Shown: piece by piece, positions 1 to 64,000 of the stretch
Layout of the letters: each line of letters opens with the position of its first letter
How positions within the stretch are numbered: the stretch's first letter is position 1
Source: Bacteroidota bacterium
GTDB taxonomy: Bacteria; Bacteroidota; Bacteroidia; 2-12-FULL-35-15
Direction of reading: 5' to 3'
Length of the DNA stretch: 64,000 bases
Assembly: GCA_025963725.1 (NCBI GenBank)
Contig: JAOQAE010000006.1
Location: forward strand, 682,001 to 746,000
Translations under genes and position numbers: made by a program
The notes under the pieces: generated by a model
Told to the model about the DNA's origin: nothing
Seen by the model: only the letters and a program-made list of their open reading frames with translations
Databases searched by the model: none

Positions 1-342
1 TTTTAACGTTTCCCATGTTAGATCAATAGCGCTTCTTGCATCCCTGCTTAAGGAGTTTTTTTCCAATTCCTTTTTTTGCCCCTCCGACAAAAACAAAAAC
101 AAATGATCCGTATCCACTATGGGATCGCTACCATATATTTTGTAAGAAGCATAAATTTCAGGCACAACTGGTCCATATTCCCATGCCTGGAATTTTTCAT
201 TAATTAAAGGGGAGTTATATTGAGCTAAATGGATGCCGTGAGCAAAATAAACGAGCTTTTGCAGCTTCATCTGGGTTACGGGATTCTTATCCTCGATCCC
301 CTTTCTCACGAATTCAAATGCTATGGCTATTGCTGGGTACAT
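1..342 (-). CDS. Panacea/SocA (DUF4065) antitoxin-like protein, partial
   Basis: The reading frame starts at the ATG complementary to 340-342 and runs off the left edge after 114 codons without a stop. The translated start contains MKLQKLVYFAHGIHLA followed by AWEYGPVVPEIY, which is the diagnostic core of the DUF4065/SocA 'Panacea' domain. Proteins of this family neutralise diverse toxins in type II toxin-antitoxin pairs (SocA in Caulobacter) or occur as domains of phage and plasmid proteins. The gene upstream on this strand is a glycosyltransferase, so any toxin partner would lie beyond the left edge. The domain call is confident; the antitoxin role is inferred from the family. Confidence 0.8.
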   Translation of the reverse strand, partial: MYPAIAIAFEFVRKGIEDKNPVTQMKLQKLVYFAHGIHLAQYNSPLINEKFQAWEYGPVVPEIYASYKIYGSDPIVDTDHLFLFLSEGQKKELEKNSLSRDARSAIDLTWETLK

Positions 343-488
343 GCTAAATAAATTTACACTACTAGAACATACAAACTAACTATATGTTTAATTTTTACGA
401 GTGAATTGCTTATTACTATTCGCTTGTTAAAGATACAAAAAAATTATCTGAACATTTCAAACAAGCTACGAAACATAGCACACAGGAG

Positions 489-2015
489 CTATTCCGGCCA
501 CTGTTTTTTAGACATTAATTGCATAACCGAAAACAAGGATGATACCAACCCCGCCAGCAATAGTGGCAGTACAGGCAGAGTGTAGCGCTCCTCCACTCCT
601 CTCTGGAAATAGCAGAGATAAAAAAGATACATAAAGGGAAGCCAGCCGAACACAAGGCTGATCAAGCGGTGCCGGCGGAAGAAGAAAAGATGAAGGAAAA
701 CCGCGAGAAAGCAGGAAACATGCAGCAGGTAGCTCAGCAGCCGCAGCGCCTCCATCCACAGCCTCCCGCGAAATGTTACCTGGAACATGTACAGGGAAAG
801 ATTTGAATTGAACGCCAGTAAGTACAATACCCTGAGCGGCGCGATCACATGATACTGCAGAGGAAATTCGCTTTTGTATTCCGAAGTAAGCTTCCCGAAA
901 CCGGCGATCACTTTTTGCTCCTCCTCCGAAAGCTCCATCGGCATTGCAAGTCCCTTGTCGTAATAAGGCTTTTGATACAGCACTGCCGACTGGTAATCGC
1001 GGAACACAGCGCTGAGCCGTTGCTTCCCAAAATAAGAAACCACCTCAGCAGGCATCTGATTTAACGCAAACGCGACATAACTTATCGATGTATCACCTTT
1101 GATGGCCGCATCCCACATGGGCACCATGTAGGAAAATCCCACATCGCCCCTTTCAGCCCAGCAGCCAGCAAACTCCCAGTATGCTTTAAAAGGCGCGCGG
1201 TAAATTGTGTTTCCGTCGGCATAATAAATGGGATGCAATCCTACATATCTTCCCGCGATATTATAATTCCGGACCTGCCATACCAACATAAAGCTGAGCG
1301 CAACAACTGTGAAAGCCGTTAGTTTTAAAACCCGCCTGGCAAAGGGCAATCCCCTGGAATCAGCGAGCAGGAAGGCCGGCAGCAGCAGTATAAAAACACC
1401 AAGCACCGGTCGCACAATGAACAAAAATGCAAACACAAGCGCTGCGAAAAAGTAATAGCTATTTTTACCGCGTGCAGTTAGCGCTGCTCTTGCTTTGAAC
1501 AGCAGGTAAACGTAATACAACAAAAGCGCGGGTGTGATGCCTTCGGTAAGCGTGTAGGATAAAAAGCCGATGGCGAAAGGACTGCAGCCGTAAATGAAGC
1601 TACAGATAAGCGTAGCCTTCCTGTTTTTCACAAGCAGCAATAAAATGGAATAAAACCAGAAAACGGAAAAGGCAAAGAGCAGGTATTGAAAGAATTTCAG
1701 CGCCGTGATGGAAGCAGGAACCCCAAACACCTTTAAAAATGGCAGGTACAGGAGCCCGTAGCCGGGCGGACGGATAAACCTTCCCAGCTTTGAAGCGCCA
1801 TAATCTTCGCCCCATGAATTGCTTTCAAGGTAATTCCGGGGCGGATTGATGTAGCTCGCATCGTCGTTCGTGATGATGGTGCCGCCGCTTCGCACCACAT
1901 CAGCAGGAGCTTTGCGCAGGCTGAGCTCATTGTAAAAAAGCGCCGCAAAAAAGGAAAGGATACACAGGATATAAATGGCAATGTCCTTCTTTTTCAAAAA
2001 TGCCGGGATCGCCAT
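489..2015 (-). CDS. GT39/ArnT-like membrane glycosyltransferase (GT-C fold)
   Basis: A 508-residue polytopic membrane protein with about ten to twelve hydrophobic segments. Near the N-terminus, after the first membrane span, it has an acidic motif (NDDASYINPPRNYLE) and then FIRPPGYGLLYLPF. This is the layout of GT-C glycosyltransferases, where acidic residues of the first periplasmic loop are catalytic and the donor is a polyprenyl-phosphate sugar. Its natural acceptor cannot be read from the sequence. The start lies 9 bases beyond the lspA stop, so it is likely the last gene of that unit. Length is usual for the family. The ATG at 2015 gives a short basic N-terminus before the first membrane span, as expected. 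Confidence 0.75.
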   Translation of the reverse strand: MAIPAFLKKKDIAIYILCILSFFAALFYNELSLRKAPADVVRSGGTIITNDDASYINPPRNYLESNSWGEDYGASKLGRFIRPPGYGLLYLPFLKVFGVPASITALKFFQYLLFAFSVFWFYSILLLLVKNRKATLICSFIYGCSPFAIGFLSYTLTEGITPALLLYYVYLLFKARAALTARGKNSYYFFAALVFAFLFIVRPVLGVFILLLPAFLLADSRGLPFARRVLKLTAFTVVALSFMLVWQVRNYNIAGRYVGLHPIYYADGNTIYRAPFKAYWEFAGCWAERGDVGFSYMVPMWDAAIKGDTSISYVAFALNQMPAEVVSYFGKQRLSAVFRDYQSAVLYQKPYYDKGLAMPMELSEEEQKVIAGFGKLTSEYKSEFPLQYHVIAPLRVLYLLAFNSNLSLYMFQVTFRGRLWMEALRLLSYLLHVSCFLAVFLHLFFFRRHRLISLVFGWLPFMYLFYLCYFQRGVEERYTLPVLPLLLAGLVSSLFSVMQLMSKKQWPE

Positions 2016-2024
2016 TTATAGAAT

Positions 2025-2747
2025 TTAAGTGAGTGGTGGTGCCTCAGAATTTGTGACTTCAACAGCAGGCTGCACCGGTTCTTCTTTTTTCTTTGCAAAG
2101 AAGCGCCTCTGGTACAATACGATCATTGCCACGCCAACGCTGATCGAGAAATCTGCGAAGTTGAAAACGGGACGGAAGAACACAAAATCCTCCGTGCCCC
2201 AGATCGGGAACCAGGAAGGGAAATGACCTTCGATAATAGGAAAATAGAACATATCCACCACTTTACCGTGCAGGAAAGAGGCATAGCCGCCTTCCTCCGG
2301 CATGAACCGTGCGACCTCGTAGCCGCTGTCGCTGAAGACCATCCCGTAAAAGGCGCTATCGATAATGTTCCCGACCGCGCCGGCAAAGATCAATGCAATG
2401 CAGATCACATATAATTTGTCTTCGTTTTGCTTGGTGAGCTTCCAGAGGTAATAGCCGATGCCGCCTACTGCAATGATCCGGAACACGCTCAGGAAGAGCT
2501 TCCCGAATTCGCCGCCGAACTCCATCCCGTAAGCCATCCCGTTATTCTCCGTAAAGTGAATGATGGCCCAGTCGCCTGCGAGGTGATACTCATCGCCTAA
2601 GAAGAAATGCGTTTTTACGTATATTTTTATCAGCTGATCGATCAGCAGGACAAGAAAGACAATGAAGAGTGGTTTTTTCACAAATAAAATTTTATATTTT
2701 TTCAATACAGCCAGCGCTCTTTCTCGATACGCTCCCGTTGGTCGCAC
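2025..2747 (-). CDS. lspA: Lipoprotein signal peptidase (signal peptidase II)
   Basis: Inner-membrane aspartyl protease that removes signal peptides from prolipoproteins after lipidation. It has four membrane segments and the two catalytic aspartates in GNIID (D130) and FNFAD (D199). The loop between them carries the LHGKVVDMFYFPI segment usual in Bacteroidota, which makes the protein longer than E. coli LspA. The ATG at 2747 lies inside an intergenic hairpin repeat (2721-2760), so the first residues (MRPTGAYRER) are probably not native. The TTG at 2705 or GTG at 2681 would give a start directly before the first basic stretch and membrane span. It follows the dksA-like gene but is separated from it by a strong hairpin (2780-2811). 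Confidence 0.93.
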   Translation of the reverse strand: MRPTGAYRERALAVLKKYKILFVKKPLFIVFLVLLIDQLIKIYVKTHFFLGDEYHLAGDWAIIHFTENNGMAYGMEFGGEFGKLFLSVFRIIAVGGIGYYLWKLTKQNEDKLYVICIALIFAGAVGNIIDSAFYGMVFSDSGYEVARFMPEEGGYASFLHGKVVDMFYFPIIEGHFPSWFPIWGTEDFVFFRPVFNFADFSISVGVAMIVLYQRRFFAKKKEEPVQPAVEVTNSEAPPLT

Positions 2748-2760
2748 TCGAAATGACCGC
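2721..2760. repeat. Dispersed intergenic repeat ('CTCGATACGCTC' family)
   Basis: The sequence reads TTCTCGATACGCTC, then ...GTCGCACTCGAAATGACCGC. Related, more diverged pieces occur at 9142-9207 and 24299-24505. This type of short sequence is scattered between genes in many Bacteroidota genomes. Here it overlaps the annotated N-terminus of lspA. Confidence 0.6.
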
Positions 2761-2779
2761 GCTCATCCGGTGCAAAAAT

Positions 2780-2811
2780 AAAGAAAGGTTACACATTGGT
2801 AACCTTTCTTT
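2780..2811 (-). terminator. Rho-independent terminator after the dksA-like gene
   Basis: A perfect 13-bp stem (AAAGAAAGGTTAC / GTAACCTTTCTTT) around a 6-base loop. On the minus strand it is followed by a T-rich tail. It lies between the stop of the dksA-like gene and lspA, so lspA expression needs read-through or its own promoter. Confidence 0.8.
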
Positions 2812-2833
2812 GGAAAAATTGTACACTATTTTA

Positions 2834-2868
2834 TGAGATCCCGTGTCGGAGCCCGGGATGACGGTTCC
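2834..2868. repeat. Dispersed hairpin repeat ('GATCCCGTGTCGG' family)
   Basis: A palindromic sequence (GATCCCGTGTCGGAGCCCGGGATGACGG). Close relatives occur at 18443-18475 and 49546-49580. All three copies are intergenic, have a short stem around TCGGAG or TCGGGG, and end in ATGACG. Confidence 0.7.
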
Positions 2869-2877
2869 ATAGTAAAC

Positions 2878-3954
2878 TTATGCGTTCTGCTCTAATTTCG
2901 CTTCGATCGCTAAAGTTGCGTGAGGCACGCTTCTTAAACGCTCTTTGGAGATCAGCTTGCCGGTTGCGCGGCAGATCCCGTATGTTTTGTTCTCGATGCG
3001 GATCAGGGCATTCTGCAGGTTCTGGATGAATTTCTCCTGGCGTGATGCGAGGTGAGCTGTTTCTTCTTTCGACAATACATCGGATCCGTCTTCCAGCAAC
3101 TTGAAGGTTGGGGAAGTATCGTCCGTACCGTGATCATCCTTGTGAGAGAGCGTGCTCTTCAGCAATTCATAATCCTTCTGCGCTTCGGAAAGCTTTTTCA
3201 GGATCAGCTCCTTGAACTCTTTCAGCTCATTGTCTGAGTAACGTGTACGTGTATCGGTATTGATATGCGGTTTTGGCGCAGGCCCCATCGGCTTGCGGAT
3301 GGAAGGCGTTTTATATTCCACGATCATCGGAGCCTCGTCCCTGCTGTTGTTCCTTCTGTCGTCATCTAGGTCCATATCACGCTCCCTTTTTTTCGGGGCA
3401 GGTGCTGGCTTTTTCAATTCAGGCTTTGCTGCTACCGGCTTCGGTGCTTCTTTTTTTGGTTCCACTTTCGCTACCGGTTTTGCAACCGGCTTCGCTACTG
3501 GTTTTGCAACAGGTTTAGCTGGCGCCTTTTTCGCTACCGGCTTTGCCACCGCCTTTTTAACAGGAACTGCCTTTTTAGGCGCTGCTGCTTTTTTTACGGG
3601 TTTTACCACTTTTTTAGGAGCTGTTTTTTTAGCTGCCACTTTCTTCACAGGCTTTTTGGCTGCTACTTTCTTAACAGGTTTCGCTGCTTTTTTTGGTGCT
3701 GCTTTCTTCACAATTTTCTTTGCCACGATCTTCTTTACAGGTTTTTTAGCCACCACTTTTTTAACAGGTTTCTTTGCGGCAGCCTTCTTTACAGGTTTTG
3801 CTGCTTTTTTAGGAGCTGCTTTCTTTGCAGGTGCCGGTTTTGCCGCTTTTTTAGGTGCCGCCTTTTTTACGGGCTTCTTATCCGCCTTAGCAGACTTTTT
3901 CGCAGGTGCCGCAGCTTTTTTAGCCGGTTTACCTTTTTGCACTTTCTTAGCCAT
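2878..3954 (-). CDS. DksA/TraR-family protein with long histone-H1-like Lys/Ala/Pro tail
   Basis: 358 residues in two parts. Residues 1 to about 190 are low-complexity repeats of the type KKAAPKKAAKPVKK, like the C-terminal tail of histone H1, predicted disordered and nucleic-acid binding. After a linker, residues about 230-358 match the DksA/TraR family: a coiled-coil (NELKEFKELILKKLSEAQKD) and a final zinc-finger-like block (YGICRATGKLISKERL, then PHATLAIEAK). DksA proteins bind RNA polymerase in the secondary channel. Only one of the four zinc-binding cysteines remains, as in the short Bacteroidota members. The ATG lies one base after the ileS stop, indicating co-translation. The fused tail is the unusual feature. 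Confidence 0.85.
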   Translation of the reverse strand: MAKKVQKGKPAKKAAAPAKKSAKADKKPVKKAAPKKAAKPAPAKKAAPKKAAKPVKKAAAKKPVKKVVAKKPVKKIVAKKIVKKAAPKKAAKPVKKVAAKKPVKKVAAKKTAPKKVVKPVKKAAAPKKAVPVKKAVAKPVAKKAPAKPVAKPVAKPVAKPVAKVEPKKEAPKPVAAKPELKKPAPAPKKRERDMDLDDDRRNNSRDEAPMIVEYKTPSIRKPMGPAPKPHINTDTRTRYSDNELKEFKELILKKLSEAQKDYELLKSTLSHKDDHGTDDTSPTFKLLEDGSDVLSKEETAHLASRQEKFIQNLQNALIRIENKTYGICRATGKLISKERLRSVPHATLAIEAKLEQNA

Positions 3955-3955
3955 G

Positions 3956-6900
3956 TTAATTGGTGTTTTTTAGTTTAGTTATCGAAATCACTGTTTTTGT
4001 ATCTTCATCCAATTCCACCTCGGAGCCTTGTGCAGCTTCCAGTATATCAACAAGTTCCAGCGAAGATGCCAAAATTTCCGCGCAAATATAGTTCAAATTA
4101 TTATTGACTGCCGAATTAATAGCAGAATTTCTCTGAATTTTAACGTCGATCCGGTCTGTAACGTCCAGATTACTGTCCTTCCGGAGGTTCTGGATCCTGT
4201 TCACCAGCTCCCTGGCAATGCCTTCTTCCTTCAGGTCTTCCGTGATCGTAACATCCAGTGCCACAGTCAATTGACCCGAATTCGCCACTTTCCATCCCGG
4301 AAGGTCCACCGGGATGATCTCAACATCCTCAGTATCAAGGACAATGGATTCTCCTTCGAATGTCATTTCAAACTTCCCGGTTTTTTCAATCCCCGAAATG
4401 ATCGCCTGTGCATTCGCATTGGCAAAAGCCTGCACCGATTTCATGTGCTTTCCGCATTTTTTGCCCAATGTCTTGAAATTCAGCTTCAGGTTCTTCACGA
4501 TCTGCGTATTGGATTCATCCACGAGCTCGAGGCTTTTCACATTCACTTCGGAAAGGATCAGGTCCTTCACCGCTTCGATCTTCGCTTTATACGAATCATC
4601 CAGCACCGGGATCTGGATCCTGTTCAATGGCTGACGTACGCGGATGTTCTCTTTTTTACGGATGGACAATACCATCGACGAGATCTTCTGCGCAAGCTCC
4701 ATGCGCTCCTCGAGGCCTTTATCAATGCTGCCGGTGTCCGCAGAAGGGAAATCGCCAAGGTGTACTGATTCCGCCTTCTGTCGGCCGGTAACGGCATTCA
4801 GGTCGGAATACAGCCGGTCCATGAAGAACGGTGCGATAGGCGCGGATAGCTGCGTGATCACTTCGAGGCAGCGGTATAGGGTTTGGTAAGCGGCGATCTT
4901 ATCGGTGGAATATTCGCCTTTCCAGAAACGGCGCCTGCAGAGGCGAACGTACCAGTTGCTCAGGTGCTCATCGAGGAATGTTTCGATGTAACGGCCTGCA
5001 CGGTGCGGCTCGTAATCGTTGTATGCTTCGTCCACTTTGCGGATCAGCGTGTTAAGCTCGGAGATGATCCAGCGGTCGATCTCGGGGCGCTCGCTCAGCG
5101 GCACTTCCGCTTCCTTGTAGGTAAAGCCGTCCACATTCGCATACAGCGCGAAGAATGAGTAGGTGTTGTGAAGCGTTCCGAAGAACTTGCGCTGCACTTC
5201 GCCGATGCCTTCAATGTCGAATTTAAGGTTATCCCAGGGCGCCGCGTTGGTAATCATGTACCAGCGAGTGGCATCGGGGCCGTATTGTTCAATGGTTGCA
5301 AACGGATCCACGGCATTGCCGAGGCGCTTGCTCATCTTTTGACCGTTCTTGTCGAGCACCAATCCGTTGCTCACTACATTTTTAAACGCCACCGAATCGA
5401 AACACATGGTGGCGATCGCATGCAGGGTAAAGAACCAGCCGCGGGTTTGATCCACGCCTTCCGCGATGAAATCGGCAGGATAATATTTTTTCTGGTCGAT
5501 CAGCTCCTTGTTCTCGAAGGGGTAATGCAGCTGTGCATAAGGCATTGCGCCTGAATCGAACCACACATCGATGAGATCGGGCTCGCGGAACAGCTTTTTG
5601 CCGTTGCGCTCCAGCACAATGTTATCTGCATACGGCTTGTGCAGGTCGAATGTATCGTAGTTCTCCTTGCTGTTATCGCCGGGCTTGAATGCATCCAGCG
5701 GATTGCTTTGCATCGCGCCTTTTGCAACGGCATTTACTATTTCTGTTTTCAGGTCCTCCACCGATCCGATGCAGATCTGCTCGGTACGGTCTTCGCTCGT
5801 CCAGATCGGGATCGGGATGCCCCAGAAGCGTGAGCGTGATAAATTCCAGTCGTTCAGGTTTTCGAGCCAGTTGCCGAAGCGGCCGGTACCTGTGGATTCG
5901 GGCTTCCAGTTAATGGTTTTGTTCAGCTCGATCAGCCGGTCTTTGTATGCGGTGGTTTTGATGAACCATGAATCAAGCGGATAATACAATACCGGCTTGT
6001 CGGTGCGCCAGCAATGCGGGTAGCTGTGGATGTACTGCTCTTTCTTGAACAGCTTTCCGTCTCTTTCCAGCTTCAGTACAATGCGCTCATCAACACTTAA
6101 ATATTTTAATTTTCCGGTATCCTCGATCGGGCCGCCGTTTGACTTTTTCAGCTTCTCCTTCTGGATCGCCAGCTCTGCTTCTTTTTCATCGGCAGTTAAA
6201 TAATCTTCCTTCACAAATTCCCCTCCATACAGGAAAACGCCGTCGCTGATCGAATCGAGAAAACGTCCGCGCAGGTCGACCAATGGCACGGCCTTCCCGC
6301 TTTCATTCAACACCATCATTGGCGGAATTTCGGGCTTTGCAGCCTTAGCCGCATTAAAATCGTCCGCACCAAAGGTTGGCGCAATATGCACAATGCCGGT
6401 TCCATCCGATGTTGTTACAAAATCGCCCAGGATCACGCGGAATGCATTCTCCGGGTTTTCATGCGGCTTTACAAAATCGAGCAGCTGCTCGTAACGGATA
6501 CCTTCAAGTTCGGCGCCTTTGAACGTTTTCAGCACCTCAAACGGACTTGCCTTATCGCCGGCCTTGTATTCTTCGAATTTTAATTCCGCATTCTTTTCAG
6601 GAAAATATTTGCCAAGCAATTCCTTTGCAAGGATCACATGGATCACTTCCATTTCCTTTCCTGCGGCTGGATACGGGCTGAAGGCCTTTACCAACACATA
6701 ATCAATATTTTTTCCGACAGCCAATGCGGTGTTGGATGGGAGTGTCCAGGGCGTGGTCGTCCAAGCGAGGAAAAAGACCTCACCCCGGCCCTCTCCAAGG
6801 GAGAGGGAGTTTTGACCCTGCGCAACTTTAAACATAGCAACAGCAGTACGATCCTTTACATCCCTGTAACATCCCGGCTGGTTCAATTCATGCGTGGAAA

Positions 6901-7471
6901 GCCCTGTTCCGGCTGCCGGCGAATATGGCTGAATAGTAAATCCTTTGTACAATGCCTGTTTTGAATACAGGTTGTTCAGCAGCCACCAGACACTTTCAAT
7001 GTATTTGTTCTCGTACGTGATGTACGGGTTCTCCATGTCTACCCAGTAGCCCATCTTCGCTGTCACATCCGCCCATACATCGGTGTATTTCATTACATCC
7101 TTGCGGCATTCGAGGTTATACTGCTCCACGGTGATCTTCTTCCCGATGTCTTCCTTGGTGATGCCCAGCGTTTTTTCCACGCTCAGCTCGATCGGCAAAC
7201 CGTGCGTATCCCATCCTGCCTTACGCTTCACCTGGAAGCCTTTCTGCGTTTTGTAGCGGCAGAAAATATCCTTGATGGAACGTGCCATCACGTGATGAAT
7301 TCCGGGCAGGCCGTTGGCGCTTGGCGGGCCTTCATAAAAAACAAAAGGGGCTTTTCCTTCACGGGAGGTGATGGACTTTTCAAACGTGTTGTTCTCATTC
7401 CATACTTTCTGGATGTCTTTCGCGGTTTGCGAGAGGTTCAGGCCTTTGTACTCGGTATATTTCTTACTCAT
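3956..7471 (-). CDS. ileS: Isoleucyl-tRNA synthetase
   Basis: Charges tRNA-Ile and hydrolyses mis-activated valine. Class Ia signatures are present: the HIGH-equivalent PGIHH at residues 56-60 and KMSKR at 712-716. The editing-domain entry LAWTTTPWTLPS follows directly after an unusual stretch at about residues 217-232 (QNSLSLGEGRGEV) that is absent from typical IleRS. At DNA level that stretch is a dispersed intergenic repeat inserted in frame (6778-6822). At 1171 residues the protein is of the longer, eukaryote-like type usual in Bacteroidota. It heads the ileS - dksA-like - lspA - glycosyltransferase group, an order well known in this phylum. Confidence 0.97.
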   Translation of the reverse strand: MSKKYTEYKGLNLSQTAKDIQKVWNENNTFEKSITSREGKAPFVFYEGPPSANGLPGIHHVMARSIKDIFCRYKTQKGFQVKRKAGWDTHGLPIELSVEKTLGITKEDIGKKITVEQYNLECRKDVMKYTDVWADVTAKMGYWVDMENPYITYENKYIESVWWLLNNLYSKQALYKGFTIQPYSPAAGTGLSTHELNQPGCYRDVKDRTAVAMFKVAQGQNSLSLGEGRGEVFFLAWTTTPWTLPSNTALAVGKNIDYVLVKAFSPYPAAGKEMEVIHVILAKELLGKYFPEKNAELKFEEYKAGDKASPFEVLKTFKGAELEGIRYEQLLDFVKPHENPENAFRVILGDFVTTSDGTGIVHIAPTFGADDFNAAKAAKPEIPPMMVLNESGKAVPLVDLRGRFLDSISDGVFLYGGEFVKEDYLTADEKEAELAIQKEKLKKSNGGPIEDTGKLKYLSVDERIVLKLERDGKLFKKEQYIHSYPHCWRTDKPVLYYPLDSWFIKTTAYKDRLIELNKTINWKPESTGTGRFGNWLENLNDWNLSRSRFWGIPIPIWTSEDRTEQICIGSVEDLKTEIVNAVAKGAMQSNPLDAFKPGDNSKENYDTFDLHKPYADNIVLERNGKKLFREPDLIDVWFDSGAMPYAQLHYPFENKELIDQKKYYPADFIAEGVDQTRGWFFTLHAIATMCFDSVAFKNVVSNGLVLDKNGQKMSKRLGNAVDPFATIEQYGPDATRWYMITNAAPWDNLKFDIEGIGEVQRKFFGTLHNTYSFFALYANVDGFTYKEAEVPLSERPEIDRWIISELNTLIRKVDEAYNDYEPHRAGRYIETFLDEHLSNWYVRLCRRRFWKGEYSTDKIAAYQTLYRCLEVITQLSAPIAPFFMDRLYSDLNAVTGRQKAESVHLGDFPSADTGSIDKGLEERMELAQKISSMVLSIRKKENIRVRQPLNRIQIPVLDDSYKAKIEAVKDLILSEVNVKSLELVDESNTQIVKNLKLNFKTLGKKCGKHMKSVQAFANANAQAIISGIEKTGKFEMTFEGESIVLDTEDVEIIPVDLPGWKVANSGQLTVALDVTITEDLKEEGIARELVNRIQNLRKDSNLDVTDRIDVKIQRNSAINSAVNNNLNYICAEILASSLELVDILEAAQGSEVELDEDTKTVISITKLKNTN
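6778..6822. repeat. Dispersed GC-rich palindromic repeat inside ileS
   Basis: The plus strand reads CTCACCCCGGCCCTCTCC, then AAGGGAGAGGG, an inverted pair of the 'CCCTCTCC...GGAGAGGG' type found between genes in many bacteria. It is in frame with ileS and adds roughly 13-16 codons just before the editing-domain motif. Confidence 0.75.
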
Positions 7472-7493
7472 AACAGGTTCTTAAAAAGGAGGG

Positions 7494-7501
7494 CAAAGCT
7501 A
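7494..7501 (-). promoter_or_regulatory. Candidate -7 box of the ileS promoter
   Basis: On the minus strand the sequence is TAGCTTTG, matching the Bacteroidota -7 consensus TAnnTTTG, 23 bases before the ileS ATG. No convincing -33 TTG is seen at the usual spacing, so this is tentative. Confidence 0.4.
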
Positions 7502-7557
7502 CGGGTTTTATCTGTAAAAACCTATTGTTTAAAGGCTTATGCTGTTGCCTCCAATAC

Positions 7558-7586
7558 AAAACCCTGTCCATCACTGAACAGGGTTT
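7558..7586 (-). terminator. Terminator hairpin after the secreted protein gene
   Basis: A 9-bp stem (AAACCCTGT / ACAGGGTTT) with a 10-base loop, followed on the minus strand by TTTTGTATT. It lies 20 bases past the stop of the leftward gene ending at 7607. Confidence 0.65.
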
Positions 7587-7606
7587 GATATAATTTTTTT
7601 CAACTT

Positions 7607-8617
7607 CTATTTTGAGATGATGAGGGCTCTCGTAACGCTAACATTGCCATCCAGCAGCACACGAACAAAGTAACTTCCCGGCGGCATGTTCTCCGTATCC
7701 ATGTTTATATTATTAATTCCGGGAACTCCTTTTCCAACATAACCTACTTGCATTTGTTGTCCTATCATGTTGAATACCTGGATTTGAATGTCCTGGTCTT
7801 TCTCCAGTGTTATGCTAATGGTTACATTATTTACAGCAGGACTGGGGAACAACCGGAAAGAGGAGTATTGCTCCTGTTCACTAATACCCACATACATGTC
7901 AACGTATGCTCCAAGGCTGTCAGTAGCTCCAAAATAAGTAACGGTTCCCATGCGGGCCAGCGGATAATGATACCCGTTTGCATACCACATGTACAGGTTG
8001 CAGCCATGATTAATTGAGTAGGAGCCTCCTATCGCGCTATCTCTGTAATTTTGAACAAAATGAACCCTGGTCGTATTCAAAAATGTCCCCGCCGGTGTGA
8101 TGAGGGTACCATAACCATCGGCTGTGACCGTGGTTGTGCCCAACCTGCCTAAAACTACACTTGTAGTATCCCAGGTTCCTCCCCAGTTATCACTGTAGGT
8201 ATCCCCAAACGTAAAAGGGAAACGCAAAATATCCTCCGGATCCGAATATGATTTTTCGAACATTGAAACTGAGGATGCTATAAATCCGTAGTTCTGCAGC
8301 GCAGACGATGAAGTTTTCTGGTACGCTTCGCCTCCAGGCCTGCTAAATGCGATATTCGCAGAAGGATAGTAAGAGCCGTAGGCTGTGGAGGCTACAGTTA
8401 CACAATTATTAATCACGGCTACACCTGCTGGAAAAACTGAAAAGTCCCACGTTACCCCTGCGCCCGAAGCACCGGGATGAACGTATGTAGTCTTTATTTC
8501 AGTATACGTTTCTCCCACCAGGGGATTTATTCCGGCGGCAGAAAGCGGAGTTTGGGCGAACAGTGCCGAAGCACCGCTAAGAAGCGATCCGGTAAGAAGA
8601 ATGAAATAATTTTTCAT
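7607..8617 (-). CDS. Secreted protein with T9SS type A sorting domain
   Basis: 336 residues counted from the ATG at 8617, which gives a clean signal peptide (MKNYFILLTGSLLSG...ALFAQ); an in-frame upstream ATG at 8680 would bury it and overlap the neighbouring gene. The central part, rich in Gly, Ser, Thr and Tyr, has no domain I recognise. The last 75 or so residues form a T9SS type A sorting domain: FRLFPSPAVNNVTIS, then VFNMIGQQM and the end SYFVRVLLDGNVSVTRALIISK-type strand. The protein is therefore exported and either attached to the cell surface or released. It starts 11 bases after the stop of the RidA-family gene and may be co-transcribed. Function unknown. Confidence 0.85.
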   Translation of the reverse strand: MKNYFILLTGSLLSGASALFAQTPLSAAGINPLVGETYTEIKTTYVHPGASGAGVTWDFSVFPAGVAVINNCVTVASTAYGSYYPSANIAFSRPGGEAYQKTSSSALQNYGFIASSVSMFEKSYSDPEDILRFPFTFGDTYSDNWGGTWDTTSVVLGRLGTTTVTADGYGTLITPAGTFLNTTRVHFVQNYRDSAIGGSYSINHGCNLYMWYANGYHYPLARMGTVTYFGATDSLGAYVDMYVGISEQEQYSSFRLFPSPAVNNVTISITLEKDQDIQIQVFNMIGQQMQVGYVGKGVPGINNINMDTENMPPGSYFVRVLLDGNVSVTRALIISK

Positions 8618-8628
8618 TATCTTTTTGA

Positions 8629-9045
8629 TTATATGGTTGCGATCACCTTCAGCTCGATGGCTATAGGCGTAGGCAGGCAATTGATCTCGATGGTGGTGCG
8701 GCAGGGCTGATTATCCTTGAACCATTCGGCATACACGCGGTTGTAAATGGCGAAATCATCCTTCATATTGGTAAGGAACACCTGCACATCCACAATGTTA
8801 TCCCAGCTGCTGCCGGCATCTTCAAGGATGTATTTAATGTTCTGGAACACGCTCCTGCACTGCGTTTCAATATCATAGGAAACAATGTCCCCCTTTTCAT
8901 CCAGCTCCACGCCGGGAATTTTTTTGGTTCCGCGCTCCCTCGGGCCTACTCCTGAAAGAAATAACAGATTGCCCACTTTGCGCGCATGCGGGTATGCACC
9001 CACAGGTTCCGGCGCCTTGCTCGAATTGATCCTGTCTTCTGCCAT
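8629..9045 (-). CDS. RidA/YjgF-family deaminase, 2-aminomuconate deaminase-like
   Basis: 138 residues, a full-length single-domain Rid protein. It contains GAYPHARKVGNLLFLSGVG at the N-terminus, the invariant arginine in PCRTTIEI and the glutamate in IELKVIA that bind the substrate carboxylate and activate water in RidA. The PVGAYPHA and SGVGPRERGTKKI segments resemble the AmnD/NbaD type, which deaminates 2-aminomuconate in tryptophan or aminophenol degradation, more than classical RidA, which clears reactive enamines. No other kynurenine-pathway gene is visible nearby, so the exact substrate is unresolved. It is first in a two-gene leftward unit with the T9SS cargo gene. Confidence 0.9.
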   Translation of the reverse strand: MAEDRINSSKAPEPVGAYPHARKVGNLLFLSGVGPRERGTKKIPGVELDEKGDIVSYDIETQCRSVFQNIKYILEDAGSSWDNIVDVQVFLTNMKDDFAIYNRVYAEWFKDNQPCRTTIEINCLPTPIAIELKVIATI

Positions 9046-9141
9046 GTTGGAATTGAATTATTTAATAAGAATTGTTCTGATTGATTTTAACGAAGTAAAG
9101 GTAGGGTTTTCGCAAGGAAAAACAAGCATTCGAAAATCGCA

Positions 9142-9207
9142 TGTCACTTCGAGTGCGACTGTAGGGAGCCCTTCGACTATGCTCAGGATAAACTCCTCGA
9201 GAAGTGT
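9142..9207. repeat. Intergenic inverted repeat
   Basis: Arms TCACTTCGAG and CTCGAGAAGTG flank a core containing CCCTTCGACTATGCTCAGG, a sequence type widely dispersed between bacterial genes. It occupies the spacer between two divergently transcribed genes. Confidence 0.6.
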
Positions 9208-9243
9208 GTAAGCAAATGTTCCGTTATATCGCTATAAATTAGA

Positions 9244-9274
9244 TTGACGGCTCTTTTCAAATTGTTTATATTTG
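9244..9274 (+). promoter_or_regulatory. Bacteroidota-type promoter
   Basis: A -33 TTG (9244-9246), 20 bases, then TATATTTG (9267-9274), an exact match to TAnnTTTG. It lies 30 bases before the ATG at 9304. The same TTG-N20-TATATTTG arrangement is seen at 60395-60425. Confidence 0.6.
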
Positions 9275-9303
9275 TTTGAACATCCGCATTTTATTCCTGA
9301 ATT

Positions 9304-10602
9304 ATGAAAAACAAACTGCTTGTTTTATCCATTCTTTTTCTCTGCATGTTCCAGTGTGTGCTGGCGCAGGACACGATCCTGAAAAGAAACAAGGAAAAGA
9401 TCATCGCAAAGATCATCGAGATCTCCCCAACGGAAGTGAAATACAAACGCTCCGACCTTCCCGATGGGCCTACGTATACGGAGAGCAGGTCGGGCATCAG
9501 CTCCATTCATTACTCGAACGGCAGCGTGGACGATTTCATGGCGAAAAAGCCAACGCCGCCACCGGTGCCTGTTGCAACGGTTCCAACCGACATGACACCG
9601 CGCTATGTATTGGTGCTGAACGATGCCACGCAGCTGAAAGGCACCGTGATAAAGGAAAACAAAGGCGAAGTGGTTTTCCTTGACGACAACCTCGGCGAAA
9701 AAACGATCAGCCGCAAAAAAGTGGCTTCCCTGAAACGTGAATATGGCGATGAAACCTGGGTGTTCACGCTTACCGACGGCTCGGTGATCACCGGGAAGAT
9801 CATCCGCAAAACGGAAACTGAAACCGCTATAGAAACGCAAAACCTCGGCAACGTCAGCATCCCCACCTCCAAGGTGAGCACCATGGTTGAATTTGACAAT
9901 GGGACCATTTCAAAAGATGGTAAATTCTGGTTCAAGAACCCGAACTCCACACGCTACCTCTTTGCTCCATCTGCATTTGGACTTCGCAAGGGCGAAGGCT
10001 ATTACCAGAATTTTTACGGCGCGGGCAATGCCTTCAATTTCGGCCTTACCGATTATTTCTCCATCGGCGGAGGAGTGCTCGGCCCGCTTGGGATCTTTAT
10101 CACTCCAAAGGTTTCTACGCAGGTGAACAAGTATGTGCATGTGGCGGGCGGACTGCTCATCGGCAACGGCTTTTTCCCGATCAACGGAAGCAATCTTTCA
10201 CTCGGTGAAGGATACTGTATTTTCACCGTGGGCACCTACGACCACAACATTACCGCCGGCGCGGGATATGGCTTTGTAGGCACCCGGGGCGAAACAAGAT
10301 GGCAGAAGCAGCCGATGATCGTAGCAAACGGCATGACGCGCATCAGCAGGAAAATTGCGCTTGTTACCGAGAACTGGTTTGTTCCTGTGCAAGGCGATCC
10401 CTTTCGCCGCGGCTTCCTCGAAGAATCACATTACGAAGCTTTCTTTTCATACGCCTGCCGCATCATGAGCGAGCGCAGCAGCGTCGACATCGGATTTCTC
10501 AATACACCGTGGCTTATGGAAAAGGGCTATTATGTTGGTATTCCGTATATTGACTTTGTGATCCGTTTTGGGAAGTATAAGGAGGAGAGTAAAAGCCCTT
10601 AA
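9304..10602 (+). CDS. Secreted protein with SM-like beta modules and porin-like C-terminus
   Basis: 432 residues with a signal peptide ending near residue 22 (FQCVLAQ). Residues about 23-200 contain three similar small beta modules, each with a pattern like LKGTVIKENKGEVVFLDD or ITGKIIRKTETETAIETQ; these resemble SH3/LSm-like barrels. From about residue 215 the sequence changes to alternating hydrophobic, aromatic-rich segments with many glycines (FNFGLTDYFSIGGGVLGP), as in outer-membrane beta-barrels, and it ends in a strand IDFVIRFGKY. I infer an outer-membrane protein with a periplasmic beta domain. I do not recognise a named family. It has its own promoter and no close downstream partner. 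Confidence 0.75.
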   Translation: MKNKLLVLSILFLCMFQCVLAQDTILKRNKEKIIAKIIEISPTEVKYKRSDLPDGPTYTESRSGISSIHYSNGSVDDFMAKKPTPPPVPVATVPTDMTPRYVLVLNDATQLKGTVIKENKGEVVFLDDNLGEKTISRKKVASLKREYGDETWVFTLTDGSVITGKIIRKTETETAIETQNLGNVSIPTSKVSTMVEFDNGTISKDGKFWFKNPNSTRYLFAPSAFGLRKGEGYYQNFYGAGNAFNFGLTDYFSIGGGVLGPLGIFITPKVSTQVNKYVHVAGGLLIGNGFFPINGSNLSLGEGYCIFTVGTYDHNITAGAGYGFVGTRGETRWQKQPMIVANGMTRISRKIALVTENWFVPVQGDPFRRGFLEESHYEAFFSYACRIMSERSSVDIGFLNTPWLMEKGYYVGIPYIDFVIRFGKYKEESKSP

Positions 10603-10730
10603 TGCTCATAAACAGGAAGAATCATCTTTTCGAAGCCGCGCGTGAGGACTGAAAGCCTGCGATGCCGTCTGGCTGGTGTAGCGATCAGACTTACTTAATT
10701 TTTATTTCTTTTTCAAGGAAAAGAATAACA

Positions 10731-11897
10731 TCATTTAACGCTATAAAACTCAATCCTTTTCTCCATTAAAGAGTCAAACCTGCTCTTTGTTTCTATTATA
10801 AGGCGGTTAAAATATTCTTCAGTATCAGTCATTAGTTGTTTGTTTTCATTTAGATGCATTATCTCAGGCCACTCTAGGAATCTTTCGACATAATTTCGGC
10901 ATAATTTTTCCAATTCAATTGTGTATGACCGACTTTCAGTAAGATTTTGAAAAAGAAATGCGGCTAGTTGCATTTGACCCAAATATCCCTCATATAGAGT
11001 ATCTCCGCTCAATATCGAAATTTTGTCTAGCATATTGGAATAGTCGTCTTTAAATGACTCACTAAGATATTTTGCTTCTTTAGACTTTGACGTTAATGCA
11101 CTCAATCCAATACCTATCCGCCAGCGGTTATAATTAAACAACGAAGAATCTTTTTGTAATGCCACACGCTTATAATTCATAGTATCTTCCTCATAACTAT
11201 ATTTAATTCCATATAAACGAAATGTAATATTATCCACATGCGAATCCATTGAATCACAAGCAAAGCCGATTTCCTTTACGAGCTCCGTTATTTCCAATAG
11301 TCTTTTAAATTGAGCAAAAACTTCACTAATATTCTTATCACGAATTGGAATTAACTTACCATATAATTCTGTAGTTAATTCTTCTTTTGCATCTATATAA
11401 CTTTGGCTATAAGGAGGTTTTTGAAGAAGAATCGCCATTTTTGTAGAAATTTTTGTAAGGGTCGTCGAATAATACTCCCTCTTTTCTTTATCAATATCCA
11501 ATTGCTTTTGAGCCGCTATCTGCTGAAGACTGTTTGCGAATGTTTTTTCTAATATTCTACGTTTTTCCTCGAGTTCCCTTTGAAAATTAATCTGACGTTG
11601 TGAATCTTCCTTTGCTTGTCTAGTTTGTTCATCTCGATATCGTTTTGTCGCTTCCGTCTCGGCTGTATTTTGCCTTATATTTTCATTGTTTCGATCTTCC
11701 ACCTTATTAATATAATCAAATACGGCAATAACAATTAATGTTATTCCGAAAAGGCGAATAAGTATATCGATTGTTTCAAATTCCACACCCAAGAATTTTT
11801 TATTAAATTTCCTTTTTTCAAGAATAATTTTTCGTCCGACAATTTTTCCGCCTCTTTCAATTTTCTGTTCTTGAGTTTCTGTCCATTCGTTATCCAT
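10731..11897 (-). CDS. Hypothetical single-pass membrane protein with coiled coil
   Basis: 388 residues, much richer in A+T than the flanking genes, suggesting acquisition by transfer. The first 45 residues are charged and cytoplasmic, then one membrane span (IDILIRLFGITLIVIAVFDYI) and a long charged coiled coil at about residues 70-140. The C-terminal 240 residues look helical and soluble, with no motif I recognise. It stands alone: the next gene upstream is tRNA-Ala and the neighbour downstream is convergent. The architecture of membrane anchor, coiled coil and helical domain resembles several orphan accessory or defence genes, but nothing specific supports that here. Confidence 0.65.
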   Translation of the reverse strand: MDNEWTETQEQKIERGGKIVGRKIILEKRKFNKKFLGVEFETIDILIRLFGITLIVIAVFDYINKVEDRNNENIRQNTAETEATKRYRDEQTRQAKEDSQRQINFQRELEEKRRILEKTFANSLQQIAAQKQLDIDKEKREYYSTTLTKISTKMAILLQKPPYSQSYIDAKEELTTELYGKLIPIRDKNISEVFAQFKRLLEITELVKEIGFACDSMDSHVDNITFRLYGIKYSYEEDTMNYKRVALQKDSSLFNYNRWRIGIGLSALTSKSKEAKYLSESFKDDYSNMLDKISILSGDTLYEGYLGQMQLAAFLFQNLTESRSYTIELEKLCRNYVERFLEWPEIMHLNENKQLMTDTEEYFNRLIIETKSRFDSLMEKRIEFYSVK

Positions 11898-12152
11898 GAT
11901 CTTTGCTTTAGTAAAGAATTATTAGGACAAGCTCCGCCTAAGTAACTGAATTCCAATGGACACTTTTCTATGTCTGTGACATTTTTTCTTGAAAGAAAAA
12001 CTTTGGAGGTATAAAATAAAGGCACATCAGAAAATTATATGCCTTTATAAAGAGTAGCAGATCTGAAATTATAGAAAATCAGGGAGGGCCCGACCTTTTT
12101 AGTTTCTGGTAGCTATGGAAAGCGAGCTTTCCGCCTTTCCGGAAATAAAAAA

Positions 12153-12171
12153 ACCCACGCAAAGTGTGGGT
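12153..12171 (-). terminator. Terminator after tRNA-Ala
   Basis: Stem ACCCAC / GTGGGT extended by two inner pairs, followed on the minus strand by TTTTTTTATTT. It lies 17 bases beyond the 3' end of the tRNA. Confidence 0.8.
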
Positions 12172-12187
12172 GTTCTATGAGTTAACG

Positions 12188-12261
12188 TGGAGAATACCGG
12201 ATTCGAACCGGTCGCCTCTTCACTGCCAGCGAAGCGCTCTAGCCAAATGAGCTAATTCCCC
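12188..12261 (-). tRNA. tRNA-Ala (anticodon GGC)
   Basis: The minus strand folds as a complete 74-base cloverleaf: acceptor stem GGGGAAT / ATTCTCC with one G-T pair, D arm GCTC...GAGC, anticodon loop CTGGCAG giving GGC at positions 34-36, T arm ACCGG TTCGAAT CCGGT, and discriminator A. CCA is not encoded and must be added enzymatically. It reads GCC (and GCU) alanine codons. Confidence 0.95.
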
Positions 12262-12504
12262 AAATAAGGATTGCAAATGTAATTAAAATAAATTGGTTAC
12301 GGAAAAATGCTGATTTATAATTCTCATTTAAAAAACCGTTCACCCAAACCTCATTCTTCAACTGGTTATTGCCTGGCTGTTGAATTGGTAGTCCCATTCT
12401 CAATTCTCAAAATCCGACTTCTTTCAAAATAAACTAAAGCGTTGCATACAAGCAACTCATTATGTAAATTAATTGACGGAGTTTTGTGTTCTAAAATTTG
12501 AACT

Positions 12505-12684
12505 ATGGCAGAATATCCCGTTTTCGATGATGTTGATCTAAAAGACCTGTATAAAGACCTGAACAAGGCCATGTATATGCTTCATCATGTAGATGAAGAA
12601 GTTTTTTCTAAAGAGGAGATCAAGGAGGTTGCTTTTGCAATCAAAATCACTCTCAATTCATTAGAAAAAAGGATCTTTAAATGA
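12505..12684 (+). CDS. Small acidic hypothetical protein (59 aa)
   Basis: A short open frame from ATG at 12505 to TGA at 12682-12684. The product begins MAEYPVFDDVDLKDLYKDLN and looks like a small soluble, mostly helical protein with many acidic and basic residues and no membrane segment. It fills an otherwise empty spacer between tRNA-Ala and the next rightward gene. No homologue is recognised. The balanced amino-acid composition and lack of overlap favour a real gene, but there is no clear ribosome-binding site. Confidence 0.45.
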   Translation: MAEYPVFDDVDLKDLYKDLNKAMYMLHHVDEEVFSKEEIKEVAFAIKITLNSLEKRIFK

Positions 12685-12796
12685 ATATTATTATGGCACA
12701 TGTGGCATTAAAATCACAAATCCGCACAAAACCAGCTGGCATCCTGTTTTAACAAATTTCCTTGTATCATATAACCGAAAACAAGGATTATAAAGC

Positions 12797-13501
12797 ATGA
12801 AAAAAATCGGCATTTTACTACTTTTCCTTTGCAGCATGAAAAGCTTTGCGCAGCTGAGTGAAGAGCAATTTATAAAGGATTCACTGGCGATCCTGAAAAT
12901 AAAGCTCGTACGTCCGCAGCTTAAATTCGATAACCGGATCAACTTTTACGGAAGCCAGCCTTTGTCCATCACCGGCTTTGATGCGGGCGTTCTTTTAAGC
13001 GAGAAACTGAGGGTTACGCTGGGCTATTACAACATGAACAACAGCCTCAAAAATAAGGCATATACCAAGAACGATACAGCCTTCGGCACGCTGCTTCACC
13101 TCGAGTACGGCAGCCTCAACACGGAGCTTATCTACAAGGACACACGCTTCCTGTCTTTAGGCATGCCCCTGGAGATCGCTGCAGGGATGAACACGTTCCG
13201 GGATAAGAACATTACCGCAAACGAGGTGCTGGGCACCCGCAGCGGCGCTCTCATCTTCGTCAACTTCGGCTTATCGGCAACCTTCAAGCCAATGCGCTTC
13301 CTGGGCCTCAAAGGAATCGTCGGCTACAGGAAAGTGGCTTACAACCAGGTGAAGGATTTCAGCTTTGACGGATTATTCACTTCCGTGGGCCTTAACGTGG
13401 ATGTTCATGCGATCACTTCAGAGATTAAAATGTTCCGGCTTCTAAAGAAATATCACCATGGGAACACTATTACCAATGCAGTGGAAATTCTCACTGATTA
13501 A
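12797..13501 (+). CDS. Hypothetical outer-membrane beta-barrel-like protein
   Basis: 234 residues with a signal peptide (MKKIGILLLFLCSMKSFAQ). The remainder alternates hydrophobic and polar residues in short strands rich in Gly, Tyr and Phe (LRVTLGYYNMNN, LGLKGIVGYRKVAYNQ, FTSVGLNVDVHAITSEIK), consistent with a small outer-membrane beta-barrel. No catalytic motif or named family is recognised. It is a single gene followed, after about 100 bases, by the DNRLRE surface protein on the same strand. Confidence 0.7.
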   Translation: MKKIGILLLFLCSMKSFAQLSEEQFIKDSLAILKIKLVRPQLKFDNRINFYGSQPLSITGFDAGVLLSEKLRVTLGYYNMNNSLKNKAYTKNDTAFGTLLHLEYGSLNTELIYKDTRFLSLGMPLEIAAGMNTFRDKNITANEVLGTRSGALIFVNFGLSATFKPMRFLGLKGIVGYRKVAYNQVKDFSFDGLFTSVGLNVDVHAITSEIKMFRLLKKYHHGNTITNAVEILTD

Positions 13502-13605
13502 ATATCCCGGAAAATTCCTACCTTTCTTTTCTGAAAAGCGTGTTGCCTGAAAATCAACACGGTATATTTTTTATATTAGATTCCGGATCTACAAACTTCG
13601 CCGCT

Positions 13606-15624
13606 ATGACGAACCGCTACTTCAGAAGCTTTTATGCAAAAGCCGGCTTGCTGTTCATATTACTTGCCTGCACCGCGGCAGCATCTGCACAGCACCATAC
13701 CCTTGTATTACAGCCTGATCCCTTTTGCGGAAAGGATGCGCTTCTTCATGGACTGATCACCGAGCGCGCCGTGAATTATGGAAGCAATGCACAGTTCATG
13801 GCAAATGCATGGACCTACGGCGGAACTCCCGGAAGGGTAAGAAGCGTGGTTGAATTCGACCTCAGCTCCATTCCTCCGGGCGCAGTGATCGACAGCGCTT
13901 ACCTGTCCCTTTATGCCTGGGGACTCCCTACCGGTTCGGGCCCGCATTCTACACTCAGCGGAAGCAATGAGGCCTGGCTGCAGCGCGTGATCACACCCTG
14001 GGACGAGAATACGGTCACATGGAATACGCAGCCCTCCGTCACCACAGTGAACCAGGTATTTGTTCCTGCATCCACAGGCCCTGCCGAAGATTACAGGATC
14101 GCCGTTGGTGTTTTAGTGCAGGACATGGTGAACGACCCGGCGGGGAGCTTTGGATTCGAATTCCTTTTACAAACCGAAGCCTATTACCGCAGATTGAACT
14201 TCTGCAGCAGCGACAACACCAATCCCCTCCTCCGCCCGAAACTGGAAGTGTATTACACCTCTTCTTCCCCCACTGTTACCACCAACCCTTTAAACCTCGG
14301 GGCCGATACAAGCATTTGCTTCAGCGCTCAGAACTTCTCACTTGATGCGGGTTTAGCATCTCATGTGCCCGCCACTTACCTCTGGCAGAATGGCTCTACC
14401 CTTCAAACCTTTACTGCTACCGCGCCCGGACAATACTGGGTGCAGGCCACTACCTGCGCCAGTGTGTACCGCGATACCATTAACATTACCGACTCCTGCT
14501 CTATCATCACCAATCCCGGATCAGGCCAAAGCCTTGTACTGCAGCCGGATCCCGTTTGCGGAAAGGATGCGCTCCTGCACGGGCTGATCACCGAACAGGA
14601 TGTAAACTATGGAGCCAATCCCCAATTCATGGCCACTACCTGGACGGTGGGAGGAGTTCCTGCCACTCTCAGGAGCGTTGTTGAATTCGACCTCAGCCCT
14701 ATTCCTCCCGGCTCTGTGATCGACAGCGCGTACCTCTCACTTTATGCATGGGGGCTTCCTACTGGCTCAGGCCCGCATTCAACCCTTAGCGGAAGCAATG
14801 AGGCCTGGCTGCAGCGGGTGATCACGCCCTGGGACGAGAACACCGTAACCTGGAATACGCAGCCTTCGGTCACCACAGTGAACCAGGTACCTGTTCCCGC
14901 ATCCACAGGGCCTGCGGAAGATTACAGGATCGCGGTAAAACCCCTTGTTCAGGACATCGTTAATGATCCCGCCGGAAGCTTTGGGTTTGAATTGCGCCTG
15001 CAAACAGAAGCTTATTACCGGCGGCTGAACTTCTGCAGCAGCGACCACACCGATCCGCTGAAACGTCCGAAGCTGGAAGTTTTCTTCACAGCGCCAGCCA
15101 GTGTGATCTATCATCCACTCAGCCTCGGGGCCGATACAACGGTTTGTTTCGACAGCCTTGGCCTTACACTGAGCCCGCACTTAGCATCACATGCGGCCGC
15201 AACTTACCTGTGGCAGGATGGATCCACGCTCTCCACTTACACCGCAACAGGCGCGGGTCAATATTGGGTGCAGGCAACTACCTGCGCCGGTGTTTTTCGT
15301 GATACCATCCATGTTTCCGCTTCCTGCGACCCGCCTTCATCAGATACGATTGCGCTGGTGCTGCCCAATGTTTTCAGCCCGGATCATGATAACACGAACG
15401 ACCTGTTCATCCCGGTCATCTGCAAAGGCATCACATCCATGAATACTGTGATCTTTGACAGGTGGGGAAATAAAATAGCGGAAACAAACAACCTTCAGAT
15501 CGAATGGGACGGCACCATCAAAGGCAGAATGGCTTCCGATGGAGTTTACTTCTGGATCATCAGCTATACAGACAAAAACGGGAAGAGCGATGAACTCCGG
15601 GGATTTGTGACCTTATTAAGATAG
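13606..15624 (+). CDS. Surface protein: tandem DNRLRE + Ig-like modules, T9SS type B C-terminus
   Basis: 672 residues from the ATG at 13606, chosen because it begins a normal signal peptide (MTNRYFRSFYAKAG...ASAQ) while an upstream in-frame ATG does not. Two copies of a 277-residue module follow. Each is a DNRLRE domain (contains VEFDLS.IPPG.VIDSAYLSLYAW and the WDENTVTWNTQPSV stretch) plus an Ig/PKD-like domain (GADT..C, YLWQ.GS, YWVQATTC). The last 85 residues, from NVFSPDHDNTNDLF, are a gliding-motility/T9SS type B (CHU_C) sorting domain. DNRLRE domains are beta-sandwiches of adhesive or enzyme-associated surface proteins. The two modules are nearly identical in DNA, so the duplication is recent. 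Confidence 0.88.
   Translation: MTNRYFRSFYAKAGLLFILLACTAAASAQHHTLVLQPDPFCGKDALLHGLITERAVNYGSNAQFMANAWTYGGTPGRVRSVVEFDLSSIPPGAVIDSAYLSLYAWGLPTGSGPHSTLSGSNEAWLQRVITPWDENTVTWNTQPSVTTVNQVFVPASTGPAEDYRIAVGVLVQDMVNDPAGSFGFEFLLQTEAYYRRLNFCSSDNTNPLLRPKLEVYYTSSSPTVTTNPLNLGADTSICFSAQNFSLDAGLASHVPATYLWQNGSTLQTFTATAPGQYWVQATTCASVYRDTINITDSCSIITNPGSGQSLVLQPDPVCGKDALLHGLITEQDVNYGANPQFMATTWTVGGVPATLRSVVEFDLSPIPPGSVIDSAYLSLYAWGLPTGSGPHSTLSGSNEAWLQRVITPWDENTVTWNTQPSVTTVNQVPVPASTGPAEDYRIAVKPLVQDIVNDPAGSFGFELRLQTEAYYRRLNFCSSDHTDPLKRPKLEVFFTAPASVIYHPLSLGADTTVCFDSLGLTLSPHLASHAAATYLWQDGSTLSTYTATGAGQYWVQATTCAGVFRDTIHVSASCDPPSSDTIALVLPNVFSPDHDNTNDLFIPVICKGITSMNTVIFDRWGNKIAETNNLQIEWDGTIKGRMASDGVYFWIISYTDKNGKSDELRGFVTLLR
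13701..15330 (+). repeat. In-frame tandem duplication, two units of 831 bp
   Basis: Unit 1 about 13701-14498 and unit 2 about 14532-15330. GCGGAAAGGATGCG begins at 13727 and again at 14558, giving a period of 831 bases (277 codons). Long runs match exactly, for example the segment coding for SGSNEAWLQRVITPWDENTV. Confidence 0.9.
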
Positions 15625-15741
15625 CCCTACAGCCGGTTAGCCCGGGATTTCACCGCTCACATAAAGTTTGCCGGGGCACTGCTGATTTTCAAGCGATATT
15701 ATTAACTTCGTGCCCACAAAAAATCCCACATTTTTAAACGC

Positions 15742-17652
15742 ATGAAAAAAACGATCTCTCTACTTTCAATTTTTGCATCTGCTCTTTTCGCAACTGCACA
15801 GCAGTCGATGACCCCCGAAATACTTTTCCAACTCGGCAAAGTAAGCGGAATGGGCATCACCAAGGACGGCAAATCCGTTGTGTACAATGTAAAAACCTAT
15901 AGCGTTGCCGAAGGAAAATCAACCTCCAAACAATACGTGATCCCGATCACCGGCGGAACCGCTACCGTTACAACCGATCCGGATGCATTGCTTACAAACA
16001 CCCGCATCTCTCCCGATGGCAAGCACAGCATCAGCAGCGTGGATGTGAAAGTGAAAAATGTTTTCGGAAAAGACCTTTACCCCGAGCTTACAAAATCGGA
16101 TGTGATGATCTACACCGACCTGAACTACCGCCACTGGGATACCTGGGAAGACGGCATGTTCGGGCATATCTTCCTGAATACGCTTAACGGCGGAAAAGTG
16201 ACCGACAGCCTCGACCTTATGAAGGACGAGCCTTTCGACTCTCCGCAAAAGCCATTCGGCGGCGATGAGGATTTTATCTGGAGCCCCGACGGAAAACAGA
16301 TCCTGTACGTGACCAAAAAGAAATACGGTAAGGAGTATGCCGTAAGCACCAACACCGACATTTACGCTTACAACATCGAAACAAAAAAGACCACCAACCT
16401 TACCGAAGGCATGATGGGCTACGATGTAAAGCCATCTTATTCCTCCACCGGCGTCCTTGCATTTTTAAGCATGAAGACGGACGGATATGAATCCGACAAA
16501 AACGACATCATTGTTGATAACGGCGGCGTAAAAACAAACCTCACCAAGGATTGGGATGGAACCGTTGATGATTACAGGTGGAGCGCCGACGGCAAAAAAT
16601 TATATTTCACTGCTGCTTCTGACGGCGCAGTGCAGCTGTTCGTGGTAGATTACCCGGGCAACACCAAAAAATTACCGGTTGTAAAGCAGGTTACCAAAGG
16701 CGATTTCGACATCCATGCAATGATCGGTCAGGCAGGAAATACCATGATCGTGGAAGTGACCGACATGAACCATGCTGCGGAGATCTACACGCTTGACCTT
16801 ACTTCCGGCGCGCTAAAGCAATTGAGCCATGTGAACGATGAGAAATACAACTCGATCACGCTGAGCAAAATTGAAAGGCGTTATCTTACCGCTACCGACG
16901 GACAGCAGATGCTCGTTTGGGTGATCTACCCGCCGAACTTCGATCCGGCTAAAAAATATCCTACATTATTGTATTGCCAGGGCGGGCCGCAGTCACCGCT
17001 TACACAATTCTATTCCTTCCGCTGGAACTTCCAGCTGATGGCTGCCAACGGCTACATTGTTGTTGCGCCGAACCGCCGCGGAATGCCGGGGCATGGCGTA
17101 AAATGGAACGAGCAGATCAGCCGCGATTACGGCGGACAGAACATGAAGGATTACCTGATCTCCATCGATGCCCTTGCAAAAGAGCCGTATGTAGACAAGG
17201 CCCGCATGGGCTGTGTGGGTGCCAGCTACGGCGGATATTCGGTGTATTTCCTTGCAGGGATGCATGAAAAACGCTTTAAGACATTCATTGCGCATGACGG
17301 CATCTTCGACTGGAGAAGCATGTACGGAACCACCGAGGAGATCTTCTTTGTGAACCAGGATCTGGGTGGTGCATATTGGGAAGAGAACAATGCAGCTGCG
17401 CAAAAAAGCTACAGCCAGTTCAACCCGGTTAACTTCGTAAACAAATGGGATACCCCGATCATGATCATTCAGGGCGGCAGAGATTACCGCGTACCGATCG
17501 AGCAGGGATTAGGCGCATTCCAGGCGGCACAGCTCAAAGGCATCAAGAGCAAGCTGCTCTTCTTCCCGAACGAGAACCACTGGATCTTAAAAGAGCAGGA
17601 TGGCCTTGTATGGCAGCGCGAGTTCTTCAAATGGCTGAAGGAAACATTATAG
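15742..17652 (+). CDS. S9-family prolyl oligopeptidase-like peptidase, exported
   Basis: 636 residues with a signal peptide (MKKTISLLSIFASALFATAQ). Residues about 25-380 form a beta-propeller with WD-like DGK motifs (WSPDGKQILY, WSADGKKLYF). Residues about 390-636 are the alpha/beta-hydrolase peptidase domain, with the nucleophile S495 in GASYGGY, D581 in QGGRDYRVP and H613 in ENHW. This is the dipeptidyl peptidase IV/acylaminoacyl-peptidase type, which trims short peptides, probably in the periplasm. Length and domain order are standard. It is followed 49 bases later by a small gene on the same strand. Confidence 0.93.
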   Translation: MKKTISLLSIFASALFATAQQSMTPEILFQLGKVSGMGITKDGKSVVYNVKTYSVAEGKSTSKQYVIPITGGTATVTTDPDALLTNTRISPDGKHSISSVDVKVKNVFGKDLYPELTKSDVMIYTDLNYRHWDTWEDGMFGHIFLNTLNGGKVTDSLDLMKDEPFDSPQKPFGGDEDFIWSPDGKQILYVTKKKYGKEYAVSTNTDIYAYNIETKKTTNLTEGMMGYDVKPSYSSTGVLAFLSMKTDGYESDKNDIIVDNGGVKTNLTKDWDGTVDDYRWSADGKKLYFTAASDGAVQLFVVDYPGNTKKLPVVKQVTKGDFDIHAMIGQAGNTMIVEVTDMNHAAEIYTLDLTSGALKQLSHVNDEKYNSITLSKIERRYLTATDGQQMLVWVIYPPNFDPAKKYPTLLYCQGGPQSPLTQFYSFRWNFQLMAANGYIVVAPNRRGMPGHGVKWNEQISRDYGGQNMKDYLISIDALAKEPYVDKARMGCVGASYGGYSVYFLAGMHEKRFKTFIAHDGIFDWRSMYGTTEEIFFVNQDLGGAYWEENNAAAQKSYSQFNPVNFVNKWDTPIMIIQGGRDYRVPIEQGLGAFQAAQLKGIKSKLLFFPNENHWILKEQDGLVWQREFFKWLKETL

Positions 17653-17701
17653 CATCGGATTAAACACTATTATTGCATAATAATCTTAAAATAGCAAAGA
17701 C

Positions 17702-18055
17702 ATGTCACACAGCCAGTTTAAAGTTTTCAAAGGAAAATTAGAATCTTTCCAGGATCTTAAAAAACAAATTGAATCATTTGTTGATGCAGAAAGAGTGTCT
17801 GCAAGGTCGATCGGCATCGAGTTCATCGAGCACAGCAAAGAGATCTTCATTTCCCTTGGCTACAGCAAAGACGGCACATACATGTCTGTGAACATTGATT
17901 CTGCAAACCTTGGAAAAGTGGACCTCAATGATACTGCTAAGATCGAAAGCCTCATGGCAGCTGAAGCAGAAAAAAGGAATGGCGTGATCTGCCATGAATT
18001 ATGCATTACTGATACAAATGAGTTCATGATGATCTTCATGTCGGCAACGAAATAA
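17702..18055 (+). CDS. Hypothetical cytoplasmic protein (117 aa)
   Basis: 117 residues, begins MSHSQFKVFKGKLESFQDLK; no signal peptide or membrane span. Predicted alternating helices and strands (IGIEFIEHSKEIFISLGYSK, YMSVNIDS) suggest a small compact alpha/beta fold. No family recognised. It lies 49 bases after the S9 peptidase and is closed by a very strong terminator, so it may be the second gene of a two-gene unit. Confidence 0.7.
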   Translation: MSHSQFKVFKGKLESFQDLKKQIESFVDAERVSARSIGIEFIEHSKEIFISLGYSKDGTYMSVNIDSANLGKVDLNDTAKIESLMAAEAEKRNGVICHELCITDTNEFMMIFMSATK

Positions 18056-18082
18056 GTTCCGTTTGAAGAATTGAATTTTATT

Positions 18083-18115
18083 ACCCCTGTCAGGGTTTCG
18101 AACCCTGACAGGGGT
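18083..18115 (+). terminator. Strong rho-independent terminator
   Basis: A perfect 15-bp stem (ACCCCTGTCAGGGTT / AACCCTGACAGGGGT) with a 3-base loop, followed by TTTTATTT. It lies 27 bases past the stop of the 117-residue gene. Confidence 0.85.
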
Positions 18116-18150
18116 TTTTATTTGGGCGATGCGCAGTGTTTTCGGGAGAA

Positions 18151-18385
18151 GGACCACCCCAACCCTCCTGGGAGGAGGGAGCGCATCCTGCACAAATGTT
18201 GATTAGTAAAGGCTTATATCATTTCAGGTAAAATTTTGCCACGGAGCGTTCCCCCTCCTGCGAGGAGGGGAATAGCCACTGCAAGGCATGCTGTTACCGT
18301 TTAACAATTACAACTACATAAATTTAACGATGGAGTTTTTTACGGAGCGTTCCCCCTCCTTCCAGGATGGGACAGGGGTGGTTCA
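18151..18385. repeat. Cluster of GC-rich palindromic repeats in a convergent spacer
   Basis: Three related pieces lie in the gene-free stretch 18116-18484: 18151-18183 (GACCACCCCAACCCTCC), 18241-18274 (GGAGCGTTCCCCCTCCTG) and 18341-18385 (GGAGCGTTCCCCCTCC, ending GGGGTGGTTC). The outer copies are in opposite orientation, as ends of a small element would be. The same inverted pair recurs at 37599-37705. Apart from this, the stretch holds only the hairpin repeat at 18443-18475. Confidence 0.7.
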
Positions 18386-18442
18386 CGAAATGATGGCGAG
18401 ATAATGAAAAGTGAAGGGAATCTGCTCACCGGAAGATTTCGT

Positions 18443-18475
18443 AGAGATTCCGTGTCGGAGCACGGAATGACGAAG
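18443..18475. repeat. Dispersed hairpin repeat ('GATCCCGTGTCGG' family)
   Basis: An 8-bp stem ATTCCGTG / CACGGAAT around TCGGAG, followed by GACG. It sits 10 bases past the last gene of the leftward ABC/OmpA operon; it has no T-run, so it is not a classical terminator. Confidence 0.65.
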
Positions 18476-18484
18476 ATGGGAGTA

Positions 18485-18763
18485 CTAATTATCTCTCCGT
18501 CTCGTAAGCGTGATCAACAAATAAATAAATCCTGCCAGCGGCGTAAGAATAAGGCCCACAATAAACCAGATCCAGAAGTTGGTCCTCCTGTTCTCATAAT
18601 TGCTTTTCAATGCGATGAGTACCGCAAAAACAAAAGCAAGCATCACATACAGTAAAATATCCCTGAAGCCAAGCACAAATACGCTGCCCATGAATGTGGT
18701 GGTGCAGCCTTGCAGCAAAAGAGCCATTATTGCAATAAGCGGAAGGAAAGAATATTTTCTCAT
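18485..18763 (-). CDS. Small membrane lipoprotein-like protein
   Basis: 92 residues. The N-terminus MRKYSFLPLIAIMALLLQGC is a lipoprotein signal with lipobox LLQGC. Two further hydrophobic segments follow (ILLYVMLAFVFAVLIAL and FWIWFIVGLILTPLAGFIYL), ending in TRRRDN. The cysteine could be lipidated, or the segment could simply be the first of three membrane spans. The start is 6 bases after the ABC ATPase stop, so it is probably the last gene of that operon. No family recognised. Confidence 0.7.
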   Translation of the reverse strand: MRKYSFLPLIAIMALLLQGCTTTFMGSVFVLGFRDILLYVMLAFVFAVLIALKSNYENRRTNFWIWFIVGLILTPLAGFIYLLITLTRRRDN

Positions 18764-18769
18764 AAAAAA

Positions 18770-19567
18770 TTACATGCGGAATTTCATCTGCGCCACCAGG
18801 TCCTGAAAGGCTTTATTTTTCTTGATCTCCGGGTCCCAGCAAAGCCCCAGCTGCATCAGGTCGATCGTTTCGGTGATCGTTGCGCCTTCCTTGCCTTCCT
18901 GGTTGGCAAGGATAAATGCGGTATCGGAGATCGCCATGGAATTCTCGATATCGTGGCTGATGATCACCAGCGTATTTAATTCGTTGAGCGTGGAAATAGT
19001 AACAAGCAGCTCCAATACTTTATCCTTGATCACGGGATCAAGCCCTGAAAACGGCTCATCCAGCAATATAAAGCGGTTCCCCGTCAGGATCTGCTGAAGA
19101 ATGCTCACACGCTGGCGTTGTCCGCCCGAAAGCTGCATCGGGTATTTTTTGAGATGTTCCTTCAGCGCGAATTTCTCGGCGTATTCGTTCAGGAGGTCTT
19201 CTTTTTCTTTATCGCTGCGCTTTTCGGAAGATCCTCTTAAGCCGAGCTTCAGGTTATCGAGGATGCTGCGGTGATTGAACAGGATGTAATTCTGCGGCAC
19301 CACTCCTACTTCACCCGCTTTTACAGGATGCAGGTCCGAGTCGATCTTTACGCCGCCCGTATCCGGCTGCAGCAAGCCTGCAAGGATCTTGAACAATTGC
19401 GTTTTCCCGATGCCGCTTCGCCCGATCAGTGAAATCACCTGTCCCTGCTGCATATCCGGGCGGGTAATGTTATGCACGTTAAAATTGATATCGCGCAGGA
19501 TCTGGCGGTCGTACTTCAGGTTTACATTCTCCACCTGCAGAATTATCTCTTCTTTCTTATATGTCAT
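18770..19567 (-). CDS. ABC transporter ATP-binding protein (taurine/nitrate type)
   Basis: 265 residues, one complete nucleotide-binding domain. Walker A GRSGIGKT, Q-loop VVPQNYILF, signature LSGGQRQR, Walker B FILLDEPFSGLD and the switch histidine in SHD are all present. It resembles the SsuB/TauB/NrtD branch, which energises import of small anions. Its start overlaps the permease stop by 4 bases, and it lies in a six-gene leftward operon with a substrate-binding/OmpA fusion and two coiled-coil proteins. The operon content makes ordinary solute uptake only one possibility. Confidence 0.92.
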   Translation of the reverse strand: MTYKKEEIILQVENVNLKYDRQILRDINFNVHNITRPDMQQGQVISLIGRSGIGKTQLFKILAGLLQPDTGGVKIDSDLHPVKAGEVGVVPQNYILFNHRSILDNLKLGLRGSSEKRSDKEKEDLLNEYAEKFALKEHLKKYPMQLSGGQRQRVSILQQILTGNRFILLDEPFSGLDPVIKDKVLELLVTISTLNELNTLVIISHDIENSMAISDTAFILANQEGKEGATITETIDLMQLGLCWDPEIKKNKAFQDLVAQMKFRM

Positions 19568-20352
19568 TTCCTGATCTGCAGTTTAGTGTATGGGAAAAAC
19601 CATGTGCGCAGCTTCGCAAGTAAAAGGTCGAAGAACACGCCCATTGCAAAGATCAGCACGAGGATCGCGAACACGGTCCCGAGGTCGATGTATTTGTTTG
19701 ATTTGATGAGCAGCGTGCCCAACCCGCCTTCCGACATGTTCAGGCCTTCCACCATCGTGATCATCATCCAGGCGATCGCAAAGTTCTGGCGCATTACTTC
19801 CAGCACCTGGTCGAGCTTCCCGATGATCACCACTTCCAGCAGCGTTTGCCAGTTGTTCATCTTTAATGTTTTGCAGAGCTCGTATTCCTGCTCGTTGATC
19901 GCATCGATGATGGATAAAAGGGAAGTCACAAAGAATGGGACAATACCAAAGATCAGCAGGCTCATCTTTAAGTTATGCCCGTTGGAAGTTAAGAGCGTGA
20001 ATAAAAAGATCAGGCCCGTTAAGGTAAGGTAGCGGCATTTGATGATGAACCTTGCCACCGGCGTAAAGATCGGCACTACCGACAAATAGCAGATCACAAG
20101 CGCAATGATGATCGAATAGAACATCCCTTTCAGCGTAAGCGTTAAGCTGGAGAAAAGGTTATCGAAAAAATCATCTGTGCTCACGATCCTCAGCACAGAG
20201 CCTGCGATCCTTCCCGGTGTAGGGATCAGTCCGCCTGCCGCAAACACCTGCCACAACAGCAACGCGATCGCGCAGTCGATAATGATCAGGAACGTATAAT
20301 TACGGTTGCTGACACGCGCAAAAGGCGTAAACAAGCTCTTGAAAAAATTCAT
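19564..20352 (-). CDS. ABC transporter permease (SsuC/TauC-like)
   Basis: 262 residues with about six membrane spans. Features typical of binding-protein-dependent permeases are seen: the N-terminal span with IPTPGRIAGSVLRI, and the cytoplasmic coupling loop around EYELCKTLKMNNWQTLLEVV, an EAA-like loop that contacts the ATPase, followed by IAWMMITMVEGLNMSEGGLG. This matches the sulfonate/taurine/nitrate permease family. It is translationally coupled to the ATPase gene and begins 5 bases after the stop of the substrate-binding/OmpA gene. Confidence 0.9.
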   Translation of the reverse strand: MNFFKSLFTPFARVSNRNYTFLIIIDCAIALLLWQVFAAGGLIPTPGRIAGSVLRIVSTDDFFDNLFSSLTLTLKGMFYSIIIALVICYLSVVPIFTPVARFIIKCRYLTLTGLIFLFTLLTSNGHNLKMSLLIFGIVPFFVTSLLSIIDAINEQEYELCKTLKMNNWQTLLEVVIIGKLDQVLEVMRQNFAIAWMMITMVEGLNMSEGGLGTLLIKSNKYIDLGTVFAILVLIFAMGVFFDLLLAKLRTWFFPYTKLQIRK

Positions 20353-20357
20353 ATTTT

Positions 20358-22124
20358 TTATTCTCCTAATACAATTTGAACCCTTCTGTTCTGCGCTTTT
20401 CCGGCAGCAGTTTTGTTATCGGCAACCGGCTGGCTCTGGCCCATTCCTTTTGCCTCGATACGGTTTGTTTTCAGGCCTTTGCTGATCAGGTAGCTTTTTA
20501 CAGCGTTAGCGCGGTCTTCGGATAATTTCTGGTTCGCATCTGCATTCCCCGAATTATCGGTATGTCCGTAAACCCCTACTTTTAAGCCTTCTGCAACCAC
20601 CGAACTTTTCAGGATCTCATCCAGCGCCGCGTACGACTCCGGCAGGATCACCGAGCTTCCCGTTTCAAACTGGATCTGGTAGGATTTGGAAGAAACCGTA
20701 TTTGTCATTTCCGCAGAGTAATTCATCTTGATCGCCTCGCCTTCCATTAATTCAGGATGGTTCGCCAGCACCGACTGCAGGAATGATTTGTCAACCACTT
20801 TCTGGTAAGGCGGATAAGTTGCCATCAGCTCAGGATACATTTTTGAAAGGATATCGCCGAATGTAGTGTACACGATCTTGTACCTGTCAACGCCGTCCTT
20901 ACCCATACCGAATGTGTTTGCCGCATCCTGCAGGTTGAACGCCATGGAGCCTCCCAATGGAATTGTCAGGCCCTGTACGTCTTTCTCCGTCTGCCCGTTG
21001 TAATACGTCAGCCAGTAGTCGCCGGTTTGTTCATTGTATACTTTAGCGGAAACATCAGCTGCGAATTTTTTCGCCTCGTTGAAGGAGCGCACCTGGTCGC
21101 CTGCCTGTGCAAGGGAAATGATCAGGTTCTCGATGTCCGTCCTGTGGTCATACGCGAATTTTTTGATCGTGATCGTGATGTTCGGCATCTGTGAGGAATA
21201 TTCCTTTGTAGATGCGATGCTCACCAGTCCGCCTTTTTGCTTCGCGATGTTCACGTCTCCCGGGGTCCATGTAGCAACGGCATCCACGCCAACAGTTACT
21301 TCTTCGCTTGTTTTTTTGCCATCCTTCACCACTTTGCGCGCTTCTTTGTAATCGGTGATGTATTTGTTGCAGGCATCAAGGAAATCGTTTGCCGCGATGA
21401 GGTTGATCGCATCCTTGTCATACGTTGTTTCATCAGGATTCACTTTCAGGTTGTTGTCGCCCGCCCATTTCAGGAGGATGTTCATATCACCGTCGCGTAA
21501 ATAACAAGCGCAGGTTTTTCCCAATGCCGACTGCGGATTCTTTTTCCACTCAACAGGGCCCATCAACTTATCTTCCCCGTTCGATTTACCCATTGCGTAA
21601 AACGCGATCGGCTGAAATTCGGGGCCTAATGGCTCAAGCTCTTTTACAAGCCCTGCAAAGAAAGCCGGCATCCCGTCACCCATGTACGATGCAAACACAC
21701 CAGTTGTGTTCGGGTTGTTCTTATAGTCCTGCGCAAATTTCACAATGTCGGCGATGGATTTGTTACAATCATCCTGGCGCTGGATCTCCACCTGCAGGTT
21801 AGCTTTGTCGAGCAGCGAGCCTTTTGTAGTGAACGCTCCGCCGTTTGCATACATCAGCGGGAACTGTGAGTTCCATGCCATCACTTCCCAGTGGATCTTG
21901 GTTCCGCCATTCACCGATTCCTCGTTGGTCGGAAGTGTCAGTAACGTTGCATTTCCTTTCAGTGAAGCTTCAGGAGCATCCGGTAAGGCAAGGTGGCCGA
22001 TGTCCGTAGATGCTTTCGCTTCCTTCGGGCGATTATCCCACCAGAATACCTTGGCGCAGAAAAGGCCTGCGAGCACAAGAACGATCATTACTATTTTTCC
22101 GGATGTTTTAACTTTAACTGCCAT
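20358..22124 (-). CDS. Substrate-binding protein fused to a C-terminal OmpA (peptidoglycan-binding) domain
   Basis: 588 residues. One N-terminal membrane anchor (IVMIVLVLAGLFCAKVFWW) leads to a periplasmic substrate-binding-like region at about 45-450, with features of the phosphate/NMT1-type binders (TTGVFASYMGDGMPAFFAGL, VDAVATWTPGD). Residues about 474-588 are an OmpA/MotB domain with the peptidoglycan-binding GHTDNSGNAD, LSEDRANAV and the NRRVQI end. The protein would be tethered in the inner membrane, bind a ligand and hold the cell wall. As far as I recall, such fusions are labelled 'phosphate ABC transporter substrate-binding/OmpA family protein'; the ligand is unproven. It precedes the cognate permease and ATPase. 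Confidence 0.85.
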   Translation of the reverse strand: MAVKVKTSGKIVMIVLVLAGLFCAKVFWWDNRPKEAKASTDIGHLALPDAPEASLKGNATLLTLPTNEESVNGGTKIHWEVMAWNSQFPLMYANGGAFTTKGSLLDKANLQVEIQRQDDCNKSIADIVKFAQDYKNNPNTTGVFASYMGDGMPAFFAGLVKELEPLGPEFQPIAFYAMGKSNGEDKLMGPVEWKKNPQSALGKTCACYLRDGDMNILLKWAGDNNLKVNPDETTYDKDAINLIAANDFLDACNKYITDYKEARKVVKDGKKTSEEVTVGVDAVATWTPGDVNIAKQKGGLVSIASTKEYSSQMPNITITIKKFAYDHRTDIENLIISLAQAGDQVRSFNEAKKFAADVSAKVYNEQTGDYWLTYYNGQTEKDVQGLTIPLGGSMAFNLQDAANTFGMGKDGVDRYKIVYTTFGDILSKMYPELMATYPPYQKVVDKSFLQSVLANHPELMEGEAIKMNYSAEMTNTVSSKSYQIQFETGSSVILPESYAALDEILKSSVVAEGLKVGVYGHTDNSGNADANQKLSEDRANAVKSYLISKGLKTNRIEAKGMGQSQPVADNKTAAGKAQNRRVQIVLGE

Positions 22125-22160
22125 GGTTTTGTTTGTTGTTTGTTTTTTATGTTTAAGGGA

Positions 22161-23123
22161 TTACTGCAAAAGGTCGTTGTAGTTCGAAGGAATGGAAGCT
22201 GTTGTCCCGGCGGGGTTTGCTGTAAGCTTGTAGCCGCTGTCGGGGTTCACGCTTTCCAGCAATTTCAAGCCTTCTTTTTCGTACGTGGCATTGTCGAGGT
22301 CGATCGACTGCATGAAATCTGCGGAATAGCTGATCGCTTTTTTCATGTTCGCCAGCTTGCCTGCGATGTCTTCCTTCAAAAACTCCATGGATTGCTCCAC
22401 GAGTAATTTTTTCTCCGGGTCGCCTTTGAAGATCTTGAGCGCGGAGCTCAATGCCTGGTTTCCTGAGGTTACCGATTTGTACAGGTCTTTTTTCAGCTCC
22501 AGCTCGTTCTTGGCATCCTCGATGAGGTATGCGCTGTTCTTGTGGATCTTCGTAAGGTATTCGCCGATGCGTGACAGGTTATCGCGGATCGGGGTGAGCT
22601 GTGCGATGTATTCGTTCAGGCGGCCGATCTGCCTTGTGGCATTCCCCAGCTCGGGAAGCATGTTCCTTTCCTTGGCAGTTTGCGCCTTGGTCATCAGCTT
22701 GTTGATCTCATCCCTTTTTTCCTTGATCTTCATTTCGATCTTTTCCTTCTGCGCATCCACATCCGTTGATTGATTGTAGAGCTTCTCGCGCTGCTCTTCC
22801 ATATCGCCGAGGTAATCTTCGGCAATGATGAAGGGATCAAGTTCGATCACAACACCTACGAGCTTTTTCATGAGGATCTCATAAAAATAAAACAGGCTGA
22901 GCCGGAGCTTGCGGTTAGTGACTGCGAACAAAAAAAGCGCAAGGCAAACAAGCGCGATCCCGAAATTAACGGTGTTCCACACGATATCGGTGAGGATCGG
23001 GAATACGTAATAGCCGATCACGGCAAGGATTCCGAGTCCGGCGAAAATTCCGAATTTACCACCCGGCCTGTTCCAGTATGATTTCAGCTCCTGCGGAGTG
23101 GTCGGGAAAATGTTTGTTTCCAT
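22161..23123 (-). CDS. Membrane-anchored coiled-coil protein of the ABC/OmpA operon
   Basis: 320 residues. Two membrane spans lie near the N-terminus (about 24-45 and 50-70), followed by a long charged helical region at about 95-270 (DAQKEKIEMKIKEKRDEINK and similar) with heptad-like spacing, and a short Gly/Ser/Thr-rich tail. The helical part resembles PspA/IM30-like coiled coils in general character, but I see no specific PspA signature. It starts 2 bases after the upstream coiled-coil gene and lies 36 bases before the substrate-binding/OmpA gene, so all are co-transcribed. I infer a structural or regulatory cytoplasmic partner of the ABC complex. Confidence 0.75.
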   Translation of the reverse strand: METNIFPTTPQELKSYWNRPGGKFGIFAGLGILAVIGYYVFPILTDIVWNTVNFGIALVCLALFLFAVTNRKLRLSLFYFYEILMKKLVGVVIELDPFIIAEDYLGDMEEQREKLYNQSTDVDAQKEKIEMKIKEKRDEINKLMTKAQTAKERNMLPELGNATRQIGRLNEYIAQLTPIRDNLSRIGEYLTKIHKNSAYLIEDAKNELELKKDLYKSVTSGNQALSSALKIFKGDPEKKLLVEQSMEFLKEDIAGKLANMKKAISYSADFMQSIDLDNATYEKEGLKLLESVNPDSGYKLTANPAGTTASIPSNYNDLLQ

Positions 23124-23125
23124 AG

Positions 23126-23773
23126 TTATAAGGTGGCTTGAATTTTTTGAATATCGGTGGTTATCTTATTGAGCACGGCCTGGCAGGCAACCTGGTAGCC
23201 GTTTTTGTTCTTCGTTAATTTATTTTCCTGTTCGAGCACCTGCGTTTTGATCTGTCCCATCTGCACCTGCGCATCCGAAATTTCTTTTGTAAGTCGCTGG
23301 ATCTGCTCCGAATTGGCAGCGATCTTTTTCTCGAGGTTGAGCAGCTGCTGCTGGCGGTCGCCTACTTCCGACTTCAGCTTATCATTCAGCGCTTTTTCAA
23401 AATTCACATGGTCCTGCTCGATCACCGTTTTGTAGCGTGCGGCAGTTTCCAGCAATGTTTGCTTGGTAAGCCCCTGGATGGCCAGGGAAGCGAATGTGGC
23501 CGAAAGCCTTGCTTTTTCATCGGGAATATGCGCTTCCAGCATTTCCATTGTTTTATAGAATTCGAAATAATCGGGGCCGGGAAGGTTGGCCTTTTCGAAC
23601 AGGTTATCGAAATATTTTTCGAATTTCTCCGCTTCCGCATGGTTCTCCGGGTTGCGGGAAACTTCGGGCGTAGTAATGTTAGGGAGCTGTATGGCCGGGG
23701 TAGAAGTATCCTTCTGCTGTTCGTCATCAAATTCGACAAACACACCCAGTGCCTTTTTAAAAAAACTTGCCAT
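23126..23773 (-). CDS. Cytoplasmic coiled-coil protein, first gene of the ABC/OmpA operon
   Basis: 215 residues, no membrane segment. The N-terminal MASFFKKALGVFVEFDDE could be an amphipathic, membrane-touching helix. Residues about 55-120 are helical (YFDNLFEKANLPGPDYFEFY), and residues about 125-200 form a coiled coil (LLNLEKKIAANSEQIQRLTK). The amphipathic start plus coiled coil recalls PspA-type membrane-stress effectors, an inference only. It leads a six-gene leftward operon with tight spacing. Upstream is a possible TAAATTTG -7 box. Confidence 0.7.
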   Translation of the reverse strand: MASFFKKALGVFVEFDDEQQKDTSTPAIQLPNITTPEVSRNPENHAEAEKFEKYFDNLFEKANLPGPDYFEFYKTMEMLEAHIPDEKARLSATFASLAIQGLTKQTLLETAARYKTVIEQDHVNFEKALNDKLKSEVGDRQQQLLNLEKKIAANSEQIQRLTKEISDAQVQMGQIKTQVLEQENKLTKNKNGYQVACQAVLNKITTDIQKIQATL

Positions 23774-23793
23774 TGGAAATGATTTTGAGATAG

Positions 23794-23801
23794 CAAATTT
23801 A
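23794..23801 (-). promoter_or_regulatory. Candidate -7 box for the ABC/OmpA operon
   Basis: The minus strand reads TAAATTTG, an exact TAnnTTTG match, 20 bases before the first ATG of the operon. A TTTG lies only 15 bases further upstream, shorter than the usual 20, so the call is tentative. Confidence 0.4.
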
Positions 23802-23964
23802 ATTTTTTTTAGGGAACAAAGGCGTAAACGCTTAAAATAAAATGCCTTGCTGAGTTTTACGGAACTTTCAACAACGCTTTGTTTATAACATCTCTGCCGG
23901 AAACCGCAACAATTCCTGAATTTTCACGTAATTTTACCAACGGATTACGATTGCAGAAAACCTT

Positions 23965-24237
23965 ATGGAAAACCGCGTTAACATATTAAACAAATACCTC
24001 GCAAAGTCTGATATCGGCGGCACTGCAAGCATCAACGACCTGCGGGAGAAAGAATACAACGGGGAGCCGCTCACCCAAAAGGAAAAGCAGGCCTTGGTCA
24101 ATTTCGACCGCTTCCGCCTCAGCGTGCTCAATGCGCAAACCGACGACATGGCTTTTCACAAGCGCTACCAGGAACTACAGGTAATGGCTAACCTCGGCGA
24201 TTACCAGGAGTTTCTGAAAGAGAAATATTTTTTATAG
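23965..24237 (+). CDS. Small conserved-looking hypothetical protein (90 aa)
   Basis: 90 residues, highly charged and helical (MENRVNILNKYLAKSDIGG..., QKEKQALVNFDRFRLSVL). No signal peptide, no membrane span, no recognised family. It is transcribed divergently from the ABC/OmpA operon and closed by a good terminator 17 bases after its stop, which supports its being a real monocistronic gene. Confidence 0.7.
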   Translation: MENRVNILNKYLAKSDIGGTASINDLREKEYNGEPLTQKEKQALVNFDRFRLSVLNAQTDDMAFHKRYQELQVMANLGDYQEFLKEKYFL

Positions 24238-24254
24238 TCTACGTTTTTAAGTTT

Positions 24255-24290
24255 AAAAATCCCGCTTCGTTGATCCGCAGCGGGATTTTT
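24255..24290 (+). terminator. Terminator after the 90-aa gene
   Basis: Stem AAAAATCCCGCT / AGCGGGATTTTT with a 12-base loop, followed by GTTTTTT. Confidence 0.8.
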
Positions 24291-24298
24291 GTTTTTTG

Positions 24299-24505
24299 CA
24301 CTTCTCGATACTCTCCCTTCGGTCGATCCTGATAGCTATCGGGACGAAGTGACGGTGGTGTCAGTTCGAGTGCGAGGTACGAGCGTATCGAGAACAAGCG
24401 TACTGGCTCCCAACACTTCCCGATACATTCTCTTCCTGCGTCAGAGAGTACTTGAAGTGACAAACGCGCGTAGTCGTTTCGAGCGAAGCCGAGAAAGTGG
24501 ACAAG
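24299..24505. repeat. Intergenic repeat mosaic ('CTCGATACGCTC' family)
   Basis: About 200 bases made of repeat fragments: ACTTCTCGATACTCTCCC, CTGATAGCTATCGGGACG, GTTCGAGTGCGAGGTACG and CGTATCGAGAACAAGCG, with partial inverted symmetry between its ends. It fills most of the gene-free stretch 24291-24541 between convergent genes. Nothing else is seen there. Confidence 0.6.
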
Positions 24506-24541
24506 CAATTAAAGCCTAACCCGTTGACATATCATTGTATA

Positions 24542-26485
24542 CTATTCAACTCTTTTTATATGAAGGCCCCTTATAGGCCTAAGGATAACCGGCACTTGCT
24601 CCACTTTGACATTACTTGTATCCAAGCCAAAGCCGTTTTCTTCTGATAAGCTGAACCGTTTTAAAAAGAAATACCCATTCATTATAATTGTTTGCAGGAA
24701 TGGAATATCGTTTTCAAGAGACAAATATTTCTTCATTACTACAAATCTGAAATCGCCGGTTATGTGGTGCTTGTGTAACGAAGGATACCTGCTAATTAAA
24801 TCAATTTCCTTATTGGCTGCCAGGTTCGTCACAACAATCCGGAAAAGTTTACTGATAGCCGGCGCTTCTCTAAAGCCCAGTCTTAGATCGATCCGAATGA
24901 TCTTACCGGGAATAATCTGCGTAACAGAATACTCGCGGGTATGTGGCTCATCAGTAACATCAACGTGTATAAACCAATAAAGGTCCGCCTTTTTCGGCTT
25001 TTTTCTTAAAATGGAATAAACTACTTTCGCTTCTATCTCGCCGGGCCTGTCGGCGCTTGTTAAATAAACAAGATGCGTGGCATATTTCTCAACTGTTTTG
25101 TCGTTGCTCAATTCTTCGATCAAAGAGATGTGATCTTTAAGCGGGACAAACTCCACGTAACTATTCATAATTTTCCTTGCACGATACCAAACAGTCATCA
25201 CACTTATGATCACAGAAGCAATCAGCAATGTAACCCAACCACCATGCGGGAACTTACTCAGATTAGCTATTAAAAAAGAAAACTCAATAAAGAGATATAC
25301 CACGAGAAGAGTATAAACAAGCAATGGTGGATACCGCTTCAAAAAAAGATAATTAATAAGCAGGAGGGTTGTCATTATCATGGTAATTATAATTGACATA
25401 CCATAGGCTGCCTCCATATTAGAAGACTCCTTAAAGTACAATACTACTCCTATACAGCCTATGCATAACAACCAGTTCATTGATGGTATATATAACTGGC
25501 CTCTGACAACAGTCGGATACTTAATTCTTACTTTTGGCCATAGATTCAGGCGTATTGCTTCATTTATTAATGTAAAAGAACCGCTTATCAAAGCCTGGCT
25601 TGCAACAATTGTTGCGCCTGTGGCAATAGCAATACCAACGGGTAAGAACCAATGTGGCATAATGGAATAGAAAGGGTTCAATCCATTAAGAGTTTTACCA
25701 TTTAAACTTAAGAGCCACGCTCCCTGTCCAAAATAATTTAATAGTAAGGATGCTTTCACAAACCACCAGGATACACGTATATTCCCTTTGCCGCAATGGC
25801 CAAGATCTGAATACAAAGCTTCTGCACCGGTTGTCGCAAGAAATACTGCACCTAATAACCAAAACCCTCCGGGATAATTGACCAGCAGATTATAAGCATA
25901 ATAAGGGTTTACGGCTTTAAGTACACTTGCATCATTTACTATTGAACTTACTCCGAGAACTGCAAGCATTGAAAACCAAACGAGCATCACCGGCCCAAAA
26001 AACTTACCTACAAAATTGGTCCCGAATTGCTGTATCGCAAATAGAGAAAAGATAATTACAATAATGATTGGAATGGTCTTAATATCCGGGCTGATCACCC
26101 TTAAACCCTCTATCGCGGAAGCAACAGAAATAGGCGGAGTAATAAGCCCATCAGCCAACAAGGTGCTTCCCCCTATAATTGCAGGAATGATCAGCCATTT
26201 TTTATTCGATCTTTTAAGCAATGCATAAAGCGCAAAGATCCCGCCTTCGCCTTTGTTATCTGCCCGCAGAGTTAAGATCACATACTTTATCGTGGTTTGG
26301 AGAGTTAATGTCCACAACACGCAGGATAAGCCTCCTAATACTATTGTTTCATTGATCGTTTGTTCTCCTACAATTGCTTTCAATACATACAAGGGGCTTG
26401 TTCCAATATCCCCATATATGATGCCCAATGCCACTAACAAAGAGGCAATAGTTATCCTGTTCGAGTGAGAATTCGATTCGTGCAT
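24542..26485 (-). CDS. kup: Kup-type low-affinity K+ uptake protein
   Basis: 647 residues, the usual length of Kup/HAK proteins, with about twelve membrane spans followed by a soluble C-terminal domain of about 200 residues. The family signature ALGIIYGDIGTSPLYVLKA opens the first span, and further hallmarks are NKGEGGIFALYALL and GADGLITPP-like ADGLITPPISVASAIEG. It imports K+ with H+. The gene starts 21 bases after a KdpE-like response regulator and forms an operon with a KdpD-like kinase. It and its partners are AT-richer than the flanks. Confidence 0.95.
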   Translation of the reverse strand: MHESNSHSNRITIASLLVALGIIYGDIGTSPLYVLKAIVGEQTINETIVLGGLSCVLWTLTLQTTIKYVILTLRADNKGEGGIFALYALLKRSNKKWLIIPAIIGGSTLLADGLITPPISVASAIEGLRVISPDIKTIPIIIVIIFSLFAIQQFGTNFVGKFFGPVMLVWFSMLAVLGVSSIVNDASVLKAVNPYYAYNLLVNYPGGFWLLGAVFLATTGAEALYSDLGHCGKGNIRVSWWFVKASLLLNYFGQGAWLLSLNGKTLNGLNPFYSIMPHWFLPVGIAIATGATIVASQALISGSFTLINEAIRLNLWPKVRIKYPTVVRGQLYIPSMNWLLCIGCIGVVLYFKESSNMEAAYGMSIIITMIMTTLLLINYLFLKRYPPLLVYTLLVVYLFIEFSFLIANLSKFPHGGWVTLLIASVIISVMTVWYRARKIMNSYVEFVPLKDHISLIEELSNDKTVEKYATHLVYLTSADRPGEIEAKVVYSILRKKPKKADLYWFIHVDVTDEPHTREYSVTQIIPGKIIRIDLRLGFREAPAISKLFRIVVTNLAANKEIDLISRYPSLHKHHITGDFRFVVMKKYLSLENDIPFLQTIIMNGYFFLKRFSLSEENGFGLDTSNVKVEQVPVILRPIRGLHIKRVE

Positions 26486-26506
26486 TGTAAATAATATTTG
26501 TGTTGG

Positions 26507-27193
26507 TTAGTTCTTTCCCACAAATCTATAGCCGACACCAGATTCGGTTATAAGATGAATTGGCCTATTAGGATTGTTCTCTATTTTCTTTCTTAATTGT
26601 GCAATGTAAACACGTAAGTATTGCGATTCATTAATATGGCCCGCCCCCCAAACCTGCCTGAGTAAATATTGGTGAGTTAACACCTTTCCTTCATTTTTTG
26701 CAAATAGTGCAAGCAACGTATATTCCGTCCCGGTTAGCTTAATTATTTCATTGTTTTTTTTTACGGTTCTTGCTGTTAAATCCAATTGCAGGTCATCGCA
26801 ATCGATCAATGAATTATTTTCTTCCGAAGCGCTATGCCTTAGTGATGAACGGATCCTCGCTAAAAGCTCGCCCGTTCGGAATGGTTTAACCAGGTAATCA
26901 TTTGCTCCATTGTCTAAGGCCTTTACGATGTCTTCCTCACTACTTTGAACTGAAAGAATGATTATTGACTTTGAATACCACTGCCGGAGCTTTTTCAAAA
27001 CAGAATGTCCGCTTTCATCCGGCAATCCTAAATCTAATATTATTAAGTCAGGAGAATGATTGGCCGCCATAAGCAAACCTTCCTTACCTGTAGCGGCTTC
27101 CTTTACAAGAAAATCATTACTCTGCAGCGTTATTTCTAACAGTTTGCGGATTTGCACTTCATCATCTATAACCAGGATTTCACCGTTATTCAT
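26507..27193 (-). CDS. KdpE-like response regulator
   Basis: 228 residues. The receiver domain has the acidic pair IDDE (D10-D11), the phospho-acceptor D54 in IILDLGLP and K103 in YLVKPF. The C-terminal OmpR-type winged helix contains LTGTEYTLLALFAKNEGKVL and ESGVGYRF. The best overall match is KdpE. Its start overlaps the histidine-kinase stop by 8 bases, so the pair is translationally coupled. No kdpFABC genes are present, and the downstream gene is kup, which suggests that this pair controls Kup expression. Confidence 0.92.
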   Translation of the reverse strand: MNNGEILVIDDEVQIRKLLEITLQSNDFLVKEAATGKEGLLMAANHSPDLIILDLGLPDESGHSVLKKLRQWYSKSIIILSVQSSEEDIVKALDNGANDYLVKPFRTGELLARIRSSLRHSASEENNSLIDCDDLQLDLTARTVKKNNEIIKLTGTEYTLLALFAKNEGKVLTHQYLLRQVWGAGHINESQYLRVYIAQLRKKIENNPNRPIHLITESGVGYRFVGKN

Positions 27194-28280
27194 CTTTCTG
27201 ACTGTTTAAGTAAGAAGTTTCCGTTGGTATTTTTATCGTGAACCGTGAACCTCCGGTTGGCACATTTGAGAGAGTTATTGTCCCCTGGTGAGCTTCAATA
27301 AAGCCTTTCACTATTGAAAGCCCGAGACCTGTTCCCCCGGTTTTAGAATCTTTTAACCGGTAAAACTTTTCGAAGACTTTCTGTATTTCGTTTTCAGGGA
27401 ACCCTTTCCCGTTATCTTCGATGCTTAAACTGAACCGCTCGATTGAGCTGCTCTTATTTATTCCGGCATGAATAAATATCGTTGAGCCATTTGGAGTATA
27501 AGCCGCGGCATTGCTGATTAAATTATTAAGCACTTGCTGCATCAAACCAAAATCCAATTTGAACAACGGAAGATTATCAGAGAAGGTAGCTTTTACTTTA
27601 TGATTTTTTAGAACATCATCCAATTGATTAATTACCGAGTGCACCAACTCATGAACATCACACCAATCCTTTTTTGATTGTATAAAACCGGATTCCAAAC
27701 GCGACATATTTAAAAGATTTTCTACCTGCTTATTTAACCGAAGCGAGGCTTGTGAAATTTCGTATATCAATTCCCGCTTATTACTTTCAGAGATCTTGTT
27801 TTTGTCATTCAGCAGATTATCGGAAGCGCCAATAATAGTGGAGATCGGTGTGCGTAATTCATGAGATAACGAATTAAAAAGGATGTTGTATAATTTAACA
27901 GCATTCGCCTTTTCTTCTTCATCCCTTGCAACTTTGGCTATTTGCCTGATCTTATAGGTTAAAACTGCATTTACCGATGCGATCACGAAATACATCAGTA
28001 ACATAATCATATCTTCTGTTGATCCAATGTGTAAAGTAAAATGAGGAGGTATAAAGAAGAAGTCCCAGATCAATGCACTAAGTAAGGCTGAAAGAAGAAC
28101 CGGAAATATATCAAACAACATTGCGATTACAGAAACAGTAACGAACAAAACGAATGCTGTTACCTTATATCCTATAAATGCTGAAAGCAAATAACAAATA
28201 GCAGAAATGCCACAAACCAGACCTACTACAATTAGATATTGTTTTGTTTTGGAAATCCTGCTGGCAATAAATGGCTTCAA
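27186..28280 (-). CDS. KdpD-like histidine kinase lacking the N-terminal KdpD/USP part
   Basis: 364 residues. Four membrane spans at about 13-105 include the DFFFIPPHFTLHI hallmark of the KdpD membrane domain (DUF4118). Then follow HisKA with H140 in SLSHELRTPIS and an HATPase domain with NLISNAAAYTP, EDNGKGFPE and GGTGLGLSIV. Full KdpD has about 400 extra N-terminal residues (KdpD ATP-binding and Usp-like domains) that are absent here; the gene begins directly with the membrane part and shows no sign of a broken upstream frame. Such short forms occur in some Bacteroidota. It heads the operon with the response regulator and kup. Confidence 0.9.
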   Translation of the reverse strand: MKPFIASRISKTKQYLIVVGLVCGISAICYLLSAFIGYKVTAFVLFVTVSVIAMLFDIFPVLLSALLSALIWDFFFIPPHFTLHIGSTEDMIMLLMYFVIASVNAVLTYKIRQIAKVARDEEEKANAVKLYNILFNSLSHELRTPISTIIGASDNLLNDKNKISESNKRELIYEISQASLRLNKQVENLLNMSRLESGFIQSKKDWCDVHELVHSVINQLDDVLKNHKVKATFSDNLPLFKLDFGLMQQVLNNLISNAAAYTPNGSTIFIHAGINKSSSIERFSLSIEDNGKGFPENEIQKVFEKFYRLKDSKTGGTGLGLSIVKGFIEAHQGTITLSNVPTGGSRFTIKIPTETSYLNSQKDE

Positions 28281-28452
28281 GGTGCTTAAATAAGAACAAG
28301 GGCAAAAGTACAGGTACTGTTATAAATACCGTATAAAAAGAAGGCTAAAAAGTATAAAGATTTTATAAAGAGGGCAAAGCACAACATTCATGCAGAATTA
28401 AGAAGAGTGCCTCTTACACCCGGATTAAACTTTATCCCTACTTTTGTCCCCC

Positions 28453-30957
28453 ATGCAAACCGACCTCCCCATCCATGAAATCATCCCGGAGCTGAAAGCA
28501 ACCCTGCTGAACAGCCCCGTGATCATTTTACAGGCGCCTCCCGGGGCAGGGAAATCAACGGTGTTGCCGATCGAGCTGCTGCATGAAAAATGGCTCGACG
28601 GAAAAAAGATCCTGATGCTTGAGCCGCGCAGGCTCGCCGCACGCGCGGTGGCCAGCCGCATGGCCGACCTGCTCGATGAAGACATCGCTGAAACAGCAGG
28701 CTACAGGATCCGCTTCGAAAACCGCACCGGCAAACATACACGCATTGAAGTAGTGACGGAAGGGATCCTTACGCGGATGCTGCAAAGCGACAATGCGCTG
28801 GAGCAGGTCGGACTGGTGATCTTCGATGAGTTCCACGAGCGCAGCCTCAATGCCGACCTCGCCCTTGCCCTGTGTTTACAGGTACAGCAGGTATTGCGCA
28901 ACGACCTCCGGATCCTCATCATGTCGGCAACGCTCGATGGCGCCAAATTATCGGCGCTGCTGAACAATGCGCCAATCCTCACTTCGGAAGGAAGGCAATT
29001 TCCCGTAAGCATAAAATACCTTAACAGCGATGACAAGGTTCCGCTGCCTTTACGCATGGCCAAAGGAATTCAGACGGCGCTCCGCGAGCAGCGGGGCGAT
29101 ATCCTTGCTTTCTTTCCCGGTGCCGGCGAGATCCAGCGCACACAGCAATTGCTGGAAGATGAAAATTTACCGGTGAATATTTATCCGCTCTACGGCGACC
29201 TCTCTTCAAAGATGCAGCAGGAAGCCATCATGCCGCATCCGCAGGGACGCAGAAAAATTGTGCTCGCCACCTCCATCGCGGAAACATCGCTTACCATCGA
29301 AGGCATTACAACCATTGTAGACAGCGGCTTTTCGCGCGTGCCCGTGTTTGATGCGCGCAGCGGGCTCAGCAGGCTGGAGACCGTGAAGGTGACGAAGGAC
29401 GCAGCCGACCAGCGGGCGGGACGCGCAGGGCGGTTGGGCCCCGGCATCTGCTACCGCCTCTGGAGCGAAGGCTCACACCTCCACCTCAACCCCAACAGGA
29501 AGCCTGAGATCCTGGAAGCCGACCTTGCACCACTGATGTTGGAGCTCTATGAATGGGGCGTTCAGAACATCAACGACCTGCTGTGGATCAATCCGCCGCC
29601 TGCCGGAAACGTGGCGCAGGCAAAGGAATTGCTTGGAGAGCTCGGCGCAGTGGCCGATCAGAAGATCACAAAGCGCGGCAAGGAAATGCTGCAAATGCCG
29701 ACACATCCCCGCATTGCACACCTCCTTATTGAAGCGAAGCACTGGCAGGAAAAAGAAAAGAACACCAATTACTCCAGCCTCGCCTGCGATGTTGCCGCAC
29801 TGCTGGAAGAGCGCGACCCGCTGCAGAAAGACAGCGGCACCGACCTCACGCTGCGCATTGAAGCGCTGCGCAAATGGCGTGCAAAGGAATTTGTGAATGC
29901 CGACAGGCGCGCCCTCGAACGCATTGAACGCCTCGCGCAATCGTGGCGAAAGCTGATGAAGGCCGAAGCTGATAACACCGCTCCCGACAGCTACACCACC
30001 GGGAAGCTTATTGCAGCGGCATATCCCGAGCGGGTATCAAAACGCATCGATAAGAACGGGCTGCGTTACCGCCTTGCCAACGGAAGGATCGTGAAGATCC
30101 TCGAGCTGGATGCCCTGCACCGCGAAGAATTCCTGGCCATTGCACAGCTCGATGCCGGAACAAGCGAAGGCAAGATCTTTTCCGCCGCACCGCTCGATCC
30201 CTCCGACCTGGCCGATCTCGCTGTTGAAAAGCAGAACGTTACCTGGGACAAGGAGCGCGGAATGGTGGTAGCCGCGCTGGAAAAGTGTGTTGGCGGAATT
30301 GTGCTGGAATCAAAGGCGATCACGAAGATCAGCGAGCAGCTGCGCATCCCGGTGCTCTGCAAAGTGATCCGCGAAAAAGGGCTGAAGATGCTGAACTGGG
30401 ACGAAGCGCAGGAGTCGCTGCAGGCAAGGATCATGAGCCTCCGCAGCTGGCGCCCCGACGAGGGCTGGCCCGATGTAAGCGAAGAGCACCTCCTCGGAAC
30501 GCTGGAGGAATGGCTTGCTCCTTATCTCACGAACATCAGCAAGGAAAGCGAATTGCAGCGGCTGAACCTGAATGAAGTGCTGCGCTCCATCCTTCCCTGG
30601 GAGCTTTCGCAGAAGCTCGACAAACTTGCGCCCGCCGCGCTGGAAGTGCCTACCGGGTCGATGATAAAGCTGAACTACTATAAGGATGGCAGCAAAGTGG
30701 AAATGGCAGTCCGGCTGCAGGAAGTGTTCGGATTGTTTGAAACGCCCACCGTGAACGATGGCAGGAACAAAGTGCTGATGCAGCTGCTTTCGCCCGGCTA
30801 CAGGCCCGTGCAGGTAACGCAGGACCTCAACAGCTTCTGGAACAAAACCTATTTCGAGGTGCGCAAGGACCTGCTCTCCCGCTACCCGAAGCATCACTGG
30901 CCTTTGGATCCCTTAACTGCGGAAGCAATGCGGGGGCCGAAGAAAAGGAAGCATTAA
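28453..30957 (+). CDS. hrpB: ATP-dependent DEAH-type helicase HrpB
   Basis: 834 residues from the ATG at 28453; a TTG nine bases earlier is also open but less likely. Motif I APPGAGKST lies at about residues 28-36, motif II is DEFHERSL and motif III SATLDG; motif VI is QRAGRAGRLGPG. After the helicase core come the HrpB-type accessory region and the family-specific C-terminal block (SMIKLNYYKDG, LLSPGYRPVQVTQDL, YPKHHWPLDP). HrpB acts on RNA or RNA-protein complexes; its precise role is poorly defined. It is a single gene divergent from the Kdp-like operon. GC content returns to the core level here. Confidence 0.95.
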   Translation: MQTDLPIHEIIPELKATLLNSPVIILQAPPGAGKSTVLPIELLHEKWLDGKKILMLEPRRLAARAVASRMADLLDEDIAETAGYRIRFENRTGKHTRIEVVTEGILTRMLQSDNALEQVGLVIFDEFHERSLNADLALALCLQVQQVLRNDLRILIMSATLDGAKLSALLNNAPILTSEGRQFPVSIKYLNSDDKVPLPLRMAKGIQTALREQRGDILAFFPGAGEIQRTQQLLEDENLPVNIYPLYGDLSSKMQQEAIMPHPQGRRKIVLATSIAETSLTIEGITTIVDSGFSRVPVFDARSGLSRLETVKVTKDAADQRAGRAGRLGPGICYRLWSEGSHLHLNPNRKPEILEADLAPLMLELYEWGVQNINDLLWINPPPAGNVAQAKELLGELGAVADQKITKRGKEMLQMPTHPRIAHLLIEAKHWQEKEKNTNYSSLACDVAALLEERDPLQKDSGTDLTLRIEALRKWRAKEFVNADRRALERIERLAQSWRKLMKAEADNTAPDSYTTGKLIAAAYPERVSKRIDKNGLRYRLANGRIVKILELDALHREEFLAIAQLDAGTSEGKIFSAAPLDPSDLADLAVEKQNVTWDKERGMVVAALEKCVGGIVLESKAITKISEQLRIPVLCKVIREKGLKMLNWDEAQESLQARIMSLRSWRPDEGWPDVSEEHLLGTLEEWLAPYLTNISKESELQRLNLNEVLRSILPWELSQKLDKLAPAALEVPTGSMIKLNYYKDGSKVEMAVRLQEVFGLFETPTVNDGRNKVLMQLLSPGYRPVQVTQDLNSFWNKTYFEVRKDLLSRYPKHHWPLDPLTAEAMRGPKKRKH

Positions 30958-31050
30958 CCACCTATCCCATATAACAACCACTCATCTACCGGAACTTTTT
31001 TTATCCGGAATTAATCCTATTTTTATCAAAATTTTAAAAACCATTTACTG

Positions 31051-32412
31051 ATGAATTTCAAACATATTTTATTCTCTGCCGCAGTCATGGGCAGCAGCAT
31101 CCTTTGCGCGCAGACTGCAAAACCTGTGGTGGCCAAAGCCGCTGCAACCGCCGCAAAAGCAAACGGGATCAAATTTTCGCAGTACGACCTGCCGAACGGC
31201 CTGCATGTGATCCTGCATGAAGACCATTCCACGCCGATCGTTGCAGTTACTGTGCTGTACCATGTAGGCTCCAAGAACGAAGACCCGACACGCACGGGAT
31301 TTGCGCACTTCTTCGAGCACCTGATGTTCGAAGGCTCCGACAACATTAAGCGCGGGGAATACATGAAGCTGATCCAGGATGCCGGCGGACAGCTCAATGC
31401 AAACACATCCTTCGACCGCACGTTCTATTACGAAGTGATCCCGAGCAACCAGCTGGAGCTGGGATTGTGGATGGAATCGGAGCGCATGATGCATTCGAAG
31501 ATCGACTCGGTTGGCGTTGAAACACAGCGCAAGGTGGTGAAGGAAGAATTGAAGCAGCGTAACGAGAACACGCCGTACGGCTCTATCCTCAACGAAGCGT
31601 TCGGACATGCCTACACGGTGCACCCGTACCGCTGGACACCCGGCGGATCTCCCGAGTACATCAACAAGGCAGCGATCCAGGAATTCATCGATTTTTACAA
31701 AACCTTCTATGTGCCGAACAATGCAACGCTTTCTATCGCAGGCGACATCAATCCTGCACAGGTAAAGGCGCTCATCGACAAATATTTTGCGCCGATCCCG
31801 AAAGGCACAAAGGCGATCCCACGCCCTACCGCTGTAGAGCCGGTGAAAACAGCCGAAGTGCGCGATACCGTGCTCGACAACATCCAGCTCCCGGGCGTGA
31901 TCATGGGCTACCATACGCCTGCACAGGGCACTCCTGAATATTATGCAGTGAACATGCTGGCTACCTTGTTATCGCAGGGAAAAAGCTCACGCATGCAGAA
32001 ATCGATCGTCGACAAGCAGCAGAAAGCGGTGTTTGCCGGCGCATTCCCCTTGCCATCGGAAGATCCGGGCCTCACGCTCATTTTCGGGATCAGCAACATG
32101 GGCGTGGCACCAACCGACCTGGAAGCATCCATGAATGCTGAGTTTGAAAAGGTGAAGAAAGACCTGATCAGCGAAGAAGAATTCCAGAAGCTGCGCAACC
32201 AGGTGGAAAATGATTTTGTAAGCGGCAATTCCAAAATGGTGGGCATCGCGGAAAACCTGGCGAACTACTACGTGTACTTTAAGGATGCGAACCTGATCAA
32301 TACCGAGATCGACCGCTACATGAAAGTGACCCGCGAGGACATCCAGAAAGCAGCGCAGAAATACCTTACCAAGGAAAACCGCGTAGTGCTTTACTACCTG
32401 CCGAAGGAATAA
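31051..32412 (+). CDS. M16 zinc metallopeptidase, active subunit
   Basis: 453 residues with a signal peptide (MNFKHILFSAAVMGSSILCAQ). The inverted zinc motif HxxEH is present as HFFEH at residues 86-90, followed further on by the third-ligand region (KEELKQRNENTPYGS). The second, non-catalytic half carries the usual M16 C-terminal fold. The family degrades peptides as a clamshell of an active and an inactive half or subunit. The next gene, 49 bases downstream, encodes the inactive partner, so the two probably form a periplasmic heterodimer. Confidence 0.93.
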   Translation: MNFKHILFSAAVMGSSILCAQTAKPVVAKAAATAAKANGIKFSQYDLPNGLHVILHEDHSTPIVAVTVLYHVGSKNEDPTRTGFAHFFEHLMFEGSDNIKRGEYMKLIQDAGGQLNANTSFDRTFYYEVIPSNQLELGLWMESERMMHSKIDSVGVETQRKVVKEELKQRNENTPYGSILNEAFGHAYTVHPYRWTPGGSPEYINKAAIQEFIDFYKTFYVPNNATLSIAGDINPAQVKALIDKYFAPIPKGTKAIPRPTAVEPVKTAEVRDTVLDNIQLPGVIMGYHTPAQGTPEYYAVNMLATLLSQGKSSRMQKSIVDKQQKAVFAGAFPLPSEDPGLTLIFGISNMGVAPTDLEASMNAEFEKVKKDLISEEEFQKLRNQVENDFVSGNSKMVGIAENLANYYVYFKDANLINTEIDRYMKVTREDIQKAAQKYLTKENRVVLYYLPKE

Positions 32413-32461
32413 CAAAACGAACCGAAAACGAAATCAGGACATTAATTCAAGATATAAAGAA

Positions 32462-34564
32462 ATGAAAAAATTATTGGCATCCATCACCGCAGTTGTATTC
32501 GCTACCGCAGTATTTGCGCAGCAGAAACCTGCCCCCTCACAAAAGCTCGACAGAAGCAAAAAGCCTGCAGCGGGGCCTGCACCGACCATTAAATTAGGCA
32601 ACATCCAAACCTTCCAGCTGGCAAACGGATTGAAAGTGTTCGTGGTGGAAAACCACAAAGCGCCGACCGTAGCTTATTCGGTAGTTCTGAACGTGCACCC
32701 GCAGCTCGAGGAAGATGCTGCCGGCCTTGGCAGGATCACCAGCGAGCTGCTCACCAGCGGAACAAAAACCCGCTCGAAGGATCAGCTCGATAACGACATC
32801 GATTTTATCGGGGCAACACTGAGCGCCACGCCTACCAGCCTTTACGCAGCATCATTAAAAAAGCAGAACCTGAAATTGCTGGAGCTGATGAGCGATGTGA
32901 TCCTGAACGCGGATTTCAAGCAGGAAGAGCTCGACAAGATCAAAACGCAGACCTTATCGGGGCTGGCACAGGAAAAGGATGATCCGGATGCGATCTCCAA
33001 CAATGTAAAGTCGGTGCTGAACTTTGGTAAAAAGCATCCTTACGGCGAAAATCCTTCGGAGGAAAGCGTTGCAAAGATCACGCTCGACAAATGCAACAAC
33101 TATTACAATACCTATTTCCACCCGAATGTGGCGTACCTCGCCATAGTGGGAGATGTTACCCTTGCGGAGATCAAGCCGCTGATCGAAAAATATTTCGGCA
33201 GCTGGAAATCGGCGGAAGTGCCGAACCCTTCTTATACAATGCCTTCAGCGCCGTCGAAAACACGCGTTGCGGTAGTGAACAAGGCCGGTGCGGTGCAGTC
33301 GGTGATCAACGTTACCTACCCGGTGGACCTGAAGCCAAACAGCGATGATGTGATCAAGGCACGCGTGATGAATACCATCCTCGGCGCAGGGTTCTCCTCC
33401 CGCTTATTCATGAACCTCCGCGAAAAGCATGGTTATACCTACGGCTCTTATTCTTCACTGAACAATGATGAGCTGGTTGGCGAATTCAGCGCGTATGCAA
33501 AGGTGAGAAATGCCGTTACCGACAGCTCTGTGGCAGAGATCATGTCGGAGCTCAACCGCCTCCGCACCGAAAAAGTGCCGAAAGAGGAGCTGGAAGGCAT
33601 CAAGAATTACCTCAACGGGAATTTCGCGATCTCCCTCGAAGACCCTGAAACAGTGGCGCGCTTTGCCATCAACAGCGAGCGCTACCATTTGCCGAAAGAT
33701 TATTACGAGAACTACCTGAAGAACCTTGCCGCCGTTACCGCGGATGATGTGTACGCCATGGCGCAGAAATACATCCGCCCCGAGAACGCAACCATCCTTG
33801 TGGTTGGCGATGCCGAGGCGATCTCCAAGAATCTTGAGCGCTTCAGCCCTACAAAAACGATCGAGCTGTACGATTTCAAAGGCAACCCTGCCACCAAATC
33901 GGCAACAAAGGCTGTTCCTGCAGGCGTTAGCCCTAAAACAGTGATCGATGCGTATGTGAAAGCGATCGGCGGCGAAAAAGCGCTGGCCGCAGTAACCGAC
34001 AGGAGAATAAAGATGTCGACCCAGATCCAGGGACGCGACCTGTCTGTGGAGAGCGCCCAGAAAGCACCGAACAAATATACCATGAGCTTTAAGATGGGAG
34101 ATAACGTGCTTCAGAAGCAGACATTTGACGGCACCCGCGCAAACGAAGTAAGCATGCAGGGAAAAAGAGAGCTCACCGGCGGCGAGCTTGAAGACCTGAA
34201 GGCTGAAGCCACCCTGAACCAGGAAATGAACTATGAGAAAATGGGCTACAAGCTGAATGTTAAGGGCATTGAGTCTGTAAACGGCAGCGATGCATACATT
34301 CTTGAAGTGGTAAGCCCTGCCGGCAAAAAATCAACGGAATGGTACGATGTGGCAACCGGCTATAAAGTGAAGTCTGCTTCCACGCAAACCATGCAGGGAC
34401 AAACCATTAACCAGGTTACCGAATACAGCGATTACAAAGACATGAACGGCATAAAATATCCGGGCAGCATTTCTATCACCGGAACGCCATTGCCTTTGAA
34501 GCTGAAGCTGGTTTCGGTGGACGTGAACAAGGGAATAAAGGACAGTGAATTTGAAGTTAAATAG
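32462..34564 (+). CDS. M16 peptidase, inactive subunit with C-terminal LolA-like extension
   Basis: 700 residues with a signal peptide (MKKLLASITAVVFATAVFAQ). Two M16 domains occupy about residues 40-470. The site where HxxEH should be reads GLGRITSELLTSG, so the zinc site is lost. The substrate-binding loop RLFMNLREKHGYTYGSYS, typical of inactive partners, is kept. An extra 215 residues (about 485-700: IDAYVKAIGGEKALAAV, then STEWYDVATGYKVKS) look like a LolA/LppX-type beta half-barrel, unusual for M16 proteins. It follows the active subunit closely and is closed by a perfect terminator. Confidence 0.9.
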   Translation: MKKLLASITAVVFATAVFAQQKPAPSQKLDRSKKPAAGPAPTIKLGNIQTFQLANGLKVFVVENHKAPTVAYSVVLNVHPQLEEDAAGLGRITSELLTSGTKTRSKDQLDNDIDFIGATLSATPTSLYAASLKKQNLKLLELMSDVILNADFKQEELDKIKTQTLSGLAQEKDDPDAISNNVKSVLNFGKKHPYGENPSEESVAKITLDKCNNYYNTYFHPNVAYLAIVGDVTLAEIKPLIEKYFGSWKSAEVPNPSYTMPSAPSKTRVAVVNKAGAVQSVINVTYPVDLKPNSDDVIKARVMNTILGAGFSSRLFMNLREKHGYTYGSYSSLNNDELVGEFSAYAKVRNAVTDSSVAEIMSELNRLRTEKVPKEELEGIKNYLNGNFAISLEDPETVARFAINSERYHLPKDYYENYLKNLAAVTADDVYAMAQKYIRPENATILVVGDAEAISKNLERFSPTKTIELYDFKGNPATKSATKAVPAGVSPKTVIDAYVKAIGGEKALAAVTDRRIKMSTQIQGRDLSVESAQKAPNKYTMSFKMGDNVLQKQTFDGTRANEVSMQGKRELTGGELEDLKAEATLNQEMNYEKMGYKLNVKGIESVNGSDAYILEVVSPAGKKSTEWYDVATGYKVKSASTQTMQGQTINQVTEYSDYKDMNGIKYPGSISITGTPLPLKLKLVSVDVNKGIKDSEFEVK

Positions 34565-34583
34565 ATCACAACCTGCTTAAAAT

Positions 34584-34619
34584 TGCAAAAAGCGTTATAG
34601 AAGTATAACGCTTTTTGCA
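34584..34619 (+). terminator. Terminator after the M16 pair
   Basis: A perfect 15-bp stem (GCAAAAAGCGTTATA / TATAACGCTTTTTGC) with a GAAG loop and an adjacent A-T pair. The T-run lies inside the 3' arm. Confidence 0.8.
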
Positions 34620-34634
34620 TTAATCGTATCCTCT

Positions 34635-36134
34635 ATGAAAAAGAATCTCCTGATCATACTTCTTCTTTCGGCGTTTACGTTCTCGAAAGCGCAAACAATC
34701 AATGAAGACCTTGTTTACCCGGCTGTAATACAGGTTAAAAACGGAATCATCCTTGCGGGAATAAAGGAAGGCAGTGTGCCTTCGCTGGAGCTTACGCTGT
34801 ACGACAAAGCCCTTACCGTTATAAAAAAATCGTCTAAGGCTCTTGGTGCCGGATGCACTGCATTTGCAATTACACAATGCGGGGAAGAAGAATATACTGC
34901 AACTGCGGTTCTTGAAACGGGCCGCGTTACATTTATTTTCAATGATAACCTTGAAGAGAAATATTTTAAGGTGTTGCCCCCAATTTCCTTCTCTGAGGTA
35001 ATGCAGGCACAAAAAGCATGGAAAAAGCAGGATAAGGAAAATTATTTTAAAGTTCCGGGCCTTTTACAGGGATACCTTAACATTCCAAAAGAATACATTT
35101 CGAACGACTGGCTTGAGATCGCCTACAAAGGGAAAGCCTCAAAAGATGAAACAACCGGCATAGCCGTTCAAACGCTTGTTAAATATACCGGGGAGCCTGC
35201 AGTAAGGCGCTTCTCCCCGAAGAACGAGACACGCGACACCTATAAGGCTGTATGGGAAACATTCCTCGACCTTAAAAAGATCAGCCAGGCCTCCTTCATC
35301 CATATTGATGAGCAGGTTGCAATTGCCCGGATCCTGGATGTTACGGAAAGTGACGCGGGACAGGAATATGTGTATTGCTTTGATTCCAAAACAGGTACGA
35401 TCCTGTATAAAACAGCTATAAAAACGAATGATCCGGCTGAGCTGTTCCACTTCTCTTCGGGCTTTTATGATGCTTCAGCAAAAAGGCTGATCCTCAGCGG
35501 CAACCTGAGCAACCCTTCTGATAAGAAGGAAAGAATGCAGGCAATGGCTATAATGGCTTACGATAAAACAAACCTTCTCAGCTTTCAGAAGATAAACTTC
35601 CCCGATTACAGCAGCCTTAAAGAGCCCTCTGCATACAACTTTAAGGATGCCTTCGCGAAAACGCTCCGCATTGGCAAACTTGCCGATGGCAGCTACTATA
35701 TTGATTGTGAGAATCAATCAAAAAGGGCCCCGCTCGAAATAGTACAGGTGGGCGCCGCTCAGGTGGGACTGCCATTCTATGCACCCATCGGATATTCAAG
35801 GCACTTGCTGGATGCAAACTTTAAATTCATTTCTTCCGCATTCATAAGCCTGGAAGATTTTTACGATGCGCCCCGGCGGCATTTTTACAATGCATCTGCC
35901 GATGGAGAAAAGATCCTGCTCAGCAACACACACAATAAAAAGCGCAGCACCGAGATCGTATCATTCGCCGGCGGGCGGGAATCATTCAAGGAGCTGTACT
36001 CTTTCAGCTTTGACCCGGAGGCAGCCAAGCTGCTGGACTATTGCCACCAGTTCTTAATGGACAGCAACACCGTAATTGTTTTTTATACCCCGCAGAATGC
36101 CCGGGGATGTAAGCTGGAAGTAATAAAGCTTTGA
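34635..36134 (+). CDS. Hypothetical exported protein
   Basis: 499 residues with a signal peptide (MKKNLLIILLLSAFTFSKAQ). The mature part shows a repeating strand pattern suggestive of a beta-propeller (AVIQVKNGIILAGIKEG, VYCFDSKTGTILYKTAIK, KTLRIGKLADGSYYIDCENQ), but no named repeat is recognised. No T9SS sorting domain is visible at the C-terminus, so it is probably periplasmic or outer-membrane associated. It stands alone between two terminators. Confidence 0.72.
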   Translation: MKKNLLIILLLSAFTFSKAQTINEDLVYPAVIQVKNGIILAGIKEGSVPSLELTLYDKALTVIKKSSKALGAGCTAFAITQCGEEEYTATAVLETGRVTFIFNDNLEEKYFKVLPPISFSEVMQAQKAWKKQDKENYFKVPGLLQGYLNIPKEYISNDWLEIAYKGKASKDETTGIAVQTLVKYTGEPAVRRFSPKNETRDTYKAVWETFLDLKKISQASFIHIDEQVAIARILDVTESDAGQEYVYCFDSKTGTILYKTAIKTNDPAELFHFSSGFYDASAKRLILSGNLSNPSDKKERMQAMAIMAYDKTNLLSFQKINFPDYSSLKEPSAYNFKDAFAKTLRIGKLADGSYYIDCENQSKRAPLEIVQVGAAQVGLPFYAPIGYSRHLLDANFKFISSAFISLEDFYDAPRRHFYNASADGEKILLSNTHNKKRSTEIVSFAGGRESFKELYSFSFDPEAAKLLDYCHQFLMDSNTVIVFYTPQNARGCKLEVIKL

Positions 36135-36148
36135 CCTGATCCTTCTCA

Positions 36149-36182
36149 AAAGCCGTCCGATTAAATTTGGGCGGTTTTTTTA
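36149..36182 (+). terminator. Terminator after the hypothetical exported gene
   Basis: Stem AAAGCCGTCC / GGGCGGTTTT with G-T pairs and a 10-base AT-rich loop, followed by a run of T. Confidence 0.7.
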
Positions 36183-36273
36183 TTTCGGCTATCTTTAACC
36201 AGGCAACCATTCCCAACCTTTTACGTCATAATTGCGTAGAAGAGGGTGTTTTTAGCTTTTAAAAGCGCTATTT

Positions 36274-36837
36274 ATGAATGAACACGAGATTATCAAAGGC
36301 TGTTTAAAGAATGACCGTGCAAGCCAAAAAGCCCTGTACGAGCAGCATTACAGCAAAATGCTGGGTGTTTGTTTACGATATGCCAAAGATAAGGAGGAAG
36401 CAAAAGACATTCTCCACGAAGCTTTTTTAAAGGTATTCACCAACCTGAAGAATTTTAACGGCACGGGCTCATTTGAAGGCTGGATCAGGCGGATCATGGT
36501 GAACACTTCCATCGACCACCTGAGGAAGAACAAGCAGAATTACCTGATCGTAAGCACCGTTTATGCCAATGAGAAAGCTTCCGCGATGGCGGAGGAGATC
36601 GACGAGGAAGACCTGCTGCTGAACATCGACAAGGAAGAGATCCTGAAAGCAGTACAGGAACTTACACCGGCCTACCGTACCGTGTTCAACCTGTATGTGA
36701 TCGAGGAATATACGCACAAGCAGATCGCGGAAATGCTCGAGATCAGCGAAGGCACATCGAAATCGAATTTGTCGAAAGCCAAATTCAACCTGAAAAAGAA
36801 TTTAATGCACCTAATAAAGGCAACACATGATAAATAA
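36274..36837 (+). CDS. ECF-type RNA polymerase sigma factor
   Basis: 187 residues with the two ECF regions. Region 2 is at about 24-90 (YAKDKEEAKDILHEAFLKVF, then FEGWIRRIMVNTSIDHLRK) and region 4 at about 130-180 (LTPAYRTVFNLYVIEEYTHK, then LEISEGTSKSNLSKAK). It directs RNA polymerase to a small regulon. Its stop overlaps the next gene by 11 bases; that gene encodes a membrane protein that probably acts as its anti-sigma factor. A PorP/SprF-family T9SS gene follows. Confidence 0.93.
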   Translation: MNEHEIIKGCLKNDRASQKALYEQHYSKMLGVCLRYAKDKEEAKDILHEAFLKVFTNLKNFNGTGSFEGWIRRIMVNTSIDHLRKNKQNYLIVSTVYANEKASAMAEEIDEEDLLLNIDKEEILKAVQELTPAYRTVFNLYVIEEYTHKQIAEMLEISEGTSKSNLSKAKFNLKKNLMHLIKATHDK

Positions 36838-37534
36838 TACTCCTGGAAGTAAGCTTGATGAAACTGTGAAAAGCACCCTCAATAACTACGAGGCGCAGTA
36901 CGATGCATCCGACTGGTCGAGGATGGAACAGATGCTGGATGCCGCGCCTAAGTCAGGCAATTTCAAATGGTCGCATGCCATTACTGTAATTGCCGTACTG
37001 GCGGTGCTTGGAGGCGGATATGCACTGTATTCCAATTTCAGCAAGGGAACTCCCAAAACAGAAGTAACTACCGCACCTCCCGTTACGCCTGCCAACACTC
37101 CGAAAGAAGATCCGAAAGCAAGCATTCCCCCACCCGTGGCCAGCAGCCCCGTGATCAGCGAGCCGGAAAAAGAGGAGCCGCCAGTAAGCAGCCCGGAAAA
37201 GGTCATTGAATCGCCGCCGCTGAAAAGCCCTGAAGAAAAGCTGGCCGCAAGCGAAAAAGTGAAGGTTAAAAAAGAGAAATCACCTAAAAAAGAAACCAGC
37301 GAGCCTATCATAGAGGCCCACGATAAAGTTATCGGCATGGGCAACGAGCCTGTTTTCGGGGATATGCTCGATTCATCGAAAGGGATCATCGGCAGCACCA
37401 AGGAAAAGGAAGAGATCAAAAAGGCTGCAAAATCTAAAAAAGGAAATGTAGGCTGGGATATTTTCACGCCGCACATGAATGTGGACAGCATGCGGAAAGT
37501 GCGCGAGCAGCGCGATTCGCTGAAGACACAGTAG
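36827..37534 (+). CDS. Putative membrane anti-sigma factor
   Basis: 235 residues. A cytoplasmic part of about 45 residues (NNYEAQYDASDWSRMEQMLD) is followed by one membrane span (ITVIAVLAVLGGGYALY) and a Pro/Lys/Glu-rich, low-complexity periplasmic region with repeated PPV.SSP-type segments, ending in a charged helical tail (NVDSMRKVREQRDSLKT). No zinc-binding anti-sigma motif is seen. The role is inferred from the 11-base overlap with the ECF sigma gene and the single-span topology; this arrangement is common in Bacteroidota. Confidence 0.75.
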   Translation: MINNTPGSKLDETVKSTLNNYEAQYDASDWSRMEQMLDAAPKSGNFKWSHAITVIAVLAVLGGGYALYSNFSKGTPKTEVTTAPPVTPANTPKEDPKASIPPPVASSPVISEPEKEEPPVSSPEKVIESPPLKSPEEKLAASEKVKVKKEKSPKKETSEPIIEAHDKVIGMGNEPVFGDMLDSSKGIIGSTKEKEEIKKAAKSKKGNVGWDIFTPHMNVDSMRKVREQRDSLKTQ

Positions 37535-37553
37535 GATAAACAACACCTTAAAC

Positions 37554-37582
37554 AAAAAGCCACCTTAGAGGGTGGTTTTTTT
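37554..37582 (+). terminator. Terminator after the sigma/anti-sigma pair
   Basis: Stem CCACC / GGTGG extended by A-T and G-T pairs, followed by TTTTTTTG. Confidence 0.7.
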
Positions 37583-37598
37583 GTTTGAAACATTCGCT

Positions 37599-37705
37599 GA
37601 CCACCCCTGGCCCCTCCTGAGAGGAGGGGAAATGCTTCGTAAAAAAATTCTGCTAAAATCAGCAGTCAGCTTTGCTCCCTCCTCCCAGGAGGGTTGGGGT
37701 GGTAC
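37599..37705. repeat. Small element with inverted GC-rich ends
   Basis: Left end 37599-37632 (GACCACCCCTGGCCCCTCC, then GAGGAGGGG) and right end 37674-37705 (GCTCCCTCCTCCCAGGAGG, ending GGGGTGGTAC) are inverted relatives of each other around about 40 bases of AT-rich core. The same inverted pair occurs at 18151-18385. Each end can also form its own hairpin. It carries no gene. Confidence 0.65.
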
Positions 37706-37773
37706 ATTTCATTCTTTCACAGGCAACCCTCTTAAAATCCCACCGTCTACTATTCAAACAAACCTACACGCGC

Positions 37774-38733
37774 ATGAAGAAACGTTACTCACTGTTCATG
37801 TTAGCACTAAGCATGCTGACATTAAAAACGGCAACCGCGCAGGATCCACAGTTCACACAATTCTACGCGAACCCACTTTACCTGAACCCTGCTTTTGCAG
37901 GCTCCAATGTTTGTCCGCGCATCTGCATCAATTACCGCAACGAGTGGCCGGGCATCGCCGGAACATACATTACCACAAGCGCATCGTTCGACCGCTTTGT
38001 GTATAAGATCAAAAGCGGCATCGGCGTTCTGGTGACCAACGACCGCGCCGGGCAGGGAACCTTAAAAACCACCAATGTGAGCGGGATCTATTGCTACCAG
38101 TGGCGTCCTACAAGGGACCTCTCCATAAATGTTGGCTTTAAAGCCACTTACGGGCAAAAATCGCTCGACTGGAGCAAGCTTAATTTCGGCGACCAGATAG
38201 ATGACCGGAGAGGATTTGTTAAGAACACGCATGAGATCCAGGGAGCATCCCAGAAATCGTATGTTGACTTCTCTGCCGGAGTTGTTGCCTTCACCAAATA
38301 TTTTTATGCCGGCTTTGCGGCTGATCATTTAACACAGCCGGACGAGTCGTTAATGTCGAGCGGACAAAGCCGCCTGCCGATGAAGTTCACGGGACATGCC
38401 GGAGCGGTGATCCCGATTGGGGACAAATCGGCGGAGACCAGCGTTTCACCCAACATACTTTACCAGCAGCAGCAGGATTTCAGGCAGCTGAACCTTGGGG
38501 TGTATTTTACAAAAGGAGTGCTTGTAGGCGGATTGTGGTACCGGAACAGCGATGCGTTCATTGTGCTGATCGGCGTGCAGAAGGGCGCATTTAAGGTCGG
38601 CTACAGCTATGATGTAACCGTTTCGAAGCTCTCGAGCGCATCAGCCGGCTCCCATGAGCTGTCGCTGGGCATCCAGCTGAATTGCAAAAAGCCGAAACCG
38701 AAGTACCGGCCACTGGATTGTCCTTCATTTTAG
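37774..38733 (+). CDS. PorP/SprF-family T9SS outer-membrane protein
   Basis: 319 residues from the ATG at 37774, which starts a proper signal peptide (MKKRYSLFMLALSMLTLKTATAQ); the longer open frame begins inside a repeat. The mature N-terminus DPQFTQFYANPLYLNPAFAG is the family signature. The rest is a predicted beta-barrel, with strands such as LNLGVYFTKGVLVGGLWYR. Members assist secretion or surface attachment of T9SS cargo and gliding adhesins. It lies downstream of an ECF sigma/anti-sigma pair, which may mean linked regulation. Confidence 0.92.
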   Translation: MKKRYSLFMLALSMLTLKTATAQDPQFTQFYANPLYLNPAFAGSNVCPRICINYRNEWPGIAGTYITTSASFDRFVYKIKSGIGVLVTNDRAGQGTLKTTNVSGIYCYQWRPTRDLSINVGFKATYGQKSLDWSKLNFGDQIDDRRGFVKNTHEIQGASQKSYVDFSAGVVAFTKYFYAGFAADHLTQPDESLMSSGQSRLPMKFTGHAGAVIPIGDKSAETSVSPNILYQQQQDFRQLNLGVYFTKGVLVGGLWYRNSDAFIVLIGVQKGAFKVGYSYDVTVSKLSSASAGSHELSLGIQLNCKKPKPKYRPLDCPSF

Positions 38734-38764
38734 TGTTGCTTATTCCGCAGGAATTAGCAACACT
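38732..38764 (+). terminator. Hairpin directly after the PorP/SprF stop
   Basis: Stem AGTGTTGCT / AGCAACACT with further inner pairing. There is no long T-run, so termination is probable rather than certain. Confidence 0.55.
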
Positions 38765-38856
38765 TATCCCGGCGCAGGCCGGGATCTCATAAATTGAGAA
38801 GTATTTTTATAAGAATTGAAGCGCAGGGCGGGATCAACATAAAGTATTTAATTGAA

Positions 38857-38890
38857 AGATTGCTTCGCTACCGCTCGCAATGACGTTGGC
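38857..38890. repeat. Dispersed repeat ('AGATTGCTTCGCT' family)
   Basis: The sequence AGATTGCTTCGCTACCGC, then TCGCAATGACG, is a short intergenic repeat type common in many genomes. It sits near another small palindrome at 38766-38785 (ATCCCGGCGCAGGCCGGGAT). Confidence 0.6.
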
Positions 38891-38957
38891 GAAAAACATT
38901 TCACAATATATGTTAATCAGAAAAAAACGGTATAAGAATTGGGAATGCTGATCCACC

Positions 38958-39059
38958 ATGAAAAACGAAATGATAGAACAATTGCTCCGTGAGCTTTTTA
39001 ACAGCTTTGAAGCGGAAGTGATGCCGGAAACCTGGCTGAAGATCAGGGGAAAAATATAA
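38958..39059 (+). CDS. Possible 33-residue peptide
   Basis: ATG at 38958 to TAA at 39057-39059. The product begins MKNEMIEQLLRELFNSFEAE and looks like one amphipathic helix ending in WLKIRGKI. A hairpin with a short T-run follows after 6 bases (39066-39088). The combination suggests a transcribed small gene, but length alone gives little statistical support. Confidence 0.3.
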   Translation: MKNEMIEQLLRELFNSFEAEVMPETWLKIRGKI

Positions 39060-39065
39060 TGACCT

Positions 39066-39088
39066 TTACTCCGCATGGGGCGGAGTAA
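39066..39088 (+). terminator. Hairpin after the small ORF
   Basis: Stem TTACTCCGC / GCGGAGTAA with a 5-base loop and TTTTG tail. Confidence 0.55.
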
Positions 39089-39140
39089 TTTTGTGAAGTT
39101 GAGGGTTAATAGTTTAGTATGTTTTAGTTTTAGAGAGCAG

Positions 39141-39172
39141 AGAAAGGCCTTGCAGGGATGCAAGGCTTCTCT
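39141..39172 (-). terminator. Terminator after the Lys-rich gene
   Basis: Stem AGAAAGGCCTTGCA / TGCAAGGCTTCTCT, slightly imperfect, 13 bases past the stop of the leftward gene ending at 39186. Confidence 0.5.
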
Positions 39173-39185
39173 GTTTATGACCGCT

Positions 39186-39449
39186 TTACTTTTTCTTTGC
39201 TGCTTTCTTCGCTGCTTTTTGGGGTCCCTTAGGTGTTGAATTTCCCGTTTTGGCTCCGCCTTTCTTATCAGGCTGCTTGCCCGGATTCTTTGTCTTTATC
39301 TTTTCGCCCCCTTTCTTCTTTGCTGTTCTGTCCTTATCGGCCACCTTCGATTCCCTGCTGTCCATATCATCCTTGTTCTGGGGTTTTTGCGTTTTCGATG
39401 TTGCAGCCTGTTTATTCTGGCGTGTGTTGTTGTTTCCTGTTGTTTTCAT
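39186..39449 (-). CDS. Small lysine-rich disordered protein
   Basis: 87 residues from the ATG at 39449; a longer frame to 39542 overlaps the divergent gene and is not favoured. The sequence is almost entirely Lys, Gly, Asn, Gln, Thr, Asp and Ala, ending PKGPQKAAKKAAKKK, with no hydrophobic core. It would be disordered and strongly basic, possibly nucleic-acid binding like the H1-like tail at 2878-3954. Function unknown. It is divergent from the alpha/beta-hydrolase gene. Confidence 0.6.
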   Translation of the reverse strand: MKTTGNNNTRQNKQAATSKTQKPQNKDDMDSRESKVADKDRTAKKKGGEKIKTKNPGKQPDKKGGAKTGNSTPKGPQKAAKKAAKKK

Positions 39450-39535
39450 AGCTATACGTTTTATAATTAACGTGTAAAAAATATGCCATTGAACTTTATT
39501 TCCTATCTTCACTACTCCGGACCAATAACCTGGCA

Positions 39536-40540
39536 ATGACAACTATTTTTAAGCATACCACACTCCTTCTTCTGCTTGTTTACTTCTGTGCCTGTGGAAG
39601 CGATACAAATAAAACAAACGATGCTGCACTCCAGGATTCAATACCGGGAAGCGATTCAACAGCACTGATAAGAGGCGAAAACCTGGGATACCTGCAGTCG
39701 TACGACAGGGCTATGGAGCTGTGGAAGATCCCTTTCACAGAAAGAGACCTGAAAACAAGCTTCGGCACGGCACACGTGATCATCAGCGGCCCCGCAGATG
39801 CAGCGCCGCTTGTGCTGTTGCACGGCATGAATGCAAGCTCCACCATGTGGTACCCGAATGTGAAGGCGTTTGCTGAACGCTACAGGGTGTATGCTATCGA
39901 CTTCCTGCTCGAGCCGGGGAAATCGCTTTGCCAGGCGGAAGTGAGCAGCACCGATGAGATCGTGAAATGGTATTACGAGATCTTCGACCAGCTGCAGCTT
40001 GAAAAATTCGGTATTGTCGGCGCATCGCGCGGCGGATGGCTGGCGGTGAACATAGCGCTGCACCAGCAATCCCGCATCAGCAGGATCGCGCTGCTGAGCC
40101 CTGCGCAAACATTCACCTGGATCAAGCCCCGGAAGCGGATCCTCACCAACATTGTTTACTCCCTGAACCCCAAAAGAAGAAAGCTCCGGAATGTGCTGGA
40201 AACAATGACCTTTAACGTGGACAACATCCGCCAGGCGTATATCAACCAGTATTACATTGCCACTACCAATGCAAAGGTGAGCAAGTGCATGCTGCAGATG
40301 ACGCCCTTTTCGGATGATCAGCTGGCATCGCTGAAAGTGCCGGTGCTGGTGCTGATCGGCGACAACGACATCATTAACAATGAGAATGGCCTGGAACGGG
40401 CGAAAAAGCTGATCCCCGGCGTGGAAACGGGAGTTGTAAAAAATGCGGGGCATTTCCTTTCGATCGACCAATCGGAAGTGGTGGACAAGCTCGTGATGGA
40501 TTTTTTAAGCGGATCAAGCCGCCTGTCGGCCAAAAAATAA
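39536..40540 (+). CDS. Alpha/beta-hydrolase lipoprotein
   Basis: 334 residues. The N-terminus ends in a lipobox (YFCAC), so it is probably a lipoprotein. The hydrolase fold is clear: oxyanion region VLLHGMNAS, nucleophile elbow GASRGG, acidic residue in VLIGDNDIINNE and histidine in NAGHF. Substrates cannot be deduced; esters or peptides are typical. The gene converges tail to tail with glyS, with only 3 bases between the stops. Confidence 0.88.
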   Translation: MTTIFKHTTLLLLLVYFCACGSDTNKTNDAALQDSIPGSDSTALIRGENLGYLQSYDRAMELWKIPFTERDLKTSFGTAHVIISGPADAAPLVLLHGMNASSTMWYPNVKAFAERYRVYAIDFLLEPGKSLCQAEVSSTDEIVKWYYEIFDQLQLEKFGIVGASRGGWLAVNIALHQQSRISRIALLSPAQTFTWIKPRKRILTNIVYSLNPKRRKLRNVLETMTFNVDNIRQAYINQYYIATTNAKVSKCMLQMTPFSDDQLASLKVPVLVLIGDNDIINNENGLERAKKLIPGVETGVVKNAGHFLSIDQSEVVDKLVMDFLSGSSRLSAKK

Positions 40541-40543
40541 GAC

Positions 40544-42088
40544 TTATTTCAATCCCTGCAGTGCTTTCTTAAAGCTTACCTTCTCATCGATCATTCTCGC
40601 TACGGCATCTATGTTCACGCGCTCCTGCGTCATGGTATCGCGGTGGCGCACAGTTACCGTGTTATCCTCTAAGGTCTGGTGATCGATGGTGATGCAGAAC
40701 GGCGTACCGATCGCATCCTGGCGGCGGTAGCGCTTCCCGATCGTATCTTTTTCGTCGTAAGCGGTGGCATGGTCGAATTTCAGCAGGTCCATGATCTCAC
40801 GGGCCTTTTCAGGCAAGCCATCTTTCTTAACCAGCGGAAGCACTGCTACTTTTATCGGCGCTAAAAAGGCCGGGAGGTTTAAAGCAACGCGTGTAGTTCC
40901 ATCTTCAAGCTTCTCCTCTATGTATGCTTTCGACATGGTAGCAAGAAACAAGCGGTCGAGCCCCACAGAAGTTTCCACCACGTAAGGCACATAATTCTGG
41001 TTCAGCTCCGGATCAAAATACTGGAGCTTTTTACCGGAATGCTGCTCGTGCGCTTTCAAATCGAAATCGGTACGGGAGTGGATCCCTTCCAGCTCCTTGA
41101 AGCCGAAAGGGAAGTTGAATTCAATATCGCAGGCGGCATTTGCATAATGCGCCAGTTTCAGGTGGTCGTGAAAGCGGTAATTATCAGCGCCAAAGCCTAA
41201 TGAATTATGCCATTTCATGCGGGCTTCCTTCCAGTAGCCGTACCATTCCATTTCTGTTCCGGGGCGCACAAAGAACTGCATTTCCATCTGCTCGAACTCG
41301 CGCATGCGGAAAATGAACTGCCGCGCTACGATCTCGTTACGGAAGGCTTTCCCGGTTTGTGCGATCCCGAAAGGAATTTTCATCCTTCCCGTTTTTTGCA
41401 CATTTAAAAAGTTCACAAAAATCCCCTGTGCCGTTTCCGGGCGGAGATAAATGGTGTTGGAATCTTCACTCACGGCACCCATCGAGGTGCTGAACATCAG
41501 GTTGAACTGGCGCACTTCCGTCCAGTTCTTTGTTCCCGAAACGGGGCAAACGATCTCGCAATCGATGATGATCTGGCGCACAGCTTCGAGGTCGTTCTTC
41601 TCCAATGCATCCTTGAATTTGGAAAGGATCCCATCGGCCTTTGCCTGGTTTTCCAATACTCTTGCATTGGTGGCGCGGAATGTTTCCTCATTGAACGCTT
41701 CACCGAAACGCTCTTTCGCCTTGTCCACTTCCTTCTGGATCTTGCCTTCTATTTTTGCCACATGCTCCTCGATGAGCACATCGGCGCGGTAACGCTTCTT
41801 GCTGTCCTTATTATCGATCAGCGGGTCGTTGAATGCATCCACATGCCCGGAAGCTTTCCAGGTGGTAGGATGCATAAAGATGGCCGCATCAATTCCCACA
41901 ATGTTCTCGTGCATCTGCACCATGGCTTTCCACCAGTAGTCGCGGAGGTTCTTCTTCAGCTCAACGCCCATCTGCCCGTAATCGTACACGGCGCTCAGCC
42001 CGTCGTAGATCTCACTGCTCTGAAAAATAAATCCGTACTCCTTTGAGTGCGAAATGATGTTCTTGAAGATGTCTTCTTGGTTTGCCAT
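40544..42088 (-). CDS. glyS: Glycyl-tRNA synthetase (homodimeric type)
   Basis: 514 residues from the ATG at 42088 (MANQEDIFKNII). An ATG nine bases upstream is open, but a TATTTTTG box at 42095-42102 would overlap it. Class II features: FNLMFSTSMG, YLRPETAQGIFVNF (motif 2 region), GKAFRNEI, FRMREFEQMEMQFF and the motif 3 SVGLDRLFLA. The C-terminal anticodon-binding domain starts near LAPIKVAVLPLVKK. This is the alpha2 form, as usual in Bacteroidota, not the alpha2beta2 GlyQS form. It charges tRNA-Gly in the cytoplasm. Confidence 0.96.
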   Translation of the reverse strand: MANQEDIFKNIISHSKEYGFIFQSSEIYDGLSAVYDYGQMGVELKKNLRDYWWKAMVQMHENIVGIDAAIFMHPTTWKASGHVDAFNDPLIDNKDSKKRYRADVLIEEHVAKIEGKIQKEVDKAKERFGEAFNEETFRATNARVLENQAKADGILSKFKDALEKNDLEAVRQIIIDCEIVCPVSGTKNWTEVRQFNLMFSTSMGAVSEDSNTIYLRPETAQGIFVNFLNVQKTGRMKIPFGIAQTGKAFRNEIVARQFIFRMREFEQMEMQFFVRPGTEMEWYGYWKEARMKWHNSLGFGADNYRFHDHLKLAHYANAACDIEFNFPFGFKELEGIHSRTDFDLKAHEQHSGKKLQYFDPELNQNYVPYVVETSVGLDRLFLATMSKAYIEEKLEDGTTRVALNLPAFLAPIKVAVLPLVKKDGLPEKAREIMDLLKFDHATAYDEKDTIGKRYRRQDAIGTPFCITIDHQTLEDNTVTVRHRDTMTQERVNIDAVARMIDEKVSFKKALQGLK

Positions 42089-42094
42089 TGCGCG

Positions 42095-42102
42095 CAAAAA
42101 TA
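42095..42102 (-). promoter_or_regulatory. Candidate -7 box for glyS
   Basis: The minus strand reads TATTTTTG, 6 bases before the preferred ATG. No clear -33 box is found in the AT-rich spacer that follows (42103-42240). Confidence 0.35.
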
Positions 42103-42253
42103 AACAATTGTTTACTTTTTTGAACTTTTATTTATGTTTATACAATAATTATTTATTTTAATAATAACTATTTATTAGTTGTTACGTGCTTGTCAGTTTT
42201 TCCAGTTTGGTAATTCTATTCACCGCTCGTACTAACCCAATCAGAATAATCGG

Positions 42254-42261
42254 TATCTTTG
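42254..42261 (+). promoter_or_regulatory. Candidate -7 box for the DUF3109 gene
   Basis: TATCTTTG, an exact TAnnTTTG match, 16 bases before the ATG at 42278. Confidence 0.45.
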
Positions 42262-42277
42262 CTGTACAGAATTAATC

Positions 42278-42841
42278 ATGATAGCAATAGATAACACCAT
42301 CGTTTCCGAGCATCTGCTGGAGAAAAAATTCGTCTGCGACCTCAACGCCTGCAAAGGAGAGTGCTGCGTAGCCGGCGATTCGGGCGCCCCGCTCGACCTG
42401 GAGGAGATCGCGATCATGGAGGACATCTGGGAAGACGTAAAGCCGTACCTGCCGAAGGATGGCGTAAAAGCGATCGAGAAGCAGGGCGTTTTCGTGATCG
42501 ATGACGATGGCGATTATACCACCCCGCTTGTAAAAGGCAAGCACTGCGCCTTCACTATTTTTGATAAAGGCACCGCCAAATGCGGCATCGAGCAGGCTTA
42601 CCTCGACGGCAAAGTGAGCTGGAAAAAGCCCATTTCCTGCCACCTTTACCCGGTGCGCATCACCAAATACAAGGATTATGATGCCGTGAACTACCATAAG
42701 TGGGACATTTGCAAGCCTGCCTGCGAATGCGGCGCCAAGCTGGATGTGCCGGTGTACAAGTTCCTGAAAGGCCCGCTGGTGCGCAAATACGGCGAAGCAT
42801 GGTATAAGCAGCTGGAGCTTGCCGACAAGCTGAAGAAGTAA
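42278..42841 (+). CDS. DUF3109 family cysteine-rich protein
   Basis: 187 residues, the standard length. Conserved cysteines occur in CDLNACKGECCVAGD near the N-terminus, in GKHCAFTIF and KCGIEQAY, in ISCHLYPVRIT and in CKPACECG. The pattern indicates a metal-bound fold, as in related YkgJ-type proteins that bind zinc or iron-sulfur centres. The family is widely conserved in Bacteroidota without a known function. It is a single gene with its own promoter box. Confidence 0.92.
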   Translation: MIAIDNTIVSEHLLEKKFVCDLNACKGECCVAGDSGAPLDLEEIAIMEDIWEDVKPYLPKDGVKAIEKQGVFVIDDDGDYTTPLVKGKHCAFTIFDKGTAKCGIEQAYLDGKVSWKKPISCHLYPVRITKYKDYDAVNYHKWDICKPACECGAKLDVPVYKFLKGPLVRKYGEAWYKQLELADKLKK

Positions 42842-43140
42842 TTTATGCATAAAGCGGCATCGGGGGCATGGAAACTGCAAAAGGGAAATTTATTGCTTCC
42901 GCGTTAAATGGCCCTTTTACAAGCATTGATTTTACTATAGGTCCAGAGCTTGTCCGCCCCGAAACGCGTGTACTTCTAATTGTGATTTTTTTTCCATTGC
43001 CGCAAATATTTTACCCCTTTATTTTTAGTTTTTTTTCACGTCCTGTTAAATTGCTGTTTTCTAATACGTTGGTCATTTCTTAACATTCATCTGTTAATTC
43101 CGCGTGTTTATAACTTCGGGCAAATGTTAATTCAATACAC

Positions 43141-43171
43141 TTGACACCCCCGATTTTTATTCGAAAATTTG
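43141..43171 (+). promoter_or_regulatory. Candidate nrdB promoter
   Basis: TTG (43141-43143), 20 bases, then AAAATTTG (43164-43171), one mismatch from TAnnTTTG. It would give an nrdB leader of about 140 bases. The rest of the gene-free stretch 42842-43319 is AT-rich and I see no small gene in it. Confidence 0.35.
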
Positions 43172-43220
43172 TGAACCGTTAAGTACAATAAGCATGACTT
43201 TCTGAGTTAGATCAATAAAA

Positions 43221-43275
43221 GGGGTTTGTCCCCAGGGGAATTTTTCCCTCTAATTGTAGGAGTTGCAGATTGCAA
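43221..43275 (+). promoter_or_regulatory. Three consecutive hairpins in the nrdB leader
   Basis: GGGG/CCCC at 43221-43233, GGGAA/TTCCC at 43236-43248 and TTGCA/TGCAA at 43263-43275 follow one another shortly before the nrdB ATG. They may be structured leader RNA. I do not recognise a riboswitch class or an NrdR box. Confidence 0.3.
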
Positions 43276-43319
43276 TTAAATGAGGATCAAAACGTTATAT
43301 ATATAATACGAAACTACGG

Positions 43320-44288
43320 ATGTCAGAAGAACCAATTTTAAAAGAGAACAAAGACCGCTTTGTTTTATTCCCGATCAAACACAACCAGATCTGGGAAATG
43401 TACAAAAAAGCAGAAGCCAGTTTCTGGACCGCAGAGGAGATCGACCTTGGCCCCGACCAGAGCGACTGGGAGAATAAGCTGACTTCCGATGAAAGACACT
43501 TCATTAAGCATGTGCTTGCATTTTTTGCGGCCAGCGACGGAATTGTGAACGAGAACCTGGCCATTAACTTCATGAACGAGGTGCAATACCCTGAGGCACG
43601 CTGCTTTTACGGCTTCCAGATCATGATGGAGAACATCCATTCCGAGACGTACTCCCTGCTGATCGACACTTACATTAAAGATCCGAAAGAAAAGGATATG
43701 CTTTTTCATTCCATTGATACATTGCCATGTGTTGGAAAAAAGGCGGACTGGGCAATTAAATGGATCGGTAACGGAACATTTGCTGAACGTTTAATTGCTT
43801 TCGCCGCTGTGGAAGGCATTTTCTTCTCAGGAAGCTTCTGCTCCCTGTTCTGGTTAAAAAAACGCGGCCTGATGCCGGGACTGACCTTCTCTAACGAGCT
43901 GATCTCCCGCGATGAAGGGCTGCACTGCGATTTCGCATGCCTCCTGTACTCACAGCTGACGAACCAATTGCCGAAGGAAAAAGTAACCGCCATCATCACC
44001 AATGCGGTGGAGATCGAAAAAGACTTCGTTTCCGATGCATTGCCGGTCCGCCTGATCGGGATGAACGCAGACATGATGTGCCAGTACATCGAATTCGTGG
44101 CCGACAGGCTCCTGGTTGCACTCGGATGCCCGAAAGCATACAATGCCACCAACCCATTCGATTTCATGGAGCTGATCTCCTTACAGGGCAAAACCAATTT
44201 CTTCGAAAAGCGTGTGGCAGAATACCAGAAAGCAGGCGTTACAGGAAACAAGGAAGACAATGTGTTCTCCTTGGATGCAGATTTTTAA
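43320..44288 (+). CDS. nrdB: Class Ia ribonucleotide reductase, beta subunit
   Basis: 322 residues. It holds the di-iron/tyrosyl-radical site: the radical tyrosine Y111 lies in HSETYSLL, and iron ligands are in the helices around [19 protein letters not shown] and RDEGLHCDF. It supplies the radical that starts NDP reduction in NrdA for dNTP synthesis. The sequence is of the eukaryote-like R2 type, and the C-terminal NVFSLDADF is the peptide that docks on NrdA. nrdA follows after a 261-base spacer with repeats. Confidence 0.96.
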
Positions 44289-44336
44289 ATACAGATTACG
44301 AATAAAAACGAATATTACGAATCTGTACAGAGTTAG

Positions 44337-44423
44337 CACACATGGATTCGAAAATTCGTAACGATTAGCGATCCGTACTAAACACACAGATTCGAAAATT
44401 CGTAAAACATTCGCGATCCGAAC
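44337..44423. repeat. Tandem 47-bp repeat between nrdB and nrdA
   Basis: Two similar copies (about 44337-44380 and 44383-44423), each containing GATTCGAAAATTCGTA followed by GCGATCCG. Just upstream, at 44294-44325, are inverted pieces (ATTACGAATAAAAACGAAT and ATTACGAATCTG). Confidence 0.7.
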
Positions 44424-44549
44424 CAATTTATCAACAAAATGAAAAGGATAACTCAGCCTTAAAAACTGAAACAACATTGCCCGATACCCGTTAATAACAG
44501 ACAGACAGACTACTCAAACAAAATAACCACTTAACACTCCGAAAAATAT

Positions 44550-46982
44550 ATGTACGTAATCAAAAGAGACGGTAACCGCGAATCGGTAAAATTCGACAAG
44601 ATCACAGCCCGCATCCAGAAGCTTTGCTATGGGCTGGATCCAATCCACGTAACTCCTGTAAGCGTTGCCATGAAGGTGATCGAAGGGATCTATGAAGGCG
44701 TTACAACCAGTGAATTGGACAATCTTGCTGCCGAAACTGCCGCATCGCTCACTACCAAGCACCCTGATTATGCACTGCTGGCAAGCCGCATCGCTGTTTC
44801 CAACCTGCACAAGAATACCAACAAGTCCTTCTCCAAAACCATGGAGGACCTGTACAACTACATCGATCCGAAAACAGGCAAAAAAGCGCCGCTGATCGCT
44901 GATGATGTATACGAGATCATCAAGAAAAACGCACAGGAGCTGGATTCCACCATCATTTACGACCGCGATTTCGGCTACGATTATTTCGGATTTAAAACTC
45001 TTGAGCGCTCTTACCTGCTGAAGACCAACGGACAAGTGGCTGAACGCCCGCAGCACATGATCATGCGCGTATCCGTAGGGATCCACAAGGACGACATCGC
45101 TTCCGCGATCGAAACCTACAACCTGATGAGCGAGCGCTGGTTCACACATGCAACACCTACACTGTTCAATGCAGGTACGCCAAAGCCGCAAATGTCGTCA
45201 TGCTTCCTGTTAACAGCGAAGGACGACAGCATCGACGGAATTTACGATACCCTGAAATCCTGCGCGAAGATCTCCCAGAGCGCCGGCGGGATCGGCTTAT
45301 CCATCCACAACATCCGCGCTACAGGATCTTACATCCGCGGTACAAACGGAACTTCCAACGGAATTATCCCAATGCTGCGCGTATTCAACGATACTGCCCG
45401 TTATGTTGACCAGGGCGGCGGAAAGCGCAAAGGCTCTTTCGCGATCTACCTGGAGCCATGGCATGCAGATATCGCCGACTTCCTCGACCTGCGCAAAAAC
45501 AACGGTAAAGAGGAAATGCGCACACGCGACCTGTTCACCGCAATGTGGACTCCCGACCTGTTCATGAAGCGTGTTGAAGAGAACGCAGAATGGAGCCTGT
45601 TCTGCCCGAACGAAGCACCGGGACTGGCAGAATGCTGGGGCGAGGAATTTGAAGCGCTGTACACGAAATACGAAAAAGAAGGACGCGCACGCAAAACCAT
45701 CCATGCACGTGACCTCTGGGCTGCGATCATTCAATCGCAGATCGAGACCGGCAACCCGTACATGCTGTACAAGGATGCTGCAAACCGCAAATCCAACCAG
45801 CAGAACCTCGGAACCATTAAATCGTCGAACCTGTGCTGCGAGATCATGGAATACACTTCCAAGGACGAGATCGCCGTATGTAACCTTGCTTCCATCGCGC
45901 TGAACCGCTTTGTGGAGGACGGACAGTTCAACCACCAGAAATTATTTGATGTAACCTACGTTATCACCAAAAACTTAAATAAGATCATCGACCGCAACTA
46001 TTACCCGGTTGCTGAAGCGCGCAACTCCAACTTAAAGCACCGCCCGATCGGTATCGGCGTGCAGGGGCTTGCAGATGCGTTCATCCTGATGCGTTACCCG
46101 TTTGATTCGGAAGAAGCTGCGCAGCTGAACAAAGAGATCCATGAAACGATCTACTATGCGTCGATGACAGCATCCAAAGACCTTGCAATGGTGGATGGCC
46201 CTTACGAAACATTCGCCGGATCACCGGTATCAAAAGGCATTTTCCAGTTCGACATGTGGGGCGTAACTCCGTCCAACCGCTGGGAGTGGGACATCCTGAA
46301 AGACGAAGTGAAAAAGCATGGTGTGCGCAACTCCCTGTTGTTAGCTCCGATGCCAACCGCTTCCACGTCGCAGATTCTCGGTAACAACGAGTGCTTCGAG
46401 CCATACACCTCGAACATTTATTCACGCCGCGTATTATCAGGCGAATTCATCATCGTGAACAAGCACTTACTGAAAGACCTCGTGAAATTGGGGATCTGGA
46501 ACGACAAATTAAAAAGCAAGATCATCGGCGCAAACGGTTCTGTTCAGAACATCCCTGAGATCCCTGACAATATCAAAGCACTGTACAAAACAGTGTGGGA
46601 GATCTCCCAAAAGGTGATCATCAACATGGCTGCCGACCGTGGCGCATACATCTGCCAGTCGCAATCGCTTAACCTGTTCGTACAGGATGCGAACTTCGCG
46701 AAGCTGTCGAGCATGCACTTCTACGGCTGGAAAGCAGGATTAAAAACAGGTATGTACTACCTGCGCACAAAAGCAGCTGCAGATGCGATCAAATTCACAG
46801 TTGAAGCAGAAGCAAAAGCAGACGCACCTGAAGTCCTCGGCAACGAAGATGTTCTCATCCTCGAGCGCCAGCAGCAAATGAGCGCAGAGCGCCAGGCATT
46901 GATGGAAGCAGAAGCTGAAAAAGCAGCACAGATCAGCTGCTCGCTGGATAACCCGGAGGCTTGTGATGCATGCGGAAGCTAA
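44550..46982 (+). CDS. nrdA: Class Ia ribonucleotide reductase, alpha subunit
   Basis: 810 residues. An N-terminal ATP-cone (about 1-90: [18 protein letters not shown]) is followed by the catalytic barrel with [18 protein letters not shown] (active-site cysteine), [21 protein letters not shown] and the catalytic CNLASIAL, and the tyrosine pair region near [18 protein letters not shown]. The C-terminal CDAC pair re-reduces the active site. It converts ribonucleoside diphosphates to deoxy forms with NrdB. The presence of the ATP-cone implies dATP inhibition. Terminated at 47014-47040. Confidence 0.97.
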
Positions 46983-47013
46983 AATGAAGTTAAAAGAAGA
47001 TAAGTTAAAAGTC

Positions 47014-47040
47014 AAAACCCTCGCATGTGCGGGGGTTTTT
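47014..47040 (+). terminator. Terminator after nrdA
   Basis: AAAACCCTCGCA / TGCGGGGGTTTT stem with a tight loop, then more T. Confidence 0.75.
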
Positions 47041-47128
47041 GGTTGAGATCATAAACTATTAATTATTCAGAATTATTGAATCACCATAACGTTTCCTATT
47101 TATTAACAGCAACAATATTCATACGAGA

Positions 47129-47890
47129 ATGGACGACTTAGTTTCACCAAAATACCAAATGCAACTCGTTAACTCAGTTGAAAAAGCTATTTGGGATGAA
47201 TATAAAACATACAAACAAGTACGTCTATATATAAATAAATGGCATAAATCTGATGATTATAACAATTGGGAAAATTTTATTATTGTAGAAAAATCAAATA
47301 AAGAAATTGACCTAACCTTGACACTTCACAATATGTCCGGGACAGATTTATTAAAGGCTGCAATTGATTTAGGAGTAGACACTCCTGATTTCATTCCTTC
47401 TATTCCAACATTTAAGAATGAACTTAAATCCGAATTCAAAACAGCATATAATATCTTCACAACAGCGCACAAGCAAATAGAGACTGACCCGAGCACTGCC
47501 ATTGGACTTGCTAATTCAGCACTTGAAAGTATTATCAAGGAAATTTTAAAAGACAACAGAATTTCGAATAAAATAACTGGCAACGAAACTCTCTATAAAC
47601 TAACGACAATAATTTTAAAAGAATTTAATCTTACAAATAATGAGCACCCTATAGAAATAAAAACAATTGGAAGTTCGCTCTTAGCAATAAATCAAGCTAT
47701 TGAAAAACTTCGGAGCGAAAAAACAAATTTTCACGGAAAGACGAATGCCGACTACCTAATAACTGATACTTTATATGCATACTTTGTCGTTAACAGCGTC
47801 GCGACCGTAGGTTTATTCTTAAACTCCTATTACAAGAATAAGTTTCCGAAACAAACACCTGTTTTTAATGAAGACGATTTACCATTTTAA
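47129..47890 (+). CDS. Abortive-infection (Abi_C-like) family protein
   Basis: 253 residues, strongly AT-rich compared with nrdA, so probably acquired by transfer. Residues 1 to about 100 are a variable domain of unknown type. Residues about 105-240 match the C-terminal domain of abortive-infection proteins: DPSTAIGLANSALESIIKEI, LYKLTTIILKEF, IGSSLLAINQAIEKLRS and NFHGK, ending in a helix AYFVVNSVATVGLFLN. The family is linked to phage exclusion in some cases. No restriction or toxin gene is adjacent. Domain assignment is from pattern memory; a defence role is inferred. Confidence 0.7.
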   Translation: MDDLVSPKYQMQLVNSVEKAIWDEYKTYKQVRLYINKWHKSDDYNNWENFIIVEKSNKEIDLTLTLHNMSGTDLLKAAIDLGVDTPDFIPSIPTFKNELKSEFKTAYNIFTTAHKQIETDPSTAIGLANSALESIIKEILKDNRISNKITGNETLYKLTTIILKEFNLTNNEHPIEIKTIGSSLLAINQAIEKLRSEKTNFHGKTNADYLITDTLYAYFVVNSVATVGLFLNSYYKNKFPKQTPVFNEDDLPF

Positions 47891-47928
47891 TAAACAGATT
47901 AATTTCGCAATGGGTAATTAAAAAAGCA

Positions 47929-48327
47929 ATGAAATCTCTTAGATACCTTCTTGTCATTTTCCCATTCCTCTTAGCCTTTAAACTAACCGCCCAAATCCAG
48001 CTCGATCAATTTGCAGATAAATACTGGCGCGTCACTTCCTGTGAAGTTGCAGGATATAAAATGCCTGCATTGGAAAGTAGCAAGAATGACAGTTCTATAT
48101 TTTATAGTAACCATACCGGCAAATCCATTAACAGCGGCACCGTGCAGTATTGTAACTGGAGAATAGACAGCACCCGTAACGTGGTAATCCTTACTTACAA
48201 AGACACGGACGAGATCACAGAATTTAAAATGCTCCGGCTGAATAACAAGGAATTCGAATTTGAAGTAACACGGCCGGACTCAATCACCTTAAAGGTCCTA
48301 ATGTTGAACATTGACAAAACACAGTAG
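47929..48327 (+). CDS. Exported lipocalin-like protein
   Basis: 132 residues with a signal peptide (MKSLRYLLVIFPFLLAFKLTAQ). The mature part begins near KYWRVTSCEVAGYKMPALES and has strands CNWRIDSTRNVVILTYKD, EFKMLRLNNKEFEFEV, a pattern like the lipocalin-type 'W..t' domains common in Bacteroidota. Function unknown. It lies in the accessory patch and is followed 12 bases later by a lipoprotein gene. Confidence 0.65.
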   Translation: MKSLRYLLVIFPFLLAFKLTAQIQLDQFADKYWRVTSCEVAGYKMPALESSKNDSSIFYSNHTGKSINSGTVQYCNWRIDSTRNVVILTYKDTDEITEFKMLRLNNKEFEFEVTRPDSITLKVLMLNIDKTQ

Positions 48328-48339
48328 AATAGAGGATCT

Positions 48340-48966
48340 ATGAAACATATATTTACGATACTCATAACAGCCATTCTCCTAAACTCCTGCGAGTCACCTG
48401 AGAAGGAAACTTTCGACAGATTTATAATTGCAACAACATATTCGAATAATAATCAGACCCGGTCAGATAGCCTGGAAATGACGAATACAATATGTTTGTC
48501 ATTAATATATGTGGACAAGAATTCAAATTGCTATATCTATAAGCGGACAGAAAAAAATCCTCAATTTTACAAATGTCACCTCTCGAAAAGCAAAACAGAG
48601 AGCTTTAAAACGCTGTTGAACGACCTGAAAAGTAAATTTCCCAAAAAGTATAATCTCTCCAGCCATTGCTCTCCCGACATCACGGTTATTTGTGAAAATG
48701 ATACATTAACAGATTTTCGTTTTATTCAAACCAACCCAGACGCTACAATAAAATACATTGAGAACTTTATTGCCACTCAAACGAAAGAGCCAACGGATAC
48801 CATCGAAACGATCATGAAATATAAGTCGTATATCGTATCGCAACTCTCTTATTTTAATAGAGACAGGTACGGCTTCGAGCCTATTAATTACAGATATTTG
48901 TATGATGGCAAGTCGATCAGGATATTTGCTGATTCACTGCTGACAAAGCCGGCCAACCATAATTAG
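48340..48966 (+). CDS. Hypothetical lipoprotein
   Basis: 208 residues. MKHIFTILITAILLNSC is a short lipoprotein signal with the lipobox LNSC. The mature protein is polar, with several cysteines (NTICLSLIYVDKNSNCYIYK, SSHCSPDITVICEND). No family recognised. It begins 12 bases after the lipocalin-like gene and is probably co-transcribed. AT-rich like its neighbours. Confidence 0.65.
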   Translation: MKHIFTILITAILLNSCESPEKETFDRFIIATTYSNNNQTRSDSLEMTNTICLSLIYVDKNSNCYIYKRTEKNPQFYKCHLSKSKTESFKTLLNDLKSKFPKKYNLSSHCSPDITVICENDTLTDFRFIQTNPDATIKYIENFIATQTKEPTDTIETIMKYKSYIVSQLSYFNRDRYGFEPINYRYLYDGKSIRIFADSLLTKPANHN

Positions 48967-48994
48967 AACCGCTCAGAAGAAACCTGTACAAGAA

Positions 48995-49213
48995 TTAATA
49001 CTTCAACAACTCATGCACCGGAACATCCAAGCCCTTTGAAATCTTATACAAACTGGCAAGAGTAATATTAGTTCCCTGGCTTGTTAACTTAACCAGATTG
49101 GATTTTTCTATTTCACAACGCAAAGCCAATTCCTGAAAAGACAATCCCTGTTCCTTTCTCTTTTTATCAACGTTTCGCCCAACCGCTTTTAGAAATTTCT
49201 GTTGCTCTGACAT
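48995..49213 (-). CDS. XRE-family HTH regulator
   Basis: 72 residues, essentially one Cro/C1-type helix-turn-helix domain (LSFQELALRCEIEKSNLVKL, then ITLASLYKISKGLDVPVHEL). It would bind DNA as a dimer. It is divergent from a gene for a 72-residue acidic protein, and the shared spacer with a TACCTTTG box is the likely site of control. Confidence 0.9.
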   Translation of the reverse strand: MSEQQKFLKAVGRNVDKKRKEQGLSFQELALRCEIEKSNLVKLTSQGTNITLASLYKISKGLDVPVHELLKY

Positions 49214-49279
49214 ACGTCAATATTCAGACTTTTCAATAAAATAATCGGTAGCGTATATAACACCGAGTGGTTTTTATAC

Positions 49280-49287
49280 TACCTTTG
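49280..49287 (+). promoter_or_regulatory. Candidate -7 box
   Basis: TACCTTTG, an exact TAnnTTTG match, 18 bases before the ATG at 49306, in the spacer shared with the XRE gene. Confidence 0.4.
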
Positions 49288-49305
49288 GAACAAAATAAAT
49301 TGGAA

Positions 49306-49524
49306 ATGGATAAAAAGATAGTTAAAGACCTTGAAGGCCTTTTCTCCGTCGCACCTCCCGACACTTTAAGACGAAGTGTTAATCAGGTGTTCTATTCCTA
49401 TATTATAAATAACAAGGCTTTACCGGATGAGCTTGAGACAATAGCCGAAGACTTTTCCATGCTTGTTGATTTTTTAGAAAAAGCTGACCAGCAAATGAGA
49501 ACAACCCGCAACAAAAAGGTATAA
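49306..49524 (+). CDS. Small hypothetical protein paired with an XRE regulator
   Basis: 72 residues from the ATG at 49306, which sits at a normal distance from the promoter box. An upstream in-frame ATG at 49267 would precede the box and is not favoured. The product (MDKKIVKDLEGLFSVAPPDT...) is acidic, helical and without a membrane span; the middle reads NQVFYSYIINNKALPDELET. No family recognised. It could be a partner of the divergent XRE regulator, but no toxin motif is seen. Confidence 0.65.
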   Translation: MDKKIVKDLEGLFSVAPPDTLRRSVNQVFYSYIINNKALPDELETIAEDFSMLVDFLEKADQQMRTTRNKKV

Positions 49525-49545
49525 TCATGTACGTGTACCGTTTCA

Positions 49546-49580
49546 TGAGATCCCCTGTCGGGGCACGGGATGACGGTTCC
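49546..49580. repeat. Dispersed hairpin repeat ('GATCCCGTGTCGG' family)
   Basis: GAGATCCCCTGTCGGGGC, then ACGGGATGACGGTTCC; third copy in the window after 2834-2868 and 18443-18475. Confidence 0.7.
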
Positions 49581-49600
49581 GAAGAAATTCCACACAAATA

Positions 49601-49633
49601 AAAAACGGCCGCCATTTTCATGACGACCGCTTT
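49601..49633 (-). terminator. Terminator of the RCC1 gene
   Basis: Arms AAACGG.CG.CA and TG.CG.CCG.TTT with a T-run on the minus strand. Nearly the same sequence occurs at 51175-51212. Confidence 0.65.
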
Positions 49634-49656
49634 CCTGTAATAGAATTTTTCGCAGA

Positions 49657-51057
49657 TTACTGCTTGATCAGCTTTTTAACGATGAGTTCTTTTGCACTTT
49701 TAACCTGCACAAAATAAACACCGCCGCTTAAGTCCTCAATATTGATCGCTGTTTTGGCTGACTGGATCTTCTGGCTGTAAACCAGTTGTCCGTTTATAGT
49801 GAAGATCTCTACTGTAGCGTCCTGCGCTGAGCTTTCAATAAAAAACTGTTCATTCGCCGGGTTCGGATACAAACTGAGCTCAGTTGCCGAAGCAGTGCTC
49901 TCCCCGATCCCAACCGTTGCAATCGCACAAATGCCATTGATCTGTACAGGAGTTGATTTGTTGACCATTGTTCCGTCTCCTAAACCGAATCCGTCTCCCG
50001 TGCCCCATACCGTGCCATCGCTTTTCAGGAACAAACAATGGGCATAGCCTGATGAGATCTCGGTAATTCCGCTTAGCGTGCTTACCTGCACAGGTGTGTG
50101 CCTGTCTGTTGTTGTGCCGTCACCCAGCTGCCCCGAACCGTTCAGGCCGCAGGACCAAACAGTGCCATCACTTTTCAGGAAGATCGAATGGTTGTCCCCG
50201 GCCGACATCGCTGTTACCGAGCTCAATCCACTGATCTGGAATGGTGTAGGTGTGTTGACGGTAGTGCCGTCACCCAGGTCGCCATAATTATTTCCGCCGC
50301 AGGCCCATACCGTACCGTCATTCTTCAGGAACAGCGAGTGGTATCCTCCGCCAATGATCGCAGTGATCCCGCTCACCACGGTTACAGGTGAAGGTGTTGA
50401 ATTCGCTGAGAAGCTGCCGCTGGTGCCATTGCCCAATTGTCCGTGAAAGTTATATCCGCAGGACAGCACTGTGCCGTCATTCTTCAGGAACAAAGAATGA
50501 TTTCCGCCCGAAGCAATTGCAGTAATCCCGCTGAGTGAAGGGATCTGGAACGGTGTTCCTTTATCCACAGTGGTTCCATCGCCTAACTGGCCGTAGTAAT
50601 TATTCCCGCATGCCCATACGGTACCGTCGTTTTTCAGGAAAAGCGAAGAGCCCTGTCCCGCCGCAACAGCTACGATGCCGCTTAAAGCAGTGATCTGAAC
50701 CGGAACGATGACCGGCGATGTGCTTCCGGTAGTTCCCTGGCCCAGTTGTCCCTGGTAGTTATTTCCGCAAGCCCATACGGTACCATCCGTTTTCAGGAAC
50801 AGCGTATATCCGAAGCCTACACCGATGGTAGCGATTCCGCTCATGGTACCTGCCGGCACTGCGGTGAGGCGGTCCACAGTTGTACCGTCACCCAGGTTCC
50901 CGTTGTTGTTGGCCCCGCAACCCATAGCTGTGTGGTCACTGCATAAGAACATGGAAGAGCTTACAGCCGCTATAATTGACTGTGCATTTGCACTATTATT
51001 CACAACCAGCAATGCCAGCAATAGAAGTACCCTATATTCCCGAAGTTTATGTTTCAT
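49657..51057 (-). CDS. Secreted RCC1-repeat protein with T9SS type A sorting domain
   Basis: 466 residues with a signal peptide (MKHKLREYRVLLLLALLVVN, cleaved after NAQ). Residues about 30-385 contain seven RCC1-type repeats of about 50 residues (LFLKTDGTVWACGNNYQGQL, LGDGTTVDKGTPFQI and similar), which close into a seven-bladed beta-propeller. The last 75 residues (LSLYPNPANEQFFIES to VKSAKELIVKKLIKQ) are a T9SS sorting domain. A binding role at the surface is likely; no enzymatic residues are seen. Confidence 0.92.
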   Translation of the reverse strand: MKHKLREYRVLLLLALLVVNNSANAQSIIAAVSSSMFLCSDHTAMGCGANNNGNLGDGTTVDRLTAVPAGTMSGIATIGVGFGYTLFLKTDGTVWACGNNYQGQLGQGTTGSTSPVIVPVQITALSGIVAVAAGQGSSLFLKNDGTVWACGNNYYGQLGDGTTVDKGTPFQIPSLSGITAIASGGNHSLFLKNDGTVLSCGYNFHGQLGNGTSGSFSANSTPSPVTVVSGITAIIGGGYHSLFLKNDGTVWACGGNNYGDLGDGTTVNTPTPFQISGLSSVTAMSAGDNHSIFLKSDGTVWSCGLNGSGQLGDGTTTDRHTPVQVSTLSGITEISSGYAHCLFLKSDGTVWGTGDGFGLGDGTMVNKSTPVQINGICAIATVGIGESTASATELSLYPNPANEQFFIESSAQDATVEIFTINGQLVYSQKIQSAKTAINIEDLSGGVYFVQVKSAKELIVKKLIKQ

Positions 51058-51174
51058 TTTCGTTTTTTTATTTATGATTTATATTCAAATACAACTAACC
51101 TGGGAGCAAACATAGATCATAAAAGTACAGCTCCCGGGAAAGAGTAAGAATTCAGAAAAAGAAACTACACCAAT

Positions 51175-51212
51175 AAAAAAGCGGCCACCATTTTCATGAT
51201 GACCGCTTTTTT
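51175..51212 (-). terminator. Terminator of the beta-propeller gene
   Basis: AAAAAAGCGG / CCGCTTTTTT stem with further partial pairing and a T-run in both directions; it lies 17 bases past the leftward stop at 51230. Confidence 0.8.
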
Positions 51213-51229
51213 TACAAACCGCTTAAAGC

Positions 51230-52882
51230 TTACTCCTTCGCAAAGCGCTTTACATCGCTGCTTCCATCCGTGTAGGTGATCTTCAGCATATAAACTGCCT
51301 TGTCGAGCCCGCTCACATTAAATGTTGCAGTTGCTGCCGCTACATTCTTTTCCGAAACAATGAGGCGTCCGCTCATGTCATACATCTCTACCGACTGCAT
51401 CACCTTTTCATCAGCCGTTACAATGTTCAGCTGATCGTTGGCAGGGTTCGGGTAAATGCTGAGTGCAGCGGCTGGTGTTTCAGGCGCCTCCATGCTTTTC
51501 TCGTTGCCGCCGTATGCCGGATACTCACATAGCGGACAAGGATTATAATAGCAGGATCGTTCTTCAACATGTTCCATGGCCTGCACCGAGAACAACTTGA
51601 TAGGTGCCGAAAGCAGGTCCTGATAGGTGATTGTATAAGCTGGCGGTGTGTAAACAAGTGTAAGCGATTGCAATGAATATGTTGCATTCACATCACAGGA
51701 AGTGTAACCATCATAACGGGATTTAACAAAATAAAAATTACTGCTTGTGATCGGATCCTGGATCACCGAGCCCAGTTCATTGTATGTGCTTCCGTAAGTG
51801 TTGTACATCGGGCCGCCCCAGGCGAAGGAACCTACGGTAGTATAACGTGCTTCTGAAGTAAATAAACAGGTAGAAAGCGAGAACATCGTATTGACCATAC
51901 CCGGCGTTCCCGTATTAACAAATGAAGCGCTGCCGCACCAGATCAGGTGATTGCCATTATTAGTGAAATTAAATTCAGGGTTAAAATAGGTTGGACCGCT
52001 ATACACCTTGTAAGTAACAGGCAATAAGGTCAAAGGAGCAAGCTTCGCTACGATGAACGGACCGGGATAGTCGGCGCCGAGAATAGAAGTTGCTGTAAGA
52101 TAAATGAAGGCGCCGCTGCGTTTTGCGCAGCATCCGTTTAGCCTTGGCCCGCTTGTGGAATAGGCAAGCAGGTTGCCCACCAGGATTGTTCCCGAAGTAT
52201 TTACCCGCCATACAAGTGCATTCCTGTTCAGCCAGTTGCTTACATCGATCGCTGTTCCGCCAACGATCAGCTCACCGCTTCCTGCATCATAGGTAATGTT
52301 ATTGGGGCTCTCATCGTATGTGGTATTGTTGTATTGATTATACCACATCCACGTGCCTAAAGAATTGAAGGCAGAAATGAAAATGTCCTGGTCGCCGGCA
52401 CTGCTGGTCACATGACCGATCACATAACAGTTCCCGGAAGGATCCAGCGCCATATCAACAGGATACACGTCCAGCGTGTTCGTACTGTTGTTGAATTGTT
52501 TCACCCATTGAATAGCATTGGTGGAATTGTTGTATTTACAGATCGCAAAGCGTCCCATCGACCCGGACATAAAGGAAAACAGGATGTAGGAGTCCACCCC
52601 GTTATGAATTATTTTTACAGGGCCGAAAGAATTTCCCGCCTTGAAAAAGTTAAGGGAGCTCAGGCGGGCACCTGTGAGTCCGTCAAAATTAACTACGCTC
52701 ATGCCCACCGAATTGCTGTGGAGCGAGTTATACTGGCGGTTAAAAGGATTGTATTCAATGTCGACCGGATAGTTCTCCGTGATCCCAACTGTGGCGCTTT
52801 GGTAATTCGTGATCGAATACTGTGCGCGGGCAGTAAAAATGGAACATGCCATTACTACCCCAAAAAATAGCTTTTTTCTCAT
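51230..52882 (-). CDS. Secreted beta-propeller-like protein with T9SS type A sorting domain
   Basis: 550 residues with a signal peptide (MRKKLFFGVVMACSIFTARAQ). The main part resembles SBBP-type beta-propeller proteins, with repeated elements such as VDMALDPSGNCYVIGHVTSS and DQDIFISAFNSLGTWMWYNQ. A cysteine-rich stretch (CYYNPCPLCEYPAYGG) precedes the sorting domain, which starts at LSIYPNPANDQLNIV and ends in SSDVKRFAKE. It is exported through T9SS; the ligand is unknown. It may form a pair with the RCC1 gene downstream. Confidence 0.87.
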   Translation of the reverse strand: MRKKLFFGVVMACSIFTARAQYSITNYQSATVGITENYPVDIEYNPFNRQYNSLHSNSVGMSVVNFDGLTGARLSSLNFFKAGNSFGPVKIIHNGVDSYILFSFMSGSMGRFAICKYNNSTNAIQWVKQFNNSTNTLDVYPVDMALDPSGNCYVIGHVTSSAGDQDIFISAFNSLGTWMWYNQYNNTTYDESPNNITYDAGSGELIVGGTAIDVSNWLNRNALVWRVNTSGTILVGNLLAYSTSGPRLNGCCAKRSGAFIYLTATSILGADYPGPFIVAKLAPLTLLPVTYKVYSGPTYFNPEFNFTNNGNHLIWCGSASFVNTGTPGMVNTMFSLSTCLFTSEARYTTVGSFAWGGPMYNTYGSTYNELGSVIQDPITSSNFYFVKSRYDGYTSCDVNATYSLQSLTLVYTPPAYTITYQDLLSAPIKLFSVQAMEHVEERSCYYNPCPLCEYPAYGGNEKSMEAPETPAAALSIYPNPANDQLNIVTADEKVMQSVEMYDMSGRLIVSEKNVAAATATFNVSGLDKAVYMLKITYTDGSSDVKRFAKE

Positions 52883-53018
52883 GGTTAAATTTTTAATTAA
52901 TACTGAATGAGTTCGGATCCTCCGGGAGTAGTAATTCGTGATCCTTAAAACAAATTTAGTAATTCAATTAAAAAATCCAAATTTTGAGTGGGAAGAAATG
53001 AGCGGTGGTGAAAAAATG

Positions 53019-54524
53019 TTACGCTTTACGGACCCTTATAAATTCACCTCCCATGATGCGGTAGGTGTTTTGCCCTATCCGGATCTCCTGCCCTTCCGAC
53101 ATGGCCGCAAGCCGCGTGATATCTTCTTCCATGGTGTGAATACTGCCTTTGGTCTTCCGCGCGATGTTGAGGTAATCCGCCATTATTTCATCATTCACCC
53201 CGCATAAGATAATGTGCACCGGAACATTGAAATCCTTCAGCAGCACAATGTCCTTCACCGGCGCATTGTTATCCGCGATCATCACCAGCTCCTTATACGG
53301 CTTTGCAAGCTTCTGCCCTTTGATCAGCGCTTCCATATTGTTTTCGGGGCAGTCGCCGCCACCTCCATTCGCCGACACTTTTGCAATGGTGTTGAACAGC
53401 GAATCAACTCCCTTTGAAGCCGCATAATAAATTCCGCCGGTGCTGCCGGTCTTTTTCAGCTCATCCCGCATATTATCGCCATCGTTAAAGAACACAAACT
53501 GCAGGTTCTTTTCATTGAGCCAGGAAAGCTGGTACCAGGCAGCGAGCTGCGCTGCGTAAGGCGACATGCTTCCCGTAAGGTCGCATACGATCAGCTTCTC
53601 CGGCCACCTGTTCCTGTTCAGCACCGCTGAAACTACCGTATCCGGCGCTGTGCTCATATTCCTCACCCACTCCTTCACCTCGCGCTTCCGGCCTTCCTCC
53701 ACGGAGATCCCCAGCTTTTTGCACTTCTTTGCAAATTCGGCTTCTTCCTCCTTCAGCCGTTTCTCTTCTGCTGCAATGCGCTCCGCCTCTATCTTTTTCC
53801 TTCGCTCTATCTCTTTGGTGCCGAGGTATGCAAAGGTCATTTCTCCTTGTGATGTGCCTTTGGAGTATTCGAATTCTTTGGAAATATAATTCTTGTTGTA
53901 TTTAAAGCTGATGTAATAGTTATCGCCTTTCGGCAGATATACCACCAGGTGCCCATTCATGCCGGTGGTGCCCTTTACCTTTTTATGCCGCTTTTCGCCC
54001 GTTATGCTGAGCGCTTCGTTTTCGAGCGGCTTGCCGTCAATATCCATGATGATGATCTCCACACGGGCATAATACTCCATTATTTTCGGCCTTGTCATCC
54101 CGTAGCCCGCCTCTGTAGTATCGGGCAGCGTTTTTACGAATTCATCAACAGCTGCTTTTTCCGTGGCCGACATTTCAAACAGCTTGTCTTTTGCGGCCAT
54201 ATCGGGCTCGTAGGTTAACGTCTGTGAAATGCTGCATCCTCCGCCCGATCCCGACATGATCTCTTTTTTGCGCGTATAGTTCGTAATGGTGATGGTGAAT
54301 ACCTGTTCGCAGGGAACTGATAATGTTGCGATGCCATCGGCGTTACTTTTCTGGCTGAATGACCTCCCATCCGACTTAGCGGTAAGGGTTACAGATTGGC
54401 CAGCGTACACCCCGCCGCGAATGTTCTTCAGCTGGATGGTGATGGAAGAAAGGCATTCCTGCCCAAGCAGGAATTGTGGTAACATAAAAAGAATTGCTGC
54501 GAAGACGTGATGAGAACGGATCAT
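53019..54524 (-). CDS. Exported vWA-domain protein with carboxypeptidase-regulatory-like domains
   Basis: 501 residues from the ATG at 54524, which is preceded by a strong Shine-Dalgarno (AAAGGAGGT, 5 bases spacing). Signal peptide MIRSHHVFAAILFMLPQFLLG. Residues about 24-100 and 150-215 look like Ig/carboxypeptidase-regulatory modules (YAGQSVTLTAKSDGRSFSQK, VEIIIMDIDGKPLENEALS). A charged helix at about 235-285 follows, then a vWA domain with MIDAS-type DLTGSMS and GGGGDCPENN. The protein probably binds a partner through a metal ion in the periplasm or at the surface. It is divergent from the OmpA lipoprotein gene. Confidence 0.85.
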   Translation of the reverse strand: MIRSHHVFAAILFMLPQFLLGQECLSSITIQLKNIRGGVYAGQSVTLTAKSDGRSFSQKSNADGIATLSVPCEQVFTITITNYTRKKEIMSGSGGGCSISQTLTYEPDMAAKDKLFEMSATEKAAVDEFVKTLPDTTEAGYGMTRPKIMEYYARVEIIIMDIDGKPLENEALSITGEKRHKKVKGTTGMNGHLVVYLPKGDNYYISFKYNKNYISKEFEYSKGTSQGEMTFAYLGTKEIERRKKIEAERIAAEEKRLKEEEAEFAKKCKKLGISVEEGRKREVKEWVRNMSTAPDTVVSAVLNRNRWPEKLIVCDLTGSMSPYAAQLAAWYQLSWLNEKNLQFVFFNDGDNMRDELKKTGSTGGIYYAASKGVDSLFNTIAKVSANGGGGDCPENNMEALIKGQKLAKPYKELVMIADNNAPVKDIVLLKDFNVPVHIILCGVNDEIMADYLNIARKTKGSIHTMEEDITRLAAMSEGQEIRIGQNTYRIMGGEFIRVRKA

Positions 54525-54534
54525 ATTTACCTCC
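54525..54534 (-). promoter_or_regulatory. Strong Shine-Dalgarno of the vWA gene
   Basis: The minus strand reads AAAGGAGGTAAAT directly before the ATG. Such perfect sites are rare in Bacteroidota. A second one (AAGGAGGTAAT) precedes the mltF ATG at 58579. Confidence 0.75.
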
Positions 54535-54686
54535 TTTTTAAGTATAACGGCCGGAAAATTAAAAGATACAACGGTTCCGGCCATGGCTTATTATGCGCGG
54601 TACATGACTTCCGTAGAATTTCCACCACCTCTGCATCGTTGGCATTTTTCTTTACTATCATTCTTTGAATTTTAAAATGAAAGAAA

Positions 54687-55361
54687 ATGAAAAAGTGGAT
54701 GAACAGGCCGGTAATGGTAATTATCGCGTTGAGCTTATGTTTGGTGCCTACGGGCTGTAAATGGAAACGCACTGCGGCAGGCGGCGCAATAGGTGCAGGT
54801 GCAGGCGGTGTGATCGGAGGCGCGATCGGCTCGAGAAGCGACAATACCGTTGTGGGCGCTATCATTGGCGCAGCCATCGGCGGCGCAGCAGGGTCGGCGA
54901 TCGGGTTGTACATGGACAAACAGGCGCACGACATCCAGCGCGATGTGAAAGGCGCAAAGGTGGAGCGCGTGGGTGAAGGCATTCGCATCACCTTCGATTC
55001 GGGGATCATGTTCGATGTGAACTCCTACCAGCTGAAAGAAGAAGCAAAAACCAATATCAAAGAGCTGGCAAAGATCCTGCAGAAATACGATGACACCAAC
55101 GTGCTCATCGAAGGACATACCGATGCAAGCGGCTCCGACGAGCTGAACATGAAGCTTTCGGAACAGCGTGCTGATGCAGTGGCCGACTATGCAAAAATGC
55201 TTGGCGTTGCAGGGGCACGCATGGCGATCAAAGGATACGGTGAAACACAGCCGGTCGCCGATAATGACAGCGAAGCAGGGAAAGCGAAGAACCGCAGGGT
55301 GGAGATCGGCATCATGGCCAACAAGAAGCTGAAGAAAGCTGCCAAGCGAGGCGATATTTAA
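54687..55361 (+). CDS. OmpA-family lipoprotein with glycine zipper (YiaD-like)
   Basis: 224 residues. The lipobox PTGC follows a hydrophobic signal. Residues about 30-75 form a glycine-zipper region (GGAIGAGAGGVIGGAIGS and IIGAAIGGAAGSAIG). Residues about 100-215 are an OmpA domain: GIMFDVNSYQLKEEAKTN, EGHTDASGSDELN, LSEQRADAV and KNRRVEI, which binds peptidoglycan. It probably anchors the outer membrane to the cell wall. Same architecture and length as YiaD. A single gene with its own terminator. Confidence 0.93.
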   Translation: MKKWMNRPVMVIIALSLCLVPTGCKWKRTAAGGAIGAGAGGVIGGAIGSRSDNTVVGAIIGAAIGGAAGSAIGLYMDKQAHDIQRDVKGAKVERVGEGIRITFDSGIMFDVNSYQLKEEAKTNIKELAKILQKYDDTNVLIEGHTDASGSDELNMKLSEQRADAVADYAKMLGVAGARMAIKGYGETQPVADNDSEAGKAKNRRVEIGIMANKKLKKAAKRGDI

Positions 55362-55380
55362 ATAAAAGCATATCAGTGAT

Positions 55381-55419
55381 AAAAAAAGATCAGGCATTCA
55401 TAGAGCCTGATCTTTTTTT
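55381..55419 (+). terminator. Terminator after the OmpA lipoprotein gene
   Basis: A perfect 15-bp stem (AAAAAAAGATCAGGC / GCCTGATCTTTTTTT) with a 9-base loop. Confidence 0.88.
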
Positions 55420-55577
55420 ATATTCGTACACAAACAAAACACCTATGATAAGCCCTGCAGCCTCAGGAGAAATACCAGGCGCGCTAATAAAAAAAGACGG
55501 CACCTGGCCGTCCTTTTGTTCTTTTATAATACAGTTCTCGATACTTTTGCCCCAAAGCGAAAACCCGAACTGACAGA

Positions 55578-56153
55578 TCATTTCGAAAGCCGGTATTTGC
55601 TTCCTGCATAATTCCCGCATGCATCTTTCAATGCCGGGTTGCTTGCCTGGATGCTGTAGTAGCGCGCCGAAAAATCCTGCAGGCTGTTATCCGAGCCGGC
55701 GTATACCGAGAAATAACGCATGAGGCTCCGGTCCGAATCCTTTATCTGGTAATAGCGCTTAATGAATTCCTCCATCGTTTTAGTAGACGCTGCATAGGCT
55801 CCGTAAGCGCCGGTCATTTTCGGATACGCATCGTGGATGGCGTAAAAACGGGCCATGAACTCCTCCATCGTATAATTAGAGCCCGCATAATTTCCCCACA
55901 CCGCAGTCATTTGCGGATATGAAGCTTTGATCTCATTGTAGCGCTCGATGAATCTTGTAAGCGCATGGGGAGATGCCGCATAAAGGCCCCAAAGATCTTT
56001 CATCTTCGGGTAGGTCTCCTTCATTTCATAATACCTGTCGAGAAAAACAAGGTCGCCGGAAGGCTGTGCCTGTGGCGCTTCCTGTGCCTGCAGCACAAGC
56101 GGCTGCATACAGGTGCAAAAGGCCAGCAGTACGATTGAATACAGTTTTTTCAT
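55578..56153 (-). CDS. Secreted protein of five 31-residue repeats (paralogue 2)
   Basis: 191 residues from the ATG at 56153, which starts a normal signal peptide (MKKLYSIVLLAFCTCMQPLV). After a short Gln/Pro/Ala linker come five repeats of about 31 residues following F..RYY.IK.SYP.M...YG.YAAS..(T)MEE; examples are FIERYNEIKASYPQM and FMARFYAIHDAYPKM. The end is YAGSKYRLSK, nearly the same as in the adjacent paralogue. Each repeat reads as two short amphipathic helices, suggesting a helical solenoid. No known repeat family comes to mind. It follows its paralogue in the same direction. Confidence 0.8.
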   Translation of the reverse strand: MKKLYSIVLLAFCTCMQPLVLQAQEAPQAQPSGDLVFLDRYYEMKETYPKMKDLWGLYAASPHALTRFIERYNEIKASYPQMTAVWGNYAGSNYTMEEFMARFYAIHDAYPKMTGAYGAYAASTKTMEEFIKRYYQIKDSDRSLMRYFSVYAGSDNSLQDFSARYYSIQASNPALKDACGNYAGSKYRLSK

Positions 56154-56171
56154 AGCTTTTAGTTCAAAGAA

Positions 56172-56202
56172 GAAAAGGCCTTCCACGTTGAAAGGCCTTT
56201 TC
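56172..56202 (-). terminator. Hairpin between the twin repeat-protein genes
   Basis: Stem GAAAAGGCCTT / AAGGCCTTTTC with a 9-base loop and a TTCTTT tail on the minus strand; it may reduce read-through from the first twin into the second. Confidence 0.55.
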
Positions 56203-56226
56203 CTGCTCATTTTTCAAATGAATATC

Positions 56227-56889
56227 TTATTTTGATAATTTGCATTTTGCTCCTGCATAGTCGCCGTAACCATCTTTCAGGTCAGTGCTGCTTGCTTTGA
56301 TGCCATGGTAACGTTTCTGGAACTCTTCAAGGCTGTAGCTGGAAGCAGCGTACTGTCCGTAGTAATCAGACATGGTAGCATCCGAATCTTTGATCTGGTT
56401 GTAACGTTTTACAAATTCTTCCAGCTTCATGTTGGAAGCAGCATAATCGCCATACACTTTTTTCATGTCAGGATATGTATCCTTGATCGAGTAATAGCGC
56501 TTTGTGAATTCGTCGAGTGTAACAGAAGATCCTGCATAGTTAGCAAACACGCCATCCAGCTTCGGATACGAATCTTTGATCTGGTTGTAGCGCTCTACGA
56601 ATTTTTCCATGCTCTGGTTAGAAGCAGCATATTTCCCGTAGCAGTCTTTCATGTCAGGATATGTTTCCTTGATCGCATAAAAGCGGTCCATGAAAAAAGA
56701 AGATGATTTTGCATCTGCTGTAGTTGCCGCAGTTGCTGTAGTTTTTGTTTCACCTTTTGTCGTTGCAGGCTTTGCCTCAGCTTTTGCGGCAGGCTTTGTA
56801 GTTTCTGCTTTCTTTGCAGTAGTCTGTGCGGTAACAACAGCCGAAGAACATACTAAAAGTGCGATTGGTAATAAGTTTAAACGTTTCAT
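56227..56889 (-). CDS. Secreted protein of five 31-residue repeats (paralogue 1)
   Basis: 220 residues. Signal peptide to about residue 22 (SSAVVTAQ), then a low-complexity Ala/Lys/Thr linker at 23-62, then five 31-residue repeats to the end. Repeat consensus: (E)EF..RY..IK.SYP.M...YG.YAAS. Examples are FVERYNQIKDSYPKL and FTKRYYSIKDTYPDM; the last repeat ends YAGAKCKLSK. No membrane span after the signal. It is followed 73 bases later by a paralogue with the same architecture, a clear tandem gene duplication. Function unknown. Confidence 0.8.
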   Translation of the reverse strand: MKRLNLLPIALLVCSSAVVTAQTTAKKAETTKPAAKAEAKPATTKGETKTTATAATTADAKSSSFFMDRFYAIKETYPDMKDCYGKYAASNQSMEKFVERYNQIKDSYPKLDGVFANYAGSSVTLDEFTKRYYSIKDTYPDMKKVYGDYAASNMKLEEFVKRYNQIKDSDATMSDYYGQYAASSYSLEEFQKRYHGIKASSTDLKDGYGDYAGAKCKLSK

Positions 56890-57094
56890 TTTTTTGTTTT
56901 TTTTAGATGATTATCAATTTTTAAATTCCTGATTATTGAATAGCACATTGGGTAATTACATTTTCATGCCAGCCGCGAAATCATTATTTGCAGTACATTC
57001 AGGATAAGCCAGTGGGAAATTTAATGGACAAAAGGGCGGGTGCTGCTCAGAAAAACAGGGATATCACATCAGGCAGATCCGATCCAGGACCAGC

Positions 57095-58579
57095 TTAGTT
57101 TTGCGCTACTAACGTACGCTCAGGAATATTTTTGTAATGATTGTACCTGTTGAGGATCTCACGCACATAGGCGGAGGTTTCCTGCCCTCGGCAGTAGCCG
57201 CATTTCACAACAGGGTCGTTATAGATGAGCGGGTTCGATTTCTGCAGGATCATGTAATCCACATTGTCGTACCACAGGCCGGGATCCTTGCCGTATTTTT
57301 CCGCAAGGTTGCGTGCATCCACCACATGGCCCAACCCTGCGTTGTACGAGGCAAGCACGAACTTGATCCGCTCCGCCTTGTTGGGAATATATTTTTTCCA
57401 ATAGCGGTCGAGGTCGGAAATATAGCTGGTGCCGGCAATTATGCTTTGCTCCGCCGTTGCATCTATGGTATCGAGGCCGTAATGCTTTGCCGTTTGCGGA
57501 ACCAGCTGCATAAGGCCGTTGGCTCCTGCCCATGAGCGGGCGGTAGGTGAAAAGTTGGATTCCTGCGAGATCAGCGCAGCCAGCAATTGCCAGTCCCAGC
57601 CGATCTTTGCGCTGTATGTTTTTATGAGGTCGTCGTATTCAGAGATCACACCGCCCGAATACGATACATATTTTCCAACGCCTCTCGGCCCGCCGGATTT
57701 TTTCTTCGCCTTAAAATATTTGGAATATACCGCAATGTTCTCTTTGGAGCTTTTACGCTTTTCGATCCAGTCGTTCATTACAGCCAGCAGCTGCGGGGAT
57801 TCCTTCCGGATCGCCCATGCGATCTTTTGCGGAAAGCTGATCGACGTTTCCACATCGATATTCGAATAATAGGTTTGATTGCTGAGCGCGATGTTCTCAT
57901 CGGCAATGGTATAATCAATTTCGCCGCTTGCTACTTTGCTGATGAGCTCTTCCGTTTCCTGATCGCCGGGAGCTTCAATGATATTTATCTTTTCACCGAT
58001 CTCTTCCGAAAGGCTTTGCAATCTTGAATAAAAGGAAGAACCTTTTCTTACGTGAATATTTTTTCCGCTGAGGTCGACCACATTCCGGATCAGGTTATTA
58101 TTCAGCTCTTCCTGTGTCATGTTCTCCCAGCCTTTCGGCTTGCGCTGGATCAGCACCTGCGGAACAAGCATCAGCGGCGAGCTGAAATCAACAAGGTTGA
58201 GGCGTTCTTTTGTTACGGTAAGGTTGGCGGCAACAATATCCACATCGCCATTGTTCAGCTGGCTGAATACAGTGTTCAGATCTTTTGCGATCACCAGCTG
58301 AAGCTCCACGCCGAGCTCTTTTGCAAATGCGTTCAGCAATTCATATTCATAACCCATTGAATCGCCTTTGTAAATATAAAAACTGGTGGAGCTGTTATCG
58401 GTAAGCGCAATAAGCTTTCCGCGCTTCTTAATTTCACCGAGATCGTGGATGGGGACGGGCACAAGGCTTTGCTGTGCAGCTGGCTTCCGGAAGGAGATCC
58501 CGTAAAACAAAATGCATGTTATCCCGGTGAGAAAAGCCAGGGAATATATAATTTTATTTCGGCTATATGCAAACGTCAT
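57095..58579 (-). CDS. mltF: MltF-type membrane-bound lytic murein transglycosylase
   Basis: 494 residues. An N-terminal hydrophobic segment (IIYSLAFLTGITCILFYGI) anchors or exports it. Residues about 45-285 are an extracellular solute-binding (SBP_bac_3) domain, with GYEYELLNAFAKELGVEL and DIVAANLTVTKER. Residues about 315-480 are an SLT domain with the catalytic glutamate in ALISQESNFSP and ANGLMQLVPQTAKHYG, SYNAGLGHV. The combination is MltF: it cleaves peptidoglycan, and the binding domain senses muropeptides. It has a strong Shine-Dalgarno, unlike most genes here. Confidence 0.94.
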   Translation of the reverse strand: MTFAYSRNKIIYSLAFLTGITCILFYGISFRKPAAQQSLVPVPIHDLGEIKKRGKLIALTDNSSTSFYIYKGDSMGYEYELLNAFAKELGVELQLVIAKDLNTVFSQLNNGDVDIVAANLTVTKERLNLVDFSSPLMLVPQVLIQRKPKGWENMTQEELNNNLIRNVVDLSGKNIHVRKGSSFYSRLQSLSEEIGEKINIIEAPGDQETEELISKVASGEIDYTIADENIALSNQTYYSNIDVETSISFPQKIAWAIRKESPQLLAVMNDWIEKRKSSKENIAVYSKYFKAKKKSGGPRGVGKYVSYSGGVISEYDDLIKTYSAKIGWDWQLLAALISQESNFSPTARSWAGANGLMQLVPQTAKHYGLDTIDATAEQSIIAGTSYISDLDRYWKKYIPNKAERIKFVLASYNAGLGHVVDARNLAEKYGKDPGLWYDNVDYMILQKSNPLIYNDPVVKCGYCRGQETSAYVREILNRYNHYKNIPERTLVAQN

Positions 58580-58675
58580 ATTACCTCCTTGTCTTAAAGA
58601 ACGATGCCATATATACGTTTATAAAAACGCATTGTTTCCCCAATTCCTGCTTTTCGGCACAGGAGGGGAATATTC

Positions 58676-58972
58676 TCAAACGAACGCCTTCAATACGTCG
58701 ATGAGCATACCTTGCGGCAGTGCTCCCGACTGCTGCCATCTCACCGCACCTTTCTTAAAGATGATGAAAGTGGGCACCGAACGCACATTGTATTTAGCAG
58801 CCGCAGCGGGGTTCTTATCAATATCCACTTTAATGATGCGGACCTTATCCCCCATCTCCGCAGCTACATTCTTCAGCACCGGCGCCATTGTTTTGCAGGG
58901 GCCGCACCATTCGGCGAAAAAGTCGACAAGCACAGGCTGGTCGGAATTGATCAGTTCAGAAAATGTTGACAT
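58676..58972 (-). CDS. trxA: Thioredoxin
   Basis: 98 residues from the ATG at 58972; a longer frame would run through the previous gene. The active site WCGPC is at residues 22-26, and the cis-proline region is RSVPTFIIF. It reduces protein disulfides in the cytoplasm. It is slightly shorter than E. coli TrxA. The start overlaps the DinD-like gene by 17 bases, so the three genes cbpA, DinD-like and trxA are co-translated, hinting at a protein-repair or stress unit. Confidence 0.93.
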   Translation of the reverse strand: MSTFSELINSDQPVLVDFFAEWCGPCKTMAPVLKNVAAEMGDKVRIIKVDIDKNPAAAAKYNVRSVPTFIIFKKGAVRWQQSGALPQGMLIDVLKAFV

Positions 58973-59312
58973 CGTTGAAATTTTTAGTTGCAAAATGTAC
59001 CTGCATGCGTGCCACACGCTCATTTGCCGGATCGGCGTTGATCACGATCAGGTAGCAGGCCAGCGGTGAAAGCCTCCAGTCGGTAACGAGATGGTCGTCG
59101 CAGGTACGGAATACAGATTTGAAATTTTGTTTGATCGAAATGTTCAGGGAAGCGCAGGCCTTGAATGCGCGCTCTATGGCGATGTCAAGCTCCTCTTCCG
59201 GAACATTCAACCGTTCCGTCAGCTCACTTGCATAGCAGATGTATTTTATAGACGGCTCCTCCTCACGGAAAAGCATCACCGGGTTTGCCCATTCTTCAGA
59301 CTGTTTCCTCAT
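58956..59312 (-). CDS. Stand-alone DinD-core domain protein
   Basis: 118 residues. The segment [20 protein letters not shown], then [13 protein letters not shown], strongly resembles the DinD motif (LSRYACYLVVQNGDP...AAGQTYFAIQTR). The preceding part ([38 protein letters not shown]) aligns with the DinD N-terminal region. E. coli DinD has about 274 residues; the C-terminal half is missing here. DinD is DNA-damage inducible and inhibits RecA filaments. Overlaps of 17 bases with both cbpA and trxA make it the middle gene of an operon, in the place CbpM occupies in other bacteria. Homology is from pattern memory. Confidence 0.65.
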
Positions 59313-60192
59313 GATTCTTATTTTTTAATTGTTGAAATAATTCAATTTCCTCTGCCGAAAGATTTTTAGGCAGCAACGCTTTCATCTTCACATACAGGTC
59401 GCCAAACTCGTCCTTACCAAACACCGGCATCCCCATTCCTTTTAGCCGCAGCACTTTCCCGTTCTCGGTTTCTTTCGGGATGTCGATCTTGATCATTCCC
59501 TTCATCGTGTGGATCGTTGCTTTTCCGCCAAGGATCAAAGTATACACGTCCACAGGCGCTTCACAGTGAAGGTCATTTTCTTTCCGTTCAAAGTGCGGAT
59601 GTTCCGAAACATGCACCGTTACGTAAATATCGCCGCGCGCCCCTTTATTGCTTCCCGGCCCGCCCTTTCCGCGGATGCGCAGCGATTGGCCTTCCTTTAC
59701 TCCCGGCTTGAATTTCATCTGCAGCTTTTCGCCATCCACTTCAAGGAGCCGTGATGTGCCATTATAAGCTTCTTCCAGCGAGAGCTGAACCTCCGCTGAA
59801 TAATCGCTTCCCTTTTGTGCACCGCGTGATCCTCCTCCGAAGCTGCTACCGAACACCGATTCAAAAAAGTCGGAAAAGTCGCCTCCTTCAAAAGAGCCGC
59901 TTTCCGAATATTGCCTTTGGCGCTGCCGTTGTCCCCTGCCATTTTCCTGTTGCGCATTTCCCTGGTATTGCTGCCAGTTCTCGCCGAGCTCATCGTATTT
60001 TTTTCTTTTTTCAGGGTCGCCCAGCACTTCATGCGCCTCGCTGATCTCCTTGAACTTTTCCTCTGCCGCTTTATTTCCGGGATTTTTATCGGGATGATAT
60101 TTAACAGCAAGCTTCCGGAAGGCCTTTTTAATTTCCTCCTGGGTAGCTGCTTTTGTAAGCCCGAGTATTTTATAATAATCCTTATAATTCAT
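59296..60192 (-). CDS. cbpA: DnaJ-class co-chaperone (CbpA-like)
   Basis: 298 residues. The J domain at 1-70 contains the HPDK motif in KYHPDKNPG and [21 protein letters not shown] Gly/Gln/Ser-rich linker (about 75-130) leads to the two C-terminal substrate-binding domains ([51 protein letters not shown]). There is no zinc-finger domain, so it is CbpA/type II rather than DnaJ proper. It stimulates DnaK ATPase and delivers unfolded proteins. It heads the operon with the DinD-like and thioredoxin genes. Confidence 0.92.
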
Positions 60193-60394
60193 TACGGCTC
60201 AGTTCTTAGATCAGGTGAGCAATATCGCTGCCATGCCGAAACGATGACGAAGCGAAAGAATACGAGGAAAAAGATGCACAGGTTTTTGAATTGCTTCCTG
60301 CCGGGAGCAGATCCGTACTCCCACATTATTTTGACGGGTCAAGGTCAGTATGCCCCACACATATCAGATCAGAAAAATTAAACTAATCAATCGC

Positions 60395-60425
60395 TTGACA
60401 ACCAATCAAATATGTAATATATTTG
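60395..60425 (+). promoter_or_regulatory. Bacteroidota-type promoter with palindromic -7 region
   Basis: TTG at 60395-60397, 20 bases, then TATATTTG at 60418-60425. The -7 box is part of an inverted repeat CAAATAT / ATATTTG (60407-60425). A second TATATTTG lies at 60484-60491, nearer the ATG. The spacer 60193-60508 otherwise holds no gene. Confidence 0.5.
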
Positions 60426-60508
60426 ACTGCTGGGATTCGGATATCCCGGAATTTTTGTCCTATAATATAGTGTAGCCCTGAGCTATATTTGATTTTTATC
60501 TTATTGTC

Positions 60509-61885
60509 ATGAAAAAAGCTACTCCACTTTTTTTTGTTTTTACGCTTCTGTTTCCGCTTGTGTCGCTGGCCCAGTATTCCTGGAATAATGTAGGCGCGGG
60601 CATGAATTCGCCTGTAAGCACGCTTGCAACCGACAGCACCAATCATATTCTTTACGCCGGTGGGATCTTCACGCAAGCCGACGGCCTTCCTGCCATTAAC
60701 ATTGCCAGGTGGAGCGGAGCAGGCTGGTCGCCGGTAGGCGCCGGGATCATTTCCGGGACAGGAATTTCTTCTATGCTCATACAGGGAAGCGATCTTATTG
60801 TGGGGGGTACCTTCAGCAACATCGGCGGTGTTCTTTCAAAGAATGTTGCACGCTGGAACGGCAGCAGCTGGTCTTCCCTGGGCGCAGGCCTCGATAATTC
60901 AGGCTCTGCTTCCGTAAACGCGCTGGCCATTTATAACAACGAGCTGTATGCCGGCGGTGTATTCAATATTTCCGGGGCTACCCCGCTTAATTTTATTGCA
61001 AAATGGGACGGCGCCAGCTGGCAGCCGCTTGCCACAGGCACCAACGGCGCTGTGAACGCGCTGTGTGTATACAACAGCGAGCTTTACGTGGGAGGAACAT
61101 TTACAGATGCAGGCGGGATCCCCGTAAAAAACATAGCGAAATGGAATGGCGTTACCTGGTCGGATGTGGGCGGCGGCGTGTATTATACAGGCGCAACAAC
61201 CGTGAGTACCATGAAGAATTTCGGCACAGCATTGTATGTGGGCGGAACCTTCACAACAGCCGGAACAACACCTGTGCACCACATTGCAAAATGGGATGGC
61301 ACAAGCTGGTCGGATGTAGGCGGCGGAGCACGTTATACGGGAGCCACCACGGTAAGCACCATGCTCAACTTTAACAATGCCCTGGTAGTTGGCGGCACAT
61401 TCGATTCACTTGGGACTGCCGCTGCCGATTATATCGGCTCATGGGATGGCAGCAGCTGGACCTCTTTGGGCAACGGCACCAACAACAGCGTGCTTTCACT
61501 CGCCTCGCTTGGAGATACGTTATATGCAGGTGGCGTATTTACTGCATCCGATGGGAACCTTACACCCTTTGTAAGCGAATGGATCCCCGAATTAAGCACA
61601 GCAACGATCACCTCGGCAGCAGAGATAAAATTTCCTCCGCTGAAAATATACCCGAACCCTGTGCAGGACCACATTTATATCACAGCCGGCATCGGGGCTC
61701 CAACAGGCCGTGCCATGCATACTTTTACATTATACAACATGCTCGGCACAAAGGTGCTGGAGGAAAAGGATGTAAAGGAGGAAGTGTATTTCGACCGCAG
61801 CAGCATCGAGCCCGGACTTTATATTTACAAGATCACAGCGCCTGATAACAGCATCATCAGGCAGGGGAAATTATCTTTCCGGTAA
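60509..61885 (+). CDS. Secreted repeat protein (beta-propeller type) with T9SS type A sorting domain
   Basis: 458 residues with a signal peptide (MKKATPLFFVFTLLFPLVSLAQ). Residues about 25-370 hold repeats of about 50 residues of the kind NIARW.G..W..VG.G, followed by LYVGGTFT.AG; examples are KNIAKWNGVTWSDVGGG and HHIAKWDGTSWSDVGGG. These form a beta-propeller. The last 75 residues (LKIYPNPVQDHIYITA to IRQGKLSFR) are the T9SS sorting signal. Surface exposed; ligand unknown. It shares a bidirectional terminator with the convergent gene. Confidence 0.88.
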   Translation: MKKATPLFFVFTLLFPLVSLAQYSWNNVGAGMNSPVSTLATDSTNHILYAGGIFTQADGLPAINIARWSGAGWSPVGAGIISGTGISSMLIQGSDLIVGGTFSNIGGVLSKNVARWNGSSWSSLGAGLDNSGSASVNALAIYNNELYAGGVFNISGATPLNFIAKWDGASWQPLATGTNGAVNALCVYNSELYVGGTFTDAGGIPVKNIAKWNGVTWSDVGGGVYYTGATTVSTMKNFGTALYVGGTFTTAGTTPVHHIAKWDGTSWSDVGGGARYTGATTVSTMLNFNNALVVGGTFDSLGTAAADYIGSWDGSSWTSLGNGTNNSVLSLASLGDTLYAGGVFTASDGNLTPFVSEWIPELSTATITSAAEIKFPPLKIYPNPVQDHIYITAGIGAPTGRAMHTFTLYNMLGTKVLEEKDVKEEVYFDRSSIEPGLYIYKITAPDNSIIRQGKLSFR

Positions 61886-61890
61886 AAGAG

Positions 61891-61918
61891 AATCCCGGTA
61901 ACATTACCGGGATTTTTT
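61891..61918. terminator. Bidirectional terminator overlapping a stop codon
   Basis: AATCCCGGTAA / TTACCGGGATT followed by TTTTATT on the plus strand. The stop codon of the leftward gene (61904-61906) lies in the 3' arm, so the hairpin serves the rightward gene and overlaps the end of the other. Confidence 0.75.
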
Positions 61919-63433
61919 ATTCTTCTCAAACTTCTCTTTAACGATCTCTTCAAATGATCTTTTCTCAATGCGTGAATCGAACCAGGAGATGTAATCGAAA
62001 TACTCGAATGCTTTTTTCTCATAAGGATCATCCAATAATGGGATGAACTCCTTCCTCAATTCAATGAACGCTTCCACTTCATCCTTCGGCGTGTAAATGT
62101 GATGCATCTTCTTTCGGATGAAATTCAACACGATATTTTCAAGCTTGTACAGGCGCTTGCTTTTGTAAAGGAACCGGTAGGCCGATATGGCGTTGTACTC
62201 CAGCAGCCGCGCATTCCCCAGCTCGTAATGGAGGATCAGGTTAAGGATGCGGACAGCGCTCTGGATGTCGTAGCGAAGCTCTTTCTGGTATTCGTTCAGC
62301 AGCCTGTTGATAATACCGAGCGCTTTTGAATATTCACCCGTGCCGAAATAAGAATAAAATATATTATACAACAGCGTGATCTCTTCGATCACATTGATCT
62401 TGTCATGGTATTTCTTCAGCCCCTCTAAAATGCGTTCACGCGTTTCTACGCTTTTGCTGAAATTGCCCGTATCGAGGTGCATCACCATCTCGAACATGTA
62501 GGAGCTTACAAAGCGGTTCGCCTCGATGTTGACCGATCTCAGCTTTATGTTCCTCAGCTTCTCCAGTGTTTCACCAAAATCGGCGTAGCTATGCAGGTGG
62601 ATCTGCGACAACAGCACATTGTTCAGCGCCGCAATGTACATCTTCGGTTTCTCCGCGATCTTCTGCGGGAACGATTCCAGCAGCTTCAGCTGTTCCTGCG
62701 CAATTTCCAGGCAGGCCTCGTTATCTCCCTTGGCGTGATTGTAATTCAGGTGAATAAGGTAAAAATAGTTCTTTGAGTCGAAGCTTTTTGCCTGGTCGAA
62801 CGACCGCAGCAGGGGATGTGCAATGATCTCCTCGAATTGCTTCAGCTCCTCTTCGGTGCGCGCTTCCTTTATTTTTTTATTGATCACCACGATCCTGTTG
62901 TACAGGTTCCTGTACTCCGCAGTGTTCCTTTGCTTCTCAAGCAGCTCTATCTCCTGTTCCAGCGAGCTGCCCAGCGTCCTTTCAAATTTATCGATGTTCA
63001 GCGTTTCGATCTGCACCTTCTGCTCCAGGAGGTTCAGTTCAATAAGCTGCAGGATCTGCTCATTCGCTTTGGCAAGCGCCTTTGCTTTATCGAGCAGCTT
63101 CACACATTGCCTGAACAATCTTTTTTCATACAGGATGGTGATCTCTTCGATCATCTCTTTCAGCTCCGAATCCACCGTGCTTCCTATATAGTTCATTCGA
63201 AGGCTTTTCAGCACCTGCCCGTAAAGATAATTTTTCACGGCAGGGAGGCGGTTCAGGAAGTCTTCATTCTTCAATGCCTTTTTTATTTTTTCCTCATCGT
63301 ATTCTTCCAGCTTTTCAACCACATCGAACAGCTTCAGGTAATCCTTATCGCCTCCCTGTAAAGCAGAGAACATCTTGAAATATCGCTTTTCCGACTTCGA
63401 TAACGACCTGATCAGGCGTACTAATTCATCCAT
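61904..63433 (-). CDS. Hypothetical helical-repeat cytoplasmic protein
   Basis: 509 residues, begins MDELVRLIRSLSKSEKRYFK; no signal peptide or membrane span. It is almost wholly helical with TPR-like antiparallel pairs (LFRQCVKLLDKAKALAKANE, EYSKALGIINRLLNEYQKEL, HYELGNARLLEYNAISAYRF). Proteins of this look are common in Bacteroidota and remain unnamed; a scaffold role in protein-protein contacts is likely. It is a single gene, divergent from the partial surface-protein gene on the right. Confidence 0.75.
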   Translation of the reverse strand: MDELVRLIRSLSKSEKRYFKMFSALQGGDKDYLKLFDVVEKLEEYDEEKIKKALKNEDFLNRLPAVKNYLYGQVLKSLRMNYIGSTVDSELKEMIEEITILYEKRLFRQCVKLLDKAKALAKANEQILQLIELNLLEQKVQIETLNIDKFERTLGSSLEQEIELLEKQRNTAEYRNLYNRIVVINKKIKEARTEEELKQFEEIIAHPLLRSFDQAKSFDSKNYFYLIHLNYNHAKGDNEACLEIAQEQLKLLESFPQKIAEKPKMYIAALNNVLLSQIHLHSYADFGETLEKLRNIKLRSVNIEANRFVSSYMFEMVMHLDTGNFSKSVETRERILEGLKKYHDKINVIEEITLLYNIFYSYFGTGEYSKALGIINRLLNEYQKELRYDIQSAVRILNLILHYELGNARLLEYNAISAYRFLYKSKRLYKLENIVLNFIRKKMHHIYTPKDEVEAFIELRKEFIPLLDDPYEKKAFEYFDYISWFDSRIEKRSFEEIVKEKFEKNKKSR

Positions 63434-63636
63434 AAGTTTCGGAATCCGGGCAATTAAGAATTAAAATAATTTATTGATTATCAATCATTTAATCACAACG
63501 CAATTATAAATTTCCGCTCCATGAAATCCGAAGCAGCTCAAAATTATGCTTTGTACCCTTACATAGGCATAGGATAAATTTACTTAATAAAAACGAGAAA
63601 TTCCATTAAAGCCCATCGACATAAATTTTAATACAA

Positions 63637-64000
63637 ATGAAAAACTTTACTCCCCGTTCTTCAGCAATTTTAATTTTCCTGGCCTGCTTCGGCTTTCTCT
63701 TTTACAGCAACGATGCATTCGCACAACCCGCCAATAACCTTTGTTCAGGGGCTATTCCGCTTACCGTGAATGGCGCCTGCACATCGGGCACCAATGTGGC
63801 CGCTACCACAACCCCGGCTACCGACGGCGCCATAGGATGCTGGGCAACTGCAGCAAGCAACACGGTTTGGTTCCAGTTCACAACTGCCGCAACACCGCAA
63901 ACGTACGTCATCTCCACCGACAACGGGGGCAGCACCGATACCGAGATGAAGCTCTTTACCAGCGCCTGCACCGGCACACTTGCACCTGCGCCTAACTGCA
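63637..64000 (+). CDS. Secreted surface protein, N-terminal part (runs off the right edge)
   Basis: The ATG at 63637 opens a frame that continues to the window end (121 codons). A signal peptide (MKNFTPRSSAILIFLACFGF, cleaved after AFAQ) is followed by a Cys/Thr-rich domain: NNLCSGAIPLTVNGACTSGT, TVWFQFTTAATPQTYVIST and MKLFTSACTGTL. This matches the PPC-like beta domains found in large Bacteroidota surface proteins, usually exported by T9SS. The C-terminus is not visible. Confidence 0.8.
   Translation, partial: MKNFTPRSSAILIFLACFGFLFYSNDAFAQPANNLCSGAIPLTVNGACTSGTNVAATTTPATDGAIGCWATAASNTVWFQFTTAATPQTYVISTDNGGSTDTEMKLFTSACTGTLAPAPNC

Follow-up and report, generated by a model that had tools for sequence, protein, structure and literature searches.

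Exported Bacteroidota proteins made of five 31-residue helical repeats, a new sequence family with a predicted ring structure

Two neighbouring genes in the 64,000-nucleotide stretch of DNA analysed here (the window) raise the question of what kind of protein is built from a strictly spaced 31-residue repeat that resembles no familiar family, and what such a protein does outside the cytoplasm. The initial annotation of this DNA had described their products as a pair of exported proteins of five repeats each, and this description holds: both open reading frames are present and the repeats follow one another without insertions or deletions. The genes, referred to here as B and A, lie head to tail on the minus strand, with the following layout.

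56227..56889, minus strand: coding sequence of gene B, 220 residues (signal peptide, linker and 5 x 31-residue repeats)
56824..56889, minus strand: signal peptide of B, residues 1-22, assigned by eye, with cleavage near TAQ
56698..56823, minus strand: K/A/T-rich linker of B, residues 23-64, predicted to be disordered (pLDDT <50 at residues 10-63)
56695..56697, minus strand: residue 65 of B, N-terminal half of a predicted beta-bridge clasp
56230..56694, minus strand: repeat array of B, residues 66-220, 5 x 31, from sequence and model
56230..56241, minus strand: tail KLSK of B, residues 217-220, residue 217 contributing the C-terminal side of the predicted clasp
56170..56204, minus strand: hairpin in the intergenic region of B and A, with a T-rich stretch after it, from folding compared with shuffles
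55578..56153, minus strand: coding sequence of gene A, 191 residues (signal peptide, short linker and 5 x 31-residue repeats)
56082..56153, minus strand: signal peptide of A, about residues 1-24, assigned by eye, ending LQAQ
55581..56045, minus strand: repeat array of A, residues 37-191, 5 x 31, with a predicted bridge 36/188
55581..55592, minus strand: tail RLSK of A

The mechanically called reading frame of gene A is longer and starts at 56210; position 56153 was taken as the start because the signal peptide opens there and the longer frame overlaps the conserved hairpin between the genes. This hairpin has a z score of -3.90, none of 200 shuffles being equally stable, and similar structures occupy the same site in the relatives (about 3696-3725 in L003 and about 5663-5689 in L004), that is, in all three genomes that bear the twins. 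A pattern scan left 56170-56204 unflagged as a terminator; the hairpin may act as a leaky one, in which case B would be more abundant than A.

The repeat is regular in both proteins. Units opening with F-x-x-R-[YF] start at residues 66, 97, 128, 159 and 190 of B and at residues 37, 68, 99, 130 and 161 of A, each 31 apart. Among 40 units taken from eight homologues, F1 is invariant (40/40) and R4 nearly so (39/40, with one K); all 40 carry Y or F at position 22, A23 is likewise constant, and S25 is present in 37. Small residues are concentrated in the shorter of the two helices discussed below (G20 in 31/40, A23, and A or G at position 24 in 39/40), as expected for tightly packed helices, and positions 14, 17 and 21, which form one helix face, are mostly polar. 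Both genes are under purifying selection, as indicated by a low pN (0.10-0.20) against a near-saturated pS (0.69-0.85) in six orthologue pairs; dN/dS could be obtained for two of seven pairs only, synonymous sites being saturated.

The twins align repeat for repeat, as had been proposed: in the mean matrix of A against B each of the five rows peaks at the same-index repeat (0.48-0.57), the row of repeat 2 being nearly tied (0.49 compared with 0.48 and 0.46). The same-index repeat is also best in five of five rows when the proteins of two more distant genomes, G665 and G850, are compared with the twins. As same-index repeats match best, whole genes and not single repeats were duplicated. The KLSK/RLSK tail noticed at the outset is common to both window proteins and varies in further members (KLTK, KLSN, KLAK), the L004 copy of A ending in VLWRKK.

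The repeat was initially reported as unrecognised, and a match to a described family would have overturned that view; no profile search in the libraries covered placed it in one, the Pfam and NCBIfam matches of the two window proteins all lying below cut-off. Gene A reached 26.0 bits with SANT_DAMP1_like (PF16282; cut-off 29.1; best E over 16 family members 1.1e-5, which is also the best Pfam E over these members) and gene B 20.6 bits with DUF4298 (PF14131; cut-off 27.0; best E over 16 members 4.6e-4), and the best NCBIfam E over these members was 1.6e-4. PHROGs and PADLOC, for which no cut-off is given, returned weak matches only. Against PDB sequences a six-row profile found nothing below E 0.33 (the best being sialidases) and gene B alone found none. 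Phage records gave one match at E 10 and plasmids none, 0 of 116 candidate stretches of viral contigs were confirmed, and the best E of a fold search in BFVD was 0.82. Several apparent matches were set aside: those of gene B to Pfam Mucin and New_glue, and of the G850 protein to NCBIfam chryseobasin and HxsA2, fall on leader and linker and were read as composition, while SpiroCoCo, SbcC and Rad50 were far under their cut-offs where these were shown. Toxin, defence and RiPP roles were considered and found no support. The repeat is thus undescribed in the libraries searched and is best seen as defining a new repeat-protein family of the alpha-helical type, a clean sequence family below every Pfam and NCBIfam cut-off in the searches made.

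Sixteen intact proteins make up this family; they come from 13 genomes, which belong to three taxonomic families of one class, and their occurrence within each is patchy. All 16 members have five repeats, a count to be read with the reservation that profiles built from five-repeat proteins may favour five-repeat matches. In 14 of the 16 every unit has 31 residues; the L034 protein has one unit of 30 and the L039 protein two of 32. In the genus of the window, intact twins were found in 3 of 36 genomes (the genus, family and order sets all amount to 36), the other two, besides the genome of the window, carrying orthologues of both genes (L003 and L004). A degraded copy in the same genus (G001, seen as L007/L014/L042, contig 54), with a signal-peptide-like start and one to two repeats before a stop and loss of frame, was left out of the intact count.

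In a first draw across the class, 7 of 395 genomes matched at E <=0.01 (G000 and G016, both from the set of three twin-bearing genomes, the G001 remnant, G134, G414, G665 and G850), G134 matching by construction as its protein was in that profile. The new intact members from this draw were those of G665 (family f61) and G850 (family f90); in a local search of small size, gene B alone aligned to both with E no higher than 8.2e-56. Matches were then counted in 9 of 87 genomes of the order of G850 and in 1 of 6 of that of G665. A second class draw with a 16-row profile matched 7 of 394 genomes, of which G850, G665 and the G001 remnant were accepted. Across the phylum, 2 of 395 genomes matched with either profile: the genome of the window was joined by G134 with the first and by G329, through a TPR-like protein, with the 16-row one. 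Matches in G414, G329, G658, G027, G025 and G030 (E 4e-4 to 0.0065) were dropped before counting; the G329 protein looks like a TPR protein and that of G027, the only one read among G027, G025 and G030, like a peptidase.

In the tree of the family the A proteins form one group (100/99) and the B proteins another (89/68), and the members from f90 and f61 group together (86/98), with the exception of the long-branched L040; 2 of the 13 inner branches are well supported. Repeat matrix and tree together support the paralogy proposed for the pair, and place it in this genus only: in the two taxonomic families outside the genus the gene is single. These single-gene members retain a B-like linker, the length of which differs among the orthologues of B, and gene A may be a duplicate that lacks it.

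AlphaFold2 models of both twins, built from a shallow alignment of six sequences, are confident over the repeats. In the model of B, 130 of 220 residues have pLDDT >=90 and 60 are <50 (pTM 0.67); in that of A, the corresponding figures are 121 and 32 of 191 (pTM 0.75). Both models contain ten helices, two per repeat, the longer of 11-14 residues and the shorter of 6-12. DSSP marks only two strand or bridge residues in each, 65 and 217 in B and 36 and 188 in A, which can be taken as pairs since a bridge needs a partner and no other residues are marked. The residue just before repeat 1 thereby meets the KLSK/RLSK tail, which an open array of five units should not allow, so that the predicted chain closes into a ring. 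A role in this clasp would explain why the tail is common to the twins; the departure of the L004 copy of A from the KLSK-type tail counts against such a reading. In a study of repeat geometry, extended repeat proteins differ in the number of their units, whereas the shape of closed ones constrains them (PMC12308183); five repeats in each of the 16 members is what this would lead one to expect if the protein is closed.

The two models have the same five top PDB matches, all of them designed toroids (8c3w, 4yxx, 9h3c, 9gvf and 8s6p). Foldseek gave E 0.16-0.84, probability 0.63-0.96, TM 0.37-0.44 and rmsd 5.7-6.7 A, and VIA-align gave rmsd 4.2-4.8 A over 134-148 residues with Z 5.1-6.9, a range to be read with caution since Z below about 13 may reflect an arrangement common among helical repeats. 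Several of the alignments spread the five repeats of the model across nearly the whole of a six-repeat ring. The original paper on designed toroids is reportedly that of Doyle et al. in 2015. The entry 4yxx is titled a left-handed alpha/alpha toroid with 6 repeats, and the heme-binding design 8c3w was built on it (PMC10326885). Two features of a closed left-handed alpha/alpha toroid, two helices per repeat and contact between the first and the last repeat, are found in the models of A and B.

The designed toroids (4yxx, the heme protein 8c3w, and the Ru-cofactor and related entries 9gvf, 9h3c and 8s6p) share with the twins the two-helix repeat and the closed ring, here a predicted one, whereas they have six units and the natural, exported twins have five and a beta-bridge clasp. 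At 10-18% identity and with modest scores, the comparison would point to an architecture in common and not to ancestry. On handedness, a toy ring model with ideal untwisted helices and guessed radii, indicative only, gave 3.6-3.8 A and TM 0.55-0.63 (full-length normalisation) for a five-unit ring laid on a six-unit ring of the same hand, and about 13 A and TM 0.26-0.30 for the opposite hand. The rmsd observed argues for the left hand, and the observed TM of 0.37-0.44 lies between the same-hand and the opposite-hand values. Fold and closure are predicted and the hand is deduced from the fold matches; the twins probably form closed, left-handed rings of five units.

Below the toroids, 18 of the 20 matches listed for the model of A are TAL-effector chains (Z 2.2-3.4); for B the list continues with a mitoribosome chain (Z 3.1) and then a single TAL chain (Z 3.0). 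The repeat of TAL effectors is described as a left-handed bundle of two helices (PMC11514114). TAL repeats resemble the twins in the two-helix unit, with a left hand that the twins would share, and are the next best fold matches of gene A, but consist of 34-residue, near-identical DNA-binding units arranged in an open superhelix, whereas the twins have 31-residue units, are exported and are closed by prediction; the Pfam search with the two window proteins gave no TAL model.

TPR, Sel1 and HEAT proteins are also made of alpha-helical hairpin repeats of similar length, those of TPR type forming right-handed open solenoids, and this raises the alternative that the twins are an open alpha-solenoid, a divergent and shortened TPR-like or Sel1-like array that binds peptides in its groove, ring closure being an artefact of modelling. 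A two-helix unit of some 31-34 residues would suit such an array, the TPR-like protein of G329 reaches 21.8 bits with the 16-row family profile, and Pfam TPR_Slam is touched by one of the 16 members (E 0.006). Against it stand the constant five repeats, the end-to-end bridge in both models, the lack of any Pfam match of the window proteins to TPR, Sel1 or HEAT models up to E 10, and the absence, which is not proof, of TPR, Sel1 and HEAT chains from the fold matches listed for either model. On balance we consider the open solenoid unlikely.

A further protein bears on how far the putative ring proteins extend. Genome G134 encodes, at L011:1447-2055 on the minus strand, an exported-looking protein of five exact 34-residue units that has the YAxS-(6)-FxxR spacing of the family at all four inner junctions, but whose units are three residues longer and only 21-27% identical to those of the family. 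It matched the first profile at E 0.005 and was absent from the matches of the 16-row profile, with which it scores 22.4 bits locally against 21.8 for the TPR-like protein of G329. Compared with the unit profile of the twins it gave E 0.057, the best among itself and 2000 shuffles (next 0.33). No second copy was found in 201 genomes of its taxonomic family. It was not counted as a family member; judged by its sequence, it is a possible distant relative of the 5 x 34-residue type.

Gene neighbourhood offers another approach to function. The twins are flanked in the window by the following genes, taken as their context and not as parts of the system.

57095..58579, minus strand: upstream neighbour, MltF-like lytic transglycosylase (SBP_bac_3 + SLT; NCBIfam MltF 301.6 bits, below the cut-off of 354)
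54687..55361, plus strand: flanking gene on the gene A side, YiaD-family glycine-zipper/OmpA lipoprotein (230.4 bits, cut-off 175)

In each of the three genomes with twins, these lie between an MltF-like and a YiaD-type gene (YiaD in L003 and L004 by reading open reading frames), an arrangement that would favour a local envelope factor acting with the transglycosylase and the lipoprotein in peptidoglycan upkeep. An MltF homologue is, however, present in 10 of 36 genomes of the genus, 7 of these 10 without intact twins (twins occurring in only 3 of the 36), one twin-bearing genome has a further gene in between, and gene order shared within a single genus may reflect no more than common descent. 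Comparison of gene context in other taxonomic families, a check put forward with the initial annotation, yielded no conserved partner gene outside the genus: the single-gene members have other neighbours, namely DAO-Rieske, Glucodextran_N, GDE_C, endonuclease I, DsbA-like and UDG proteins (Pfam was run on 8 neighbour proteins of these families and the rest were judged by eye). Peptidoglycan upkeep together with these two neighbours is quite improbable in our estimate. In family f90 (L035, L037, L038, L039; L018, L033, L034) the repeat gene adjoins genes for a DAO-Rieske oxidoreductase and for a Glucodextran_N protein, or else one for GDE_C (a debranching enzyme), by Pfam in L037 and L033 only and by eye in the others.

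The location of the twins is suggested by their signal peptides, which are followed by neither a lipobox (by eye) nor a type IX sorting tail, and points to the periplasm. A catalytic function is unlikely, since no Cys or His is invariant in the 16-row alignment and no family match to an enzyme exceeded a cut-off. A third alternative is that of a surface or matrix protein whose sticky, tyrosine-rich repeats coat the cell or bind a surface: the aromatic fraction of the predicted ring is 0.16-0.18, B-type members carry a low-complexity linker, and occurrence is patchy (3/36, 1/6 and 9/87 genomes). This reading conflicts with the lack of the type IX sorting domain Por_Secre_tail among Pfam matches (none up to E 10 in the window proteins and none up to E 0.01 in the 16 members), with the missing lipobox and with the absence of the linker from gene A, and it is the one we find hardest to credit, being very improbable.

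The explanation that we prefer is that of a periplasmic, non-enzymatic five-repeat ring for binding or scaffolding, a natural counterpart of the designed six-repeat toroids, a proposal we regard as evenly poised between right and wrong. The product of each gene would be exported, most likely as a soluble periplasmic protein, in which each 31-residue repeat folds into a longer and a shorter helix and the hairpins stack with a left-handed turn until they close after five units, the ring being clasped by the small beta-bridge that joins the C-terminal tail to the residue preceding repeat 1. Such a ring could serve as a rigid scaffold with a binding site on its surface or in its polar centre, and the K/A/T-rich linker of B may tether it or keep it soluble. 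The structural or binding role that had been anticipated would fit the predicted ring.

To our knowledge, closed left-handed alpha-toroids have so far been known by design only, and no natural one was recognised in the literature searched, whose coverage leaves out most subscription journals. We advance a wider idea more tentatively, doubting it somewhat more than we trust it: nature would use the closed left-handed alpha-toroid, which designers made first, as an exported ring of five repeats held shut by a terminal beta-bridge, with the five-fold build and polar centre holding a ligand or an envelope protein, and the G134 branch would make it a superfamily. If a structure confirms the ring, design and evolution would have reached the same ring independently; if the idea is true, a natural exported template would be at hand for a fold, that of the 4yxx scaffold, that now holds heme and other cofactors.

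Other genes of the window deserve mention. At 53019-54524 (minus strand) a secreted-looking protein of 501 residues has sub-threshold matches to Big_1, MG4 and VWA_4, a possible combination of Ig/macroglobulin-like and von Willebrand A domains. The 466-residue protein at 49657-51057 (minus strand) shows, by eye, RCC1/BNR-type repeats (FLKNDGTVWACGNN...) and a type IX-like sorting tail. At 58956-60192 (minus strand), a DnaJ protein with its C-terminal domain is followed by a 118-residue protein that has no Pfam match, which we take, by eye, to be a CbpA/CbpM-like pair.
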